Position numbers and translations under genes: made by a program. From assembly GCF_009720365.1 (NCBI RefSeq), contig NZ_ML769314.1:673264-737263 (forward strand): a stretch of DNA of 64,000 nucleotides, read 5' to 3'. Numbering within the stretch: the stretch's first letter is position 1; every line of letters starts with the position of its first letter. This document shows positions 1 through 64,000 of this stretch, piece by piece. Source of the DNA: Catellatospora paridis. GTDB lineage: Bacteria; Actinomycetota; Actinomycetes; Mycobacteriales; Micromonosporaceae. The notes beneath the pieces were generated by a model. That model searched no databases. It saw only the letters and a program-made list of their open reading frames with translations, and was not told where the DNA came from.

Positions 1-1405
1 CGCCGCGATTGACGAGACCATCAAGTACTTCAACGACGGCGACATTGTCGAAGGCACCGTCGTCAAGGTCGACCGGGACGAGGTCCTGCTCGACATCGGC
101 TACAAGACCGAGGGCGTCATCCCCTCGCGCGAGTTGTCGATCAAGCACGATGTGGACCCTGCTGAGGTCGTCTCCGTCGGAGATCACATCGAGGCCCTGG
201 TTCTCCAGAAGGAGGACAAGGAGGGGCGTCTGATCCTCTCCAAGAAGCGCGCGCAGTACGAGCGTGCGTGGGGCACCATCGAGAAGATCAAGGAAGACGA
301 CGGCGTCGTCCGTGGCTCCGTCATCGAGGTGGTCAAGGGTGGCCTCATCCTCGACATCGGCCTGCGGGGCTTCCTGCCGGCCTCGCTCGTCGAGATGCGC
401 CGCGTCCGTGACCTGCAGCCGTACGTCGGCCGCGAGCTCGAGGCGAAGATCATCGAGCTGGACAAGAACCGCAACAACGTGGTCCTGTCCCGCCGGGCCT
501 ACCTCGAGCAGACCCAGTCCGAGGTGCGCACCGAGTTCCTGAACAAGCTCCAGAAGGGCCAGGTCCGCAAGGGCGTCGTGTCCTCGATCGTCAACTTCGG
601 CGCCTTCGTGGACCTGGGCGGCGTGGACGGCCTGGTGCACGTGTCGGAGCTGTCCTGGAAGCACATCGACCACCCGTCCGAGGTCGTCGAGGTCGGCACC
701 GAGGTCGAGGTCGAGGTTCTCGACGTGGACCTGGACCGCGAGCGCGTCTCCCTGTCGCTCAAGGCGACCCAGGAGGACCCGTGGCGTCAGTTCGCCCGTA
801 CCCACGCGATCACGCAGATCGTGCCGGGTAAGGTCACCAAGCTGGTGCCGTTCGGTGCGTTCGTCCGGGTCGAGGACGGCATCGAGGGCCTGGTGCACAT
901 CTCCGAGCTGGCCGAGCGCCACGTGGAGATCCCGGAGCAGGTCGTTCAGGTCGGCTCCGACGTGATGGTCAAGGTCATCGACATCGACCTCGAGCGTCGC
1001 CGCATCTCGCTGTCGCTCAAGCAGGCCAACGAGGGCTTCGTCGAGGGCGAGGAGCACTTCGACCCGACCCTCTACGGCATGGCCGCGACGTACGACAACG
1101 AGGGCAACTACATCTACCCCGAGGGCTTCGACCCGGAGACGGGTGAGTGGCTCGAGGGCTACGACAAGCAGCGCGAGGTGTGGGAGGCTCAGTACGCTGA
1201 CGCCCGCGCGCGCTGGGAGGCGCACACCAAGCAGGTCGTGACCTCGCGGGCGGCCGACGCCGCTGCCGCGTCCGAGGTTCCGTCCGGCAACGTGTCGACC
1301 TCGACCCCGGCCCCGGCCAAGGCGGCGGAGGAGCCCAGCGGCACCCTCGCCACCGACGAGGCCCTGGCCGCGCTTCGCGAGAAGCTCGCGGGCGGCAAGG
1401 CCTGA
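1..1405 (+). CDS. rpsA: 30S ribosomal protein S1, 5'-truncated by the window edge
   Basis: The gene is cut at the left edge; the reading phase begins at base 2 and the stop is TGA at 1403. About 467 codons remain. Four S1 (OB-fold) repeats can be seen. The first starts at DGDIVEGTVV (about base 38), the second at DGVVRGSVIE (about 300), the third at KGQVRKGVVSSIVNFGAFVD (about 556) and the fourth at IVPGKVTKLVPFGAFV (about 820). The last two share the GAFV...GLVH(V/I)SEL signature. After the fourth repeat comes a tail rich in E, Y and W and then Ala, typical of actinobacterial S1. The protein binds mRNA on the 30S subunit during translation initiation. A TTG at 134 is internal, because the first S1 repeat lies upstream of it. 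Identification is secure. Confidence 0.96.
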   Translation, partial: AAIDETIKYFNDGDIVEGTVVKVDRDEVLLDIGYKTEGVIPSRELSIKHDVDPAEVVSVGDHIEALVLQKEDKEGRLILSKKRAQYERAWGTIEKIKEDDGVVRGSVIEVVKGGLILDIGLRGFLPASLVEMRRVRDLQPYVGRELEAKIIELDKNRNNVVLSRRAYLEQTQSEVRTEFLNKLQKGQVRKGVVSSIVNFGAFVDLGGVDGLVHVSELSWKHIDHPSEVVEVGTEVEVEVLDVDLDRERVSLSLKATQEDPWRQFARTHAITQIVPGKVTKLVPFGAFVRVEDGIEGLVHISELAERHVEIPEQVVQVGSDVMVKVIDIDLERRRISLSLKQANEGFVEGEEHFDPTLYGMAATYDNEGNYIYPEGFDPETGEWLEGYDKQREVWEAQYADARARWEAHTKQVVTSRAADAAAASEVPSGNVSTSTPAPAKAAEEPSGTLATDEALAALREKLAGGKA

Positions 1406-1432
1406 GGTTCGCCTCACGCCTGAGTAGCACGC

Positions 1433-1470
1433 AGGGCGGCCCCCGACTCCGTGGAGTCGGGGGCCGCCCT
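1433..1470 (+). terminator. Strong hairpin after rpsA
   Basis: Two 18-nt arms (1433-1450 and 1453-1470, beginning AGGGCGGCCCCC) are perfect reverse complements with almost no loop. No clear T-run follows, as is common for high-GC actinobacterial terminators. It separates rpsA from coaE. Confidence 0.75.
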
Positions 1471-1567
1471 CTTCGCGTACCCCCGGCATCTGCCAGGCAA
1501 GTCGAACGATCTTGGCGGGTGCCGGCCCGGCGCGGCGGGGCGCGCCAGCGGGTGCGAGCATGGGGCG

Positions 1568-2158
1568 GTGCGATGGGTGGGGCTGACCGGCGGGATCGGA
1601 TCCGGTAAGAGTGCGGTGGCGGCGCGGCTGGCCGAGCTGGGCGCGGTGGTGATCGACTCCGACCGGCTGGCCCGGGAGGCCGTCGCGCCGGGCACGGACG
1701 GGCTGGCCGAGGTGGTCGCGCGGTTCGGGCCGCAGGTGCTCGGGCCGGACGGCGCGCTCGACCGGCCCGTGCTGGGCAAGCTCGTCTTCGGCGACGAGGC
1801 GGCCCGCCGTGACCTGGAGGCGATCATCCACCCGCGCGTACGGGCCCGCACCGCCGAGCTCGCCACCGCCGCACCGCCCGGCACGGTGGTCGTCAACGAC
1901 GTGCCGCTGCTGATCGAAGCGGGCCTGGCCGGGCAGTACGAACTGGTGATCGTGGTCTTCGCGGACGAGGCGATCCGGGTGGCCCGGCTGGTGCGCGACC
2001 GCGGCATGACCGAGGCAGAGGCGTACGCGCGCATCGCGGCGCAGGCCACCGACGAGCAGCGCCGGGCCGCCGCCGACGTGGCGATCGTCAACGAGGGCAC
2101 CCTGGCCGACCTGCGCGCCGCCGTCGACGAGGTCTGGCAGACCCGCCTGCTCCCCTGA
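1568..2158 (+). CDS. coaE: Dephospho-CoA kinase
   Basis: This enzyme phosphorylates the 3'-OH of dephospho-CoA, the last step of coenzyme A synthesis, in the cytoplasm. The P-loop GGIGSGKS lies at about residues 8-15, followed by DSDRLAREAV (the usual D-[AS]-D acceptor-site motif) and IIHPRVRA near the middle. The GTG at 1568 gives 196 aa, the normal family length. An upstream ATG-like extension would translate the rpsA terminator hairpin and was rejected. No good Shine-Dalgarno precedes the chosen start. rpsA-coaE adjacency is common in actinobacteria, but the hairpin at 1433-1470 suggests separate transcription or partial readthrough. Confidence 0.93.
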   Translation: MRWVGLTGGIGSGKSAVAARLAELGAVVIDSDRLAREAVAPGTDGLAEVVARFGPQVLGPDGALDRPVLGKLVFGDEAARRDLEAIIHPRVRARTAELATAAPPGTVVVNDVPLLIEAGLAGQYELVIVVFADEAIRVARLVRDRGMTEAEAYARIAAQATDEQRRAAADVAIVNEGTLADLRAAVDEVWQTRLLP

Positions 2159-2202
2159 CCCGGCCCCGGCGAACGACGCCGCCCGCGCCACGCCGCACGG
2201 AA

Positions 2203-2234
2203 GAGGCCCGCGCCGCAGCGGCGGCACGGGCCTC
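2203..2234. terminator. Bidirectional hairpin between convergent coaE and the lipoprotein gene
   Basis: GAGGCCCG (2203-2210) pairs with CGGGCCTC (2227-2234). The inner CGCCG/CGGCG extends the stem. It lies between two convergent stop codons. Confidence 0.65.
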
Positions 2235-2252
2235 GAGGAGCCGGGGGACCGG

Positions 2253-3992
2253 CTATTTGACCTTCATCGGCAGGTTCGGCGGCTTCTCGCTCAGGTCCAG
2301 GTCGAGCTGGGCGAAACCACCCGTGGCGGTACGCAGCTCCAGCCGCTGGAGCACACCGGCGTTGTCGACCCAGTAGCGCATCCGGGCCTGCCCCGCGGGC
2401 ACGTTGGTCTCGACCGCACTGGGCAGCTCGAACACGCCCACCGGCACCTTGTTCAGCACGTCGACGCGCAGCCGGCGGCCGTGCTTCTGAATGTGATCGG
2501 CGTCGTCCGGGACGTTCGCGGCCAGCGACAGCGCCTCGTAGATCAGGTAGTCCATGTCCGTGATCTCGCCGGAGCTGCCCAGCACCACCCACTCGGCCCG
2601 CTCCCACTTGCCCGTCGGCGCGGGCAGCGGCGGCAGCTCGGGTACGCGCTTGCCGGGCTTGCGGATGGCGATGCCGGTGCGGTCGGCGTGCAACAGCACG
2701 TCGTAGCTCTCATCGTCGACGTCGCGCACCGCCAGGTAAGCCAGCCGCTTCTGCCAGTCCAGCCAGCCCTTGCCGGTCCGCAGCGCGCCGGGCAGGACCG
2801 GCATGGTCACGGTGACCGCGCCACCCCGGACCTTCAGGTTGCGCTGGCGCAGCTGCGACAGCACCTTCGCCTCGGCCTTGGTGATCTCGGTCGGCTTGTG
2901 GTCGCGCCCGCCGAGCGCCATCGTGCGCACGAACTCCTGCTGCTGACCGCGCTGCAGATCGAGCACGGACGGCAGGCCGTCGCCGAGCACCGTCTCCAGG
3001 CGTACCAGCGAGCCTTTGGCGTCCAGCCAGTAGCCGACCGCGCCGCCGTTGGCCTCCAGGGACTTCGGGTCGGGGGCGGGGGACGGGCTGCCGCTGGCGT
3101 TGGCGGGCTGGTCCGTGCCAGCCGAGGCGTCGCTCCCAGGGGAGGCGGCGGGAGACTCGTCGCCCGGGGACGGCGCTGCGGTCGCCTCCGTGCGCGGCGC
3201 GGTCGCCGCGGAGGCGGACACCCCGGCCGAGGCGACCGCGGAGGGGGAGGACACGGCGGAGGGGGACGGCGCCGCGCTGGGCGCGGCCTGCGGCAGCAGC
3301 GCCGGGCCGAGCAGGACGTCCACCGGGGCGCCCTCGAACGTGTCGCGGCGGACCCACTCGTTGCGCAGCTCGCCGAGTGGACCGGTCGGGTCGGCCTCCT
3401 GCTTGGCCAGCAGGAACAGGAAGGCGACCAAGTTGTCGATCGGCCGCTCCTCGTCGCCGCCGAGCTGCAGCGGGCGCACCCGCCAGCCGTCCTCCGGCGC
3501 GGTCAGCGGCGGCTTTCCGGCGGGGACCGCGGCCGCGGCGGCGGTTGACGCCACGGCGGCGGGCGAGGCGGACTCGCGGGCCGACTCCGTTGCGGGACCC
3601 GATGCCGCGGGCGCGGGCAGCGCGCCGGGGCGCATCGCCACCACCCCGGGCGTGGCCTGGATCAGCACCGTGCTCGCCCCGGCTCCGGTCCCGGACACGG
3701 ACAGGTAGACCAGCTGGCGTTTCCAGTCGACCCAGCCGTCGACCTTGGTCTGGCGGCTGCCCGGCCCGATGGTGCCGCGCACGCCGACCCGGCCGTCGGC
3801 GAAGTTGCGCGCGCGCATGCCGGCCAGGCGCTCGAGTTCGCCCTTGTTCAGCGGGCGGCTGGCCTCCGCGGCGGGTTTGCCCGCCGAGCAGGAGGCCAGG
3901 CCACCGGTCAGGGTCGCGGTGAGGCCCAGCAGGAGCCCGCCCGCGGCGAGGAGATGGAGGATCCGGCGTCGTCCGTTGGTCGAGGTTCCCAC
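2253..3992 (-). CDS. Putative lipoprotein with two homologous domains and Ser/Ala/Pro-rich inserts
   Basis: The function is not recognised. The GTG at 3992 gives 579 aa. The N-terminus has three arginines, a hydrophobic stretch and a lipobox LAS-C with Cys at about residue 35, so the protein is probably a membrane-anchored exported lipoprotein. It contains two related halves. DGWVDWKRQLVYLSV at about 85 matches KGWLDWQKRLAYLAV at about 408, and WLDAKGSLVRLE at about 322 matches WVDNAGVLQRLEL near the C-terminus. The first half is broken by low-complexity A/S/P inserts at about 126-161 and 235-311. The fold may resemble LppX/LprG-type lipid-binding lipoproteins, but this rests on architecture only. 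It runs divergently from uvrB, separated by about 390 bp. No Shine-Dalgarno is obvious before the chosen start. Confidence 0.8.
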   Translation of the reverse strand: MGTSTNGRRRILHLLAAGGLLLGLTATLTGGLASCSAGKPAAEASRPLNKGELERLAGMRARNFADGRVGVRGTIGPGSRQTKVDGWVDWKRQLVYLSVSGTGAGASTVLIQATPGVVAMRPGALPAPAASGPATESARESASPAAVASTAAAAAVPAGKPPLTAPEDGWRVRPLQLGGDEERPIDNLVAFLFLLAKQEADPTGPLGELRNEWVRRDTFEGAPVDVLLGPALLPQAAPSAAPSPSAVSSPSAVASAGVSASAATAPRTEATAAPSPGDESPAASPGSDASAGTDQPANASGSPSPAPDPKSLEANGGAVGYWLDAKGSLVRLETVLGDGLPSVLDLQRGQQQEFVRTMALGGRDHKPTEITKAEAKVLSQLRQRNLKVRGGAVTVTMPVLPGALRTGKGWLDWQKRLAYLAVRDVDDESYDVLLHADRTGIAIRKPGKRVPELPPLPAPTGKWERAEWVVLGSSGEITDMDYLIYEALSLAANVPDDADHIQKHGRRLRVDVLNKVPVGVFELPSAVETNVPAGQARMRYWVDNAGVLQRLELRTATGGFAQLDLDLSEKPPNLPMKVK

Positions 3993-4352
3993 GGCAAATG
4001 CAACGGGCCGACGGGGGTGAGGTGACGTGCCAAACCGGTCAGGGTTGCCGTCGGGTGCCCGGGCCTGGGCGGATACGTCAAGACCGCCCGCGGCGGCCGG
4101 TCGGCGCACACAGTGTGCGCGACCGCAGCGGTGCGCTCATCGATCCTGCGGTGGGGCGGATCGAGGCTGCTACCGGTGCGCCAGAGGTGACGACCGGCCG
4201 GTGTGGAGGTCCGGTCTCCCTGGGACGGCCGCCGCGAACGGCCTACCACACGACGGTATCGCGGTGATTGATGACACACAATCGCAATATTGGAGCCGGT
4301 CACTCACCTACCGTCACACTAGCCCCGCGTACCTGCACATCGGCTCGCGCGA
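3993..4352. other. Divergent intergenic region without a supported gene
   Basis: This stretch separates the lipoprotein gene from uvrB. I found no credible coding region or long hairpin. It presumably holds the leader of the lipoprotein gene and the upstream part of the uvrB promoter. Confidence 0.5.
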
Positions 4353-4375
4353 GTGTCACACGCCGGGCGTAGGTT
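4353..4375 (+). promoter_or_regulatory. uvrB promoter, RecA-NDp-like
   Basis: GTCACAC begins at 4355 and TAGGTT lies at 4370-4375, exactly 15 nt apart (start to start), as in the uvrA and uvrC promoters here. This matches the spacing of the mycobacterial RecA-independent damage promoter (ttGTCRGTG-N8-TAnnnT), though the second half of the upstream element diverges. The TAGGTT box ends 7 nt before the ATG, so the mRNA is probably leaderless. Confidence 0.55.
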
Positions 4376-4382
4376 GGGTCAC

Positions 4383-6539
<2,157 letters not shown>

Positions 6540-6555
6540 CCGGCCCCCTGGCAAA

Positions 6556-6626
6556 GCGAAGATCGCTGTTTCAGGTCGATTTCTGCGGCTCAGCCGCACT
6601 TTCTGACCTGAAACAGCGATCTTCGC
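6556..6626. repeat. Long intergenic palindrome, family A (AAGATCGCTGTTTC), copy 1
   Basis: Perfect 22-nt arms (6556-6577 and 6605-6626) share the core AAGATCGCTGTTTC / GAAACAGCGATCTT. A second small hairpin (TGCGGCT/AGCCGCA) sits in the loop. It lies between the convergent uvrB and hemerythrin genes and could act as a bidirectional terminator. The same core recurs at 35596 and 40447. Confidence 0.85.
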
Positions 6627-6652
6627 GGTAAACGGCGGGGGTGGGGCGGGGC

Positions 6653-7297
6653 TCACTTCGGGTCGAGCTGGTCGGGGTAGGTGGGGCGGCCGGTGACGGC
6701 GTCGCGGAGTTTGTCGGCGACGCCGAGCATCGGGTCGACGACCTTGTTCCAGGGCGGGGTGCTGGGGGACTTGGGGTGGGGGCGGGTGCCCGCCGCCTCC
6801 TCGGCGATCGCGGCCCGGTTGCCCAGGCGGATCAGCTCGTCGTCGTCGGCGAGTTCCTTCAGCCGACCGTGGATGCGGCGGTCGGCGGTGTGCTTGTGGC
6901 GGCGCAGGTGGGCGTCGACCTCCAGGACGAGGTTCTGGAAGCCCTCGTCCTCGGTCGGCATGACCGACAGCGTCTGCAGCACCTGGCGGATCGCGCCGTC
7001 CTCGGCGAGCTCCCGGGAGACCAAGTCGTCGCCGTCGGGGAACAGGTGCTTCACGGTCGGCAGCAGATACTGCTCCTCGGCGGCGAGGTGCCGGCTGACG
7101 ACCGCGGTCACCACCTCGGCGACCTGGCGCCGCCGGGCCGGTGATGCGGTCGGGGCCTCGGTGGCCAGCTCCGCCGACAGGCGGGTGATCTGCCGGTGCT
7201 CGTCGGCCAGCATGTCGACGATGCTCTGCCCGGCGGGGGTGTACTGGGCCTCGGCTTCGGGGGACAACGGCGGTAGTGGTGGCAGCTCAGCGCTCAT
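6653..7297 (-). CDS. Hemerythrin (HHE) domain protein
   Basis: The product is 214 aa. Near residues 28-36 it has a helix with MLADEHRQI, followed by RHLAAEEQYLLP and later VDAHLRRHKH. This is the H...HxxxE...H pattern of HHE cation-binding four-helix bundles that hold a di-iron or similar metal centre. Such proteins may sense or store O2, NO or metal; the sequence does not say which. The C-terminus is Pro/Lys rich. No signal peptide is seen, so it is probably cytoplasmic. It is monocistronic, converges on uvrB across the palindrome and diverges from the xylanase gene. The start is the ATG at 7297; no strong Shine-Dalgarno is visible. Confidence 0.85.
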   Translation of the reverse strand: MSAELPPLPPLSPEAEAQYTPAGQSIVDMLADEHRQITRLSAELATEAPTASPARRRQVAEVVTAVVSRHLAAEEQYLLPTVKHLFPDGDDLVSRELAEDGAIRQVLQTLSVMPTEDEGFQNLVLEVDAHLRRHKHTADRRIHGRLKELADDDELIRLGNRAAIAEEAAGTRPHPKSPSTPPWNKVVDPMLGVADKLRDAVTGRPTYPDQLDPK

Positions 7298-7486
7298 GTC
7301 GCGGTGCTACCCGCGGGCGAGGAAAGGCAAACCTCGGTCGATTGACGGGGCCCGCCGGACCTCATAGCATCGACGCCGATCGCCCCCGGGCTCCGGCGAT
7401 CCTTCTCGGCGTGGTCGGTCCGGCCACCAAGGGCAGTGGTGTGCGTCCCGTTCGCGCATGACTCCTCCCGGAACAGGATCCCCACC

Positions 7487-9589
7487 GTGCCCACACTCTC
7501 CTCCAGAGCAGGGCGTGCCACGCTCGCCCTGCTCATGCTGACCCTCTCCGCGCTCGCGATCGTGGTCGCGAGCATTCCCACCCCCGGCCGCGCCGCCGAC
7601 CCGGTGACCGTGCTGACCAGCGACTTCGAAGACGGAACCGGCCAGAGCTGGGCCCGGCGCGGCACCGTCGAGGTCGTCGAGAACAGCACCGCCGTCGCGC
7701 ACGCGGGCAGCCGCAGCCTGCTGACCTCGGGGCGCACCGCGTCCTGGAACGGCCCCAGCCGGGACCTGCTGTCCACCGTCACCCGCGGCACCCGCTACAC
7801 GTACTCGGTCTGGGCGCGCGCCGCCGCGGGCGCGGGCAGCGTGCAGCTGCGGATGAGCGTCGAACGCCGCTGGCAGGGCACCGCCAGCTACGAGCAGGTC
7901 GTCAACAGCACCACCGTGACCGACGGCGGCTGGACCCAGCTGACCGGCGGCTACACGCTGGCCAACGACGCCGACTTCTTCGCCGTGTACGTCGAGACGG
8001 TCAGCGGCACGGCGTCGTTCCACATCGACGACTTCAGCCTGTCGTACCTGCCGCCGAGCCCGATCCAGACCGACATCCCGTCGCTGAAGACGGTGTTCGC
8101 CGGCGACTTTCCGATCGGCGCGGCGGTCGGCCGCCCGCAGCTGCTCGCCGAGCGCGGCCAGCTGCTGGCCAAGCACTTCAACTCGGTGACCGCGGGCAAC
8201 GCGATGAAGTGGGACGCGACCGAGCCCACCGAAGGGGTGTTCACCTACACCGACGCGGACGCGATCGTGGCGTTCGCGCGGGCGAACGGCATGAAGGTGC
8301 GTGGGCACACGTTCGTCTGGCACAACCAGACCCCGGCGTGGGTGTTCAACGACGCCAACGGGCAGCCGATGACCGCGACCGCGGCCAACAAGACGCTGCT
8401 GCTGGCCCGGCTGGAGGCGCACATCCGCGCGGTCGGCGGCCGCTACGCCGACGACGTGTCGGCCTGGGACGTGGTCAACGAGGTCATCGACGAGAACCAG
8501 TCCGACGGGCTGCGCCGCAGCACCTGGTACACGATCACCGGGCTGGACTACATCCGCACCGCGTTCCGGGTCGCGCGGCAGGTCGCGCCGAACGCGAAGC
8601 TGTTCATCAACGACTACAACACCAACGTGGCCGCCAAGCGCGACAAGCTCTACAACCTGGTCGCGCAGCTCAAGGCCGAGGGTGTGCCGATCGACGGGGT
8701 GGGGCACCAGCAGCACGGCAACATCTCCTGGCCGACCGGCGCGGAGACCGACTCGATGATCGCCACCTTCATTCCGCTCGGCGTCGAGCAGCAGATCACC
8801 GAGATGGACACCAGCATCTACACCAGCAGCTCGGAGAGCTTCACCACGCCGCCCGCGGACCGGCTCACCAGCCAGGCCGCGCGGTACAAGGCCTGGTTCG
8901 ACGTGTATCGCAAGTACAAGGCGAACATCACCTCGGTGACGTTCTGGGGCCTGGCCGACGACGAGACCTGGCTGGACAGCTACCCGGTGAGCCGCAAGGA
9001 CTTCCCGCTGCTGTTCGACGTGCAGCTGCAGGCCAAGCCGGCGTACTGGGCCGTGATCGGCGCGGCCTCGCCGACGGCGTCCGGGCCGGCCTCGCCGAGC
9101 GCGTCGGCTGCGCCCAGCCCGAGCGCGTCGCGCAGTCCGTCGGCGTCGCCGAGCGCCAGTGCCTCGCCGAGCCCGAGCCCGAGCCCGAGCGCGTCGCGCA
9201 GTCCGTCGGCGTCGCCGAGTCCCAGCGCCTCGCCGAGCCCGTCGGCCAGCGCCTCGCCGTCGACCGGCGGCTGCCGGGTGAAGTACACCGTCACCAACCA
9301 GTGGAACACCGGGTTCCAGGCAGACGTGGTGATCACCAATGGCGGCCCGGCGGCGGTCAACGGCTGGGCGCTGCGCTGGACCTTCGCCAACGGCCAGGTC
9401 GTCAACCAGTCCTGGAGCAGCACGTACGCGCAGAGCGGCGCGAACGTGACGATCACCAACGCGGCCTGGAACGGCGCCATCGCCGCGAACGGCGGCACCG
9501 CCTCCTTCGGCTTCCTCAGCAGTTGGAGCGGGACCAACGCCAAGCCGGCGACCTTCACCCTGAACGGTGCCACCTGCGTGCTCGGCTGA
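7487..9589 (+). CDS. Secreted endo-1,4-beta-xylanase: CBM4_9-like, GH10 and CBM2 modules
   Basis: This is an exported enzyme that cleaves internal beta-1,4-xylan bonds. The GTG at 7487 gives 700 aa with a Sec signal peptide (two N-terminal Arg, a hydrophobic core, cleavage near GRAA). Residues of about 41-188 look like a CBM4_9 carbohydrate-binding module ending in FHIDDFSLSY. The GH10 barrel spans roughly 198-528 with the acid/base Glu in WDVVNEVI (about 332) and the nucleophile in ITEMDTSI (about 439). A 60-70 residue Ser/Pro/Ala linker follows, then a CBM2 (about 590-700) with conserved Trp residues and paired Cys. AGGA lies 11 nt before the start. I see no clear CebR/LacI operator upstream. 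Confidence 0.93.
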   Translation: MPTLSSRAGRATLALLMLTLSALAIVVASIPTPGRAADPVTVLTSDFEDGTGQSWARRGTVEVVENSTAVAHAGSRSLLTSGRTASWNGPSRDLLSTVTRGTRYTYSVWARAAAGAGSVQLRMSVERRWQGTASYEQVVNSTTVTDGGWTQLTGGYTLANDADFFAVYVETVSGTASFHIDDFSLSYLPPSPIQTDIPSLKTVFAGDFPIGAAVGRPQLLAERGQLLAKHFNSVTAGNAMKWDATEPTEGVFTYTDADAIVAFARANGMKVRGHTFVWHNQTPAWVFNDANGQPMTATAANKTLLLARLEAHIRAVGGRYADDVSAWDVVNEVIDENQSDGLRRSTWYTITGLDYIRTAFRVARQVAPNAKLFINDYNTNVAAKRDKLYNLVAQLKAEGVPIDGVGHQQHGNISWPTGAETDSMIATFIPLGVEQQITEMDTSIYTSSSESFTTPPADRLTSQAARYKAWFDVYRKYKANITSVTFWGLADDETWLDSYPVSRKDFPLLFDVQLQAKPAYWAVIGAASPTASGPASPSASAAPSPSASRSPSASPSASASPSPSPSPSASRSPSASPSPSASPSPSASASPSTGGCRVKYTVTNQWNTGFQADVVITNGGPAAVNGWALRWTFANGQVVNQSWSSTYAQSGANVTITNAAWNGAIAANGGTASFGFLSSWSGTNAKPATFTLNGATCVLG
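9117..9222 (+). repeat. Repeated linker-coding DNA in the xylanase gene
   Basis: A unit starting CCGAGCGCGTCGCGCAGTCC occurs twice (about 9118 and 9184), within shorter CCGAGC repeats. It encodes the S/P/A linker between the catalytic domain and CBM2 and is a likely site of slippage length variation. Confidence 0.7.
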
Positions 9590-9597
9590 GCCCGGAC

Positions 9598-9633
9598 GGC
9601 GCACCCGCCACGGCCCCTCGTGGCGGGTGCGCC
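9598..9633. terminator. Bidirectional hairpin between xylanase and methyltransferase genes
   Basis: Perfect 15-bp stem (GGCGCACCCGCCACG and its complement) with the 6-nt loop GCCCCT, placed between two convergent stop codons. Confidence 0.85.
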
Positions 9634-9645
9634 GCTGCACGCTGC

Positions 9646-10422
9646 TCAGGCCTCGGCGGTGACCAGGTAGAACGTGAAACCGGCCAGGAACGGCTCGCGC
9701 TCCAGGCGGGCCAGCCACGGCCGAGCCACCTCGTCGGCCATCACCCCGTCCCGGACTGCGCGGGCGGTGTTGCGCCGCAGGCCGAGCACCTGGTCGGCGG
9801 CCTGGAAGTCGCGGTAGAGCGCCACTGTCGCCTGCACCGAGCCGATCCCGAACCCGGCCCGTGCCGCCAGGCTCACCAGACGGCGGCCGATGGTCGCGTT
9901 GCGGACCCGGCCCGCCGTGAACCGGGCGAAGCAGCGACTCGTCTCCACGTCCTCGTCGGCGACGGTGAGCGTGTCCCAGTCCGGCTCGGCCATCGCGAAC
10001 ACGCCACCGCGGCGCAGCACCCGGCGCGCCTCGGCCACCGCCCGGCCCGGGTCGGCCAGATGCTGCAGCACCCGGTCCACCTTGGCCCGGTCGACGCTCG
10101 CGTCGGCCAGCGGGAGTTCGTGGGCGTCGCCGAGGCGGACCTCGATACCCGGCCGGTGCGCGAGCCGCCGGCGGGCCTCGGCCAGCATGGCCGGATCATC
10201 GTCGACCCCGATGACGGCGCCGGTGCCGGTGACCGCCTCGGCGAGCCGGGACAGGTCGGTGCCCGGGCCGCAGCCGATGTCGAGCACCGTCTGCCCGGCC
10301 TGTGGCCGCAGCAGGTCGATGAGCCGCTGTTTGTAGTCGAGGCCGACGGGGGTGCGCGCCACGGTGTCGAGGTACTGGATCGGGTCCGGTGCCGCTGTCG
10401 CGGCGGGCGTGAACGAGGTCAT
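9646..10422 (-). CDS. SAM-dependent class I methyltransferase
   Basis: The ATG at 10422 gives 258 aa. The SAM-binding motif I VLDIGCGPGTD is near residue 45, followed by an acidic end of strand 2 (VIGVDDDPAML), DAHELPLADASVD as motif II and RRVLRRGGVFAMAEPDWDT as motifs III-IV. The pattern fits UbiE/Methyltransf_11 small-molecule methyltransferases. The substrate cannot be inferred. The protein is probably cytoplasmic. It is divergent from the GNAT gene at 10577 and convergent with the xylanase across a strong hairpin. Confidence 0.88.
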   Translation of the reverse strand: MTSFTPAATAAPDPIQYLDTVARTPVGLDYKQRLIDLLRPQAGQTVLDIGCGPGTDLSRLAEAVTGTGAVIGVDDDPAMLAEARRRLAHRPGIEVRLGDAHELPLADASVDRAKVDRVLQHLADPGRAVAEARRVLRRGGVFAMAEPDWDTLTVADEDVETSRCFARFTAGRVRNATIGRRLVSLAARAGFGIGSVQATVALYRDFQAADQVLGLRRNTARAVRDGVMADEVARPWLARLEREPFLAGFTFYLVTAEA

Positions 10423-10562
10423 GCACCGAGCCCAGCACACCGTGGCGGGCGTTATGTGCAGAACCGGTGCAGGTCTGGTGTGGATCCCGGCGGCGGCCGC
10501 CGACCCGTGGCAGGCGGGCTGCCGGCCGCGGCAAATCCAGTGCCGTCGGCTTCGAACTCGTC

Positions 10563-10568
10563 TAGGCT
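10563..10568 (+). promoter_or_regulatory. -10 box (TAGGCT) of the GNAT gene
   Basis: TAGGCT ends 8 nt before the GTG start, and no Shine-Dalgarno lies between. This predicts a leaderless mRNA and supports the chosen start. Confidence 0.55.
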
Positions 10569-10576
10569 CCGGTCCC

Positions 10577-11437
10577 GTGACCGACGCTGACTCCCTCTTC
10601 GCCCCGCTGGCCGCCGACGCCGTGCCGGCCGTGTCCCGCCTGGCCGCCCGTTGCCTGTCCGTCGACGGCGGGCTGCCGCTGGCCGCGGGCGAGGGCTTCA
10701 CGGCGCGGCGTTACGCCGCCGAGGGCGGGCTCGCCATCGGCGCGTACGACCCCGACGGCACGCTCGTCGCGGCTGCCGCGATCCGGCCCACCGGCAGCAC
10801 GGTCACCGGCACCGCGCTGGTGGACCCGGCCGCCCGTGGGCGCGGCCTGGGCGCGGCCGCGCTGGACTGGTGCCTGGCCGGGGCCGAGGTCGTCGAGACC
10901 GAGTCGCTGACCGACGCCGCCGCGGCCCTGTTCGCCAGCCGTGGGCTGACCCGGTCGTTCGCCGAGGACGTGATGCGCCACGACCTCAAGGAGATTCCCG
11001 ACGTCGTGCCGCCCGACGGTGTCCGCCTCGTCGGCTGGGCCCCGGACACGGTGAGCCGCTTCCACGCGGCATACCGGGCGGCGTTCGCCGAGCGGCCCGG
11101 GTTCCCGGACTGGGACCTGGACCAGTGGACCGGCTGGCTGGTCGACGACGACTTCCGCCCGCCGTGGTCGCTGCTCGCGGTCGGCCCGGACGGTGCCGAC
11201 CTCGGCTTCGTGGTCTGCGGCGACGGCTGGCTGGTGCAGGTCGGCACCACCCCCGCGGCCCGCGGCCGGGGTGTCGGCGCGGCGCTGACGGTCGCCGCCC
11301 TGCGCGCGGCCGCCACCGACGGCGCGTCCGAGATGCTGCTCGACGTGAACGTCAACAACCCGGGCGCGGCCGGTCTCTACCACCGCCTCGGCTTCACCAC
11401 TCTCGGCCGCCGCGCCCGGTTCACCCGCGCCGCCTGA
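10577..11437 (+). CDS. Tandem GNAT-family N-acetyltransferase
   Basis: The product is 286 aa with two GNAT folds. The first is degenerate (ALVDPAARGRGLGAAALDW, about 82-100). The second carries the full acetyl-CoA-binding pattern QVGTTPAARGRGVGAALTVA at about 222-241, followed by NVNNPGAAGLYHRLGF, the usual motif B. Double-GNAT proteins often resemble mycothiol synthase (MshD) or aminoglycoside acetyltransferases, but the acceptor cannot be told from sequence. The GTG start at 10577 is preferred because it directly follows a TAGGCT box. A longer frame upstream runs through the divergent promoter and was not used. Confidence 0.87.
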   Translation: MTDADSLFAPLAADAVPAVSRLAARCLSVDGGLPLAAGEGFTARRYAAEGGLAIGAYDPDGTLVAAAAIRPTGSTVTGTALVDPAARGRGLGAAALDWCLAGAEVVETESLTDAAAALFASRGLTRSFAEDVMRHDLKEIPDVVPPDGVRLVGWAPDTVSRFHAAYRAAFAERPGFPDWDLDQWTGWLVDDDFRPPWSLLAVGPDGADLGFVVCGDGWLVQVGTTPAARGRGVGAALTVAALRAAATDGASEMLLDVNVNNPGAAGLYHRLGFTTLGRRARFTRAA

Positions 11438-11677
11438 CCGCCGCCGCAATCGATCGGTGCGAATCGGATGTGACGGAAAGGTTTCGGCACCGGCAGTGCG
11501 GTCATAGGAGACGCAAGGGCGGGCTCGTTCCGTGACCGGCGGTCGATGTGGAGCGCCGTTCTTCCCCAACGGAACAGGCACGACGCCCACATGCAGTGGG
11601 GCGGTTCGTGAACCGCGTACTCCGGGCTGCTTCGCTGCGGTGTGTCGAACGCCCTCGGTGACACCGAGGAGGTCTCG

Positions 11678-11848
11678 ATGGTCGAACACAGGCACGGGCG
11701 CACGCGTACGCCGGAAGAGGCGGCCGCCGCGCCATCGCTGACGGCCGCGGAGCGGCACGTCGCCGCCGAGGCGGCGTGGGACCCGTCCCACCCGGCTGTG
11801 CGGGCCGTCCGCAACCACCTGCTCGCCGTCATGGCGGCGACCAGATGA
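11678..11848 (+). CDS. Small hypothetical protein, 56 aa
   Basis: The protein is not recognised. The ATG at 11678 is preceded by a strong Shine-Dalgarno (GAGGAGG, about 6 nt away), which is the main argument that it is real. The product is Ala- and His-rich and mostly helical (LTAAERHVAAEAAWDPSHPA), with no signal peptide or membrane segment. It sits alone between the GNAT gene and the convergent TPR gene. The 240 bp before it contain no other gene; CATAGGAG near 11503 could be part of a promoter. An in-frame GTG at 11642 would add 12 residues but lacks a ribosome site. Confidence 0.5.
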   Translation: MVEHRHGRTRTPEEAAAAPSLTAAERHVAAEAAWDPSHPAVRAVRNHLLAVMAATR

Positions 11849-11890
11849 CCGGTCCGCGGCGGGCTGATCGGCCCGCACGCGGTCACACCC

Positions 11891-11922
11891 GGCGCAGGAG
11901 CTGATCCGTCGGCTCCTGCGCC
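11891..11922. terminator. Hairpin between the 56-aa gene and the TPR gene
   Basis: GGCGCAGGAGC (11891-11901) pairs perfectly with GCTCCTGCGCC (11912-11922) around a 10-nt loop, between convergent genes. Confidence 0.75.
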
Positions 11923-11958
11923 GACGTGCGCGGCCCCGATGTGTCGGAGCCCGGCGGA

Positions 11959-12600
11959 TCAGATGCGGACGCGGGCCGCGTCGATCCAGGCGAGCACGCC
12001 GTGGGCGCGGCTGCGGGCAGCCGCCTCCCGGGCCTGCTCCAGCAGTGCCGCCGCCTCCTCGTCGCGGTCCTCCTCGTAGGCGAGCTGGGCGAGCGCCAGC
12101 TGCGCCGCCGCGAGCCCGGGCAGGAAGTCCAGCTCGCGGCGGATCCGGGCGGACTCCTCCAGCTTCTCGCGGCCCCCGGCCCGATCGCCCGCCTCCAGGT
12201 CGGCGAAGCCCAGGTGCCGGATCGCGTACGACATCGTGAGCCGGTCCCCGTCCTGCTGCGCCAGGTCGTACGAGCGCTGCAGCAGCGGCCGGGCGGTGCC
12301 CGCGTCGTCGCGCACCACCTGGTGGAAGCAGCCGAGCCAGAACAGCGCCTGGCTCTGTCCGGGCAGGTCGCCGAGCCGGGTGTAGAGCTCGAGTGCGCGC
12401 TCGAAGGCGGGCAGCTCACCCGGGTCCTCGTCACGCCGGTGCAGGAAGTCGGCGTGCAGCAGCCGCCCCCGGGCCAGGGCCAGGTCGGCTTCGAGGCCGT
12501 CCAGGTCGCGGTGGGCGGTCTCGGTCGCGGTGGTGTCGCCGCCGAAGACGGCGCTCTCGTACAGATCGTGGGCTCGTGCCAGTCGTTCGTCCCCGTTCAT
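11959..12600 (-). CDS. Tetratricopeptide-repeat-like protein
   Basis: The ATG at 12600 gives 213 aa, almost entirely helical. Repeated pairs such as AFERALELYTRLGD, ALFWLGCFHQVVRDD and ALAQLAYEEDRDEEAAALLE follow the TPR rhythm (about 34 residues, with Ala, Gly, Leu and Tyr at packing positions). TPR proteins mediate protein contacts; nothing here names a partner. There is no signal peptide. A longer frame upstream of the ATG is Pro/Arg-rich and looks non-coding. The alpha/beta hydrolase gene ends 46 bp upstream on the same strand, so the two may be cotranscribed. Confidence 0.75.
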   Translation of the reverse strand: MNGDERLARAHDLYESAVFGGDTTATETAHRDLDGLEADLALARGRLLHADFLHRRDEDPGELPAFERALELYTRLGDLPGQSQALFWLGCFHQVVRDDAGTARPLLQRSYDLAQQDGDRLTMSYAIRHLGFADLEAGDRAGGREKLEESARIRRELDFLPGLAAAQLALAQLAYEEDRDEEAAALLEQAREAAARSRAHGVLAWIDAARVRI

Positions 12601-12646
12601 GCCCACCAACCTAGTTGGACGGACGGCGCGGGCGCAGCCCCCGGAT

Positions 12647-13384
12647 TCAGCTCGCGGCGTGCGCGGCGACCCAGGCGCCGATGCGCTCCAGCAGCTCGTC
12701 GGGGGCGGCGTTCTCGGCATGGCCGAAGCCCGGCTCCAGCCACAGCTCCTTGGGTTCGGCGGCGTTGCCGTAGAGCTGCTCGGCGTGCTCGACGGGGAAG
12801 TACGCGTCGGCGTCGCCGTGCACCACCAGCAGCGGGACCGGGGCGATGAGCCCCGCGACGGCGTACGGCGGATCGGGCACCGGGTCCCAGCCGCCGGACG
12901 CGATCCGGGTGCGCAGCGCGACCCGGCCCACGAACCGGCCCAGCCGCCGTTCCAGGACCCAGTGCACGCGCCGCATGGGCGGGGTGCCCCGGTAGTACCA
13001 GCGCGCCGGCCCGCTGACGGCCACCACGGCGTCGACGCCGCGCAGCAGCGCCGCGTGGCGCACCACCACCGACGCGCCCATCGAGAAGCCCACCGTGACG
13101 ATGTGGCGGTAGCCCAGCTCGCGGGCCCAGGCCACGGCCGCCTCGACGTCGTGGATCTCCAGGTCGCCGACCGTGGACAGGCCGCCGGAGCGGCCGTGCC
13201 CGCGGAAGTCGAAACTGATCACGCCGCCGGACCGGCCGAAGATCCCGGCGGCGCGGCGTACGGCCTCGCGGCGCCAGGAGCCGGTGAAGCCGTGCGCGAC
13301 GACGATCGCCAGGTTGGGGTCACCCGGGTCGTGGTGGGCGTCGACGGGCACGCCGTCGGACGTGGTGAGGGTGCGGTCGGTCAT
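12647..13384 (-). CDS. Alpha/beta hydrolase
   Basis: The product is 245 aa. VVAHGFTGSW near residue 30 provides the oxyanion-hole HG motif. FDFRGHGRSGG follows, and the nucleophile elbow is VGFSMGAS (Ser near 98). PLLVVHGDADAYFP and a late GFGHAEN supply the probable Asp and His of the triad. The pattern resembles YqiA/serine aminopeptidase S33-type esterases; the substrate is unknown. No signal peptide is seen. The ABM gene lies about 80 bp upstream on the same strand and the TPR gene downstream. Confidence 0.87.
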   Translation of the reverse strand: MTDRTLTTSDGVPVDAHHDPGDPNLAIVVAHGFTGSWRREAVRRAAGIFGRSGGVISFDFRGHGRSGGLSTVGDLEIHDVEAAVAWARELGYRHIVTVGFSMGASVVVRHAALLRGVDAVVAVSGPARWYYRGTPPMRRVHWVLERRLGRFVGRVALRTRIASGGWDPVPDPPYAVAGLIAPVPLLVVHGDADAYFPVEHAEQLYGNAAEPKELWLEPGFGHAENAAPDELLERIGAWVAAHAAS

Positions 13385-13465
13385 GATCGGTGGTGCGCTC
13401 GCTGCGGGTCTCAGGCCGTGCCGGTGCGCCGGCTCAGCCTTCGACGTTCACGTCGGCGCAGAACC

Positions 13466-13765
13466 TCATGCTTCACCGACAACGTCGGCGAAGTGCTCGA
13501 CGAACGGCGGCTTGGCGAAGAACGGGCTGAGGATCGTGCGCCACTGCACGAAACGGTCGGTGGCCCGGAAGTTCTCCTCGTGGGCCTGCACCGACTCCCA
13601 CTCGACCAGCAGCACGAACCGCGACGGCGACTCGATGCCGCGGGTCATCCGGGTGGTGAGGCAGCCGTCCGTGTTCGCGAGCCAGGGCCGGGCCTGCGCG
13701 TACGCTGCGGCGAAGCCGTCCTCCTGGCCGGGCAGGACGTCGATCTGGGCGATCTCGAGCACCAT
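13466..13765 (-). CDS. Antibiotic biosynthesis monooxygenase (ABM) domain protein
   Basis: The product is 99 aa, the normal size for a single ferredoxin-like ABM domain. It starts with a beta strand (VLEIAQIDVLPGQEDGF), has a central RFVLLVEWESVQAHEE and ends with PFFAKPPFVEHFADV, all typical of the family. Members include cofactor-free quinol monooxygenases and heme-degrading enzymes; the substrate is not predictable. The ATG start lies 57 bp from the pnuC start on the opposite strand, so the two share a short divergent promoter region. Confidence 0.85.
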   Translation of the reverse strand: MVLEIAQIDVLPGQEDGFAAAYAQARPWLANTDGCLTTRMTRGIESPSRFVLLVEWESVQAHEENFRATDRFVQWRTILSPFFAKPPFVEHFADVVGEA

Positions 13766-13809
13766 GGCGATGATCCTTGCACGGCCGTTCGGCCGTGGTG
13801 CGGGTGCCC

Positions 13810-13815
13810 TAGGGT
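13810..13815 (+). promoter_or_regulatory. -10 box (TAGGGT) of pnuC
   Basis: TAGGGT ends 7 nt before the pnuC ATG, with no Shine-Dalgarno between, which suggests a leaderless transcript. Confidence 0.55.
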
Positions 13816-13822
13816 GTCGCCC

Positions 13823-14452
13823 ATGCTCGACTGGCTGCTCAGCATCGCTTTCACGGTGCGCGACACCCCGATGACCTGGGCTGAGGTGCTCGGCTTCCTG
13901 ACCGGCGTGCTCAACGTGTGGCTGCTGGTGCGGCAGGACGTCGCCAACTGGGCGGTCGGCATCCTCAACGTGCTCCTGCTGATGGTGGTGTTCGCCACCT
14001 ACGGCCTCTACGCCGATGCGGGCCTGCAGGTCCTCTACGTGGTGCTGGGCCTGCTCGGCTGGTGGCAGTGGCTGCGCGGCGGGGACCGGGGCGGGCGGCT
14101 GGAGGTGTCCCGGACGACCCGTGCCGAGTGGACCGTGCTGGCGGTGGCGGGCGTGGCGGCGACCGCCGGGCTGTGGCTGCTGCTGGACCGGGTCACCGAC
14201 TCGACGGTGCCGCTGGCCGACGCGCTGACCACGGTGCTCTCGCTCGTCGCGACCTACCTGCAGACCCGCAAGAAGCTGGAGAGCTGGTGGATCTGGATCG
14301 TCGCGGACCTGATCTACATTCCGCTGTACCTCTACAAGGACCTGTGGCTGACCGGCGCGCTCTACGTCGTGTTCCTGGGCCTGTGCGTGGCGGGCCTGCT
14401 GGCCTGGCAGAACGCGCTGCGGGCCCGGGTGCCGGCACCGGCCGCGGCATGA
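13823..14452 (+). CDS. pnuC: Nicotinamide riboside/mononucleotide transporter PnuC
   Basis: This is a 209-aa integral membrane protein with about seven hydrophobic segments. It has the PnuC core motifs WAVGILNVLLL and GWWQW, and the C-terminal SWWIWIVADLIYIPLYLYK that forms the substrate-binding aromatic helix. It facilitates uptake of nicotinamide riboside, which is trapped by phosphorylation. The stop codon overlaps the next ATG (ATGA) of the NadR-like gene, which provides exactly that kinase and adenylyltransferase function, so the pair forms a salvage operon for NAD. Confidence 0.93.
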   Translation: MLDWLLSIAFTVRDTPMTWAEVLGFLTGVLNVWLLVRQDVANWAVGILNVLLLMVVFATYGLYADAGLQVLYVVLGLLGWWQWLRGGDRGGRLEVSRTTRAEWTVLAVAGVAATAGLWLLLDRVTDSTVPLADALTTVLSLVATYLQTRKKLESWWIWIVADLIYIPLYLYKDLWLTGALYVVFLGLCVAGLLAWQNALRARVPAPAAA

Positions 14453-15528
14453 GCCGCTCGTACGCCCACGGCATGGTGGTGGGCAAGTTCTACCCGCCGC
14501 ACGCCGGCCACCACCACCTGATCCGGGCGGCGGCCGCTTGGTGCGCCGAGGTCACGGTGGTGGTGGCGCCCTCGCGGCAGGAGTCGATCCCGCTGGCGAC
14601 GCGGCTGGACTGGCTGCGCGAGGAGCACGCGGACACCCCGTGGGTGCGCTTCGCGGGCCGCTACGACGACCTGCGGGTGGACTACGACGATCCGGCCGTA
14701 TGGGACGCGCACTGCGCCGTGTTCCGCGAGGCGGTCGGCGGCCGGGCGGTCGACGCCGTGTTCAGCTCGGAGAAGTACGGCGACGAGCTGGCCCGCCGGT
14801 TCGGGGCGGTGCACGTCGAGGTCGACACGCCCCGCCTGGCGTTCCCGGTGTCGGGCACGGCGGTGCGCGCCGATCCGGTGGCGCACTGGGCCATGCTGTC
14901 CGCGCCGGTGCGGGCCTGGTTCACCCGCCGGGTGGTGGTGCTGGGGGCCGAGTCGACGGGCACCACCACCATGGCCGCGGCGCTGTCGGCTCACTTCGCG
15001 GCGCGGGGCGGGGTCTGGGCGGCCACGCGCTGGGTGCCCGAGTACGGCCGGGAGCTGACGGAGCGCAAGCTGGCCGCGCTCCGGGGGGCCGACCCGGCGG
15101 CGACGGTGTTCGACGTCGCCTGGGACCGGGCCGACTTCGTCGCGGTGGCCCGGGCCCAGTCCGCGGCCGAGGACGCCGCGGCCAGGCAGGGTTCGCCGCT
15201 GCTGGTCTGCGACACCGACGCGCTGGCCACCCAGGTTTGGGAGGAGCGTTACCTGGGCAGTTCGTCACCGCAGGTGCGCGCGCTGGCCCGTCGTCCCGAT
15301 CTGTACCTGTTGACCTCGCATGTCGGGGTCGCCTTCGACGACGACGGGCTGCGCGACGGCGAGCACCTGCGGGGCTGGATGACCGGACGGTTCCGCGAGG
15401 TGCTCGCGGCGTCGCCGGCGCCGGTCGTGGAGTTGTCGGGATCACATGAGGAGCGGCTGCGGACGGCGGTGACGGCGTGCGAACAGGTGTTGAGCACGGG
15501 TCGGGAGCTCGCGGCACCACTTGGCTGA
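14449..15528 (+). CDS. nadR: NadR-like bifunctional NMN adenylyltransferase / ribosylnicotinamide kinase
   Basis: The product is 359 aa. The N-terminal nucleotidyltransferase has GKFYPPHAGH (HxGH at residues 18-21) and the late VSGTAVRAD (about 134-142). The C-terminal kinase-like domain starts at about 160 with GAESTGTTT (166-174). The canonical Walker A lysine is replaced by Thr172, so kinase activity cannot be assumed. A Walker B-like LLVCDTDALAT follows. The helix-turn-helix domain of enterobacterial NadR is absent, so this is an enzyme rather than a repressor. The start overlaps the pnuC stop by 4 nt (ATGA), implying translational coupling. Confidence 0.9.
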   Translation: MSRSYAHGMVVGKFYPPHAGHHHLIRAAAAWCAEVTVVVAPSRQESIPLATRLDWLREEHADTPWVRFAGRYDDLRVDYDDPAVWDAHCAVFREAVGGRAVDAVFSSEKYGDELARRFGAVHVEVDTPRLAFPVSGTAVRADPVAHWAMLSAPVRAWFTRRVVVLGAESTGTTTMAAALSAHFAARGGVWAATRWVPEYGRELTERKLAALRGADPAATVFDVAWDRADFVAVARAQSAAEDAAARQGSPLLVCDTDALATQVWEERYLGSSSPQVRALARRPDLYLLTSHVGVAFDDDGLRDGEHLRGWMTGRFREVLAASPAPVVELSGSHEERLRTAVTACEQVLSTGRELAAPLG

Positions 15529-15614
15529 CCTGGCCGGACGTCCCGGATGACCCGTTCGGGCGTCCGTGCGGGCGACCCCGTCTGGGTTTACAGGTTCGCG
15601 TGGTAAACAATAGA

Positions 15615-15775
15615 GAGACGCGGGAGGGGAGTATCCCTCACGACGGTGTCGTCAGCACGGCTCCCCCCGGCCAACAGAGGCCTGGTGTGATCCCGGCATC
15701 GTCGGTCATCGGCAGTAAGCCGGTGGCAGGAGAGACCTCCGGGGCAAAAATGATGCCGACCGGAGGTCTGTTCAT
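15615..15775 (+). promoter_or_regulatory. yybP-ykoY-type Mn2+ riboswitch controlling the TerC gene
   Basis: Three conserved segments of the class occur in order: GGGGAGTA (15626-15633), CCCGGCATCGTC (about 15692) and GAGACC (15732-15737). P1 can form between GGAGG (15623-15627) and CCTCC (15736-15740). A rival hairpin pairs AGACCTCCGG (15733-15742) perfectly with CCGGAGGTCT (15760-15769), which contains the ribosome site GGAGGT 8 nt before the ATG. The two pairings exclude each other. Ligand binding should therefore free the Shine-Dalgarno, giving a translational ON switch. The class is known to sense Mn2+. Confidence 0.85.
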
Positions 15776-16786
15776 ATGAACGTGTCCACTTGGGAATGGG
15801 CCGCCACCCTCATCGGGTTGCTGGCGCTGCTGACCTTCGACTTGATGATCATCGGTCGGCGGCCGCATGAGCCGTCGATGAAGGAGGCGACCGGTTGGGT
15901 CGTCTTCTACGTCGCCTTGGCGATCGCGTTCGGCGGCTGGATCTTCTATAACCACGGCACGCAGTACGGCCAGGAGTTCTTCGCCGGCTGGGTCACCGAG
16001 TACAGCCTCTCCGTGGACAACCTGTTCGTCTTTGTGATCATCATGAGCCGCTTCGCGGTGCCGCGGATATACCAGCAGAAGGTGCTGCTCATCGGCATCG
16101 TGCTGGCGCTGATCATGCGCGGTGCGTTCATCGCCGCGGGCGCCGCGCTGGTGTCGCGGTTCGTGTGGGTGTTCTACATCTTCGGCGTCTTCCTGATCTA
16201 CACCGCCTACACCCTCACCAAGCACGGCGAGAGCGACGAGTCGGACTTCAAGGAGAACGCGCTGATCCGGTGGAGCCGCCGGGTGCTCCCGATCAGCAAG
16301 GAGTACAACGAAGCGAAGATGACCGTGGTGCAGAACGGCAAGCGGTTCTTCACCCCGATGCTGATCGTGATGATCGCGATCGGCACCACCGACCTGATCT
16401 TCGCGCTCGACTCCATCCCCGCGATCTTCGGCCTGACCAAGGAACCCTTCCTGGTCTTCACTGCCAACGTGTTCGCCCTGATGGGCCTGCGCCAGCTGTA
16501 CTTCCTGCTCGGCGGCCTGCTGGACCGCCTGGTCTACCTCTCGCTGGGCCTGGCCGCGGTGCTCGGCTTCATCGGCGTGAAGCTGATCATGGAGGCCCTG
16601 GCGGGCAACAACGTCCCGTTCATCAACGGCGGCGAGCCCATCACCGCGGTCCCGCACATCAGCATCGGCGTCTCACTCGGCGTGATCATCGGCATCCTGG
16701 CCATCGCCACGGTCGCCAGCCTGATCAAGTCCTCCCGCGAGGAGAAGAACAACCACGAGGAAAAGTCCCCCACCCCGGTGGGCTGA
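15776..16786 (+). CDS. TerC/Alx-family integral membrane protein, probable Mn2+ exporter
   Basis: The product is 336 aa with about nine membrane segments. Both TerC signatures are present: an acidic membrane motif SLSVDNLFVFV (about 77-87) and ALDSIPAIFGLT (about 208-219). Their Asp/Asn residues are thought to bind metal. A charged cytoplasmic loop and a Glu/Lys-rich tail are visible. Members of this family under yybP-ykoY control (E. coli Alx, Bacillus YkoY) export or metallate with manganese, and the riboswitch directly upstream supports that role better than the tellurite-resistance name. The start is the ATG at 15776 behind GGAGGT. Confidence 0.92.
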   Translation: MNVSTWEWAATLIGLLALLTFDLMIIGRRPHEPSMKEATGWVVFYVALAIAFGGWIFYNHGTQYGQEFFAGWVTEYSLSVDNLFVFVIIMSRFAVPRIYQQKVLLIGIVLALIMRGAFIAAGAALVSRFVWVFYIFGVFLIYTAYTLTKHGESDESDFKENALIRWSRRVLPISKEYNEAKMTVVQNGKRFFTPMLIVMIAIGTTDLIFALDSIPAIFGLTKEPFLVFTANVFALMGLRQLYFLLGGLLDRLVYLSLGLAAVLGFIGVKLIMEALAGNNVPFINGGEPITAVPHISIGVSLGVIIGILAIATVASLIKSSREEKNNHEEKSPTPVG

Positions 16787-16801
16787 CCCGACTCGACCTC
16801 A

Positions 16802-16834
16802 AGAGCCCCGCCCCGGCCTCCCGGGCGGGGCTCT
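16802..16834 (+). terminator. Hairpin after the TerC gene
   Basis: AGAGCCCCGCCC (16802-16813) pairs perfectly with GGGCGGGGCTCT (16823-16834). Confidence 0.8.
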
Positions 16835-16861
16835 CCCGCATCACCGCCCGCCCCATGATCA

Positions 16862-16936
16862 CGACGATCTTGCGCGAACTGTTGCCTATACGCCCGCTTT
16901 GGGTGTGTCGTACCCACAGTTCCCGCAAGATCGTCG
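16862..16936. repeat. Long intergenic palindrome, family B (CGACGATCTTGCG)
   Basis: Arms of 21 nt (16862-16882 and 16916-16936) match at 20 of 21 positions around a 33-nt loop. It lies between the convergent TerC and NlpC/P60 genes. The arm differs from family A, although both contain GATCTT. Confidence 0.8.
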
Positions 16937-16952
16937 CGGGGATGGGGGTTGG

Positions 16953-17660
16953 TCAGGGGGTGACGCGGCCCGCGCTGAGCAGGGTGGCGGTGCGGGTGGG
17001 GCGGAGTGGTTCCTCGACGACGAGGTAGGCGTCGCCGCAGGCGTGGAGCATGTGGCGGGTGCTGTCGGGGCTGGGCGGTGTGGTCACGAAGCCGACGTGT
17101 TGGACGGTGCCGTCGCCGGGGCCGAAGAAGTAGAGGTCGCCGGGGCGCTCGGTGCCCAGCGGCACGTCCGCCGTGGCGGCCCGCTGGTCGTCGGCGTCAC
17201 GCGGCATGGTCACGCCGAGCTGCCGGAACGCCAGGTGCACCAGCCCTGAGCAGTCGATGCCGTACGGCGTCAGGCCGCCCCAGACGTAGGGCACGCCGCG
17301 CCAGGCACGGGCCGCTTCGAGCGCCGCGACCGCGCTCGTGCCACCGTCGGCGGTCTCGCGCACGCTGAGCTGGTCCAGCGGCAGCCAACCTGGGTAGCCC
17401 CGGGGGTCGAGCTTGGCCGCGGGCTGCTCGGTCGCGACCACCCGGGCCCAGCCGTCGCGGACCTCCTCGATCAGCACCTGCTCGCCGTGCAGCAGCTGGG
17501 TGAGCACGCCGGTGTACATCCGCCCGGTGTCGTCGAGGCCGGCCACCCAGGACCGGGGGTCACAGCGCGGGCCCAGCGCCGCCGCGTCGACGCCCGGACG
17601 CGGCGCGTCGGGGCGGGACCAGAGCGTCGCCACCGGGGCGGTCACCGTGGCGATCTTCAT
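16953..17660 (-). CDS. NlpC/P60 (C40) peptidase with SH3-like N-terminus, YkfC-type
   Basis: The product is 235 aa. The N-terminal half has SH3b-like strands (VLIEEVRDGWARVVA, GYPGWLPLDQL). The C-terminal NlpC/P60 domain has YVWGGLTPYGIDCSGL with catalytic Cys137, then RPGDLYFFG and VQHVGF with His188. This matches gamma-D-glutamyl-L-diamino acid endopeptidase VI (YkfC), which cuts cell-wall peptides. There is no signal peptide, which fits cytoplasmic recycling. It lies 13 nt downstream of the dipeptide epimerase, its usual partner. The ATG start is at 17660. Confidence 0.92.
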   Translation of the reverse strand: MKIATVTAPVATLWSRPDAPRPGVDAAALGPRCDPRSWVAGLDDTGRMYTGVLTQLLHGEQVLIEEVRDGWARVVATEQPAAKLDPRGYPGWLPLDQLSVRETADGGTSAVAALEAARAWRGVPYVWGGLTPYGIDCSGLVHLAFRQLGVTMPRDADDQRAATADVPLGTERPGDLYFFGPGDGTVQHVGFVTTPPSPDSTRHMLHACGDAYLVVEEPLRPTRTATLLSAGRVTP

Positions 17661-17673
17661 ATCGGACCTCGAT

Positions 17674-18762
17674 TCACTCGGCCGATCCCGGCGACGGAAC
17701 CGACACGCCCAGGCCGGGGGCGTCGGGCAGGACCACCGTGGCGCCGTCGTAGCGGATGCCGCCGGTGACCGGCGACTCCGCCAGCCACCAGGCCGCGTCG
17801 AGATCGCTGACCACCGTGGTCGGATGGGCCGCGACCAGGCTCGCCGCCGCGCCGATGCCGACCGGCCCCTCCATCATGGAGCCGACGCAGGTGCCCAGGC
17901 CGTGCGCGGCGGCCAGCTCGAGCAGGGTGCGCGCGGTGGTGAGGCCGCCGCTCTTGGCCAGTTTCACGTTGACCAGGTCGGCCGCCCGGCGGCGGATCAC
18001 CTCGACCAGGTCGCGTACGCCGAAGACCGACTCGTCCGCCATGATCGGCAGGTCGGCGCGGGCGCTGACCCAGGCCAGGCCGTCCAGGTCGTGCCGGGCG
18101 ACGGGCTGCTCGACCAGCTCGACCGGCAGTTCCAGGGCGGCGATGCGGTTGATGATGTTGAGCGCGTCCCGCGGGGTCCAGCCCTGGTTGGCGTCCAGGC
18201 GCAGCTTCAGTCCCGGCTCCAGGGCGTCGCACACGGCGCGGACCCGGGCCAGGTCGCCCGCGGCGTCCGTGCCGACCTTCAGCTTCAGCACCGTGAAACC
18301 CTCGGCCAGGCGCTGCTTGGCGGTGACGGCCAGCGCGCCCGGCTCGCCCGCGGACAGCGTCACGTCGGTGGGCACCGTCAGGTTCGTGCCGCCGAGCAGG
18401 CGTACCAGCGGAATGTCCAGACGGCGCGCGGCCAGGTCGTGCAGCGCGATCTCGACGGCCATCTTGGCGGCCTCGTTGCCGACCACGGCCCGCGCGACGT
18501 CGCGGCAGCGCGCGGCCAGGTCGTCGGGATCGCGGCCCACCAGCAGCGGCGCCATCATCTCCTCGACGCAGGCCTGCGAGCCGGCCAGGCTCGCCCCGGT
18601 CACCGCCCAGACCTGCGGAGCCTCGCCGAAGCCGGACCGCCCGTCAGCGTCGACCACCTCCACCAGCAGCGTCTCCACGGCGGTGGCCCGGCGCAGCGCG
18701 GTCACGAACGGGGTGTGCAGCGGCGCGGAGATCCGGCGCGTGCGAACTGCGGTGATCGACAC
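17674..18762 (-). CDS. L-Ala-D/L-Glu (dipeptide) epimerase, enolase superfamily
   Basis: The product is 362 aa. The enolase-superfamily residues can be seen: the KxK motif in VLKLKVG (K160, K162), metal ligands D190 (RLDANQGW), E218 (LVEQP) and D243 (MADES), and the second base in NVKLAKSGG (about K267). This set, with the muropeptide peptidase next door, fits the AE-epimerase (YkfB) that converts L-Ala-D-Glu into L-Ala-L-Glu during murein recycling. The related muconate-cycloisomerase and o-succinylbenzoate-synthase families are less likely in this context. The GTG start is at 18762. Confidence 0.88.
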   Translation of the reverse strand: MSITAVRTRRISAPLHTPFVTALRRATAVETLLVEVVDADGRSGFGEAPQVWAVTGASLAGSQACVEEMMAPLLVGRDPDDLAARCRDVARAVVGNEAAKMAVEIALHDLAARRLDIPLVRLLGGTNLTVPTDVTLSAGEPGALAVTAKQRLAEGFTVLKLKVGTDAAGDLARVRAVCDALEPGLKLRLDANQGWTPRDALNIINRIAALELPVELVEQPVARHDLDGLAWVSARADLPIMADESVFGVRDLVEVIRRRAADLVNVKLAKSGGLTTARTLLELAAAHGLGTCVGSMMEGPVGIGAAASLVAAHPTTVVSDLDAAWWLAESPVTGGIRYDGATVVLPDAPGLGVSVPSPGSAE

Positions 18763-18831
18763 GCTTTCGACCCTACGTCTGAAACAGATGCTGCAGAAGC
18801 ACCGATCGGTAACGACTGACCAGCGCGATGG

Positions 18832-19668
18832 TCAGTTCATGCCGAGTTGTGCCCAGCTCGCCGCCGCGACCCGGCCCAGCAGCGCGCAGGCGTCCGTGTC
18901 GGACACATCGCCGGTGGTGCAGGCCGCCAGCAGGTAGGGCGCGGCGTCGGGCGGGAAGATCAGCGCACTGCTGTGCCGCTCGCCGGTGACCCAGCCGTTC
19001 TTCAGCGCCACCCGGGTGCCCGCGGGCAGGCCCAGGTGCAGGTCGTCGCGGCACTGCTGCGCGGTCAGCACGTCGATCATCGCGGCCGACCCGGCGGCCG
19101 ACGCCAGCCGGTTTCCGGCCAGCGCGCCGAACAGCGCGGCCAGGTCGGCGGCGGTGACCTCGTTGCTGATCCCGCCGTCGCGCGCCGGGTAGTCCTCGAT
19201 GCCGCGGTCGGTGTGCGCCCGGGTCGCCCCGGCCAGCTGCCACACCTCGTTGACCTGCGCGAACGCCTGCTCGTTCGGGCCCAGCGCACCCAGCACCAGG
19301 TTGGTGGCGAGGTTGGACGACCGCACGATCATCCGGTCGATCAGCCAGCGCAGCGGCGCCCGGCCGCCCAGGCGATCCCAGACCTGCTGGTCGCTGTCGT
19401 ACGCCGGGTCGTTGGCGTAGGCCGGGCCGCCGGGGGCGGCCGAGACGTGCTCGTTGTGCACCGCGATCTCTGCGTCCAGGTCGAGCCGGCCGGCCTCGGC
19501 GGCCCGCCAGGCGGCCGCCATCACGCCGACCTTCATGGTGCTGGCGGCGTAGTGCAGCTCGTGCTCGGCGCGGGCGAACACCGCGGGCCCGTCCAGCCGG
19601 CCGCACCACACCGAGGCGGTGCCGGGGAACGCGTCGAGTTCGGGCGTGAGGCTCTGCAGCGTGTTCAC
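18832..19668 (-). CDS. Class A beta-lactamase-like serine hydrolase
   Basis: The GTG at 19668 gives 278 aa. The SxxK motif is S43-T-M-K46, SxN is S117-S-N119 and a KTG-like K223-N-G lies near the C-terminus. The fold therefore belongs to the serine beta-lactamase/DD-peptidase group. No signal peptide is seen, which is unusual for a true beta-lactamase and suggests a cytosolic hydrolase, possibly acting on recovered wall peptides with the two downstream genes. An Asp/Glu-rich RGIEDYPARD (about 155-164) lies where class A enzymes have the Omega loop. A TACGCT box sits 8 nt before the start, favouring a leaderless mRNA. Confidence 0.85.
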   Translation of the reverse strand: MNTLQSLTPELDAFPGTASVWCGRLDGPAVFARAEHELHYAASTMKVGVMAAAWRAAEAGRLDLDAEIAVHNEHVSAAPGGPAYANDPAYDSDQQVWDRLGGRAPLRWLIDRMIVRSSNLATNLVLGALGPNEQAFAQVNEVWQLAGATRAHTDRGIEDYPARDGGISNEVTAADLAALFGALAGNRLASAAGSAAMIDVLTAQQCRDDLHLGLPAGTRVALKNGWVTGERHSSALIFPPDAAPYLLAACTTGDVSDTDACALLGRVAAASWAQLGMN

Positions 19669-19676
19669 GGTTTGGC

Positions 19677-19682
19677 AGCGTA
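19677..19682 (-). promoter_or_regulatory. -10 box (TACGCT) of the serine hydrolase gene
   Basis: On the minus strand TACGCT ends 8 nt before the GTG at 19668, with no Shine-Dalgarno between. Confidence 0.5.
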
Positions 19683-19718
19683 CCGACCCACGGGGCGGCG
19701 ACATGCCCCGGGCTGCAC

Positions 19719-19724
19719 TAGAGT
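19719..19724 (+). promoter_or_regulatory. -10 box (TAGAGT) of the zinc-ribbon membrane protein gene
   Basis: TAGAGT ends 8 nt before the GTG at 19733. The divergent serine hydrolase promoter is about 40 bp away. Confidence 0.55.
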
Positions 19725-19732
19725 CCCGCGCC

Positions 19733-20398
19733 GTGACCGAACTGATCCCCTCGCACCTCTCCTCGCCGGTCCCGCACCCGGACCGCACCCACCGCTGTCA
19801 GAACTGCGGATGCAGTCCGGCGGCGGAGATGACCTTCCGCGGTCACCGCGGCATGATCCTCGTGATGCAGTTCCTCAAGGAGCGCGGCACCTACTGCCGC
19901 ACCTGCGGTCTGGCGATCTTCCGCACCATGACCAGCCGCACCCTGGTGCAGGGCTGGTGGGGTTGGGCGTCGTTCATCATCACGCCGTTCATCCTGCTCT
20001 ACAACCTGTTCGCCCGCCGCAAGCTGAACAACCTGACCGAGCCGGCGCCCGCGCTCGACGGCTCGTCGGGTATGCCGTGGAACCCGGGCAGGCCGGTGTA
20101 CCAGCGGGCCACCATCGTCGGCCTGCTCATCCCGCTCGCCGTGGTGGGCGCCATCGGGTACGCCATCGCGACCGGCGGCGCGGAGAACAAGATCGGGCAG
20201 TGCGTCGTCTCCACCGCGGGCGGGACCGAGGTCGATTTCGTGGACTGCAGCGAGCCGAACGAGGGCATGGTGACCCAGGTCGTGGACAGCCCGAGCCAGT
20301 GCTCGGACAGCGCGACCGGCTACGTCGAGGAGACCTACACCCGGCGCGGCCGCACCACCAGCACCGACATCTACTGCCTCGACCCCGACCCGTCCTGA
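19733..20398 (+). CDS. Zinc-ribbon membrane protein with LppU-like C-terminal domain (paralogue 1)
   Basis: The product is 221 aa of unknown function. An N-terminal ribbon has two knuckles: CQNCGCSPAAEMTF (about 19-32) and TYCRTCGLAIFR (about 53-64). A hydrophobic segment WASFIITPFILLYNLF follows, then a second (IVGLLIPLAVVGAIGYAI). The C-terminal portion with GQCVVSTAGG...FVDCSEP...QCS...GYVEETY resembles actinobacterial LppU/SCO3897-like secreted domains with paired Cys. It is a paralogue of the gene at 34830-35501, sharing order and motifs. The probable topology is cytosolic ribbon, membrane helices and an exported C-terminus. The start is fixed by the TAGAGT box. Confidence 0.82.
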   Translation: MTELIPSHLSSPVPHPDRTHRCQNCGCSPAAEMTFRGHRGMILVMQFLKERGTYCRTCGLAIFRTMTSRTLVQGWWGWASFIITPFILLYNLFARRKLNNLTEPAPALDGSSGMPWNPGRPVYQRATIVGLLIPLAVVGAIGYAIATGGAENKIGQCVVSTAGGTEVDFVDCSEPNEGMVTQVVDSPSQCSDSATGYVEETYTRRGRTTSTDIYCLDPDPS

Positions 20399-20458
20399 CG
20401 GACGCCGTCCCGGCCGGTCCGCTGACCGGCCGGGACCCGGGTCCGGGCGCACCGGCCG

Positions 20459-20540
20459 CGCAGTTTCGGGGAAAGTGCACGTTCGCCCAGCCCGATTCAC
20501 GCAGTTTCCGCGAAACTGCGGGACGCGGCCTGACCGCTCG
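20459..20540. repeat. 41-bp-period repeat, two units
   Basis: CGCAGTTTCGGGGAAAGTGC at 20459 recurs as CGCAGTTTCCGCGAAACTGC at 20500, exactly 41 bp later. The second unit contains a perfect hairpin GCAGTTTC-CGC-GAAACTGC (20501-20519). Related units with the same period lie beside the paralogous gene at 34719-34841. The stretch 20399-20551 holds no gene. Confidence 0.7.
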
Positions 20541-20551
20541 GCCCGGCGCGA

Positions 20552-21208
20552 TCAGGCCGTGCGGCGCTCGGCCCAGCCGGTGGCCAGCAGGAACTGCGCC
20601 GCGATGTAGGTGACCATCACCCAGACCGGCGGGCCGGGGATGGTGAACGCGTCGGCGACGCGCACCGCGATCAGCAGGTCGGAGATCAGGAACAGGCCAC
20701 CGCCGAGGGCGGTGCGCCAGCCGAACGCCGCCGCCAGCGCGGCGGTCGATGACAGCAGCGTGCCGTATACGGCCATCGGCACCGCCAGCCCCGCCTCGGA
20801 CAGCGCGGGCCACAGCCAGGTCAGCGCGCCGACCAGGAAGACCGCGTACCCGATCGGCACCAGCAGCATCGGCAGCCGGCGCATCCGCGCCAGCGCGCCG
20901 TGGCGCACGAAGGTCGTCACGTAGCAGACGTGCGCGGTGCCGAACAGCGCCATGCCGGTGATGAACGCGGTGCTGCCCTCGAACTGCAGCGCGACGTCAC
21001 CGGCCCAGGAGAACAGCAGCGCGGCCAGGATCCCGGCGTTCGGGCGCACCCCGCGAGCCCGCTGGTTCAGGAAGAACCACAGCGCCAGCAACGGCAACAG
21101 CAGCGGCTTGCTCGCCCAGTCCAGCGGCCTGCTCCCGATGGCGGCGGCGAGGATGTTGAGGACCGAGGCCACGCCGAAAAGGCCCAGCACAAGCCGGTCT
21201 GCGCGCAT
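20552..21208 (-). CDS. Lysoplasmalogenase (YhhN/TMEM86 family)
   Basis: This is a 218-aa multi-pass membrane protein with about eight helices. Family motifs include LDWASKPLLLPLLALWF (conserved KP), FSWAGDVALQF with conserved Asp, and LGGGLFLISDLLIAVR with the second conserved Asp. Family members hydrolyse the vinyl-ether bond of lysoplasmalogens. The ATG at 21208 is preceded by GGGAGA at good spacing. An N-terminal extension reading into the palindrome at 21286 was rejected. Confidence 0.9.
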   Translation of the reverse strand: MRADRLVLGLFGVASVLNILAAAIGSRPLDWASKPLLLPLLALWFFLNQRARGVRPNAGILAALLFSWAGDVALQFEGSTAFITGMALFGTAHVCYVTTFVRHGALARMRRLPMLLVPIGYAVFLVGALTWLWPALSEAGLAVPMAVYGTLLSSTAALAAAFGWRTALGGGLFLISDLLIAVRVADAFTIPGPPVWVMVTYIAAQFLLATGWAERRTA

Positions 21209-21285
21209 AGTGGATCTCCCGAGGGGTGAAGGGTCCGCGCAGCATACCCACCGGTAGCCCCACCGCAACAGCCTGCGCTCAGCAT

Positions 21286-21346
21286 GTTGATCATGAAGTT
21301 GTGGCAGCGACACGCCGTCGAGCCCTGCCATAAGTTCATGATCAAC
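21286..21346. repeat. Long intergenic palindrome, family C (GTTGATCATGAA)
   Basis: Arms of 22 nt (21286-21307 and 21325-21346) match at 20 of 22 positions; the outer GTTGATCATGAA / TTCATGATCAAC pairs perfectly. It lies between typA and the lysoplasmalogenase gene. Confidence 0.8.
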
Positions 21347-21348
21347 GA

Positions 21349-21384
21349 GAAAAGGCCCCCGGCCGCGGGTGCGGACGGGGGCCT
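21349..21384 (-). terminator. typA terminator
   Basis: AGGCCCCCG (21353-21361) pairs with CGGGGGCCT (21376-21384). Read on the minus strand the stem is followed by TTTT, a good intrinsic terminator just after the typA stop. Confidence 0.85.
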
Positions 21385-21397
21385 GTGGGGCCTGGGG

Positions 21398-23260
21398 TCA
21401 GGCGTGCTTGCGGCGGGCGGCGAGGCGGCCGCGCTGGGTCTGGTCGAGGATGACCTTGCGGATGCGTACGGCGGCCGGGGTGACCTCGACGCACTCGTCC
21501 TCGCGGCAGAACTCGAGGGCCTGCTCCAGCGACAGCTTGCGCGGCGGGATCAGCTTCTCGGTCTCGTCGGAGGTCGACGCCCGCATGTTGGTGAGCTTCT
21601 TCTCCTTGGTGATGTTGACGTCCATGTCGTCGGAACGCGAGTTCTCGCCGACGATCATGCCCTCGTACACCTCGGTGGTCGGCTCGACGAACAGCGTGCC
21701 GCGCTCCTGCAGGTTGGTCATCGCGAAGGCGGTCACCACGCCGGTGCGGTCGGCGACCAGCGAGCCGTTGTTGCGGGTGCGCAGCTCGCCGAACCACGGC
21801 TCGTACTTCTCGAAGACGTGGTGCAGGATGCCGGTGCCGCGGGTGTCGGTGAGGAACTCGGTCCGGAAGCCGATCAGGCCGCGGGCCGGGACCAGCCACT
21901 CCATCCGGATCCAGCCGGTGCCGTGGTTGACCATCTGCTCCATGCGGCCCTTGCGGGTGGCCAGCAGCTGGGTGATCACGCCGAGGTGCTCCTCGGGGGA
22001 GTCGATGGTGAGGCGCTCGACCGGCTCGTGCAGCTTGCCGTCGACGGTCTTGGTGACCACCTGCGGCTTGCCGACGGTCAGCTCGTACGACTCCCGGCGC
22101 ATCTGCTCGACCAGGATGGCCAGCGCCAGCTCACCGCGGCCCTGCACCTCCCAGGCGTCGGGGCGCTCGGTCGGCAGGATCCGCAGCGACACGTTGCCGA
22201 CCAGCTCCTTGTCGAGCCGGTCCTTGACCATGCGCGCGGTGACCTTGGCGCCCTTGACCCGGCCGACCAGCGGCGAGGTGTTGGTGCCGATGGTCATCGA
22301 GATGGCGGGCTCGTCGACGGTGATCAGCGGCAGCGGGATCGGGTTCTCCGCGTCGGCAAGGGTCTCACCGATCATGATGTCGGCGATGCCGGCGACGGCG
22401 ATGATGTCGCCGGGGCCCGCCTCCTCGGCCGGCTTGCGCTCCAGCGCCTCGGTCATCAGCAGCTCGGAGATGCGCACGTTCTGCTGGGTGCCGTCGGTCT
22501 TGCACCACACGACGGTCTGGCCCTTGCGGATGCGGCCCTCGCGGACCCGGCACAGCGCGAGGCGGCCCAGGAACGGCGAGGCGTCGAGGTTGGTGACGTG
22601 CGCCTGCAGCGGCGCGCCCTCGGTGAAGGTCGGCGCCGGGATGGTGTCGAGCAGCGTCTGGAACAGCGGCTGCAGCGAGTCGCTGTCGGACGGGATCTTG
22701 CCGTCCTCGGGCTGGGTCAGCGAGGCGATGCCGTCGCGGGCGCAGGCGTACACGATCGGGAAGTCGATCTGGGCCTCGTCGGCGTCGAGGTCGAGGAAGA
22801 GCTCGTAGGTGTCGTCCACGACCTCCTTGATCCGCGCGTCGGGGCGGTCGACCTTGTTGATGACCAGGATGATCGGCATGCGGGCCTTGAGCGCCTTGCG
22901 CAGCACGAAGCGGGTCTGCGGCAGCGGGCCCTCGGACGCGTCCACCAGCAGGATGACGCCGTCGACCATGGTCAGGCCGCGCTCGACCTCACCGCCGAAG
23001 TCGGCGTGGCCGGGCGTGTCGATGATGTTGATGGTGACCTGCTCGCCGCTCTCGCCGACGTACTTGACGGCGGTGTTCTTGGCGAGGATCGTGATGCCCT
23101 TCTCCCGCTCCAGGTCGCCGGAGTCCATGACCCGATCGGCGGCCGCGGCGCGCGCGTGAAAGGCGCCGGCCTGCGTGAGCATGGCATCGACGAGCGTGGT
23201 CTTGCCGTGGTCGACGTGCGCGACGATAGCGACGTTACGGAGATCGGGGCGGGTAAGCAT
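21398..23260 (-). CDS. typA: Translational GTPase TypA/BipA
   Basis: The product is 620 aa, the family size. G1 [10 protein letters not shown] (about 14-23), G3 DTPGHADF and G4 NKVD are present, followed by EF-Tu-like domain II, EF-G-like domains III and V and the TypA-specific C-terminal region ([13 protein letters not shown]). It binds the 70S ribosome at the EF-G site and helps 50S assembly and stress adaptation. The start is the ATG at 23260, with GGAG about 9 nt upstream. The gene is monocistronic, with its own terminator. Confidence 0.97.
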
Positions 23261-23371
23261 GGTTCCATTCTCCGGCAGGCGTGATCGAAAATAGCGGTCG
23301 GGGTCGTCCGGGTGGCGGGTATCACCCGGATGAATGGGTGTCTTTCGCGCTTAAATTCCGTTATTGGTGGT

Positions 23372-24637
23372 ATGTCGGCCACGCCGCGTAGGGTGCTGAG
23401 CACCGCTTTGATCGCGCCATTCCTGCTGCTCACCGCGTTTCCGGCCCTGCTGGCGGCGGCCGCGCCGCCCACCGGTGTGCCCGTCGGGACGGCGTCGGTG
23501 GCACCCGGCGCGCTCTCGGCCGCGGTCGCCGATCCGACGGCGCCGAGCGCGCGGATCAACACCGACGGCGGTGTGGTGAGCGTGCGCTCCGGTCCCGCCA
23601 CCGACAAGCGCGCCATGGCCTCGCTCGGCGACGACACCCGGGTCGCGGTGCACTGCAAGGTGTGGGGTGAGCAGGTCACGGGCACCGAGCGGCGGTCGGC
23701 GCACTGGGTCCGCGTGGGCGCGGACCGCTACCTGCCCGACGCGTTCCTGGCCTGGCCCACGCCCCGGCCCGAGGTGGCGTGGTGTGGCTCCGGCGACGCC
23801 GGCGCGGTGACCGCCCGGGTCGCCACCGGCGGTTCGGTGCTCAACGTGCGCCGCGAGGCGGGCACCCGGGCCGCGCGGCTCGGCACCGTCGACGACGGGC
23901 AGGCGCTGGCCGTGCAGTGCCAGGCCACCGGGGAGCAGGCCGCCGGGTCGGCCGGGTGGCTGCGGCTGACCGGCGGACGGTACGTCGCCGAGGCGTTCGT
24001 GCGCTGGTCGCCGCAGCGCCCGTGGCTGCCCTGGTGCGGCCAGGACCCGGTGCGGGTGCCGCCCGCCTCGTCGCGCGACTTCGTCGAGCAGGCGACCGCC
24101 GCCGCGCGGGCCGCGGCCCAGGCGTCGGGCGTGCCCGCCTCGGTGCTGGTCGCCCAGTCGGTGCACGCCTCGGACTGGGGCCGGGCGACGGCCGCCCGCC
24201 GTGACCACAACTACTTCGACACCGCCTGCGCCCAGCCCGCCACGAACGCGTCCGCCGAGGCCGCGCCGCCGTCCGCCATGGATTCGCCGGCCGCTGTCGG
24301 CCCGCAGCCTGCCGCGAGTCCGCAGCCTGCCGCGAGTCCGCGGGCCGCTGAGAACCCGCGGGCCGACGCGGAGGCGGTGCCCGTCGCGCTGGGCTGCCGC
24401 GGCTATGGCGGTAGCTCGCTGCGGGCCTACCGCGACCAGGCGGGCTCGTTCGCCGATCACGCGGCGCTGCTGGCCGGGATGCCGCAGCATGCCAGGGCGC
24501 TGGCCCACGCGGGCGACCCGGAGCGGTTCGTACGGGAACTGCAGGCCGCCGGATACCCGGGCGGGGCCCGCTACGCCGATCGGATCGTCGAGCTGATGCG
24601 CCGCTACGACCTCCACCGGCTCGACGCCGCACGCTGA
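23372..24637 (+). CDS. Secreted SH3b protein with a degenerate glucosaminidase domain
   Basis: The ATG at 23372 gives 421 aa with a Sec signal peptide ending near residue 31. Two SH3b-like repeats follow (about 58-138 and 145-222), each with a Cys pair and ending in WP/WSPQRPWLPWC. The region of about 233-410 matches the GH73 mannosyl-glycoprotein endo-beta-N-acetylglucosaminidase fold (SVLVAQSVHASDWGRA, HNYF, RAYRDQAGSFADHAALL). The catalytic Glu expected before SxWGR is Ala266, and a Pro/Ala-rich insert of about 50 residues (287-338) replaces a loop. It may bind rather than cut peptidoglycan. It runs divergently from typA. Confidence 0.83.
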   Translation: MSATPRRVLSTALIAPFLLLTAFPALLAAAAPPTGVPVGTASVAPGALSAAVADPTAPSARINTDGGVVSVRSGPATDKRAMASLGDDTRVAVHCKVWGEQVTGTERRSAHWVRVGADRYLPDAFLAWPTPRPEVAWCGSGDAGAVTARVATGGSVLNVRREAGTRAARLGTVDDGQALAVQCQATGEQAAGSAGWLRLTGGRYVAEAFVRWSPQRPWLPWCGQDPVRVPPASSRDFVEQATAAARAAAQASGVPASVLVAQSVHASDWGRATAARRDHNYFDTACAQPATNASAEAAPPSAMDSPAAVGPQPAASPQPAASPRAAENPRADAEAVPVALGCRGYGGSSLRAYRDQAGSFADHAALLAGMPQHARALAHAGDPERFVRELQAAGYPGGARYADRIVELMRRYDLHRLDAAR

Positions 24638-24767
24638 CCCGTCACCCGTCCGGCTGACCCGCCGCCGACTGATCGGCCATAAACGGCGGCCGGGGTCAAC
24701 CGCGGGCCGAACCTTGATCGCTTATGGCATGGCGGTCTGTCACCAAGGGTTCAGGCAGAGGTTGGCA

Positions 24768-27740
24768 ATGGTTCGGCTGGTACTGAGCGCGATCCGGGAA
24801 CGGCTGGGCGAGACGCTGCTGTTGGGCCTGCTGGCCGCGCTGGTGGTGGCGGTCGGCGTGGCCGGGCCGCTGTACGCCGACGCCGCCGCGCGCAATGTCG
24901 TGGCCGCGACGGCCGACACCGCCACCCCGGCCGAGGTGAGCCTCACCGTCACCGTCGAGATGACCTCCCGCAACGGCTTCGCCGCGGCCCTGGCCGAGCT
25001 GCGCGGCTCGATCGCCACGGTGCCCGCCGGGCCGGGCGTGCGCGAGATCCGGGGCGGCTACCGCCGCGGCGCGGTCACCCCCCGCGAGCCGGGCGCGCCG
25101 GTCGAATTGCTGCTCGCCGCCCGCGACGACGCCTGCGCGCACCTCGCGCTGACCGGGGCGTGCCCGGCCGGGCCCGGCGAGGCGGCGCTCGCCGCGACCA
25201 CCGCGTCCCGGCTCGGGCTCGCGGTGGGCGACACGTTCGGATTCCAGGTCCAGCCCAGCACACCGGCCGCGACGCTGCGCGTCACCGGCGTGTACGACGT
25301 GGACGGCGCGTCGGCCACGCTCACCGACCCGTACTGGGCGGGCCGCGCCGAACTGACCCCGGTGCCGCTGCGCGCCGAGAACCCGATCTTCGCCGTGCCG
25401 GAGAGCCTCCAGGCGCTCGGCGCGGACACCTTCCAGGCGACCCTCGACTACGTCGCCGACCTCACCGCGATGAGCCCCGCCGACGTCGACGCCCTGGCCC
25501 GTACGCTGCGCGACGGCGACGTGCCGGGCCGCGGCATCGCCGTCACCGGCGGGCTGTCGCGGCTGCTGCCGCAGATCGTCGCGGACCGGGACACCGTCGC
25601 CGTGCCGGTGGTCACCGGAGCCGTACTGCTGCTGGGGGTCGCCTGGTGGGTGCTGCTGCTCGGGGTCGGCCACGCCGCGGCCGCCCGGCGTACCCAGACG
25701 GTGCTGGGCGCGCTGCGCGGTGCGCCCGCCCGGCACCGGGCCGCGCTGACGGCCGGGCCGGGAGTGCTGACGGTGCTGCTCGCGCTGCCGGTCGGGCTGG
25801 TGCTGGGCCGCCTGCTGGCGCAACTGCTGGCGTGGGCCGCCATGGACGCGGCCGGGCCGGTCGAGCTGTCGGTGACCGCGTTGGCGGTGGCGGTCGGGCT
25901 GACCCTCGCCGTGCTGGTCAGCGTGGTGGTCGCGTACGTCCGGGCACAGCGGGGCGGCGTGCTGGACGCGCTGCGCCAGGTGCCCGCGCGCCGGGGCGCG
26001 GCCGGGGGCGTCGCCGTGGTGGTCGTCGTGGTCCTCGCCGTCGCCGCGGCGCTGCAGCTGCGCAACGGCGACGAGGTGCTGGGCCTGGCCGGTTACGTGC
26101 TGCCCGCGGCGGCGCCGGTGCTGATGCTGGTCGCGGCAGGGCTGGTCGCCGCGCGCGCGGTGCGCCCGCTGGCCGGGCTGCTCGGCCGCGCCGGACTGCG
26201 CTCGGGTCGGGCCGGCACGGCGCTGGCCGCCCTGTACGCCGCGCGCCGCCCCGGCATGGACCGGCTCGTCGCCCTCGTGGTCATCGTGATGGCACTGCTC
26301 GGCCACGCCGCGTACGGCTGGCAGGGCCTGCAGGCCGACGAGACCGAACGGGCCCGGCTGGCGCTCGGCGCGGCCGAGGTGGTCCGGGTCCGCGCGCCGT
26401 CGCGGGCCGCGCTGTTGCACCAGGTGCGCCAGGCCGATCCGGCGGGGGCCTGGGCGATGGCGGTGGCCCGCCAGGAGTCCTCGGCCGGCACCACCGTCGC
26501 CGTCGACGCCTCCCGGCTGGCCCGCGTCGCGTACTGGCCCGCCACCGCCGACGTCACCGCCGACCAGCTCGCGCGGGCGCTGCGGCCACCCGCCAACCCC
26601 GCGGTCCGGGTCACCGGCGCGACGCTGCTGCTCGACCTGACCGCGCCGGCGACCGTGGAGGTCGACCAGCCGCTGACCGCGGTGCTCGACGGGCCCGACG
26701 GCGCGCCGGTGACCGCGACCTCGGCCGTGGTCCCGGGACGCGGCCGCCAGACGGTGCGGCTGGCCGTGCCGGCCTGCGCGTCCGGTGACGGCTGCCGGCT
26801 GTCCTGGCTGAGCTTCCGCTACGACCCGGGCGGCCTGGTGCTGCACGGCATCGCCCAGGCCGGCCCGGACGCGGTGGTCGCCGACGCGGCCGCGATGACG
26901 GACCCGGCCCGCTGGCGGACCACGGTCGGCGCGGAGGGGCGCGTCTCGCTGACGCCGCTGCCCGCCGGGCTGGCCGTCGACTACGAACCGGCCGACCCGC
27001 GCTTCCCCGACCCGGAGGTGCGCGTCCAGGTCGCCGACGTGCCGCTGCCGATGCCCGCCGTGCTGGCCGGGCAGGCCCGGCTGGCCCACGACCGCACCGT
27101 GCTGCGGGGCGAGATGCTCAGCCCGCTGCGCCGCCCGGTCGACGTGCTCGCGGCCGTGCCCGCGCTGCCCGGGGCCGGTCCGCAGGGACTGCTGGTCGAC
27201 CTGGAGTACGCCGACCGGGTCGGTGACAGCACCGACAACATCGCCGACCTGCAGGTGTGGCTGTCGCCGGACGCGCCCGCCGACGCCCTGGACCGGCTGC
27301 GCGACACCGGCCTGGTGCCCGTCTCCGCGCAGACCGCGGTGCAGCGCGCCGAGCACGGCCTCGCCGTCGGCCAGGGGCCCGGTTCGCGGTTCCGGCTCGG
27401 GGCCGCACTGCTCGCCGTGCTGCTGGTCATGGTGGCGGTGGCGCTGGTGGTGGCCGTGGACGCGCCGCGGCGCGGAGCGGAGCTGGCCGCGCTGCGTACG
27501 CAGGGGCTGCCGCAGCGGGCGGTGGGCCGGGCGACCCGCAGCGGCTACGTGCTGATCGTCGCGGCGGCCGCCGCCGGGGGCGGGCTGCTCGGCGCTGCCG
27601 CGGCCGACGGGCCGACCGCCTGGTCGGGGCTGCCGGTCGCGGTGCTGGCCGCGGCCGCGCTGCTGCTGTCGGCCACCGCCTTCGTGGTGGGCACACGGCT
27701 GTCGAAGGTCGCCGGGCTGGATCTGGAGGAGGGCCGATGA
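24768..27740 (+). CDS. FtsX-like ABC transporter permease, large (subunit 1)
   Basis: The product is 990 aa. One N-terminal membrane helix (LLLGLLAALVVAVGVAGPLY) is followed by a long exported region, a central block of helices (about 280-520), a second exported region and C-terminal helices. This is the MacB/FtsX-type layout in duplicated form. The segment QVRQADPAGAWAMAVARQ has a close counterpart in the next gene. The ATG at 24768 has AGAGG about 7 nt upstream. The stop overlaps the next start (ATGA). With the ATPase at 30670 it forms a complete type VII (mechanotransmission-like) ABC system. Substrate unknown. Confidence 0.88.
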   Translation: MVRLVLSAIRERLGETLLLGLLAALVVAVGVAGPLYADAAARNVVAATADTATPAEVSLTVTVEMTSRNGFAAALAELRGSIATVPAGPGVREIRGGYRRGAVTPREPGAPVELLLAARDDACAHLALTGACPAGPGEAALAATTASRLGLAVGDTFGFQVQPSTPAATLRVTGVYDVDGASATLTDPYWAGRAELTPVPLRAENPIFAVPESLQALGADTFQATLDYVADLTAMSPADVDALARTLRDGDVPGRGIAVTGGLSRLLPQIVADRDTVAVPVVTGAVLLLGVAWWVLLLGVGHAAAARRTQTVLGALRGAPARHRAALTAGPGVLTVLLALPVGLVLGRLLAQLLAWAAMDAAGPVELSVTALAVAVGLTLAVLVSVVVAYVRAQRGGVLDALRQVPARRGAAGGVAVVVVVVLAVAAALQLRNGDEVLGLAGYVLPAAAPVLMLVAAGLVAARAVRPLAGLLGRAGLRSGRAGTALAALYAARRPGMDRLVALVVIVMALLGHAAYGWQGLQADETERARLALGAAEVVRVRAPSRAALLHQVRQADPAGAWAMAVARQESSAGTTVAVDASRLARVAYWPATADVTADQLARALRPPANPAVRVTGATLLLDLTAPATVEVDQPLTAVLDGPDGAPVTATSAVVPGRGRQTVRLAVPACASGDGCRLSWLSFRYDPGGLVLHGIAQAGPDAVVADAAAMTDPARWRTTVGAEGRVSLTPLPAGLAVDYEPADPRFPDPEVRVQVADVPLPMPAVLAGQARLAHDRTVLRGEMLSPLRRPVDVLAAVPALPGAGPQGLLVDLEYADRVGDSTDNIADLQVWLSPDAPADALDRLRDTGLVPVSAQTAVQRAEHGLAVGQGPGSRFRLGAALLAVLLVMVAVALVVAVDAPRRGAELAALRTQGLPQRAVGRATRSGYVLIVAAAAAGGGLLGAAAADGPTAWSGLPVAVLAAAALLLSATAFVVGTRLSKVAGLDLEEGR

Positions 27741-30673
27741 CCGCGCTGCTGTGGGAGATGATCCGCGAGCGGCGGGCCGCTGCCCTGATCACGTTCCTGC
27801 TCACCCTCGCCTCGACCGCCGCCGCGGCGGGCGGCCCGATCTACCACGTGGCGGCGGCGCAGTCGCTGCGGCTCGACCAGATCGCGCAGGCCCCGGTGAC
27901 CGAACGGGTGCTCAGCGCATCACAGCTGACCAGCTCCGACGAGACTGCCGAGAGCCGCCCCGCCTCGCTGCCCTACGTCGAGCACATGCGCACCGTGTAC
28001 GGCCTCCAGGCGCAGGGCATCGCGGGTGACGGGAGCCAGCGCGTCGACGCCGTGCTCGCCTCGCGCACCGGGGTGTGCCGGGTGCTGGTCGTCTCCGCCG
28101 GGCGGTGCGCGGTCGCCGACCGGGAGGCGGTGCTGCCCGACGACACGCTGGAGCTGCTCGGCGTCCGGCTCGGCGGCGTGCTGATGTTCAGCACGATCGC
28201 CACGCCGGAGCCGGTGCGGTTCACCGTCGTCGGGACCTACCGGCGGCCGGACGCCGGCGACGCGTACTGGGGCGCCCGGGTGACGCTGCTGGGCGTCGAG
28301 CAGCCCGTGCTCTTCGCCACCGACCGCTCGCTGGAGTCGTTCGGGGGCCAGGCGACCAGGACCGTCGACCTGGTGTCCGAGCCCGCGGCGTTCGCCGACA
28401 CGGCCGCGCTGGCCGGGCTGATCGAGCAGGCACAGCAGCAGCTCACCGCGGGCGGATACGTCGGCAGCACGCTGATGACCGACCTCAGCAAGCGCATCGA
28501 CCAGGGTGACCAGATGCTGGCCGACACCGTCACCATCGCCGCCGTGCCGCTCATCCTGATCTGCTGGTTCGTGCTGTTCCTGGCCGTCGCCGCCGGGGTC
28601 GACCAGCGGCGCGAGGAGCTCGGCCTGGCCGCGCTGCGCGGCACGCCCGGCCGGCTGCGCTGGGCGCTGCCGTTCGCCGAGGTCGCCGTGCCGGTGCTGG
28701 CCGCGGCGGTGCCCGGCCTGTTCGCCGGGTACGCGATAACGGCGGCACTGGTCCGGGTGGTGCTACCGGGCAGCACCGTGCAGTGGGACGGAGCGTCGCT
28801 GCGCTACGCCGCGTTCGCGGTGCTCGGGGCCCTGCTCGCGGGCGTGTTCGCCCAGGTCGGCGCACTGCGTACGCCGGTGCTCGGGTTGCTGCGGCGCAGT
28901 GGCGCGCCGCGCCGGGGGCGCTTCGCGACGGCGCTGGAGGTCGGCGCGGCGAGTCTCGCCGCCGTCGCCGGTTACCAGGCCGCCGCCGCGGGCGACGCGG
29001 GCGGCATCGGCCTGCTCGCACCGGCCTGCCTCGGCCTGGCCTGCGGCCTGCTGGCGGCGCGCCTGCTGCCCGTGGCGGCGGCACGGGTGGCGCGGTCCGC
29101 GCTGCGGCGGGGGCGCTGGCGCACCGGGCTGGCCGGGTTCGCGCTGGCCCGGGTGCCCGGCACCGGGCGGCTGGTGGTGCTGGTGACGGTCGTGTTCGGG
29201 CTGCTCGGCTTCGCGGTGACCGCGTACGACACGGCCGGGCGGGCCTGGGACGAGCGGGCCCGGGTGCAGACCGGCGCGGCCCGGGTGGCCGTGGTGGAGA
29301 GCGCGTCGGCCGTGCAGCTGCGCGCCGCCGTGGCGGCGGTCGACCCGGACGGGCAGTTCGCGATGGCGGTGTCCCGGTACAAGAGCAACCAGCTGCAGAA
29401 CATCGTGGCCGCCGACACCTCCCGGCTGGCGCGGGTGGCGAACTGGCCCGAAACCGCCGGCCAGGACCCCGCCGTGGTGGCCAACCTGCTGCGGCCCGCC
29501 GAGCCGACGGCGATCATCGTGAAGGCGAAGAAGCTGGTCGTCGACGTGACCGTGGAGAGCCCGGACCCCCAGCTCTCGCTGCAACTGCGACTGCTCGTGA
29601 TCTCGGACCGCGGGCTGCGGCACGACCTGCGCATGTCCGGGGTGCACCCCGGCTTCCAGAAAGTGGAGCTGGACGCCTCGCTCTGCGACCCGGAGCCGTG
29701 CCGCCTGGACGAGATCCAGCTCCAGAACATGCGGCCCGACCAGCGCCGCTACGACGTCACCATCCACACGATCCGCGACGGCGCGGGCGCGACGGTGCTG
29801 GACGCCGCCGCCCTGGGTGACGTGAGCCGCTGGGCGCAGCCGCCGGCCAGCGCGGCCCGCCCGGTCCCCGCGCTGCGGGGCACGCCCGAGGGCCTGCGGA
29901 TCTCGATCGACTCCGCGGTCGTGGCCGACATGCGCCTGTCCGTGGCCGCGCTGCCCGGCATGCTGCCGATCGCGGTCGCCGGCCCGCTGCGCTCGACCCT
30001 GTTCACCGCCACCGGGGGGATGGAACTGCCGGTGCAGGCGGTCGCCACGCTCGGCGCGGTGCCCCGCTTCGGCCCGCGGGGCGCCCTGGTCGACTTCGAC
30101 GTCGCGGAGTACGTGCTCGGCCGCGGGACCTTGCTGACGCAGCCGGAGGTCTGGCTGTCGGCCGACGCGCCCGCGGACGCCGTGGACCGGCTGCGCCGGG
30201 CCGGGCTGACCGTGTCCGGCGAGTACACCGTGGCGCAGCGGCGCGCCCAGATCAGCGCCGCACCCCGGCTCGGGCTGTGGTTCGCGCTCGCGGTGGCCGC
30301 GCTGACCGTGCTGCTGGCCGCGGTCGCCCTGCCCGCGCTGGCGATGTTCGAGCGGCCGGGCGGCGACAGCGGCCTGTCGGTGCTGGGCGAGCAGGGCATC
30401 CGCACCCGTACCCTGCTGCTGGTCTCGGCCGGCAGCCGGTGCGCGCTGGCGCTGGCCGCGATCGTCGCCGGACTCGGCTCGGCGGCGCTGGCCTGGGCGC
30501 TGGCGCGGACGGTGCTGCCGGTCTTCTCCGACGGCGACACCACGTTCACCCCGCCCGTGCTCCCTGAGCCCGGCGCGGTCGCGGGACCGGTGGCCGCCGC
30601 CGTCGCGGTGCTGCTGGCGGGCTGCTGGACGGCGGCGCACGTGGTGCGCCGGCGCAGGGAGGAGGAGCGATGA
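27737..30673 (+). CDS. FtsX-like ABC transporter permease, large (subunit 2)
   Basis: The product is 978 aa, paralogous to subunit 1. It has an N-terminal helix (ALITFLLTLASTAAAAGG), a long exported domain, helices around 265-510 including LILICWFVLFLAVAAG and EELGLAALRGTPGRLRWALP (the FtsX cytosolic-loop motif), a second exported domain with AVDPDGQFAMAVSRYKS, and C-terminal helices. The two unequal permeases presumably form a heterodimer. Start and stop both overlap neighbours (ATGA at 27737 and at 30670), so the three genes are translationally coupled. Confidence 0.88.
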   Translation: MTALLWEMIRERRAAALITFLLTLASTAAAAGGPIYHVAAAQSLRLDQIAQAPVTERVLSASQLTSSDETAESRPASLPYVEHMRTVYGLQAQGIAGDGSQRVDAVLASRTGVCRVLVVSAGRCAVADREAVLPDDTLELLGVRLGGVLMFSTIATPEPVRFTVVGTYRRPDAGDAYWGARVTLLGVEQPVLFATDRSLESFGGQATRTVDLVSEPAAFADTAALAGLIEQAQQQLTAGGYVGSTLMTDLSKRIDQGDQMLADTVTIAAVPLILICWFVLFLAVAAGVDQRREELGLAALRGTPGRLRWALPFAEVAVPVLAAAVPGLFAGYAITAALVRVVLPGSTVQWDGASLRYAAFAVLGALLAGVFAQVGALRTPVLGLLRRSGAPRRGRFATALEVGAASLAAVAGYQAAAAGDAGGIGLLAPACLGLACGLLAARLLPVAAARVARSALRRGRWRTGLAGFALARVPGTGRLVVLVTVVFGLLGFAVTAYDTAGRAWDERARVQTGAARVAVVESASAVQLRAAVAAVDPDGQFAMAVSRYKSNQLQNIVAADTSRLARVANWPETAGQDPAVVANLLRPAEPTAIIVKAKKLVVDVTVESPDPQLSLQLRLLVISDRGLRHDLRMSGVHPGFQKVELDASLCDPEPCRLDEIQLQNMRPDQRRYDVTIHTIRDGAGATVLDAAALGDVSRWAQPPASAARPVPALRGTPEGLRISIDSAVVADMRLSVAALPGMLPIAVAGPLRSTLFTATGGMELPVQAVATLGAVPRFGPRGALVDFDVAEYVLGRGTLLTQPEVWLSADAPADAVDRLRRAGLTVSGEYTVAQRRAQISAAPRLGLWFALAVAALTVLLAAVALPALAMFERPGGDSGLSVLGEQGIRTRTLLLVSAGSRCALALAAIVAGLGSAALAWALARTVLPVFSDGDTTFTPPVLPEPGAVAGPVAAAVAVLLAGCWTAAHVVRRRREEER

Positions 30674-31494
30674 CGGGACTGGCCGTACGGTGCCGCCGGG
30701 TGCTGCACATCTACCGGGCCGAGGGCGGTGACGTGGTCGCGCTGTCCGGCGTGGACCTCGACATCGCGGCGGGGGAGAAGCTCGCCCTCGTCGGGCCGTC
30801 GGGTTCGGGCAAGTCGACGCTGATCGCGCTGCTGTCGGGCCTGATGCGCCCCAGCGCCGGGCAGGTGCGGATCGGGCCGGTGGACATCGGCCGGGTCAGC
30901 GACGCCGAGCTGGCCCGGATGCGGGGGACCGACCTGGGCGTGGTGCTGCAGGGCGCGCGGCGCAACCTGCTGCCGTACGCCTCGGTGCTGTCCAACATCT
31001 GGCTGGCCCAGCGCCGGGCGGTGCAGGTGCGCCCCGCCGACGTGGAGCGCCCGGAGCGCATCCTGTCCCTGCTCGGGCTGGTCGGCATGGGTCACCGCCG
31101 GGTGCGCGACCTGCCGCCGGGCGCCGCGCAGCGGGTCGCCATCGCGGTCGGCGTCGCCGCGTCGCCCGGCCTGCTGCTCATCGACGAGCCCACCAGCCGT
31201 TTGGACCGCGAGGCCCGCGACGAGGTGCTCGACGCGCTGGACACGATCAACCGCGAGCGGGGGACCACGATCGTCGCGGTCACCCACGACCCGGACGTGG
31301 GCGCGCGCCTGGGCCGGGCGGTGACGATCCGCGACGGCCGGGTCGGCGCGGAGGGCCGGGAAGGCCGCGAGTTCGCCGTGGTCGCCTCGGACGGGACCGT
31401 GCAGCTGCCGCCGGAGGTCCTGGAGAACGTGCCCCCGGGCACCCTGCTGGTCGTCGAGCAGACCGACGGCCGCCTGAGCCTGCTCATCGAATGA
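30670..31494 (+). CDS. ABC transporter ATP-binding protein (LolD/MacB type)
   Basis: The product is 274 aa. Walker A GPSGSGKST is at 42-50, the Q-loop in GVVLQGARRN (about 90-99), Walker B LLLIDEP at 168-174, a D-loop at SRLD and the H-loop in VAVTHD. The signature motif is degenerate: LPPGAAQ at 148-154 in place of LSGGQ. The C-terminal extension (about 230-274) is beyond the usual LolD length. It energises the two permeases immediately upstream (ATGA overlap). Lipoprotein release, peptide export or a signalling role are all possible. Confidence 0.92.
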   Translation: MTGLAVRCRRVLHIYRAEGGDVVALSGVDLDIAAGEKLALVGPSGSGKSTLIALLSGLMRPSAGQVRIGPVDIGRVSDAELARMRGTDLGVVLQGARRNLLPYASVLSNIWLAQRRAVQVRPADVERPERILSLLGLVGMGHRRVRDLPPGAAQRVAIAVGVAASPGLLLIDEPTSRLDREARDEVLDALDTINRERGTTIVAVTHDPDVGARLGRAVTIRDGRVGAEGREGREFAVVASDGTVQLPPEVLENVPPGTLLVVEQTDGRLSLLIE

Positions 31495-31544
31495 CCGCCC
31501 GCCGGGCGTACGCGGGGAGGTAGCGTCGCTGGTGGGAGGTCGTG

Positions 31545-31937
31545 ATGTCGGGTGCAACGGTGATTCCCACGCTGCGCTACCGCGACGCGGTGGCCGCGAT
31601 CCGGTTCCTGCGGGACGCCTTCGGGTTCCGGGAGCTGCTGGTGGTGCCGGGCGCGGAGGGCACGGTCGCGCATGCCGAGCTGACCCACGGCACCGGGATG
31701 GTCATGGTCAGCTCCATCACCGACGGGCAGGACGGCCGGCCGCCGTTCACGGGCGGCCCCGCCTGGCTGTACGTGATCGTCGACGACGTCCAGGCCCACC
31801 ACGACCGGGCGGTCGCCAACGGTGCGGAGATCGTCTCGTCGCCGAAGACGGAGGAGTACGGCGGCAGCAGCTACACCGCCGCCGACTCCGAGGACAATCA
31901 GTGGACGTTCGGGTCCTACCGGCCCGAGGGCTGGTGA
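31545..31937 (+). CDS. VOC (glyoxalase/bleomycin-resistance) family protein
   Basis: The product is 130 aa. Two beta-alpha-beta-beta-beta units are visible: PTLRYRDAVAAIRFLRDAFGFRE and later WLYVIVDDVQAHHDRAVANGAEIV, ending with DSEDNQWTFGSY. This matches the PhnB/YdfO-like branch. Metal-binding residues are plausible but not certain. The ATG at 31545 is preferred over the GTG at 31542 because GGAGG lies 5 nt upstream. It follows the ABC operon by about 50 bp and may be cotranscribed. Confidence 0.85.
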   Translation: MSGATVIPTLRYRDAVAAIRFLRDAFGFRELLVVPGAEGTVAHAELTHGTGMVMVSSITDGQDGRPPFTGGPAWLYVIVDDVQAHHDRAVANGAEIVSSPKTEEYGGSSYTAADSEDNQWTFGSYRPEGW

Positions 31938-31947
31938 CCGGGCCCGG

Positions 31948-32157
31948 TCAGCGGTCGAACTCACCCGCCTTGGCGCCGGACAGGAAGGTTCCCCAGTCGG
32001 CGGCGCTGAACAGCAGCACCGGGCCGGTCGGATCCTTGGAGTCGCGCACCGCGACGGCCCCGCTCAGGGCGGTCGTCTCGACGCAGTCCCCATTACCACC
32101 GCTGCGCGTGCTCTTGCGCCACACAGCGTCCGACAGATCGACTTGGTGCAATGACAA
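31948..32157 (-). CDS. DUF397 protein
   Basis: The product is 69 aa. WRKSTRSGGNGDCVETT followed by VAVRDSKDPTGPVLLFSAADW is the full DUF397 pattern. These small actinobacterial proteins are nearly always encoded beside an XRE/DUF5753 regulator, as here (24 bp downstream of it). Paralogous pairs in Streptomyces affect antibiotic production and sporulation, and the small protein may be an antagonist of the regulator. That function is known only by family analogy. Confidence 0.93.
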   Translation of the reverse strand: MSLHQVDLSDAVWRKSTRSGGNGDCVETTALSGAVAVRDSKDPTGPVLLFSAADWGTFLSGAKAGEFDR

Positions 32158-32181
32158 CTGACTACTCCTCGTTGACTCGGC

Positions 32182-33042
32182 TCACCCCGTGAGACCCTGC
32201 GCGATCTCCAGCATTCTGAGGCTGGACAGGCGCGGGCTCAGCGCCGCCGCGCTGAGATGGTCGAAAACGAGGCTGCAGCGGCTCACCTCGGAGGCGTCGT
32301 CGAGGTAGATGTCGCCGGCGAAGCCCTCCAGGTACACGGTGTCCGGGTCCCTGCGGTCGGGGAAGCGCAGGATCCGGAACGCCCCCGCCATCGCCTCGTG
32401 GCCCCCGTGGGCGAAGGGGATGATCTGCACGGTGATGTGCGGCAGCTCGTTGGCCGCGGCCAGCACCCGCAGCTGCTCGGCCATCACCGGCATGCTGCCG
32501 ACCGCGCGGTGCAGCACCGCCTCGTCGAGCACCGTCCAGAACTCCGGTGGCTTCTCCTGCTTGAGCAGCTCCTGCCGGGTCAGCCGGATCTGCACCCGGC
32601 GTTCGACCTCGTCCGGGCCGTCCTGGGGCCGGGTGGCCCGGATGACGGCACGGGCGTAGTCCTCGGTCTGCAGCAGCCCCGGCACGAACATCAGCTCCGT
32701 GCCGCGGATCGAGTCGGCCTCCGACTCCAGCTGGATCAGCTTCAGGTACGGGCTGGACACCTCGCCGTACTTGAGCCACCAGCCGCCGCGGCGCTTGGAC
32801 TCGCGGGCCAGCTCGATCAGCTCGTCGCGCTGGGCGGCGTCGTCGAGGCCGTACAGGTCCAGCAGCACCAGCAGGTCGCTGCGGCGTACGCCGACCTCGC
32901 CGTTCTCGATCCGGCTCAGTTTCGAGGGTGAGCAGTCGAGGGCGGGGCCGACCTGCTGGTGGGTCATGCCCGCGCGTTCACGCAGCTCGCGCAGTGCCAC
33001 GCCGAGGCGGCGGCGGCGCAGCGAGGTGCCCGAGGTGGCCAT
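32182..33042 (-). CDS. XRE-family regulator with DUF5753 domain
   Basis: The product is 286 aa. A helix-turn-helix spans about 12-66 (ELRERAGMTHQQVGPALDCS, KLSRIENGEVGVR). The DUF5753 ligand/partner domain follows, with FVPGLLQTEDYARAVI near 127 and later FPDRRDPDTVYLEGF. The ATG at 33042 is preceded by AAGGAGG at ideal spacing. It forms an apparent operon with DUF397. A small Zn-binding-like gene is divergent at 33230. Autoregulation through the tandem AGTTGCA motif between them is plausible. Confidence 0.94.
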   Translation of the reverse strand: MATSGTSLRRRRLGVALRELRERAGMTHQQVGPALDCSPSKLSRIENGEVGVRRSDLLVLLDLYGLDDAAQRDELIELARESKRRGGWWLKYGEVSSPYLKLIQLESEADSIRGTELMFVPGLLQTEDYARAVIRATRPQDGPDEVERRVQIRLTRQELLKQEKPPEFWTVLDEAVLHRAVGSMPVMAEQLRVLAAANELPHITVQIIPFAHGGHEAMAGAFRILRFPDRRDPDTVYLEGFAGDIYLDDASEVSRCSLVFDHLSAAALSPRLSSLRMLEIAQGLTG

Positions 33043-33157
33043 GATCCTCCTTCGCCCGACCCTCCTTTGCCGACAGTGCGATGACAGTCTGCTGCCGCTC
33101 CATCGGCTCGGCAAGGTACCTCCGGCGGGTCGCGTCGGGAACTTCGCTCGCGTGCCG

Positions 33158-33171
33158 AGTTGCAAGTTGCA
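33158..33171. promoter_or_regulatory. Candidate operator, tandem AGTTGCA
   Basis: AGTTGCA is repeated head to tail without spacing in the 187-bp divergent region between the XRE regulator and the 65-aa gene. The region is otherwise featureless. Confidence 0.35.
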
Positions 33172-33229
33172 TTTCGCGCGTGCACTGTGGAAGCCGGGAG
33201 CCCTGGTGACGGTCGTGCCGGGAGGCGAC

Positions 33230-33427
33230 GTGCACACTGGACGCATCACTGACGAGCAGGCGCTGGGATACCGGCGGATGCTCCGTGACCACCTGCCCGA
33301 CCCCGCGGCGCCGGGTGCCGGCTGCCGGCTGTGCCACCGGCCGGGCTGCGCCGACTACCACTATGCGTACCGCACCCTGCTGGTCGCCGGGCGGTCGACG
33401 GCGATCGACGCTCCGCCCGGCGAGTGA
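33230..33427 (+). CDS. Small protein with Cys/His cluster, 65 aa
   Basis: The GTG at 33230 has GGAGG 4 nt upstream. The product has an N-terminal helix (ITDEQALGYRRMLRDHL) and a metal-knuckle-like CRLCHRPGCADYH at about 32-44. Such small CxxC/H proteins are often found opposite XRE/DUF397 regulators in actinomycetes. The role is unknown. A much longer frame reading in from upstream overlaps the XRE gene antisense and was not used. Confidence 0.6.
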   Translation: MHTGRITDEQALGYRRMLRDHLPDPAAPGAGCRLCHRPGCADYHYAYRTLLVAGRSTAIDAPPGE

Positions 33428-33537
33428 CCCTCGGCCGGGGTACGGCTGAAATCACGTGGCCCGGCCCCAGCGGCCCGCGTACCGTGATGGCGAAGGTGAG
33501 GACGTCTCGCCACGATGACTTCGAGGGAGGTGGCGCC

Positions 33538-33582
33538 ATGTCTGTCGAGGTATCCAGCACGCCACCATCCCGGATGGCGTGA
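33538..33582 (+). CDS. Possible 14-residue leader ORF before rsgA
   Basis: ATG at 33538 follows a strong GAGGGAGG about 7 nt upstream and encodes MSVEVSSTPPSRMA before TGA, 37 bp before rsgA. It may be a leader peptide or chance. Confidence 0.25.
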   Translation: MSVEVSSTPPSRMA

Positions 33583-33619
33583 CCCCCGTTTCACTCGCGC
33601 ATCCATGACAAGGAATCAG

Positions 33620-34678
33620 ATGACAGTCTCCCTGTCGTCCCTGGGCTGGGACGACCACTTCGCTTCCGCGTACCCCCTGTTCGACCGGCCGGACCATGTG
33701 CCGGGCCGGGTGGTGCGCGCCGACCGCGGCATCTGCACGGTGCTGACCGGCACCGGGACCGCCCGCGCCGGCCTCGGCGGGCCCGCCATGATCGCGGCCG
33801 CGGCCGACCCGGTCGCGCTGCCGTGCGCCGGTGACTGGGTGGCGCTGCGCCACTGGCCGGACAACCGCACCACCATCGAGGCGGTGCTGCCGCGGCGCAG
33901 TGCGATCGTGCGCCGCACCGCCGACAAGGACGCCACCGGCCAGGTGCTGGCCGCCAACATCGACACCGCCGCGGTGATCGCCTCACCCGACCCGCTGCCC
34001 GAGCCGTCCACCATCGAGCGCCTGCTCGCGCTCGTCTGGGACTCGGGCGCGCGGCCGCTGCTGATCATCACCAAGGCCGACCTGGTCACCGACCCGCAGG
34101 CGCTGGCCGACCAGCTGGCCGAGCTGGCTCCGGGCGTGGAGGCGATCGCGGTCAGCGCCGAAACCGGCGCCGGCATGGACGCGCTGCGTCCCCTGGTCGC
34201 CCACGGCCGCACCCTCGGCCTGGTCGGCGCGTCCGGCGCGGGCAAGTCAACCCTGGTCAACGCGCTGATCGGGGCGACCGTGATGCAGACCCAGGCCATC
34301 CGCCGGGTCGACGGCAAGGGCCGGCACACCACCACGTACCGCGCGCTGGTGCCGGTGCCCGGCGGCGGAGCGGTGCTGGACACCCCCGGCATCCGCGCGG
34401 TCGGCCTGCTCGACGGCGAACAGGGCCTCGACCGCACCTTCGCCGACATCGTCGCGCTGATCGAGCGGTGCCGCTTCCAGGACTGCGCGCACGACAGCGA
34501 GCCGGGCTGCGCCGTACGGGCGGAGCTGGCCGACGGCGGACTGACCGCGCGCCGCTGGGAGAGCTGGTGCAAGCTGCAACGCGAGCTCGCGTTCGAGTCC
34601 CGCCGCGCCAGGGCCCGCCGCACCGGCCGGGGCGGTCCCGCCAGTCGCCCCGCCCACTGGAACTACCGCTCCCGCTGA
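33620..34678 (+). CDS. rsgA: Ribosome small-subunit GTPase RsgA
   Basis: The product is 352 aa. The circularly permuted GTPase order is clear: G4 (ITKADL, about 150) precedes G1 (GASGAGKST, about 205) and G3 (DTPGIR). An N-terminal OB-like region comes first, and a C-terminal zinc knuckle has CRFQDCAHDSEPGC. It checks late 30S maturation. The ATG at 33620 is chosen because AAGGA lies 5 nt upstream; another ATG at 33605 is less well placed. The C-terminus is strongly basic. Confidence 0.94.
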   Translation: MTVSLSSLGWDDHFASAYPLFDRPDHVPGRVVRADRGICTVLTGTGTARAGLGGPAMIAAAADPVALPCAGDWVALRHWPDNRTTIEAVLPRRSAIVRRTADKDATGQVLAANIDTAAVIASPDPLPEPSTIERLLALVWDSGARPLLIITKADLVTDPQALADQLAELAPGVEAIAVSAETGAGMDALRPLVAHGRTLGLVGASGAGKSTLVNALIGATVMQTQAIRRVDGKGRHTTTYRALVPVPGGGAVLDTPGIRAVGLLDGEQGLDRTFADIVALIERCRFQDCAHDSEPGCAVRAELADGGLTARRWESWCKLQRELAFESRRARARRTGRGGPASRPAHWNYRSR

Positions 34679-34718
34679 CCGTGCCAACCGCCACGACCGC
34701 ACGCGCCACCGCGTGCGG

Positions 34719-34841
34719 TCGTGCAGTTTCGGGGAGACTGCTGCCACCGAGCCGTCGTATCGTGCACTTTCGGGGAGAATGCAGCTACCGGCGGGGTGAA
34801 TCGTGCGGGTTCGCGGAGGCTGCGCGAGCTCAGGGCACGTT
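34719..34841. repeat. 41-bp tandem repeat, three units
   Basis: TCGTGCAGTTTCGGGGAGAC at 34719, TCGTGCACTTTCGGGGAGAA at 34760 and TCGTGCGGGTTCGCGGAGGC at 34801 are spaced exactly 41 bp apart. The last unit enters the 3' end of the minus-strand gene. The same period and core (GCAGTTTCG) occur at 20459, beside that gene's paralogue. Confidence 0.75.
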
Positions 34842-35501
34842 GACGAGCGCGGGCGCGCCTCCGGCCGGAGCGAGGCAGTAGTAGCGGTAGAGCTTTTCGA
34901 CGTAGCCGTCGGCGCAGTCCTGCCAGCTGTTCTCGATGCTGGTGATCACGGCGTCGTGCTTGTCGTCGCAGCGGACGAAGTCCGCGGTGTCGGCGTGCAG
35001 GATGTTGTCGAACTTGACGCAGCCGCCCACCACGTCCAGCTTCTCCGCCGACGGGAGGTCGGCAAGCGTCACGACCGCGATCACGCCGGCCAGGACGGCG
35101 GGCGCCAACCAGGCCTTGAACCGGCGGAACACCGGGCGGGTCGGCGGCAGCGGTGCCAGGTTGGACTCGGGTTGTCCCGGGCGGGGGACCGGCTTGTCCA
35201 GGGCGAGCACGGTGCGGCGGCCGAGCAGGTTGCGGACGATCGCCAGCGGCGCGAGCACGACCGAGACCGGGCTCCACAGCCCGCTGATGATCGTCTCGGC
35301 GGTGGCGTCGCGCATCCTGGCCAGCCCGCAGTCGCGGCAGAACGGGCCCTCGATCCGGGTGAAGCGCACGTACAGCACCAGGCCGAGGTGTCGGTAGAAG
35401 CTCACCTGGGCAGCCGGCACGTGACCGCAGACCACGCAGTCGAGCTGCCCCGGCCCGGTCTCGGGCCGGCCGTTGAGCTGCGAGTCGATCAGATCCGTCA
35501 C
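34830..35501 (-). CDS. Zinc-ribbon membrane protein with LppU-like C-terminal domain (paralogue 2)
   Basis: The product is 223 aa and matches the gene at 19733 along its length: CVVCGHVPAAQVSF (about 22-35), PFCRDCGLARMR (about 56-67), membrane segments VSVVLAPLAIVRNLL and LAPAVLAGVIAVVTL, then an exported domain with GGCVKF...FVRCDDKHDAVIT...QDCADGYVEKLY. The Cys pattern is conserved. Function unknown; the exported part resembles LppU-like domains. The GTG at 35501 sits 8 nt after a TACCAT box on the minus strand. Confidence 0.82.
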   Translation of the reverse strand: MTDLIDSQLNGRPETGPGQLDCVVCGHVPAAQVSFYRHLGLVLYVRFTRIEGPFCRDCGLARMRDATAETIISGLWSPVSVVLAPLAIVRNLLGRRTVLALDKPVPRPGQPESNLAPLPPTRPVFRRFKAWLAPAVLAGVIAVVTLADLPSAEKLDVVGGCVKFDNILHADTADFVRCDDKHDAVITSIENSWQDCADGYVEKLYRYYCLAPAGGAPALVNVP

Positions 35502-35509
35502 GATCGCGA

Positions 35510-35515
35510 ATGGTA
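35510..35515 (-). promoter_or_regulatory. -10 box (TACCAT) of paralogue 2
   Basis: TACCAT ends 8 nt before the GTG at 35501 on the minus strand, with no Shine-Dalgarno; leaderless transcription is likely. Confidence 0.5.
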
Positions 35516-35595
35516 TGCGCTGCCAGTGGCCTCCGCACACCCGTATTTCGCCCCGGCTCCCGGTCGGCCCGGCCGGCTGGTCGGTTGCGGGGGAA

Positions 35596-35656
35596 GATCG
35601 CTGTTTCGTGTCACTTCGTGTGGTCAGGCTGCAGATCGTGACACGAAACAGCGATC
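35596..35656. repeat. Long intergenic palindrome, family A, copy 2
   Basis: GATCGCTGTTTCGTGTCA (35596-35613) and its exact complement (35639-35656). It carries the family core GATCGCTGTTTC, but the inner arm differs from copies 1 and 3. It lies between the upstream region of paralogue 2 and the SDR gene. Confidence 0.85.
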
Positions 35657-35679
35657 ATCCCTGATCGCGATGGCGCGGG

Positions 35680-36423
35680 TCAGGCGAGGAAGCCGCCGTC
35701 GACGTCCAGGGTGGCACCGGTGATGTAGGCGGCTTCGGGGCCGGCGAGGTAGGCGACCGCGCCTGCGACCTCGTCGGCGGTGCCGTAGCGGCCGACCGCG
35801 AGCGCGGGCAGCAGGGCGCCGGACATGGGGCCGTCGGCCGGGTTCATGTCGGTGTCGACCGGGCCGGGCTGCACCGTGTTGACGGTGATGCCACGCGGGC
35901 CGACCTCGCGGGCCAGGCCCCGGGTGAAGCCCGCGACCCCGGCCTTGGTCAGCGCGTAGAGGCTGCCGCCGGGGAACGGCATGCGGTCGGCGTTGACGCT
36001 GCCGATGGTGATGATCCGGCCGCCCTCGCCGAGGTGGCGCAGAGCCGCCTGGCTGGCGTGGAACACGGCATGCAGGTTGATCCCCACGGTCTGGTCGAAC
36101 ACCTCGTCGGTCAACTCGCCGATCGGCCCGAACCCGGCGACGCCGGCGTTGTTGACCAGGATGTCGAGCCGCCCGGACCGCTGCGCGACCTCGTCGACCA
36201 CGCCGCGGACCGCGTCCCGGTCGGCCGAGTCCGCCCGGACCGCGTACGCCGTGCCGCCTTCGGCCTCGATCTCCTTGACCAGTGTTGCGGCCGCGTCGGC
36301 CGAGGACTGGTAGGTCACCGCCACGGTGGCACCCTCGCGGGCCAGGCGTCGGGCGATCCCCGCGCCGATGCCGCGCGATCCGCCGGTCACCAGGGCCACC
36401 TTGCCGTTCAGCTGCTGAGTCAT
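35680..36423 (-). CDS. SDR-family oxidoreductase
   Basis: The product is 247 aa. The classical short-chain dehydrogenase motifs are present: TGGSRGIG (about 13-20, NAD(P) binding), NNAG (about 92), and the catalytic Ser in IGSVNADRM with YALTK (Tyr-x3-Lys, about 160). ITGATLDVDGGF is at the C-terminus. It resembles FabG-like 3-oxoacyl or glucose dehydrogenases; the substrate is unknown. The ATG at 36423 is preceded by AAGGAG. It is divergent from a TetR regulator with shared TTGA-N8-TCAA operators, so it is probably the regulator's target. Confidence 0.92.
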   Translation of the reverse strand: MTQQLNGKVALVTGGSRGIGAGIARRLAREGATVAVTYQSSADAAATLVKEIEAEGGTAYAVRADSADRDAVRGVVDEVAQRSGRLDILVNNAGVAGFGPIGELTDEVFDQTVGINLHAVFHASQAALRHLGEGGRIITIGSVNADRMPFPGGSLYALTKAGVAGFTRGLAREVGPRGITVNTVQPGPVDTDMNPADGPMSGALLPALAVGRYGTADEVAGAVAYLAGPEAAYITGATLDVDGGFLA

Positions 36424-36446
36424 CGTCCGCTCCTTCGCTCGAATTC

Positions 36447-36462
36447 TTGAGTGCTCATTCAA
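36447..36462. promoter_or_regulatory. Operator 1 of the SDR/TetR divergent promoter
   Basis: TTGAGTGCTCATTCAA is a near-perfect 16-bp palindrome (TTGA-N8-TCAA). Together with flanking bases it recurs inverted at operator 2. Confidence 0.65.
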
Positions 36463-36498
36463 CATCTCATTCCGGCGGGCGATCGGCAACGTGATATA

Positions 36499-36514
36499 TT
36501 GAACATGCACTCAA
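36499..36514. promoter_or_regulatory. Operator 2 of the SDR/TetR divergent promoter
   Basis: TTGAACATGCACTCAA has the same TTGA-N8-TCAA frame. Its reverse complement with flanks matches the operator 1 region at 16 of 20 positions. It lies 20 bp before the TetR start. Confidence 0.6.
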
Positions 36515-36534
36515 GAAATGCGGGGAGGTGCGCG

Positions 36535-37125
36535 ATGGCGATGGGCAGGCCGCGCGAGTTCGACCTGGACCGGGTGCTGGGCTGCGCGCTCGACGTGTTC
36601 TGGGCGAAGGGCTACGAGGGCGCCACGATGGCCGACCTGAGCGCGGCCACCGGGCTCAAGCCGGGCAGTGTGTACGCCGCGTTCGGCTCCAAGGCCGGGC
36701 TGTTCACGCAGGTTCTCGACCGCTACGAGGACTCGGTCTTCACCTACGCCCGCGACGCGATCCAGGAACCGACCGTGCGCCAGGTGATCCGGCACTGGCT
36801 GGAGGGCGTGGCTCGGGCCACCACCGGCCCGGACACCCCGCCGGGCTGCCTGCTGGTGCACGGCGCGCTGGCCGCCGGTGACGGCGCGGCGTCCATCCGG
36901 GCCGAGCTGGCCGGGCGGCGTGAGCGGGGCGAGCAGTTCCTGGTCGCGCGGCTGGAGCGGGCACGCGCCGAGGGTGACCTGCCGGACACGGTCGATCCGC
37001 GCGCGGCGGCGGGCTACATCTTCGCGCTGTCCTCCGGGCTGGCGGTCGAGGCCGCGGGCGGCGCGGACCGTGAGCGGCTGCTGCGCACCGTCGAGCTGAC
37101 CCTGCACCGGCTGCCCTGGGAGTGA
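36535..37125 (+). CDS. TetR/AcrR-family transcriptional regulator
   Basis: The product is 196 aa. The N-terminal helix-turn-helix has ALDVFWAKGYEGATMADLSAATGLKPGSVY with FGSK, the classic TetR pattern, in the YxaF/LmrA-like branch (a TetR_C-type helical ligand domain follows). The ATG at 36535 is preceded by GGGGAGG with 6-nt spacing. It is divergent from the SDR gene. Two TTGA-N8-TCAA operators in the 111-bp gap suggest it represses both genes until an inducer binds. Confidence 0.92.
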   Translation: MAMGRPREFDLDRVLGCALDVFWAKGYEGATMADLSAATGLKPGSVYAAFGSKAGLFTQVLDRYEDSVFTYARDAIQEPTVRQVIRHWLEGVARATTGPDTPPGCLLVHGALAAGDGAASIRAELAGRRERGEQFLVARLERARAEGDLPDTVDPRAAAGYIFALSSGLAVEAAGGADRERLLRTVELTLHRLPWE

Positions 37126-37354
37126 CCCGGGCTTGCCCTGCTGCCTTCCCGCCTCGGGGGGCGGCGTCGGCCTGCGGTCATGGCGCTCTGTCTCGGGTCG
37201 GGAATCGCGTGGTGAGGCCGCGCTGTTCACCCTCACGGGTGATCTGCCCCGCCGGCCGTCGGCGGGCTGAACGCGAGGCGACGGCGACGGCCAGGGGTGA
37301 CGCGCACCACGCGAATCGCCGGGTTAGCACGTGTGTTCGTGGCGCGAAACAAGA
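37126..37354. other. Intergenic region upstream of uvrA without a supported gene
   Basis: I see no credible ORF with ribosome site and no long palindrome here. It leads into the uvrA promoter. Confidence 0.5.
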
Positions 37355-37377
37355 ATGTCGGAGGCCGGGGCTAGAGT
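37355..37377 (+). promoter_or_regulatory. uvrA promoter, RecA-NDp-like
   Basis: ATGTCGGAG (37355-37363), then 8 nt, then TAGAGT (37372-37377). This fits ttGTCRGTG-N8-TAnnnT, the PafBC/RecA-independent DNA-damage promoter, with two or three mismatches. The predicted leader to the GTG at 37507 is about 120 nt. Confidence 0.65.
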
Positions 37378-37506
37378 TGCCCACGGCACGCGACTGCACT
37401 GCGGGCCGAGCGTGTCGTGCTGCTGACCCATGCCTTTGAGCTGGGGCTTCGCCGTGGCGGACCGCCCTGAAGACATCGCCGAAAGACCGTGTGGGGAGAG
37501 CCTGCT

Positions 37507-40416
<2,910 letters not shown>

Positions 40417-40446
40417 CACCCGCTGTCGCCTCCTGGCGGCCGTCTT

Positions 40447-40513
40447 CAAGATCGCTGTTTCGGGTCGAAAAGTGAGCTCTGACCTCGCTTTTCGACCCGA
40501 AACAGCGATCTTG
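40447..40513. repeat. Long intergenic palindrome, family A, copy 3
   Basis: Perfect 26-nt arms (40447-40472 and 40488-40513, starting CAAGATCGCTGTTTCGGGTC); with one G-T pair the stem grows to 30. It lies just after uvrA and may terminate it. Confidence 0.88.
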
Positions 40514-40571
40514 TGCGCTGTGCGGTGAAGAAAAATGATTGATCTCGCAGCTAAATTTCAGAACGGGCCGC

Positions 40572-40577
40572 TAGGTT
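40572..40577 (+). promoter_or_regulatory. Candidate -10 box of the Rieske gene
   Basis: TAGGTT lies 34 nt before the ATG, in an unusually AT-rich patch (40530-40560). No clear -35 element is seen. Confidence 0.4.
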
Positions 40578-40611
40578 GATCCAGAGAAACTCTCACCTAG
40601 GAAGGCCCCCC

Positions 40612-41067
40612 ATGAGTGACGTGACGACGTCCGGCGCGACCTCGCGCCGCGTCCTGCTGGCCTCCGCGGGCGCCGTCGGCGCCGGCGCTCTGCTCGCCGC
40701 CTGCGGCTCCGAGGCTCCCGCGACCACGCCGACCGACGGGGCGACGACCCCGGGCGCGACCGGCGAGACGGTCGCCGCGGGCACCGTGCTGGGCAAGGCG
40801 GCGGACATCCCGGTCGGCGGTGGGGTGATCTTCAAGGAGCAGGGCGTCGTGGTGACCCAGCCGACCGCGGGGCAGTACGTGGGGTTCAGCAACATCTGCA
40901 CGCACCAGGCCTGCCCGGTGAGCCAGGTCGAGGCCGGGAAGATCAAGTGCCAGTGCCACTTCAGCGAGTTCTCGATCACCGACGGCTCGGTGCTGAACCC
41001 GCCGGCACCGCGCGCGCTGGACAAGAAAGAGATCAAGGTCGAGAACGGCGAGATCAAGCTCGCCTGA
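40612..41067 (+). CDS. Rieske [2Fe-2S] lipoprotein, Tat-exported
   Basis: The product is 151 aa. The N-terminus has a twin-arginine SRRVLLAS, a hydrophobic segment and a lipobox LLAAC, so it is probably folded in the cytoplasm, exported by Tat and anchored by lipid. A Thr/Ala/Pro linker leads to a Rieske domain with cluster ligands in CTHQACPV (Cys, His) and CQCHFSEF (Cys, His). Partner proteins are not evident. The small size and anchor resemble standalone actinobacterial Rieske proteins rather than QcrA. The ATG at 40612 is preceded by AGGAAGG. It sits between uvrA and uvrC. Confidence 0.92.
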   Translation: MSDVTTSGATSRRVLLASAGAVGAGALLAACGSEAPATTPTDGATTPGATGETVAAGTVLGKAADIPVGGGVIFKEQGVVVTQPTAGQYVGFSNICTHQACPVSQVEAGKIKCQCHFSEFSITDGSVLNPPAPRALDKKEIKVENGEIKLA

Positions 41068-41150
41068 GCGCGCGCCGGGCCGGGCTCCCGGGTCCCATGT
41101 GGATCCGGGCCCCGGGGCCGCGGGCCGGTGGCCGATCGCGGCCCGGAGTG

Positions 41151-41173
41151 CTGTCGGACTGATCGTCTAGGCT
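41151..41173 (+). promoter_or_regulatory. uvrC promoter, RecA-NDp-like
   Basis: CTGTCGGAC (41151-41159), 8 nt, then TAGGCT (41168-41173). Spacing is identical to uvrA and uvrB. TAGGCT ends 7 nt before the GTG, so the transcript is probably leaderless. Confidence 0.65.
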
Positions 41174-41180
41174 TGGCGAC

Positions 41181-43235
41181 GTGGCTGATCCGTCCCAGTA
41201 CCGGCCCGCGCCGGGCACGATTCCCGACGCGCCCGGTGTGTACCGGTTCCGCGACGACCAGGGCCGGATCATCTACGTGGGCAAGGCCAAGAGCCTGCGC
41301 AGCCGCCTGAACTCCTACTTCGCCGACCCGTGGACGCTGCACCAGCGCACCCAGCAGATGGTCACCACCGCGGCCGGGGTGGACTGGGTCGTCGTCGGGA
41401 CCGAGGTCGAGGCGCTGCAGCTGGAGTATTCCTGGATCAAGGAGTACGACCCCCGCTTCAACGTGAAGTACCGCGACGACAAGTCGTACCCGTACCTCGC
41501 GGTCACCCTCGACGAGGAGTATCCGCGGCTGCTGGTGATGCGCGGGGCCAAGCGCAAGGGCGTGCGCTACTTCGGGCCCTACTCGCACGCCTGGGCCATC
41601 CGGGAGACCCTCGACCTGCTGCTGCGCATCTTCCCGGCGCGCACCTGCTCGGCGGGCGTGTTCAAGCGGGCGGGCCAGATCGGCCGGCCGTGCCTGCTCG
41701 GCGACATCGGCAAGTGCTCGGCCCCGTGCGTCGGCCGGGTCAGTGCGGCCGAGCACCGCGGCATCGTCGAGGACTTCTGCGACTTCATGGCCGGGCGCAC
41801 CGAGAACATGCAGCGCCGCCTGGAGAAGGAGATGCAGGAGGCGTCGGCCGCGATGGAGTACGAGCGCGCCGCGCGGCTGCGCGACGACCTGGTGGCGCTG
41901 CGCCGGGCCATGGAGAAGCAGTCGATCGTGCTGTCCGACGGCACCGACGCCGACGTGGTCGCCTTCGCCGACGACCCCCTCGAAGCCGCGGTGCAGGTCT
42001 TCCACGTCCGGGACGGGCGGGTGCGCGGCCAGCGCGGCTGGATCGTGGACAAGACCGAGGAGCTGAGCATCGGCGACCTCGTGCACCACTTCTGCACCCA
42101 GATCTACGGCGGCGAGACCGGCGAGTCCGAAGTGCCGCGCGAGCTGCTCGTGCCCGAGCTGCCCGCCGACGCCGACGCGCTGACCGAGTGGCTGTCGCAG
42201 CACCGGGGCTCGCGGGTGAGCCTGCGGGTGCCGCAGCGCGGCGACAAGAAGACCCTGATGGAGACCGTCGCGCGCAACGCCCTGCAGGCGCTCGCCCAGC
42301 ACAAGCTGCGCCGGGCCGGTGACCTGACCGCCCGCAGCAAGGCCCTCGAGGAGATCGAGGACGCGCTTGGGCTGGCGGCGGCCCCGCTGCGGATCGAGTG
42401 CTTCGACATCTCGCAGATCCAGGGCACCGACGTGGTGTCGAGCATGGTTGTCTTCGAGGACGGCGTGCCGAAGAAGGCCGACTACCGGCGGTTCATCATC
42501 AAGGGCGCCACCGACGACGTGTCGGCGATCAGCGAGGTGATGCGGCGGCGGTTCGCCCGCCATCTCGCGGAGGGCCCGGCGGACCCGACCGAGGAGGCCG
42601 CCGCTGGTCGGCCCCGGCGGTTCGCGTACCCGCCGCAGCTGGTCGTGGTCGACGGCGGCGCGCCGCAGGTCAACGCCGCGGCCGCGGTGCTCACCGAGCT
42701 CGGCGTCACCGACGTGGCGGTGTGCGGGCTGGCCAAGCGGCTGGAGGAGGTCTGGCTGCCCGACGACTCGATGCCGATCATCCTGCCCCGTACCGCCGAG
42801 GGTCTGTACCTGCTGCAGCGGGTACGCGACGAGGCGCACCGCTTCGCCATCCGCTTCCACCGCGAGCGGCGCTCCGCCCGGATGACCGCCTCCGACCTCG
42901 ACAGCGTGCCGGGCCTGGGCGACATCCGGCGCAAGGCGCTGCTGCGCCACTTCGGCTCGCTGAAGCGGCTGTCGGCGGCCAGTGTGGAGGAGATCGCCGA
43001 GGTGCCCGGCATCGGCCCGCGCACCGCCGTGGCGGTGCTCACCGCCCTCGGCGTGCCGCCGCAGACGGCGGTGCCGGAGAGCGGGGCGGCGGAGACGGCC
43101 CCGTCCGGCACGCCGCCGACCTCGGATCAGCCGCAGCCGGGCGAGCCGTCGGCCGCCCCGGTGACGCAGCCGCAGGCCGCACCTGTCCGGGGTGCGACGC
43201 TGGCCACAGCGGAGGAGCCGGGCACGCCTGGCTAG
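41181..43235 (+). CDS. uvrC: Excinuclease ABC subunit UvrC
   Basis: This is the dual nuclease that cuts on both sides of a UvrB-marked lesion. The product is 684 aa: an N-terminal GIY-YIG nuclease ([18 protein letters not shown], about 14-31), a Cys-rich region, a UVR motif for UvrB ([15 protein letters not shown]), the RNase H-like nuclease ([21 protein letters not shown]) and two helix-hairpin-helix motifs ([22 protein letters not shown]). About 60 Pro/Glu/Ala-rich residues after the HhH are an extension beyond E. coli UvrC. The GTG start follows a TAGGCT box. Confidence 0.98.
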
Positions 43236-43358
43236 GATGTTTTCTCGTTGCCGGCATCCGGCGGCAACGTGCCCGCCCGCCACCCGAGGTTCGCTGGACC
43301 TGGTGGCCGTCGCGGGCGGCCGCTCCGGCAGGCGGCGACGACAGCAGTGGGGGCGCAC

Positions 43359-44315
43359 GTGAGCGTGGACATACCGGCCAGGCGCAGCACGCCGGGCGAA
43401 CGTGACGAGCAGCAGGGCGAGCCCAGGACGGTCGCGGAGGAGTCCGGCGAGGGTCCGGCCACGAACCTGGTGGTGGTCACCGGCGTGTCCGGCGGCGGCC
43501 GCAGCACCGTGGCCCGGGCTCTGGAGAACGTCGGCTACTACGTCGTCGACAACCTGCCCCAGGCGCTGCTGGTGCAACTGGCCGAGCTGGCCGCCAAGGC
43601 GGGCGGCGCGGCCCGGCACACCGCGATGGTGCTCGACGTGCGCAGCCGCGTCTTCTCCACCGACCTCGCCGGCGCCATCCGCGACCTGCGCGAGAAGGGC
43701 TTCTCGCCGCGCGTGGTCTTCGTCGACGCCGACGACGAGGTGCTGATCCGGCGGTTCGAGAGCGTACGCCGCTCGCACCCGCTGCAGGGCGACGGCCGGC
43801 TGTCCGACGGCATCGCCGCCGAGCGCTCGCTGCTGGCCGAGGCCCGCGAGCAGGCCGACGTGCTGATCGACACGTCCCACCTGAACGTGAACCAGCTGCG
43901 TGCCCGGGTCGAGGAGCTGTTCGCCAGCCCCGAGGCGCTGCGGCTGCGGGTCACCGTGCTGTCCTTCGGCTTCAAGTACGGGCTGCCCCCGGACGCCGAC
44001 TTCGTGCTCGACGCCCGCTTCCTGCCCAACCCGTACTGGGTGCCCGAGCTGCGCGAGCACACCGGTCGCGACGAGGGCGTGAGCCGGTACGTGCTGGGCC
44101 AGCGCGGGGCGAACACGTTCGTGGAGACGTACGCCCGGCTGGTGACCGCGACCGCGCCCGGCTTCGAGCGCGAGGGCAAGCGCTACCTGACCGTGGCCGT
44201 CGGCTGCACCGGCGGCAAGCACCGCAGTGTCGCCATCGCCGAGGAGCTGGCCAAACGCCTGCGTGAGCTGCGCGTGGTCGCCCATGCCCAGCACCGTGAC
44301 CTGGGACGCGAATGA
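43359..44315 (+). CDS. rapZ: RapZ-family P-loop protein (RNase adapter / nucleotide-binding)
   Basis: The product is 318 aa from the GTG at 43359; a GTG at 43347 is an alternative. After a charged N-terminal stretch comes the P-loop GVSGGGRST, with Arg where Lys is usual, as is common in actinobacterial members. YYVVDNLPQALL and VFVDADDEVLIRRF follow. The C-terminal domain has FKYGLPPDADFVLDARFLPNP and GCTGGKHRSVAIAE. In E. coli RapZ guides RNase E on glmZ; in actinobacteria the role is less clear. The gene overlaps yvcK (ATGA), in the conserved rapZ-yvcK-whiA cluster. Confidence 0.95.
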   Translation: MSVDIPARRSTPGERDEQQGEPRTVAEESGEGPATNLVVVTGVSGGGRSTVARALENVGYYVVDNLPQALLVQLAELAAKAGGAARHTAMVLDVRSRVFSTDLAGAIRDLREKGFSPRVVFVDADDEVLIRRFESVRRSHPLQGDGRLSDGIAAERSLLAEAREQADVLIDTSHLNVNQLRARVEELFASPEALRLRVTVLSFGFKYGLPPDADFVLDARFLPNPYWVPELREHTGRDEGVSRYVLGQRGANTFVETYARLVTATAPGFEREGKRYLTVAVGCTGGKHRSVAIAEELAKRLRELRVVAHAQHRDLGRE

Positions 44316-45289
44316 GGCCGCCGACGAGCATCGGGTACGCGCCGCAGGCAGGCGGCGACCGGATCCGGGTGGTGGCGTTCGGCGGTGGGCACGGGCTGAG
44401 CGCGAGTCTGCGCGCGCTGCGCGCGACCGGGCTGCCCCTGGAGATCACCGCAGTGGTCACCGTGGCCGACGACGGGGGCTCCAGCGGGCGCATCCGGGCG
44501 GGCCGGGACGTACTCCCTCCGGGTGACCTGCGTCAGGCGCTGGCCGCCCTGGCGGGTGACGACGAGCTGAGCGACCGCACCGCGCGGCTGATGCAGTACC
44601 GCTTCTCCGGCGACGACGAGCTGACCGGGCACCCGGTCGGCAACGTGGTGCTGTGCGGCCTGATGGAGCAGCTCGGCGACCCGGTCGCGGCGCTGGACCA
44701 GGTCGGCGCGATGCTGCGCGCGGTGGGCCGGGTGCTGCCCATGTCCAACCGCCCGCTGGGCATCGAGGCCGACCTGGACGTCGGCGGCCGCCGGATCACC
44801 GTGCGCGGCCAGCACCAGGTCGCGGTCGCCCAGGGACGGGTGCTCCAGGTGCGGCTGGAGCCGCCGGAGCCGGACGCCTGCCCGCAGGCCCTGGCGGCGA
44901 TCGCCGACGCGGACTGGCTGGTCTTCGGGCCGGGCAGCTGGTACACCAGCGTCATCCCGCATCTGCTGGTGCCACAGTTGGCAGCTGCCGTCACGCGGAG
45001 CGCCGCGCGGCGGTTGGTCACCCTGAACCTTGCTGCGGACCGGGAGACGGTCGGCCTGTCGCTGCCCGACCACCTGGACGCACTGGGTCGGTACCTCCCG
45101 GACCTCAAGGTCGATATTGTTCTGGTCGACAGGAATGCCGTGGGAGACCCCGAACCGGTCGCGAATGCGGCAGAATCACTCGGTGCTCGCATCGCGATCG
45201 CTCCGGTGGCCGTCCAGGACGGCACCGCGCGACACGATCCGGTCCGATTGGGCCGCGCACTGGTGCCACTCTTGGGCACCGCTCGTTAA
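44312..45289 (+). CDS. yvcK: YvcK/CofD-like gluconeogenesis factor
   Basis: The product is 325 aa. The conserved FGGGHGLSASLRAL, VADDGGSSGRIR and GPGSWYTSVIPHLL motifs identify the family, which binds UDP-sugars and affects cell-wall precursor flux. The tail DPVRLGRALVPLL is typical. The start overlaps the rapZ stop by 4 nt and whiA begins 69 bp downstream, so the three genes are probably one transcript. Confidence 0.95.
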   Translation: MRPPTSIGYAPQAGGDRIRVVAFGGGHGLSASLRALRATGLPLEITAVVTVADDGGSSGRIRAGRDVLPPGDLRQALAALAGDDELSDRTARLMQYRFSGDDELTGHPVGNVVLCGLMEQLGDPVAALDQVGAMLRAVGRVLPMSNRPLGIEADLDVGGRRITVRGQHQVAVAQGRVLQVRLEPPEPDACPQALAAIADADWLVFGPGSWYTSVIPHLLVPQLAAAVTRSAARRLVTLNLAADRETVGLSLPDHLDALGRYLPDLKVDIVLVDRNAVGDPEPVANAAESLGARIAIAPVAVQDGTARHDPVRLGRALVPLLGTAR

Positions 45290-45358
45290 GCACGTACGAC
45301 AAAGCGCACGACACAATTAGGCAATCACAGCCGCGACCGGCCCCGAGGTGACGACACG

Positions 45359-46339
45359 ATGGCGATGACCGCTGCGGTCAAAGACGAGCTCAGCCGGGTC
45401 GACGTGCCCAAGCCGTGCTGCCGGCGCGCGGAGATGGCGGCCCTGCTGCGCTTCGCGGGCGGGCTGCACATCGTCTCGGGCCGCGTGGTGGTGGAAGCGG
45501 AGCTGGACACCGGCGCGGTGGCCCGGCGGCTGCGCTCCACCATCGCCGACCTGTTCGGATACCCGAGCGAGGTACACATCCTCGCGTCGGGCGGGCTGCG
45601 CAAGGGCAGCCACTACATCGTGCGCATCGTCAAGGACGGCGAGGCGCTCGCGCGCCAGACCGGCCTGCTGGACGTGCGCGGGCGGCCGGTGCGGGGCCTG
45701 CCGCCGAATGTGGTCTCGGCGAGCGTGTGCTGCGCCGTGGCCGCCTGGCGGGGCGCCTTCCTGGCGCACGGCTCGCTGACCGAGCCAGGCCGCTCCTGCG
45801 CCCTGGAGATCACCTGCCCGGGCCCGGAGTCGGCGCTGGCGCTGGTCGGCGCGGCCCGCCGGCTCGGCATCACCGCCAAGGCCCGTGAGGTGCGCGGCGT
45901 CGACCGGGTCGTGGTCAAGGACGGCGACGCCATCGCCGCCCTGCTCACCCGCATCGGCGCGCACTCCAGCGTGCTGGCCTGGGAGGAGCGGCGGGTGCGC
46001 CGCGAGGTCCGCGCCACCGCCAACCGGCTGGCCAACTTCGACGACGCCAACCTGCGCCGCTCGGCGCGGGCGGCGGTCGCCGCGGCGGCCCGGGTCACCC
46101 GCGCCCTGGAGATCCTGGCCGACGACGCCCCCGGCCACCTGACCAGCGCCGGCCGCCTGCGGCTGGAGCACCGCCAGGCCTCGCTGGAGGAGCTGGGCGC
46201 GCTGGCCGACCCGCCGCTGACCAAGGACGCCATCGCCGGCCGCATAAGGCGTCTGCTCGCCCTGGCCGACAAGCGCGCCCGCGACCTCGGCATCCCCGAC
46301 ACCGAAGCGGCCGTGACCGCCGAGATGCTCACCGTCTGA
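45359..46339 (+). CDS. whiA: Sporulation regulator WhiA
   Basis: The product is 326 aa. The N-terminal LAGLIDADG-like domain includes [16 protein letters not shown] and the CCRRAEM segment; active-site acids of homing endonucleases are not retained. The C-terminal helix-turn-helix ([36 protein letters not shown]) binds DNA. In Streptomyces WhiA works with WhiB to start sporulation septation and activates ftsZ, which fits a filamentous spore former. GAGG precedes the ATG at 45359; a second ATG two codons later is possible. Confidence 0.97.
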
Positions 46340-46351
46340 CCCGCTCCACCC

Positions 46352-46387
46352 GTGATCGCCGCGACCCGTCCGGGACGCGGCGATCAC
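46352..46387 (+). terminator. Hairpin after whiA
   Basis: GTGATCGCCGCG (46352-46363) pairs perfectly with CGCGGCGATCAC (46376-46387), followed by CCTTT. It separates the rapZ-yvcK-whiA transcript from gap. Confidence 0.85.
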
Positions 46388-46428
46388 CCTTTCCCGGGCC
46401 GTCCGCCCCGAGCTCGTCGCGATCTCGG

Positions 46429-47664
<1,236 letters not shown>

Positions 47665-47665
<1 letters not shown>

Positions 47666-48861
47666 TGCGATCCCTCGACGAACTGCTCGCCGAGGGTGTC
47701 TCGGGTCGGCGCGTGCTCGTGCGCGCCGACCTGAACGTGCCCTTCCTCAAGGACAGCCCCGGGACGATCGCCGACGACGGGCGGATCCGGGCGGTGCTGC
47801 CGACCATCACGGCGCTGCGCGACGCGGGCGCCTCGGTGATCGTCATGTCGCACCTGGGCCGTCCGAAGGGCGAGCCCGACCCCAAGTACACGCTCGCGCC
47901 CGTCGCGACGCGCTTCGCCGAGCTGCTCGGCTCGCCGGTCACCTTCGCGGGTGACACCGTCGGCCCGTCGGCGCAGGAGGCCGTGGCGGCGCTGACCCCC
48001 GGCGGCGTGGTGCTGCTGGAGAACCTGCGCTTCAACGCGGGGGAGACCAGCAAGGACGACGCCGTGCGCGGCGCGTTCGCCGACCAGCTGGCGGCGTTCG
48101 GCGACGTGTACGTCGACGACGCCTTCGGCGCGGTGCACCGCAAGCACGCCAGCGTCTACGACGTCGCGTCCCGGCTCCCGCACTACGCGGGCGGCCTGGT
48201 GCTGCGCGAGGTCGAGGTGCTCAAGCGGCTCACCGAGGACCCGGCCACGCCGTACGTGGTGATCCTCGGCGGCTCGAAGGTCTCCGACAAGCTCGCCGTG
48301 ATCGAGGCGCTGCTGGGCAAGGCCGACAAGCTGCTCATCGGCGGCGGCATGTGCTTCACCTTCCTCAAGGCCCAGGGCCACGAGGTCGGCGCGTCGCTGC
48401 TGCAGGAGGAGATGCTCGACACCTGCCGCGACCTGCTGGCGCGGTCCGGCGACCGGATCGTGCTGCCGACCGACGTGGTGGTCGCGGACCGCTTCGCCGC
48501 GGACGCGCAGACCGACACCGTCGCCGCGACCGCGATCCCGGCGGGCTGGCTCGGCCTGGACATCGGCCCGCAGTCGGTGGCGCTGTTCACCGAGGCGCTG
48601 TCCGGCGCGAAGACGGTCTTCTGGAACGGCCCGATGGGCGTGTTCGAGCTGGCCCCGTTCGCGAACGGCACCCGCGGGGTGGCCGAGGCCATCACCAAGG
48701 TCGACGGGTTCACCGTGGTCGGCGGCGGCGACTCGGCCGCGGCCGTGCGCGCGCTCGGCCTGGACGAGGCCGCGTTCGGCCACATCTCCACGGGCGGCGG
48801 CGCGTCGCTGGAGTACCTGGAGGGCAAGTCCTTGCCCGGTCTCGAAGCCCTGGAGGCGTGA
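47665..48861 (+). CDS. pgk: Phosphoglycerate kinase
   Basis: The product is 398 aa. [11 protein letters not shown] (about 17-27), the substrate-binding [11 protein letters not shown] and the C-terminal nucleotide motif [13 protein letters not shown] identify the enzyme, which makes ATP from 1,3-bisphosphoglycerate. The ATG overlaps the gap stop by one base, and the stop overlaps the tpiA start (TGATG). Confidence 0.98.
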
Positions 48862-49640
48862 TGGCAGAGGTCAGACGCCGGCCCCTGATGGCCGGCAACT
48901 GGAAGATGAACCTCAACCACCTCGAGGCCATCGCGCTCGTGCAGAAGCTGGCCTTCAGCCTGAACGAGAAGCAGCTCGAGGCGGTCGAGGTGGCGGTGCT
49001 GCCGCCGTTCACCGACATCCGCAGCGTGCAGACGCTGGTGGACGGCGACCGGCTGCTCATCGAGTACGGCGCGCAGGACGTCTCGGCGCACACCTCCGGC
49101 GCGTACACCGGGGAGATCTCCGGCGCGATGCTGGCCAAGCTGGGCTGCTCGTTCGTGACGGTCGGCCACTCGGAGCGCCGGCAGTACCACGCCGAGTCCG
49201 ACGCGCTGGTCAACGCGAAGGTGAAGGCGGCGCTGGCCAACGGCATCACGCCGATCCTGTGCGTGGGCGAGGGCCTCGACATCCGCGAGAAGGGCGAGCA
49301 CGTCGAGTACACGCTCGCCCAGCTCGACGGCGGCCTGGCCGGGCTGACCCCGGCCGAGGTGGAGAAGGTCGTGGTGGCGTACGAGCCGGTCTGGGCGATC
49401 GGCACCGGCAAGACCGCCACGCCCGACGACGCCCAGGAGGTCATCGGGGCGATCCGCGCGCAGCTGGCCAAGACGCAGGGCGAGTCCACCGCGCAGGCGG
49501 TGCGGGTGCTCTACGGCGGCTCGGTGAAGGCGGGCAACGTGGCCGCCATCATGGCGCAGCCCGACATCGACGGCGCGCTGGTCGGTGGGGCGAGCCTCGA
49601 CGCCGACGAGTTCGCCAGGCTCTGCCGCCTCGGCGTCTGA
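48861..49640 (+). CDS. tpiA: Triosephosphate isomerase
   Basis: The product is 259 aa. MAGNWKMN (catalytic Lys), VGHSERR (catalytic His) and [16 protein letters not shown] (catalytic Glu and loop 6) are present, with the phosphate-binding YGGSV and LVGGASL near the end. It interconverts dihydroxyacetone phosphate and glyceraldehyde-3-phosphate. The start overlaps the pgk stop. It is the last gene of the gap-pgk-tpiA transcript. Confidence 0.98.
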
Positions 49641-49646
49641 ACACGT

Positions 49647-49706
49647 GCGCCCGCGGTGCGGGCGCGGCATACGAACAGGACCCCGGGCAGGCCGCCCGGG
49701 GTCCTG
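49647..49706 (+). terminator. Double hairpin after tpiA
   Basis: A first stem GCGCCCGC/GCGGGCGC (49647-49654 with 49658-49665) is followed by a perfect 13-bp stem (49676-49688 with 49694-49706, CAGGACCCCGGGC). They end the glycolytic operon. Confidence 0.85.
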
Positions 49707-49863
49707 TCGCGTTGCGCCGGCCGGGCTCCGCGCGGTCCGGCCGGGAGCGCCGGGGCGACGCCTTCGGGTGCGCAGGGTGATCATGCGAACGCGCTGCGTC
49801 CGACCTGCTGATGCCGCATAACGAATCTCCCCGCCCCACTTCTGGTCGCGCGGTCGGTCCGCC

Positions 49864-49869
49864 TAGAGT
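49864..49869 (+). promoter_or_regulatory. Candidate -10 box of the substrate-binding protein gene
   Basis: TAGAGT lies 82 nt before the ATG at 49952. The rest of 49707-49951 holds no supported gene. Confidence 0.45.
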
Positions 49870-49951
49870 GTGGCGAGCTACCACCCCCGGATCACTCACC
49901 CCTGGATTCTTGGCGGACGCGCGAGGGCGCGGGACCGCCGGGAGGACGACC

Positions 49952-51730
49952 ATGCCTGACCTCTCGATGTCGCCGGTCCGCGCGTTCACGCGGGCGAGCC
50001 GTGCGCGCCGCCGCCTTGCCGCGGCAGCTGCCGTGGTGACCCTGCTCGGCGTCGCCTCCGCCTGTGACTCAGCCGCCGACGCGAACGACACGATCACGCA
50101 AGGCGGCACGCTGCGTGTCGTGCTGCCGGCCCTGCCGGACCACCTGGACCCGCAGAAGATCGCGGCGGCGATGGACGCGAACATCAGCCGCCTGGTCTCC
50201 CGCACGCTGACCACGTACAAGGCAGAGTCGGGCACGGCCAGCAGCGAGCTGGTCCCCGACCTCGCCACCGACCTGGGCCGCCCGAGTGAGAAGAACACGG
50301 TCTGGGAGTTCAAGCTGCGCGAGGGGGTGAAGTGGGAGGACGGCTCCCCCATCGTCTGCTCGCAGCTGAAATACGGCGTGGAGCGCAACTTCGCCAAGGT
50401 CTTCGACTCGGGCCTGCCCTATGCCGAGCTGATGCTGGCCGACAACGCGACCCCGTACGAGGGCCCGTACAGCGGCAAGGAACTGGACTCGGTCACCTGC
50501 GAGGACACCCAGACCATCAAGTTCCGGCTCAAGCAGCCGGCGGGCGACTTCAACTACACGGTCGCTCTGTCGATCTTCTCGCCGACCAAGCAGGGTGCCG
50601 ACGGCGACAAGGACGCCTACGACATCCGCCCGCTGTCCAGCGGCCCCTACCGGGTCGAGCCGCGGCCGAAGGACGCGACCGGCTTCACGCTGGTGCGCAA
50701 CGAGCACTGGTCGCCGACGCTGGACTCGGTCCGCAAGGCGCACCCCGACAAGATCGTGTTCGTGGTCGACGCCAACGACCCGGCCGTGACCAATGCGCTG
50801 ATCCAGGACCAGGGCGCGGACCGCAACACGATCATGATGCAGGCCAACGTGGCGCCGAACTTCCTGCAGCAGGTGATCAACGACCCGAAGCTGTCGCAGC
50901 GCGTGGCCAGTGGCCCGTCCGGCGCGGTCCGGTACTTCGCGATCAACACTGAGATGATCAAGAGTCTCGACTGCCGTAAGGCCCTGTCGTTCGCGTTCAA
51001 CAAGCGCAAGTACCGCCAGGCGATGGGCGGCTCGGTGATCGGCGAGCTGGCGACGTCGATGATCCCGCCGAACCTGGCGGCGCACGCCAAGTTCGACATC
51101 TACCGCACGCTCAGCGACAGCGACGGCGACGAGGACGAGGCCCTCAAGCTGATCGACAAGGCGAAGAACGAGGGCAAGCCCTGCCCGGACAAGCTCAAGG
51201 TGGCGCTGCCCGACAACGACACCATCGCCCGGTACGTCAAGACGATGGTCGACGCCTACGTCCGCATCGGCATCAAGGTCGAGCTGAACCGGCTGCCGGC
51301 CAAGTCGTACTTCGGCCTGATCGCCGACATCGCGCACGGCAACCACCTGGTCTACGCCGGCTGGATCGCGGACTGGGCGAACGGCTCCGCGGTCATCCCG
51401 CCGCTGTTCGACGGCGCCCTGGTCAAGCCGAGCGGTGAGCAGAGCGGCTCGAACTACTCGTTCCTCAACGACCCGGAGATCAACAAGGCGATCGCCGACG
51501 CGATGGCCGAGGACGACCTCAACCGGCAGTACAAGCTGTGGGGCGAGATCGACAACCGGCTCTCGGACATGGCAGTGACCATCCCCGTGCTCTACCCGAA
51601 CTCGATCCGGATGTACGGTTCCAACGTCGCCGGGGCGTTCATCCACTCGCAGTTCGGCGCGCCGGACCTGGCTTCGCTGGGTCTGAAGGACCCCTCGATC
51701 CCGGTGGATGTGACCTCCTCGGGGTCCTAG
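49952..51730 (+). CDS. Peptide/nickel-type ABC transporter substrate-binding lipoprotein (SBP family 5)
   Basis: The product is 592 aa. The N-terminus has a run of Arg, a hydrophobic core and lipobox VASA-C. GGTLRVVLPALPDHLDPQKI, FKLREGVKWEDGSPI, LSSGPYRV and RKALSFAFNKRKYRQAMGG are typical of the DppA/OppA family. It captures oligopeptides or similar ligands outside the membrane. No permease or ATPase gene lies nearby, so it is an orphan. The ATG at 49952 has GGAGG 6 nt upstream. It separates tpiA from secG, which are often adjacent in actinobacteria. Confidence 0.92.
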   Translation: MPDLSMSPVRAFTRASRARRRLAAAAAVVTLLGVASACDSAADANDTITQGGTLRVVLPALPDHLDPQKIAAAMDANISRLVSRTLTTYKAESGTASSELVPDLATDLGRPSEKNTVWEFKLREGVKWEDGSPIVCSQLKYGVERNFAKVFDSGLPYAELMLADNATPYEGPYSGKELDSVTCEDTQTIKFRLKQPAGDFNYTVALSIFSPTKQGADGDKDAYDIRPLSSGPYRVEPRPKDATGFTLVRNEHWSPTLDSVRKAHPDKIVFVVDANDPAVTNALIQDQGADRNTIMMQANVAPNFLQQVINDPKLSQRVASGPSGAVRYFAINTEMIKSLDCRKALSFAFNKRKYRQAMGGSVIGELATSMIPPNLAAHAKFDIYRTLSDSDGDEDEALKLIDKAKNEGKPCPDKLKVALPDNDTIARYVKTMVDAYVRIGIKVELNRLPAKSYFGLIADIAHGNHLVYAGWIADWANGSAVIPPLFDGALVKPSGEQSGSNYSFLNDPEINKAIADAMAEDDLNRQYKLWGEIDNRLSDMAVTIPVLYPNSIRMYGSNVAGAFIHSQFGAPDLASLGLKDPSIPVDVTSSGS

Positions 51731-51734
51731 CCGG

Positions 51735-51740
51735 TACGAT
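51735..51740 (+). promoter_or_regulatory. Candidate -10 box of secG
   Basis: TACGAT lies 66 nt before the secG ATG, right after the upstream stop codon. Confidence 0.45.
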
Positions 51741-51806
51741 GGACCGCTATTGTTGACCGACACCCAAGGCCGCGCGAGCGGCCACCGAGCCTAAGGACAC
51801 CTGCTC

Positions 51807-52073
51807 ATGCCGATCGGCTTCGCCTACACGTTGATCGTGTTGCTGATCATCACCAGCGCCCTGCTGACGATGCTGGTCCTGCTGCACCGGGGCAAGGGCG
51901 GCGGTCTGTCCAGCATGTTCGGCGGCGGTGTGTCGTCGAGTCTGGCCGGGTCGTCGGTGGCGGAGAAGAACCTCGACCGCTACACCGTCCTGGTGGGTAT
52001 CGTCTGGTTTGCCTGCATTGTCGGCCTCGGCCTCTGGCTGAAGCTGGAGATGGCCGCCGGCACCGTCGGCTGA
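51807..52073 (+). CDS. secG: Preprotein translocase subunit SecG
   Basis: The product is 88 aa with two membrane helices (about 8-28 and 60-80). Between them is the conserved LLHRGKGGGLSSMFGGG loop. It belongs to the SecYEG channel and assists SecA-driven export. AAGGA lies about 10 nt before the ATG at 51807. It is the last plus-strand gene before the convergent pentose-phosphate operon. Confidence 0.95.
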   Translation: MPIGFAYTLIVLLIITSALLTMLVLLHRGKGGGLSSMFGGGVSSSLAGSSVAEKNLDRYTVLVGIVWFACIVGLGLWLKLEMAAGTVG

Positions 52074-52087
52074 CAGCAAGCACGCGA

Positions 52088-52118
52088 AAGGGCGGCTGAC
52101 CATCGGTCAGCCGCCCTT
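52088..52118. terminator. Bidirectional hairpin between secG and pgl
   Basis: AAGGGCGGCTGACC (52088-52101) pairs perfectly with GGTCAGCCGCCCTT (52105-52118) around ATC. It ends both convergent operons. Confidence 0.88.
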
Positions 52119-52133
52119 CGGCATCTTCGGGAG

Positions 52134-52889
52134 CTAGCGCAACGAGCTCTGCGGCACCTGGGCCGCCGCGGCCCGGTCGAGCAGCCAGACGGTACGCGAG
52201 ACGCCGTGCACCGCGGCCGCGGGCAGCTCCGCCGACCCCGACAGGGCCGCCCCGACCGCCTCGGCCTTGTCCGGCCCGGCGGCGATCAGCCACACCTCCG
52301 CCGCCGTGTTGATCGCGGGAAGGGTGAGCGTGGTGCGCACCGGCGGCGGCTTCGGGCTGTTGCGCACCGCGCTGACCGGCCGGGTCTCGGCCGCCACCGG
52401 GTGCCCCGGGAACACCGACGCCACGTGGCCGTCCTCTCCGACACCGAGCAGCAGCACGTCGAAGCGCGGCAGCCCGGCCGAGTCCGGCGCGGTGCCCGCC
52501 AGTTCCACGGCGTAACGCGCGGCCGCCAGTTCGGGATCAGAGCCGTCGGGACCGTCGGAGGGTGGCATCGGGTGCACCCGCGCCGGGTCGAGCGGCAGCG
52601 CGTCCAGCAGGGCCGCGCGCGCCTGCGTCTCGTTGCGGTCCGGGTCCCCGGCCGGCAGGAAACGCTCGTCGCCCCACCACAGGTCCACCCGTGACCAGTC
52701 GACGGCGTCCCGGGCCGGATCGGCCAGCACCGCCCGGTAAACGGCGGCCGCGACCCGGCCGCCGGTGAGCACGATGTCGGCCGAACCCCGCGCGGCCTGG
52801 GCGTCCACCAGCCGCACGAGCAGCCGCGCCGCCACCGCCTCGGCGAGCTCCTGCGCATCCGCATGCACGACCACAGACCGCTCGCTCAT
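52134..52889 (-). CDS. pgl: 6-phosphogluconolactonase
   Basis: The product is 251 aa. ADIVLTGGRV (phosphate loop), WWGDERFLPAGDPDRN and LLLGVGEDGHVASVFPG are the DevB/PGL signatures. It hydrolyses 6-phosphogluconolactone after glucose-6-phosphate dehydrogenase. The ATG at 52889 lies inside the ATGA that ends the second mini-ORF of the 71-bp repeat, and its first residues MSER match the mini-ORF start. It is the last gene of the minus-strand operon. Confidence 0.95.
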   Translation of the reverse strand: MSERSVVVHADAQELAEAVAARLLVRLVDAQAARGSADIVLTGGRVAAAVYRAVLADPARDAVDWSRVDLWWGDERFLPAGDPDRNETQARAALLDALPLDPARVHPMPPSDGPDGSDPELAAARYAVELAGTAPDSAGLPRFDVLLLGVGEDGHVASVFPGHPVAAETRPVSAVRNSPKPPPVRTTLTLPAINTAAEVWLIAAGPDKAEAVGAALSGSAELPAAAVHGVSRTVWLLDRAAAAQVPQSSLR

Positions 52890-52960
52890 GCCTTCGCCTC
52901 GCTGCGCTCGTCGGCAGCATGATTCCGGGTGCACATGATTCGCTCGCTGCGCTCGCTCAT
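52886..52960 (-). CDS. Mini-ORF 2 of the 71-bp repeat, 24 aa
   Basis: ATG at 52960 overlaps the stop of mini-ORF 1; its own TGA overlaps the pgl ATG (ATGA). It encodes MSERSERIMCTR followed by a short charged tail ending ADERSEAKA. GAGGAG lies 5 nt before the ATG, inside mini-ORF 1, so translation is plausible. Function may lie in the coupling rather than the peptide. Confidence 0.45.
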   Translation of the reverse strand: MSERSERIMCTRNHAADERSEAKA

Positions 52961-53031
52961 GCTTTCTCCTCGCTGCCCTCGTCGGCAGCATGATTCCGGG
53001 TGCACATGATTCGCTCGCTGCGCTCGCTCAT
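52957..53031 (-). CDS. Mini-ORF 1 of the 71-bp repeat, 24 aa
   Basis: ATG at 53031 overlaps the opcA stop (ATGA). It encodes MSERSERIMCTR with a tail ADEGSEEKA and stops in the ATGA that starts mini-ORF 2. It differs from mini-ORF 2 at only two residues (G/R and E/A). No homologous domain is recognised. Confidence 0.45.
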   Translation of the reverse strand: MSERSERIMCTRNHAADEGSEEKA

Positions 53032-54023
53032 GCGGCCACCGGCTCCCAGGCCGGGTCCTGCCAGATGTGGGTACGGGTCGACGTGCGGTCGCCGAGGTTC
53101 GCGATGCCCGTGGCGGCCGCGAGCGCCGCCGCGTACGGCTGGTCGGCGTCGAGGCGCTGCAGCTCCTCCGCCAGCACCTCGCCGAGCCGCCGTTCCACCA
53201 GCGGCATCACCTGGTCCAGCGAGCCGCTCTTGCGCAGCAGGGCCATCCCGTCGCCGGTGGCGTGCAGGCTCAGCGAGCCGCCGTCGGCCAGCGCGAAGTC
53301 GACCCCGTGCAGTGGCCCGGTGACCTCGGCCAGCTGCACCGGGACGCCCATCCGCGCCATGATCCAGCCGCGCAGCAGCGCACCCAGCGGGTCGTTCGCG
53401 GCGGCGTGCACCGTCGCGGACAGCGCGCCCGCCGACGCGGTGTCGAAGGCGCCCGCGATGAGCGCGCGCCAGCCGGTCAGCCGGGTCCAGGACAGGTCGG
53501 TGTCGCCGGGGGCGTAGTCCACCGCCCGCTGGTGCAGCGCCGCGGCGGGGTCGGGGCACTGGGCGATGTCAGTGACCCGGCGCTCCGCGACGACGCCCAG
53601 CGGGTCGTACGCGATGTGCTCGGGCGGGCAGCCGTGCCACCAGGTGACCACCGGGACGTCCGGGGCCAGCAGCGGCATGACCACCGACTCGCTGTGCAGG
53701 GCGAGCCGGCCGTGCATGCGCATGATGACGGCCTCGCACGGGCCGAGCCGCCCGCCGACGACGATCTCGGCGTCGAGCCGGTTCTTGGCGTTCGCGGTCG
53801 CCGCGTCGACGCCCGCGACCGGGCCGCGGCTGACCACGAGCAGGCGGCAGGGGTGCGATGCGGCGGCGATGGTGGCCGCGTCCTCGACCTGGCGCACCCG
53901 GCCCTCGTCCACGATCACGACCAGGTTGAGGGCGAGGCCGCTGGCGACGCCGCCCGCGTTGCGCCGCTCGGAGGCGAGCTTGCGCACCACCTCGCTACCG
54001 GTGGTGTCCCACAGGGCTAGCAT
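53028..54023 (-). CDS. opcA: Glucose-6-phosphate dehydrogenase assembly protein OpcA
   Basis: The product is 331 aa. The actinobacterial OpcA pattern is present: MLALWDTTGSEVVRKLASER at the start, LNLVVIVDEG, HPCRLLVVSRG and a middle PDVPVVTWWHGCPPEH. It activates or assembles G6PDH and always lies next to zwf, as here. The stop codon shares an ATGA with mini-ORF 1. The start overlaps a short ORF that runs from the zwf stop. Confidence 0.95.
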   Translation of the reverse strand: MLALWDTTGSEVVRKLASERRNAGGVASGLALNLVVIVDEGRVRQVEDAATIAAASHPCRLLVVSRGPVAGVDAATANAKNRLDAEIVVGGRLGPCEAVIMRMHGRLALHSESVVMPLLAPDVPVVTWWHGCPPEHIAYDPLGVVAERRVTDIAQCPDPAAALHQRAVDYAPGDTDLSWTRLTGWRALIAGAFDTASAGALSATVHAAANDPLGALLRGWIMARMGVPVQLAEVTGPLHGVDFALADGGSLSLHATGDGMALLRKSGSLDQVMPLVERRLGEVLAEELQRLDADQPYAAALAAATGIANLGDRTSTRTHIWQDPAWEPVAA

Positions 54024-54061
54024 TCCGTCCCACTTCCACGCTTGATCGAAAGACCACTCAT
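54017..54061 (-). CDS. Short coupling ORF before opcA, 14 aa
   Basis: ATG at 54061 overlaps the stop of the 12-residue ORF (ATGA). It encodes MSGLSIKRGSGTEC and ends TAG at 54017, just inside the opcA start region (ATG at 54023). It may be chance, but it continues the chain of overlapping ORFs. Confidence 0.25.
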   Translation of the reverse strand: MSGLSIKRGSGTEC

Positions 54062-54096
54062 GAGGCTGCCACGATTCGCTCGCGAGGCTCGCTCAT
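54058..54096 (-). CDS. Degenerate mini-ORF at the zwf/opcA junction, 12 aa
   Basis: ATG at 54096 overlaps the zwf stop (ATGA). It encodes MSEPRERIVAAS, clearly related to MSERSERIM of the opcA/pgl repeat, and stops in another ATGA. The DNA ATGAGCGAGCCTCGCGAGCG shares most bases with the 71-bp unit start. Confidence 0.35.
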   Translation of the reverse strand: MSEPRERIVAAS

Positions 54097-55634
54097 GCCC
54101 GCCGCCAGGTGCGGCCCTCGCGGGCCAGCATCTCGTCGGCCTCGCGCGGACCCCACTCGCCTGCCCGGTAGGTCGCGGGCTTGGTGCCCTCCCACGCGTC
54201 CTCCAGCGGGTCGATGATGCGCCAGCCCTCCTCGACCTCGGCCGCGTCCGGGAACAGCGTCCGGTCGCCCAGCAGCACGTCGAGGATGAGCCGCTCGTAC
54301 GCCTCGGGGCTGGACTCGGTGAAGGCCTCGCCGTAGGCGAAGTCCATGGTGATGTCGCGCAGCTCCATCTGGGTGCCGGGCACCTTGGAGCCGAACTTCA
54401 GCATCACGCCCTCGTCCGGCTGGACCCGGATGACCAGCTGGTTGTTGCCCAGCAGCTCCACGTCCTCGGGGTAGAACGGCAGGTGCGGCGCCTTCTTGAA
54501 GAGCACGGCGAGCTCGGTGACCCGGCGCGGCAGGCGCTTGCCCGCGCGGATGTAGAACGGCACCCCCGCCCAGCGCCGGTTCTTGATGGTCAACCGCACC
54601 GCCGCGTACGTCTCGGTGTTCGAGTCCGGCGGGACGTCCGACTCCTCCAGGTAGCCCGGCACGCGCGCGCCGCCGACCCAGCCGGTCAGATACTGCCCGC
54701 GTACGGTCTCGGCGGCCACGTCCTTGGGCGGCACGACGGCGCGCAGCACCTTGAGCTTCTCGGCGCGGATCTCGGAGGCGTCGAAGGTGGTCGGCTCCTC
54801 CATGGCGACCAGCGCCAGCAGCTGCATCAGGTGGTTCTGCATGACGTCGCGGGCCGCGCCGGTGGCGTCGTAGAAGCCGGCCCGGGTGCCGATGCCCACG
54901 TCCTCGGCCATGGTGATCTGCACCGAGTCGACGTACTTGGAGTTCCACATGGGCTCGAACAGCGAGTTCGCGAAGCGCAGCGCCAGGATGTTCTGGACCG
55001 TCTCCTTGCCCAGGTAGTGGTCGATGCGGAAGACGTCCTCCGCGCTGACCACGTCGTCCACCAGGTCGTTGAGCGCCTTGGCCGACTCCAGGTCCTCGCC
55101 GAAGGGCTTCTCCACCACGACCCGCCGCCAGCCGCCGGACTTGGCGTTGTCGGCCATGCCGGTGCGTTCCAGCTGCTTGAGCACGGTCGGGAAGGCGGCC
55201 GGGGGGATGGACAGGTAGAACGCCGCGTTGCCCATGATGCCGTGCGAGTCGCGCAGCTCGTTGAGGCTGTCGTGCAGCCGGTCGAAGGCCGCGTCGTCGT
55301 CGAACGCGCCGCCCACGAAGCGGAAGTTGCCCGCCAGCCGGGCCCAGACCTCCTCGCGCCACGGGGTGCGCGCGTGCTCCATGGCCGCGGTGCGGGCCAC
55401 GTTCTCGAAGTCGCCGTCGCCCCAGTCACGCCGGGCGAACCCGGCGATCACGAAGCCGGGCGGCAGCAGGCCCCGGTTGGCCAGGTCGTACACGGCGGGG
55501 ATGAGCTTCTTGCGGGCGAGGTCGCCGGTGACCCCGAAGATGACGAGCGCGCATGGCTCCGGGATCCGCGGCAGTCGGCGGTCCTGGGGGTCCCGCAGCG
55601 GATTGACCCGCTCCGGGTCGGACGACACGGTCAC
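54093..55634 (-). CDS. zwf: Glucose-6-phosphate dehydrogenase
   Basis: The product is 513 aa. VIFGVTGDLARKKL (NADP-binding, about 30-43), EKPFGED and the active-site RIDHYLGKE identify the enzyme, which makes 6-phosphogluconolactone and NADPH. The GTG at 55634 lies 6 nt after the pgi stop, with AAGGAG inside the pgi end. It is followed by opcA and pgl, giving the complete oxidative branch up to 6-phosphogluconate. 6-phosphogluconate dehydrogenase is not in this window. Confidence 0.97.
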   Translation of the reverse strand: MTVSSDPERVNPLRDPQDRRLPRIPEPCALVIFGVTGDLARKKLIPAVYDLANRGLLPPGFVIAGFARRDWGDGDFENVARTAAMEHARTPWREEVWARLAGNFRFVGGAFDDDAAFDRLHDSLNELRDSHGIMGNAAFYLSIPPAAFPTVLKQLERTGMADNAKSGGWRRVVVEKPFGEDLESAKALNDLVDDVVSAEDVFRIDHYLGKETVQNILALRFANSLFEPMWNSKYVDSVQITMAEDVGIGTRAGFYDATGAARDVMQNHLMQLLALVAMEEPTTFDASEIRAEKLKVLRAVVPPKDVAAETVRGQYLTGWVGGARVPGYLEESDVPPDSNTETYAAVRLTIKNRRWAGVPFYIRAGKRLPRRVTELAVLFKKAPHLPFYPEDVELLGNNQLVIRVQPDEGVMLKFGSKVPGTQMELRDITMDFAYGEAFTESSPEAYERLILDVLLGDRTLFPDAAEVEEGWRIIDPLEDAWEGTKPATYRAGEWGPREADEMLAREGRTWRRA

Positions 55635-55640
55635 GTGACG

Positions 55641-57287
55641 TCACCTCTCCTTGTACGGCTGGATGCGGCCCGCCGCGTCCAGCAGCTGGGCGATGCCCTT
55701 GGCCCGGTCGGTCAGGTGCAGGTGCAGCAGTGGGCGGTCGCGCCCGGCCAGCGCCTGCCGGTCGCCCGCGGCCTGTGCCGCCTGCAGCTGACCGAAGGTG
55801 TACGGCTTGCCCGGCACCGGCAGGTCCTCGGCGACCTCGCCGGTGATCTGCAGGAAGGCCCCGTGCTGCGGGCCGCCCTTGTGGTACTGGCCGGTCGAGT
55901 GCAGGAAGCGCGGGCCCCAGCCGAACGTCACCGGGCGGCTGCTCGCTGCGGCCAGCTGCTCGCGCAGCTTCGCGGTGTCGGCGTCGGCGAAGCGGTCCAG
56001 GTAGGCCATCACGGCGACATAGCCGTGCTCGCCCGCGGCCCCCAGCAGGGCGCGCAGCGCGTCCTCCAGGGAGGTCGCGTCGCCGTACCCGATGATCGCG
56101 CCCTCGGTGAACGACGGCGCCGCCGCCGGCAGGCCCTCGTCCAGGATCTTGTTGGTGTTCTGCTTGGACTCGGTGACGTTGGGCTGGTCGAACGGGTCGA
56201 TGCCGAGCACCCGCCCGGCCACCGCGGTCGCCGCCTCCCAGCACAGGAACTGTGCGCCCAGCGCGCCGTTGACCGACACGTGCGGCAGCACGCCGCTGCC
56301 CGGCACCGCGCCGACGCCCAGTGCGCCGCCGATGGTGGCGGTGAGCACGTCGGGGCCGGTGGCGCCGGCGCTGACCGGGGTCTCCACCACGACCGGCAGG
56401 ATGCCCTTGCCCTCCTTGCCGGTGGACTCGGCGATCAGCTGCTCCGCCCAGTCGCCCAGGCCGGTGATGCCGCTGCCGTCGTCGACCAGCGCGAGCTTGT
56501 CGCGGCCGTGCCGGGCGGCCGCGCCCAGCACCGCGCCGAGCAGGAACGCCGGGTTGTCGACGTCACCGGTCAGCGTGGTGGCGAACTCCTCCGCCTGGTC
56601 CAGCAGCTCGGCCACGTCCACCCCGGCCAGCGCGGTCGGGACCATGCCGAACGCGGTCAGCGCGGAGTAGCGGCCGCCCACCTCCGCATCGGCCAGCAGC
56701 ACGAACGCGCCCATCTCGCGGGCGGTCGCCTCCAGCGGCGAGCCGGGGTCGGTGACGATGACGAAGTGCCGCCCGGCCTCGGCCGGGCTGAGCCCCGCGT
56801 CGAGGAACGCCTGCAGGTATGCCCGGCGGTGGCTGTCGGTCTCCACGGTGCCGCCCGACTTGCTCGACACCACCACGACGGTGCGGTCGAGCCGGTCGCG
56901 CAGCGCGGCGGCGACCTGGCCCGGGTCGGTGGTGTCCAGCACGGTGAGCCGCTTGCCCAGGGTGAGGGAGATCACCTCGGGGGCCAGTGAGGAGCCGCCC
57001 ATGCCGGCCAGCACCACGTGGTCCAGGTCGCCCAGCTCTTCGCGCAGCTCGGCGAGCTGGGGCAGCAGCGCCCGGCTGCGCTCGAAGGTGTCCACCCAGC
57101 CCAGCCGGACGGCCGCCTCGGATTCGGCGGCCGGGCCCCACAGCGTGGGGTCCTTGGCCGCCAGCTTCGCAGGCACCCCGTCGGCCAGCAGTTGGGCCAG
57201 CACGGGCTCGGCCTCGGCTGCGACCTCGCGGGAAACCCGCACGGTCAGCCCGCCACCGAAGACGATCTCCTGGAAGTCATCGCTCAT
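55641..57287 (-). CDS. pgi: Glucose-6-phosphate isomerase
   Basis: The product is 548 aa. [30 protein letters not shown] (sugar-phosphate isomerase site), [14 protein letters not shown]-like [14 protein letters not shown] and a C-terminal [12 protein letters not shown] match the longer actinobacterial GPI type that is often encoded with tal. It converts glucose-6-phosphate and fructose-6-phosphate. The ATG at 57287 overlaps the tal stop (ATGA). A longer upstream frame overlaps tal antiphase and was rejected. Confidence 0.95.
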
Positions 57288-58405
57288 GCTTTTGCCAGCT
57301 TCGCCTGCACGCCCTCGAGCAGTTCGGTCCAGCTGGCGTCGAACTTGGCGACGCCGTCGCGCTCCAGGAAGTCCACCACGTCGTCGTAGTCGACGCCGAC
57401 CTCGCGCAGCGCGTCGAGGGCCATCTCGGCCGACTGCAGGTTGCCGGTGATCGTGTCGCCGGGCACCTTGCCGTGGTCGGCGAAGGCCTGCATGGTCTTC
57501 TCCGGCATGGTGTTGACCGTGTTCGGCGCGATCAGCTGCTCGACGTAGAGCGTGTCCGGGTAGGCGGCGTTCTTGGTGCCGGTGGAGGCCCACAGCGGCC
57601 GCTGCGGCTTGGCCCCGGCGGCCTTGAGAGCCGCCCAGCGCTGGCCGTTGACGACCTCCAGGTGCGCGCCGTACGCCAGCCGCGCGTTGGCGACCGCGGC
57701 CTGCCCACGCAGGGCGAGCGCGTCCGGGGTGCCGATCTTCTCCAGCCGCTTGTCGATCTCGGTGTCGAAGCGCGACACGAAGAAGGACGCCACGGACTCG
57801 ATCTTCGAGATGTCGTGCCCGTTGGCCTGGGCCTGCTCCAGGCCGGCCAGCCAGGCGTCCATCACCGCGCGGTAGCGCTCCAGCGAGAAGATCAGCGTCA
57901 CGTTGACGCTGATGCCCTCGGCCAGCGCCGCGGTGATCGCGGGCAGGCCGGCCAGGGTCGCCGGGATCTTGATGAACAGGTTGGGCCGGTCGACGAGCCA
58001 CCACAGCTGCTTGGCCTCGGCGATGGTCGGCTCGGTCTGGTTCGCCAGCCGCGGGTCGACCTCGATGGACACCCGGCCGTCGACGCCGTCGGAGGCGTCG
58101 AACGCCGGGCGCATCACGTCGCAGGCCCAGCGGATGTCGTACGTGGTGAGCATGCGCACGGCCTCGTCGACCGAGACGCCGCGCACCTTCAGGTCGTGCA
58201 GCTGCGCGTCGTAGTCGTCGCTGCCCGCCAGCGCGCCCGCGAAGATGGTCGGGTTGCTGGTCACGCCGACGACGTGGGACTCGTCACGCAACTTCTCCAG
58301 CGCCGTGTGCGAGCCGCCCTCGGTGAGCCGCTCGCGGGAGATGTCGTCGAGCCATACCGCCACGCCCGCGGCGGAGAGCTCGCCCAGTGCATCAGTCATA
58401 GTCAC
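57284..58405 (-). CDS. tal: Transaldolase
   Basis: The product is 373 aa from the GTG at 58405; an ATG two codons later (58399) is also possible. It has GVTSNPTIF near residue 50 and the Schiff-base Lys in [14 protein letters not shown]. The length and [18 protein letters not shown] start match the TalB-like actinobacterial form. It transfers dihydroxyacetone units between sugar phosphates. The GTG shares a GTGA with the tkt stop. Confidence 0.96.
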
Positions 58406-60480
58406 TCGCCTACCTTGGAGAGGGAGCGGCGGGCCGCCTCCGCGACCGCCTCCGGGGTGAAACCGAACTTCTCGAACAGGGTCGCGGCCGGGGCCGACGC
58501 GCCGTAGTGCTCCAGGCTCACCGACTCGCCCGCGTCGCCGACCAGGTCACGCCAGGACATGGCGATTCCGGCCTCGACACTGACCCGGGCCTTCACGTTC
58601 GCGGGGAGCACGGACTCCCGGTACCCCGCGTCCTGCGCGCGGAACCACTCCTGGCAGGGCATGGACACGACCCGGGTGGGCACGTCCTCGTCCTCCAGCA
58701 GTTCCTGCGCCTTCAGGCAGACCGAGACCTCGGAGCCGGTGCCGATGAGGATCACCTGCGGGGTGCCGGTGGAGGCCTCCTCCAGGATGTAGCCGCCGCG
58801 CTCGAAGCCGGTGACCTTCGCCGGGTCGAGCGTGGGCACGTTCTGGCGGGTCAGCGCCAGCGCGGTGGGCCGGTCGGTGTGCTTGAGCGCCATCCGCCAG
58901 GCGTGCGCGGTCTCGTTGGCGTCGGCGGGGCGCACCACGTCCAGGCCGGGGATGGCCCGCAGCGCGGTGACCTGCTCCACCGGCTGGTGGGTCGGGCCGT
59001 CCTCGCCCAGGCCGATCGAGTCGTGCGTCCAGACGTACGTCACCGGCAGCTTCATCAGCGCGGCCAGGCGCACCGGCGGGCGCATGTAGTCGGAGAAGAC
59101 CAGGAACGTGCCGCCGTACACGCGGGTGCCGCCGTGCAGCGCGATGCCGTTCATGATCGAGCCCATGCCGTGCTCGCGGATGCCGAAGTGCAGCGTGCGG
59201 CCGTACTCGTCGCCGGGGAACTCCTTGGTGGCGAACTCGGCCGGGACGAACGACGGCTCGCCCTTCATAGTGGTGTTGTTGCTCTCGGCCAGGTCGGCCG
59301 AGCCGCCCCACAGCTCCGGCAGCACCGGCGCCAGCGCGTTGAGCACCTGGCCGGACGCGGCGCGGGTGGCCAGGCCCTTCGGGTCGTGCGGGAAGGACGG
59401 CAGCGCCTGCTCCCAGCCCTCGGGCAGGGTGCGGGTGCTCATCCGGTCGAACAGCGCCAGCCGCTGCGGGTTGGCCTTCGCCCAGTCGTGGAACGCCTCC
59501 TCCCACTGCTCGTGCAGCAGGCGGCCGCGCTCGGCCACGGCGCGGGTGTGCGCGATGACCTCATCCTCGACCGGGAACGCCACGGCCGGGTCGAAGCCGA
59601 GCAGCTCCTTGACCGCGGCGGCCTCGTTGGGGCCGACCGCCGAGCCGTGGATCTTGCCGGTGTTCTGCTTGGTCGGCGCGGGCCAGCCGATGATGGTGCG
59701 CAGCGCGATGAAGCTGGGCTTGTCGGTGACCGCCTTGGCGCGCTGGATCGCCGCCCACAGCGCCGGCACGTCCTCGTGGTAACCGGTGTTGCCGCCGGTC
59801 CAGTCGACCTTCTCCACGTGCCAGCCGTACGCCTCGTAGCGCTTGCAGACGTCCTCGGACTTCGCGATCAGGGTGTTGTCCTCGATCGAGATCTCGTTGT
59901 CGTCGTAGAAGACGATGAGGTTGTCCAGCTTCTGGTGGCCCGCGATCGAGGAGACCTCGTGGGTCACGCCCTCCTCGATGTCACCGTCCGAACAGATCAC
60001 ATAGATGTGGTGGTCGAACGGGCTGGTGCCGGGGGCGGCGTCCGGGTCGAACAGGCCGCGCTCGCGGCGCGCCGCCATCGCCATGCCGACGGCGTTGCCC
60101 AGGCCCTGGCCCAGCGGGCCGGTGGTGGTCTCCACGCCGCGGGTGTGGCCGTGCTCGGGGTGGCCGGGGGTCAGCGAGCCCCACTGGCGCAGCGCCTGCA
60201 GGTCCGACAGCTCCAGGCCGTAGCCGGCGAGGAAGAGCTGGACGTACTGGGTGAGGGAGGAGTGGCCGGCGGAGAGCACGAAGCGGTCGCGGCCGGTCCA
60301 GTCGGGGTCGTTGGGGTCGAGGCGCATCGCCCGCTGGAACAGCAGATAAGCCAGTGGCGCGAGGCTCATCGCGGTGCCCGGGTGGCCGTTGCCGGCCTTC
60401 TCGACGGCGTCCATGGCCAGGACGCGGGCGGTGTCCACCGCGCGGCGGTCGATGTCAGACCAGATCAACTGCTCGGTCAC
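58402..60480 (-). CDS. tkt: Transketolase
   Basis: The product is 692 aa. [17 protein letters not shown] (about 33-49), the thiamine-diphosphate motif [16 protein letters not shown] with later DDNEISIE, the C-terminal domain [15 protein letters not shown] and [15 protein letters not shown] are canonical. It is the first gene of the operon tkt-tal-pgi-zwf-opcA-pgl. The GTG start is at 60480, with AGGAG about 12 nt upstream. It is divergent from ctaB; the 229-bp gap holds no other supported gene. Confidence 0.97.
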
Positions 60481-60696
60481 AGCTGTGCTACTCCTAGCGA
60501 CTCGTTTCCGTCGCGCCAGGCCGTGGAAAGGATCGCCACGCCCAGGGGCTCCGGCAGGTATGAAGCATCGTCGTCCGGGCGGCCACGGTGTCGCCAGGCG
60601 TCGGTGTTGACCCTACTCATACCGCGCACAGCGCATGTGTGAACCCGTCCATTCCGGGTGTGGCGTAGCGCTCGCAGGGGTTGACCAGCGTTGCCG

Positions 60697-60702
60697 TACC
60701 CT
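60697..60702 (+). promoter_or_regulatory. -10 box (TACCCT) of ctaB
   Basis: TACCCT ends 7 nt before the GTG at 60710, with no Shine-Dalgarno between, predicting a leaderless mRNA. Confidence 0.5.
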
Positions 60703-60709
60703 GTTGCGG

Positions 60710-61702
60710 GTGAGCACGCTCGCCGCAGAGTCGCCTGAGGCGGCCACCGTAGATCTCCCGTCCCCCCGCACCGCCGTGATCCCGGTCCAGCCGGGCGCGG
60801 TGGCCCGTGCCGCGCAGCTGCAGCAGCGCAAGGCCAGATGGGCGATGGTGGGGGCATACGTGTCGCTCACCAAGCCGCGCATCGTGGAGCTGCTGCTCAT
60901 CACGACGATCCCGGCGATGATGCTGGCCGCCGAAGGGCTGCCCTCCATCTGGCTGATGCTGGTGGTGCTGGTCGGCGGCTCGTTCGCGGCCGGCGCGGCC
61001 AACGCGATCAACTGCTACATCGACCGCGACATCGACCCGCTGATGGGCCGCACCTCGCGCCGCCCGCTGGTCACGCACAAGATCTCGCCGAAGGCCGCGC
61101 TCGTGTTCGGCCTGTCGTTGGCGGTCGCCTCGACGCTGCTGATGGCGGCGTTCACCAACTGGCTGGCCACCGCGCTGACCGTGGCGGCGATCGTCTACTA
61201 CGACGTGATCTACACCGCCTGGCTCAAGCGCACCACGCCGCACAACACCTTCTGGGGTGGCGTGTGCGGGGCGATGCCGGTGCTCATCGGCTGGGCCGCG
61301 GTCACCGGCTCGCTGGCCCCGGCCGCCTGGCTGCTGTTCGGCGTCGTCTTCTTCTGGCAGATGCCGCACTTCTACGCGCTGGCGATCCGCTTCAAGGACG
61401 ACTACGCCAAGGCCGGCATCCCGATGCTGACGGTGGTGGCCACCCCGCGTCGCGTCGCGATCGAATCCGTGGTCTACTCCTGGCTCACGGTGGCCGTGTC
61501 GCTGGCGGTGTGGCCGCTGGGCATGTCGTCGGTTTACGGCCTGCCCGCGCTGATCTGCGGCGGCTTCTTCATCCTGGAGGCCCACGGCCTGTACAGCCGC
61601 ACGGTCAAGGGTGAGGACGTCAAGCCGATGCGGTTGTTCCACTGGTCCACGGCGTACCTCACGATCGTGTTCGTGGCCGCCGCGGTCGACGTGTTCATCT
61701 GA
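60710..61702 (+). CDS. ctaB: Protoheme IX farnesyltransferase
   Basis: The product is 330 aa with about nine membrane helices. The prenyl-diphosphate motifs [20 protein letters not shown] (about 125-144) and [17 protein letters not shown], with [13 protein letters not shown], are those of CtaB/CyoE. It converts heme b to heme O for terminal oxidases. The GTG at 60710 follows a TACCCT box and gives the usual N-terminal extension before the first helix. Adjacency to tkt is a conserved actinobacterial arrangement. Confidence 0.95.
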
Positions 61703-61906
61703 GCGGTTCTTACCTGTTTCGGCCGGACACACCCTTTTTCTGCACGGAGTGTCGGCCAGCTGACTGAAAACTGTCCGTTCTGTGACGCATTGACGATGCT
61801 ATTTCCGGGCGAACCCGGACACCTGATCTCTGTACACCGGGTTGCGATCACGTAACAGGAATCACAAAAGCCCATCACCATCCCTCCACGGGACACCCGT
61901 TCTGCT

Positions 61907-61912
61907 TATCGT
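61907..61912 (+). promoter_or_regulatory. -10 box (TATCGT) of the 106-aa gene
   Basis: TATCGT ends 7 nt before the ATG at 61920. The 217-bp gap after ctaB holds no other supported gene. Confidence 0.5.
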
Positions 61913-61919
61913 GCTTGGC

Positions 61920-62240
61920 ATGGCAGAAGGTTCAGATACGACGACGACCATCGTCCACCCCGCCGCCAACCTTGTGGCGGTCCTGCGCGCTTTCGCGAGC
62001 GAGCACGGGGGAGCGAAGGGAGTCGTCGAGTACGTCGGACGGCGCGGTGCGCGCATCGTGCTGGTGGGCAATGACGGGGCATGGGGCGACCAGATGGCTC
62101 CCAGCACCGACGCGGCCCGAGCCGCCTGCGAGAAGGCCGGCATCACCGTGGAGAACGAGTGGGAGCGCGAGCTCATCGAGCTCATGCGCCCCACGAACGA
62201 CCTCTGGCGCTCCATGTCCAAGCGAGTCCTGGCGCGCTGA
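61920..62240 (+). CDS. Conserved-looking hypothetical protein, 106 aa
   Basis: The protein is not recognised. The ATG at 61920 directly follows a TATCGT box. The product has alternating helix and strand (NLVAVLRAFASEHGGAKGVVEYV, RRGARIVLVGNDGAWGDQMA) and a charged C-terminal helix (EWERELIELMRPT). There are no membrane segments or Cys. It precedes an ATP-grasp gene by 34 bp, but that gene has its own TATATT box, so cotranscription is uncertain. Confidence 0.75.
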   Translation: MAEGSDTTTTIVHPAANLVAVLRAFASEHGGAKGVVEYVGRRGARIVLVGNDGAWGDQMAPSTDAARAACEKAGITVENEWERELIELMRPTNDLWRSMSKRVLAR

Positions 62241-62260
62241 GGTTCTTTCAGATCCCGCGT

Positions 62261-62266
62261 TATATT
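62261..62266 (+). promoter_or_regulatory. -10 box (TATATT) of the ATP-grasp gene
   Basis: TATATT, unusually AT-rich for this window, ends 8 nt before the GTG at 62275. Confidence 0.55.
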
Positions 62267-62274
62267 CGGATCTT

Positions 62275-63237
62275 GTGAGCACATCCCTTGACCACGCGAC
62301 CCGGGCCCAGGCCCGGGTCGCCCTGGTATCTGAAGCAGGTTCCGCCCCGTCGCCGCGCCCGTCCGGCACCCGTGCCCGGGTCGCGATCGTGACCTGCGCC
62401 GAGATCCCGCTGCTGGAGGACGACGACCGGCTGGTGCTGCCCGCGCTGGCGGCCCTGGGCGTCGATGCCGAGCCCGTGGTGTGGGACGACCCCGAGGCCG
62501 ACTGGTCCGCCTACGACCTGGTCGTGCTGCGCTCACCGTGGGACTACGCACAGCGCCACGAAGAGTTCCTGGCCTGGGCGGCCGGGGTGCCCCGGCTGGT
62601 CAACCCGGCTGAGACGGTGGCCTGGAACACCGACAAGCGCTACCTCGCCGAGCTGGCCGCGGCCGGGCTGCCGGTCACCCCGACCACGTTCCTGGCCCCC
62701 GGCGACACGTGGACGCCCCCGGCGGGCGACGGCGAGTACGTCATCAAGCCCGCGGTGAGCGCCGGCAGCCGCGACACCGGCCGCTACGGGCCCGCCGACG
62801 CCGTGCAGGCCGTCGCCCACGTACGCCGCCTCCAGGCCGCCGGCCGGATCACCATGGTGCAGCCCTACCTGCCCGCGGTCGACTCCTACGGCGAGACCGC
62901 CCTGCTCTACTTCGCGGACCCGGCGACGGGCCGGCTGGCCTACAGCCACGCCATCCGCAAGGGCCCGATGCTCACCGGCCCCGACGAGGGCATGGAGACG
63001 CTCTACAAGCTCGAGGAGATCACCTCCCGGACGCCCACCGCCGCCGAGCGCGCCGTGGGCGATGCCGTGGTGGCCACCCTGCCCGCCGGCCTGGTCTACG
63101 CCCGCGTCGACCTGATCCCCGACGAGCGCGGCAACCCGCTCCTGGTCGAACTGGAACTCACCGAGCCGTCCGTCTTCATGCTCCACGACGACGCCGCCGC
63201 CACCCGCCTGGCCACCGCCATCACCTGGGCCCTCTGA
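62275..63237 (+). CDS. ATP-grasp domain protein
   Basis: The product is 320 aa. After about 30 variable residues it has a pre-ATP-grasp fold (VAIVTCAEIPLLEDDDRLVL, YDLVVLRSPWDYAQRHEEFL). The ATP-grasp core has YVIKPAVSAGSRDTGRY (ATP-binding Lys), MVQPYLPAVDSYGE and Mg2+ ligands in ARVDLIPD and LLVELELTEPSVF. It belongs to a RimK-like group of amino acid/peptide ligases whose substrates are not established. The GTG at 62275 follows a TATATT box. Confidence 0.88.
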   Translation: MSTSLDHATRAQARVALVSEAGSAPSPRPSGTRARVAIVTCAEIPLLEDDDRLVLPALAALGVDAEPVVWDDPEADWSAYDLVVLRSPWDYAQRHEEFLAWAAGVPRLVNPAETVAWNTDKRYLAELAAAGLPVTPTTFLAPGDTWTPPAGDGEYVIKPAVSAGSRDTGRYGPADAVQAVAHVRRLQAAGRITMVQPYLPAVDSYGETALLYFADPATGRLAYSHAIRKGPMLTGPDEGMETLYKLEEITSRTPTAAERAVGDAVVATLPAGLVYARVDLIPDERGNPLLVELELTEPSVFMLHDDAAATRLATAITWAL

Positions 63238-63259
63238 CCCGACGCCGGCCCGGGTCCGG

Positions 63260-63979
63260 TCAGCGGGCGGTGCGGGAGAGGAAGTCGTGGAGGCCGGCGC
63301 CTGGGGGGTCGTCGGGGTGGGCGGCGAGGCCGCGTTCGGCCCAGGAGCGGGCGGCCACGGGGTCGCCGACGTCGGCGAGGGCGCGGGCCAGGCGGCCGTA
63401 CTGGGCGGCGTGCTTGAGGTCGCCGCCGATGACCTCGATCAGGGTGGTGGTGTCCCGTTCCCAGCGGGCCAGGCGTTCGACGGCGTCGCGGGCGCTGAGG
63501 TCGCCGGGGTCGGCGGCCCAGCGGCGGCGCACCGCGGCCCGGTAGTGGTCGAGGCCGCCGGGGCCGAGGGCGGGACCGTAGGCCCAGATGTCGACGGGGC
63601 ACCAGCGGCCGGTGTCGAACTGCACGGTGACCAGCCAGTCGGCCAGGTCCACGGGGTCGGGCAGGGCCTGGCGGCAGGCCTCGGCGTGCGTGGCCAGCAG
63701 GCGGTTGAGCAGGTTGTCCAGGGCGCCGGAGGCGTCGTCGGCGTGGTCGAGGGTGCTCAGCAGCAGTTCGACGGCGTGCGCGAGGGGTTCCCGGGCGACG
63801 CCGGCCCGGCCCGTGCGCACCAGGGTGGCCAGTTCCTCGGCGACCCGCGCGGCGCTCTCGGCGTGCCGGACGCTGGCCCAGTAGTCGAGACCACCGGTGG
63901 TGGTGAAGGTCCGGGTCACCACGCCGGGGAGGGAGTCCTCGGGGTGGGCCTGCGGCGCGCGGCGCAGAGAGGTGGGCAC
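63260..63979 (-). CDS. DUF6880-like helical protein, possibly 5'-truncated by the window edge
   Basis: The product is 239 aa if it starts at the GTG at 63979, but the frame stays open to base 64000, so the true start may lie outside. It is helical: ALDNLLNRLLATHAEACRQ, LADWLVTVQFDTGRWCPVDI and a C-terminal HAAQYGRLARALADVGDPVAA resembling TPR-like pairs. Similar stretches form the C-terminal region of some actinobacterial SWIM zinc-finger proteins, so an N-terminal SWIM domain beyond the window is possible. No function can be assigned. Confidence 0.7.
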   Translation of the reverse strand: MPTSLRRAPQAHPEDSLPGVVTRTFTTTGGLDYWASVRHAESAARVAEELATLVRTGRAGVAREPLAHAVELLLSTLDHADDASGALDNLLNRLLATHAEACRQALPDPVDLADWLVTVQFDTGRWCPVDIWAYGPALGPGGLDHYRAAVRRRWAADPGDLSARDAVERLARWERDTTTLIEVIGGDLKHAAQYGRLARALADVGDPVAARSWAERGLAAHPDDPPGAGLHDFLSRTAR

Positions 63980-64000
63980 CCCGTCATCATCGCTCTGTCG

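Follow-up and report, generated by a model that had tools for sequence, protein, structure and literature searches.

A P2-less leader of the yybP-ykoY type, probably a manganese riboswitch, 5' of a TerC gene in Catellatospora paridis

The alx leader of E. coli is reportedly a translational Mn2+ riboswitch 5' of a TerC/Alx gene, and the terC motif RNA is a metal-linked leader. For the yybP-ykoY class (Rfam RF00080), aptamers of L. lactis and X. oryzae have been solved. In these, the A-minor contact on which docking relies is formed by A10 of L1, and an adenosine of L3 (A41 in L. lactis, A48 in X. oryzae) contacts Mn2+ through its N7 and is essential for the Mn2+-docked state (PMC6754395). P1.1 is described as a weak switch helix that is stabilised by Mn2+ (PMC6754395 and PMC11087558). 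Mn2+ systems are named that comprise TerC, UPF0016 and P-type ATPases, and some of their genes are preceded by the riboswitch (PMC13274385). The leader of cg2157 (terC) in Corynebacterium glutamicum was listed as RF00080, scoring 49.13 bits with an older Rfam model, and its 5' end was mapped 6 nt into the match (PMC3890552). A search of literature listings, from which Price 2015 and Dambach 2015 were absent, found no paper on a P2-less form in actinomycetes.

The locus described here lies in a stretch of 64,000 nucleotides of C. paridis (contig NZ_ML769314.1), hereafter the window, in which positions 15615-15775 are a non-coding leader immediately 5' of a TerC gene. The protein matched Pfam PF03741 (175.6 bits against a cut-off of 27.8, E 1.1e-51) and NCBIfam TIGR03718 (391.8 bits against a cut-off of 246.4, E 2.3e-117), the Alx subfamily, for which NCBIfam's own name is R_switched_Alx. 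The nearest named TerC loci come from Catellatospora species, with proteins 94-99% identical. A preliminary description of the window had placed a yybP-ykoY riboswitch at 15615-15775, which was correct to within a few bases: the aptamer occupies 15621-15741, and the expression platform extends to 15775 (Table 1). The whole-leader fold had a z of -5.7, and none of 200 shuffles was equally stable. Transcription probably begins at about 15617-15619, just ahead of P1, since 39 of 90 loci had a -10-like hexamer 13-24 nt 5' of the aptamer, whereas a control stretch 33-44 nt 5' of it contained one in 3 of 90. Directly 5' of the leader (13800-15528, + strand) are genes for a PnuC-type nicotinamide mononucleotide transporter (PF04973) and then a NadR-like protein with AAA_28 and a weak cytidylyltransferase-like match. 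Convergent to terC on the - strand are genes for an NlpC/P60 hydrolase (16953-17660), an enolase-superfamily, mandelate racemase-like enzyme (17674-18762) and a beta-lactamase-fold protein (18832-19788).

Table 1. Coordinates of the features at the TerC leader (window positions) and the basis for each.
Feature	Coordinates	Strand	Basis or remark
-10-like hexamer AACAAT	15606-15611	+	upstream of the aptamer
Aptamer, P2-less yybP-ykoY type, putative Mn2+ riboswitch	15621-15741	+	R1 covariance model and covariation; Mn2+ sensing predicted
P1.1 5' strand GGAGG, switch helix	15623-15627	+	pairing and double changes, 90 loci
L1 5' strand GGAGUA	15628-15633	+	A15630 aligned with A10 of the solved aptamers
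P1.2 5' strand UCC	15634-15636	+	partner GGA 15729-15731
Junction nucleotides, no helix	15637-15640	+	position of P2 in canonical members
P3 5' strand	15641-15651	+	partner 15694-15704; covariation
L3 UCAGCAC	15652-15658	+	A15654 aligned with the adenosine that binds Mn2+ (A41 in L. lactis, A48 in X. oryzae)
P3.2 hairpin	15659-15693	+	GG 15659-15660 with CC 15692-15693; interior variable
P3 3' strand CGGCAUCGUCG	15694-15704	+	covariation
P4 hairpin	15705-15727	+	7 pairs, every one with double changes (90 loci)
P1.2 3' strand GGA, then L1 3' strand GAGA	15729-15735	+	column conservation, 90 loci
SD-sequestering hairpin, 5' arm AGACCTCCGG	15733-15742	+	perfect 10-bp complement of 15760-15769
P1.1 3' strand CCUCC, also anti-Shine-Dalgarno	15736-15740	+	partner GGAGG 15623-15627
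SD-sequestering hairpin, 3' arm CCGGAGGTCT = CCGGAGGUCU	15760-15769	+	encloses Shine-Dalgarno GGAGG 15762-15766
TerC gene	15776-16786	+	336 aa, ATG at 15776; TerC/Alx family metal homeostasis membrane protein

DNA similarity showed the leader to be conserved within the family, where 104 of 150 genomes have it. We aligned 23 leaders (A1) and built a covariance model, R1, on 23 relatives; on the window aptamer, which is part of its training set, R1 scored 102.9 bits (E 6.9e-24). Of 296 genomes from the taxonomic class, 159 contained an R1 match; of 296 from the phylum, 52 did, including 32 that lie outside the class. Of 23 named TerC loci, R1 matched 18 with an E of at most 1e-4, and the other 5 gave no such match; genera with such a match at TerC include Catellatospora, Blastococcus, Goekera, Antribacter and Boudabousia. 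A total of 140 loci were examined, namely 90 of mixed origin, 20 further ones from the class and 30 from the phylum sample. The 90 comprised 21 loci from a family-level DNA search and 69 R1 matches, the latter mostly best matches plus others picked for family coverage and second copies.

In A1, 97.0% of the cells in the five helices were paired, and double-change cells numbered 33 (shuffle mean 9.5). When the 90 loci were aligned by R1 (A2), there were 348 double-change cells against a shuffle mean of 103.7 (as high in none of 500 shuffles; slid controls 40-88), a count that leans toward structure because A2 was fitted to the model. P1.1 had 445 of 450 cells paired across the 90 loci, with 28 double-change cells against a mean of 4.8, and P1.2 had 337 of 360 paired, with 51 against 12.4; for each helix, none of 1000 whole-strand shuffles reached the observed value. 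The first P1.2 pair was seen as U-A, C-G, G-C and A-U. The departure from chance rests mainly on conservation and covariation.

In the putative metal core, L1 read GGAGUA in all 90 loci (GGAGTA in 138 of 140 in the wider set), with GAGA on its 3' strand in 86 and AAGA in 4, so the sarcin-ricin-like arrangement of the class, GGGGAGUA opposite RAGA with an equivalent of A10, is present. In the L3 triplet the C and the A were invariant (90 of 90), as counted from alignment columns, a pattern count mis-anchoring some triplets (e.g., GCATCGT). The invariant adenosine corresponds by sequence to the one that contacts Mn2+, and the UCA of the window is the same as in L. lactis (PMC6754395). The P1.1 switch helix, P1.2, P3 and P4 of the class were all found. 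The P2 stem and four-way junction of the solved structures were absent; only four bases separate P1.2 from P3, which implies a three-way junction. The spacing from GGAGTA to CGNCA was 15-20 nt in 123 of 140 loci and shorter in the others, for some of them through mis-anchoring of the pattern. Two RF00080 members from other Actinomycetota (L031 and L037) do possess P2; the rest of their core is the same. We conclude from these comparisons that the leader is a P2-less, three-way-junction variant of the manganese riboswitch, with a predicted role as a translational ON switch.

Assignment to the yybP-ykoY class, as first proposed, was upheld by core letters, covariation and target genes, whereas the standard four-way form was not, P2 being absent, and the search with RF00080 that had been put forward as its check formally failed. 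Rfam 15 RF00080 did not match the leader at its gathering score, with E allowed up to 10 (15500-15900) or in a scan of the whole genome, and the leader falls short of the threshold for membership of at least 45 bits; we treat it as a variant within the class that lies outside RF00080 itself. None of the 4227 Rfam families matched the leader at gathering score, and three matches to other families at E up to 10 within 15500-15900 were far under their gathering scores and biologically irrelevant. In the phylum sample, RF00080 reached its cut-off in 1 of 198 genomes. In the 16 genomes of that sample from the same class (source genome excluded), RF00080 found the leader in none and R1 found it in 12. 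Both models coincided in position at four loci (L111, L112, L113 and L116), and R1 gave weak matches (E 0.02 and 0.058) to L031, which scores above the cut-off of RF00080, and to L037. As its alignments show, the Rfam 15 model of RF00080 assigns no pairs to P1 or to the L1 3' strand, includes a P2 stem and carries a long 3' extension, and it looks poorly suited to actinomycete members. Because a model so built misses nearly all of the actinomycete leaders that R1 finds, its silence was not taken as a refutation. Considering also the 49.13 bits that the older model gave to the C. glutamicum terC leader (PMC3890552), we infer that the absent match reflects the model and the divergence of the lineage.

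The Shine-Dalgarno (SD) sequence GGAGG lies nine bases 5' of the ATG at 15776. As the preliminary description had noted, CCTCC 15736-15740 can pair either in P1.1, with GGAGG 15623-15627, or in a perfect 10-bp hairpin that holds the SD; the complementarity was confirmed, and a perfect inverted repeat of at least 10 bp occurred in 9 of 1000 dinucleotide shuffles of the leader stretch. Since both helices use CCTCC, they are mutually exclusive. A comparable arrangement recurred among the 77 TerC leaders whose start was identified: in 67 of them a helix of 6 bp or more can form between the P1 3' strand and the SD region, and such a helix is not possible in the other 10. An SD held in a helix that excludes P1 of the aptamer, as is characteristic of translational riboswitches, was thus found in the window and in 67 of 77 relatives. 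Anti-SD helices averaged 7.83 bp with their own partners and 7.18 bp with swapped partners, a control weaker than expected; the difference is modest because both strands are conserved. Stronger evidence for the platform comes from variant loci in which all three strands were altered together: P1 is GAAGG/CCUUC with SD CCGAAGG in L049 and L107, GAAGG/CCUUC with SD GGUGGAAGG in L093, and CAAGG/CCUUG with SD CACAAGG in L077. There are counter-examples (L080, L096 and L098), in which the SD strand is still GAGG although the P1 strand is CCUU.

In a nearest-neighbour energy model, which excludes tertiary docking and Mn2+, the SD hairpin of the window was always formed and P1.1 almost never, and the P1-enforced state was 18.0 kcal/mol less stable than the sequestered (OFF) state. 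For the 77 relatives the gap ranged from 3.9 to 21.5 kcal/mol (median 11.6), and with P1 enforced the SD was still partly paired (modeled median 0.55). Switching at equilibrium was rejected because of the 18.0 kcal/mol. Gaps of this size argue for a co-transcriptional decision, made while the SD arm, some 20-30 nt further on, has yet to be synthesised. The calculated OFF state also contains a small hairpin at window positions 15624-15639, GAGGG(GAGUAU)CCCUC, which would sequester the P1 5' strand. It is possibly a second competitor of P1 in the model; we make no claim for it, because L1 and P1.2 require its G and C runs anyway.

The leader is very probably a compact P2-less, Mn2+-sensing riboswitch of the yybP-ykoY class that turns TerC translation ON and is decided co-transcriptionally. 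When Mn2+ is scarce, the nascent CCUCC (15736-15740) would pair with the SD region (15760-15769) and TerC would remain untranslated. When Mn2+ is plentiful, it would bridge L1 and L3 while polymerase transcribes the next 30 nt; docking of the two legs through L1 and L3 would keep CCUCC in P1.1 with GGAGG (15623-15627), the SD would emerge unpaired, and TerC would be translated. The TerC/Alx protein may then lower or redistribute cytosolic Mn2+. Translation induced by Mn2+ had been predicted from the window, and the comparative evidence favors it, with ON as the probable direction.

Transcriptional control by an intrinsic terminator was rejected, since a search behind the hairpin (15769) found no U tract before the gene. 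The same finding agrees with another reading, in which the aptamer is real and acts mainly via Rho: without Mn2+ transcription of the untranslated leader and gene would be terminated, Mn2+ would restore coupling, and the SD helix would be only half of the mechanism. E. coli mntP offers a precedent, its translational Mn2+ riboswitch acting together with Rho-dependent termination (PMC11647493). The SD hairpin, however, is conserved in its own right, and we regard control mainly through Rho as possible but somewhat doubtful.

The genes behind the element bear on the metal that is sensed. Reference proteins taken from these loci were identified with Pfam or NCBIfam and then used in tblastn to assign the target families. 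TerC followed in 113 of the 140 loci, a P-type ATPase in 11 (more than 500 bases from the aptamer in L170 and L174) and GDT1/UPF0016 in 2, so that Mn2+-homeostasis genes, usual targets of the class and from families linked to manganese export, account for 126 of 140. The remaining targets were GreA/GreB-like proteins (3), uncharacterised proteins without a Pfam family (3), PGPGW proteins (2, one weak and distant) and loci with none recognised (6, some at contig ends). Taken with the families named in PMC13274385, this mix supports a manganese rather than a tellurium role for the TerC protein, a role that had been proposed for it at the outset and to which the R_switched_Alx name of TIGR03718 also points. 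The same fold could instead sense another divalent metal or pH, with TerC in a broader metal or stress response. TerC families have been linked to several stresses, and the three GreA-like, three uncharacterised and one adjacent PGPGW targets are not transporters. Against this, the 126 targets match the mix known for Mn2+ riboswitches (PMC13274385), and the adenosine that gives Mn2+ selectivity is invariant; we consider a different signal improbable.

Several targets are described here as observations. The GreA/GreB-family proteins (L102, L103 and L106) lie behind an Mn2+-type aptamer in three families of the class; PF01272 matched L106 at E 7.9e-17, L103 was under the cut-off, and L102 was recognised from tblastn only. 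In L106, the SD contains CACAAGG, to which the P1 3' strand, CCUUGUG, pairs. An uncharacterised protein some 200 aa long recurred behind the aptamer in one family (L079, L095 and L198; f87), with no Pfam match for L079 and L095 and no NCBIfam match for L079. One genome (G567) has three aptamers, two 5' of TerC and one 5' of the gene for the uncharacterised protein. Blastococcus and Goekera have two adjoining terC genes (L142, L144 and L148; L145, L147, L149, L150 and L151), and each copy has its own aptamer in L142, L144 and L148, the first aptamer of L144 and L148 being cut by the locus end.

A constitutive SD hairpin or RNA thermometer without a metal sensor, with upstream helices that merely stabilise the mRNA, would account for the very stable sequestered state, but it leaves the invariant unpaired GGAGUA, GAGA and YCA and a covarying P1 that competes with the hairpin unexplained, and is very unlikely. 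Control by a translated upstream ORF (ATGATGCCGACC..., 15750-15779), whose frame is open in the window and ends at the TerC start with an ATGA overlap, was rejected together with translational coupling as scarcely credible, since the frame is not conserved among relatives L009-L012 (L011 and L012 lack the ATG, and in L009 and L010 it continues into TerC).

On a wider scale, these data could describe a phylum-wide three-way-junction Mn2+ riboswitch in Actinomycetota that Rfam misses, in which P1 mimics the SD, three strands co-evolve, and the regulon takes in GreA/GreB-like proteins and the recurrent uncharacterised protein; we hold this broader picture in even balance. TerC genes behind the element, which 159 of the 296 class genomes contain, would be better annotated with manganese control than with tellurite-resistance labels, and a standard library model is seen to overlook a whole lineage of a well-studied riboswitch. 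The smaller natural aptamer would also make the Mn2+ core accessible to study without P2, and the GreA-like and uncharacterised genes are named as candidate members of an actinomycete manganese regulon.

Compared to known systems, the leader resembles the NiCo riboswitch as a metal-linked leader; NiCo lacks the L1-L3 docking core (PMC6754395). Unlike NiCo and the terC motif RNA, the leader matches no Rfam family at gathering score. Like the C. glutamicum cg2157 leader, which was listed as RF00080 (PMC3890552), it is an actinomycete terC leader. With RF00080 and the L. lactis and X. oryzae aptamers it shares GGGGAGUA opposite GAGA or AAGA in L1, the invariant L3 adenosine, CGUCA/CCGG, the P1.1 switch helix, P3 and P4, and targets among TerC, GDT1 and P-type ATPases; it differs in having no P2 and hence a three-way junction, in a P1.2 of UCC(C)/(G)GGA, and in having no Rfam 15 match. 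Like E. coli mntP, it would place an Mn2+-type aptamer with translational ON control 5' of a gene for an Mn2+ exporter or TerC/Alx (PMC11647493). In contrast to E. coli mntP and alx, the P1 3' strand of the leader is itself the anti-SD and the P1 5' strand mimics the SD.
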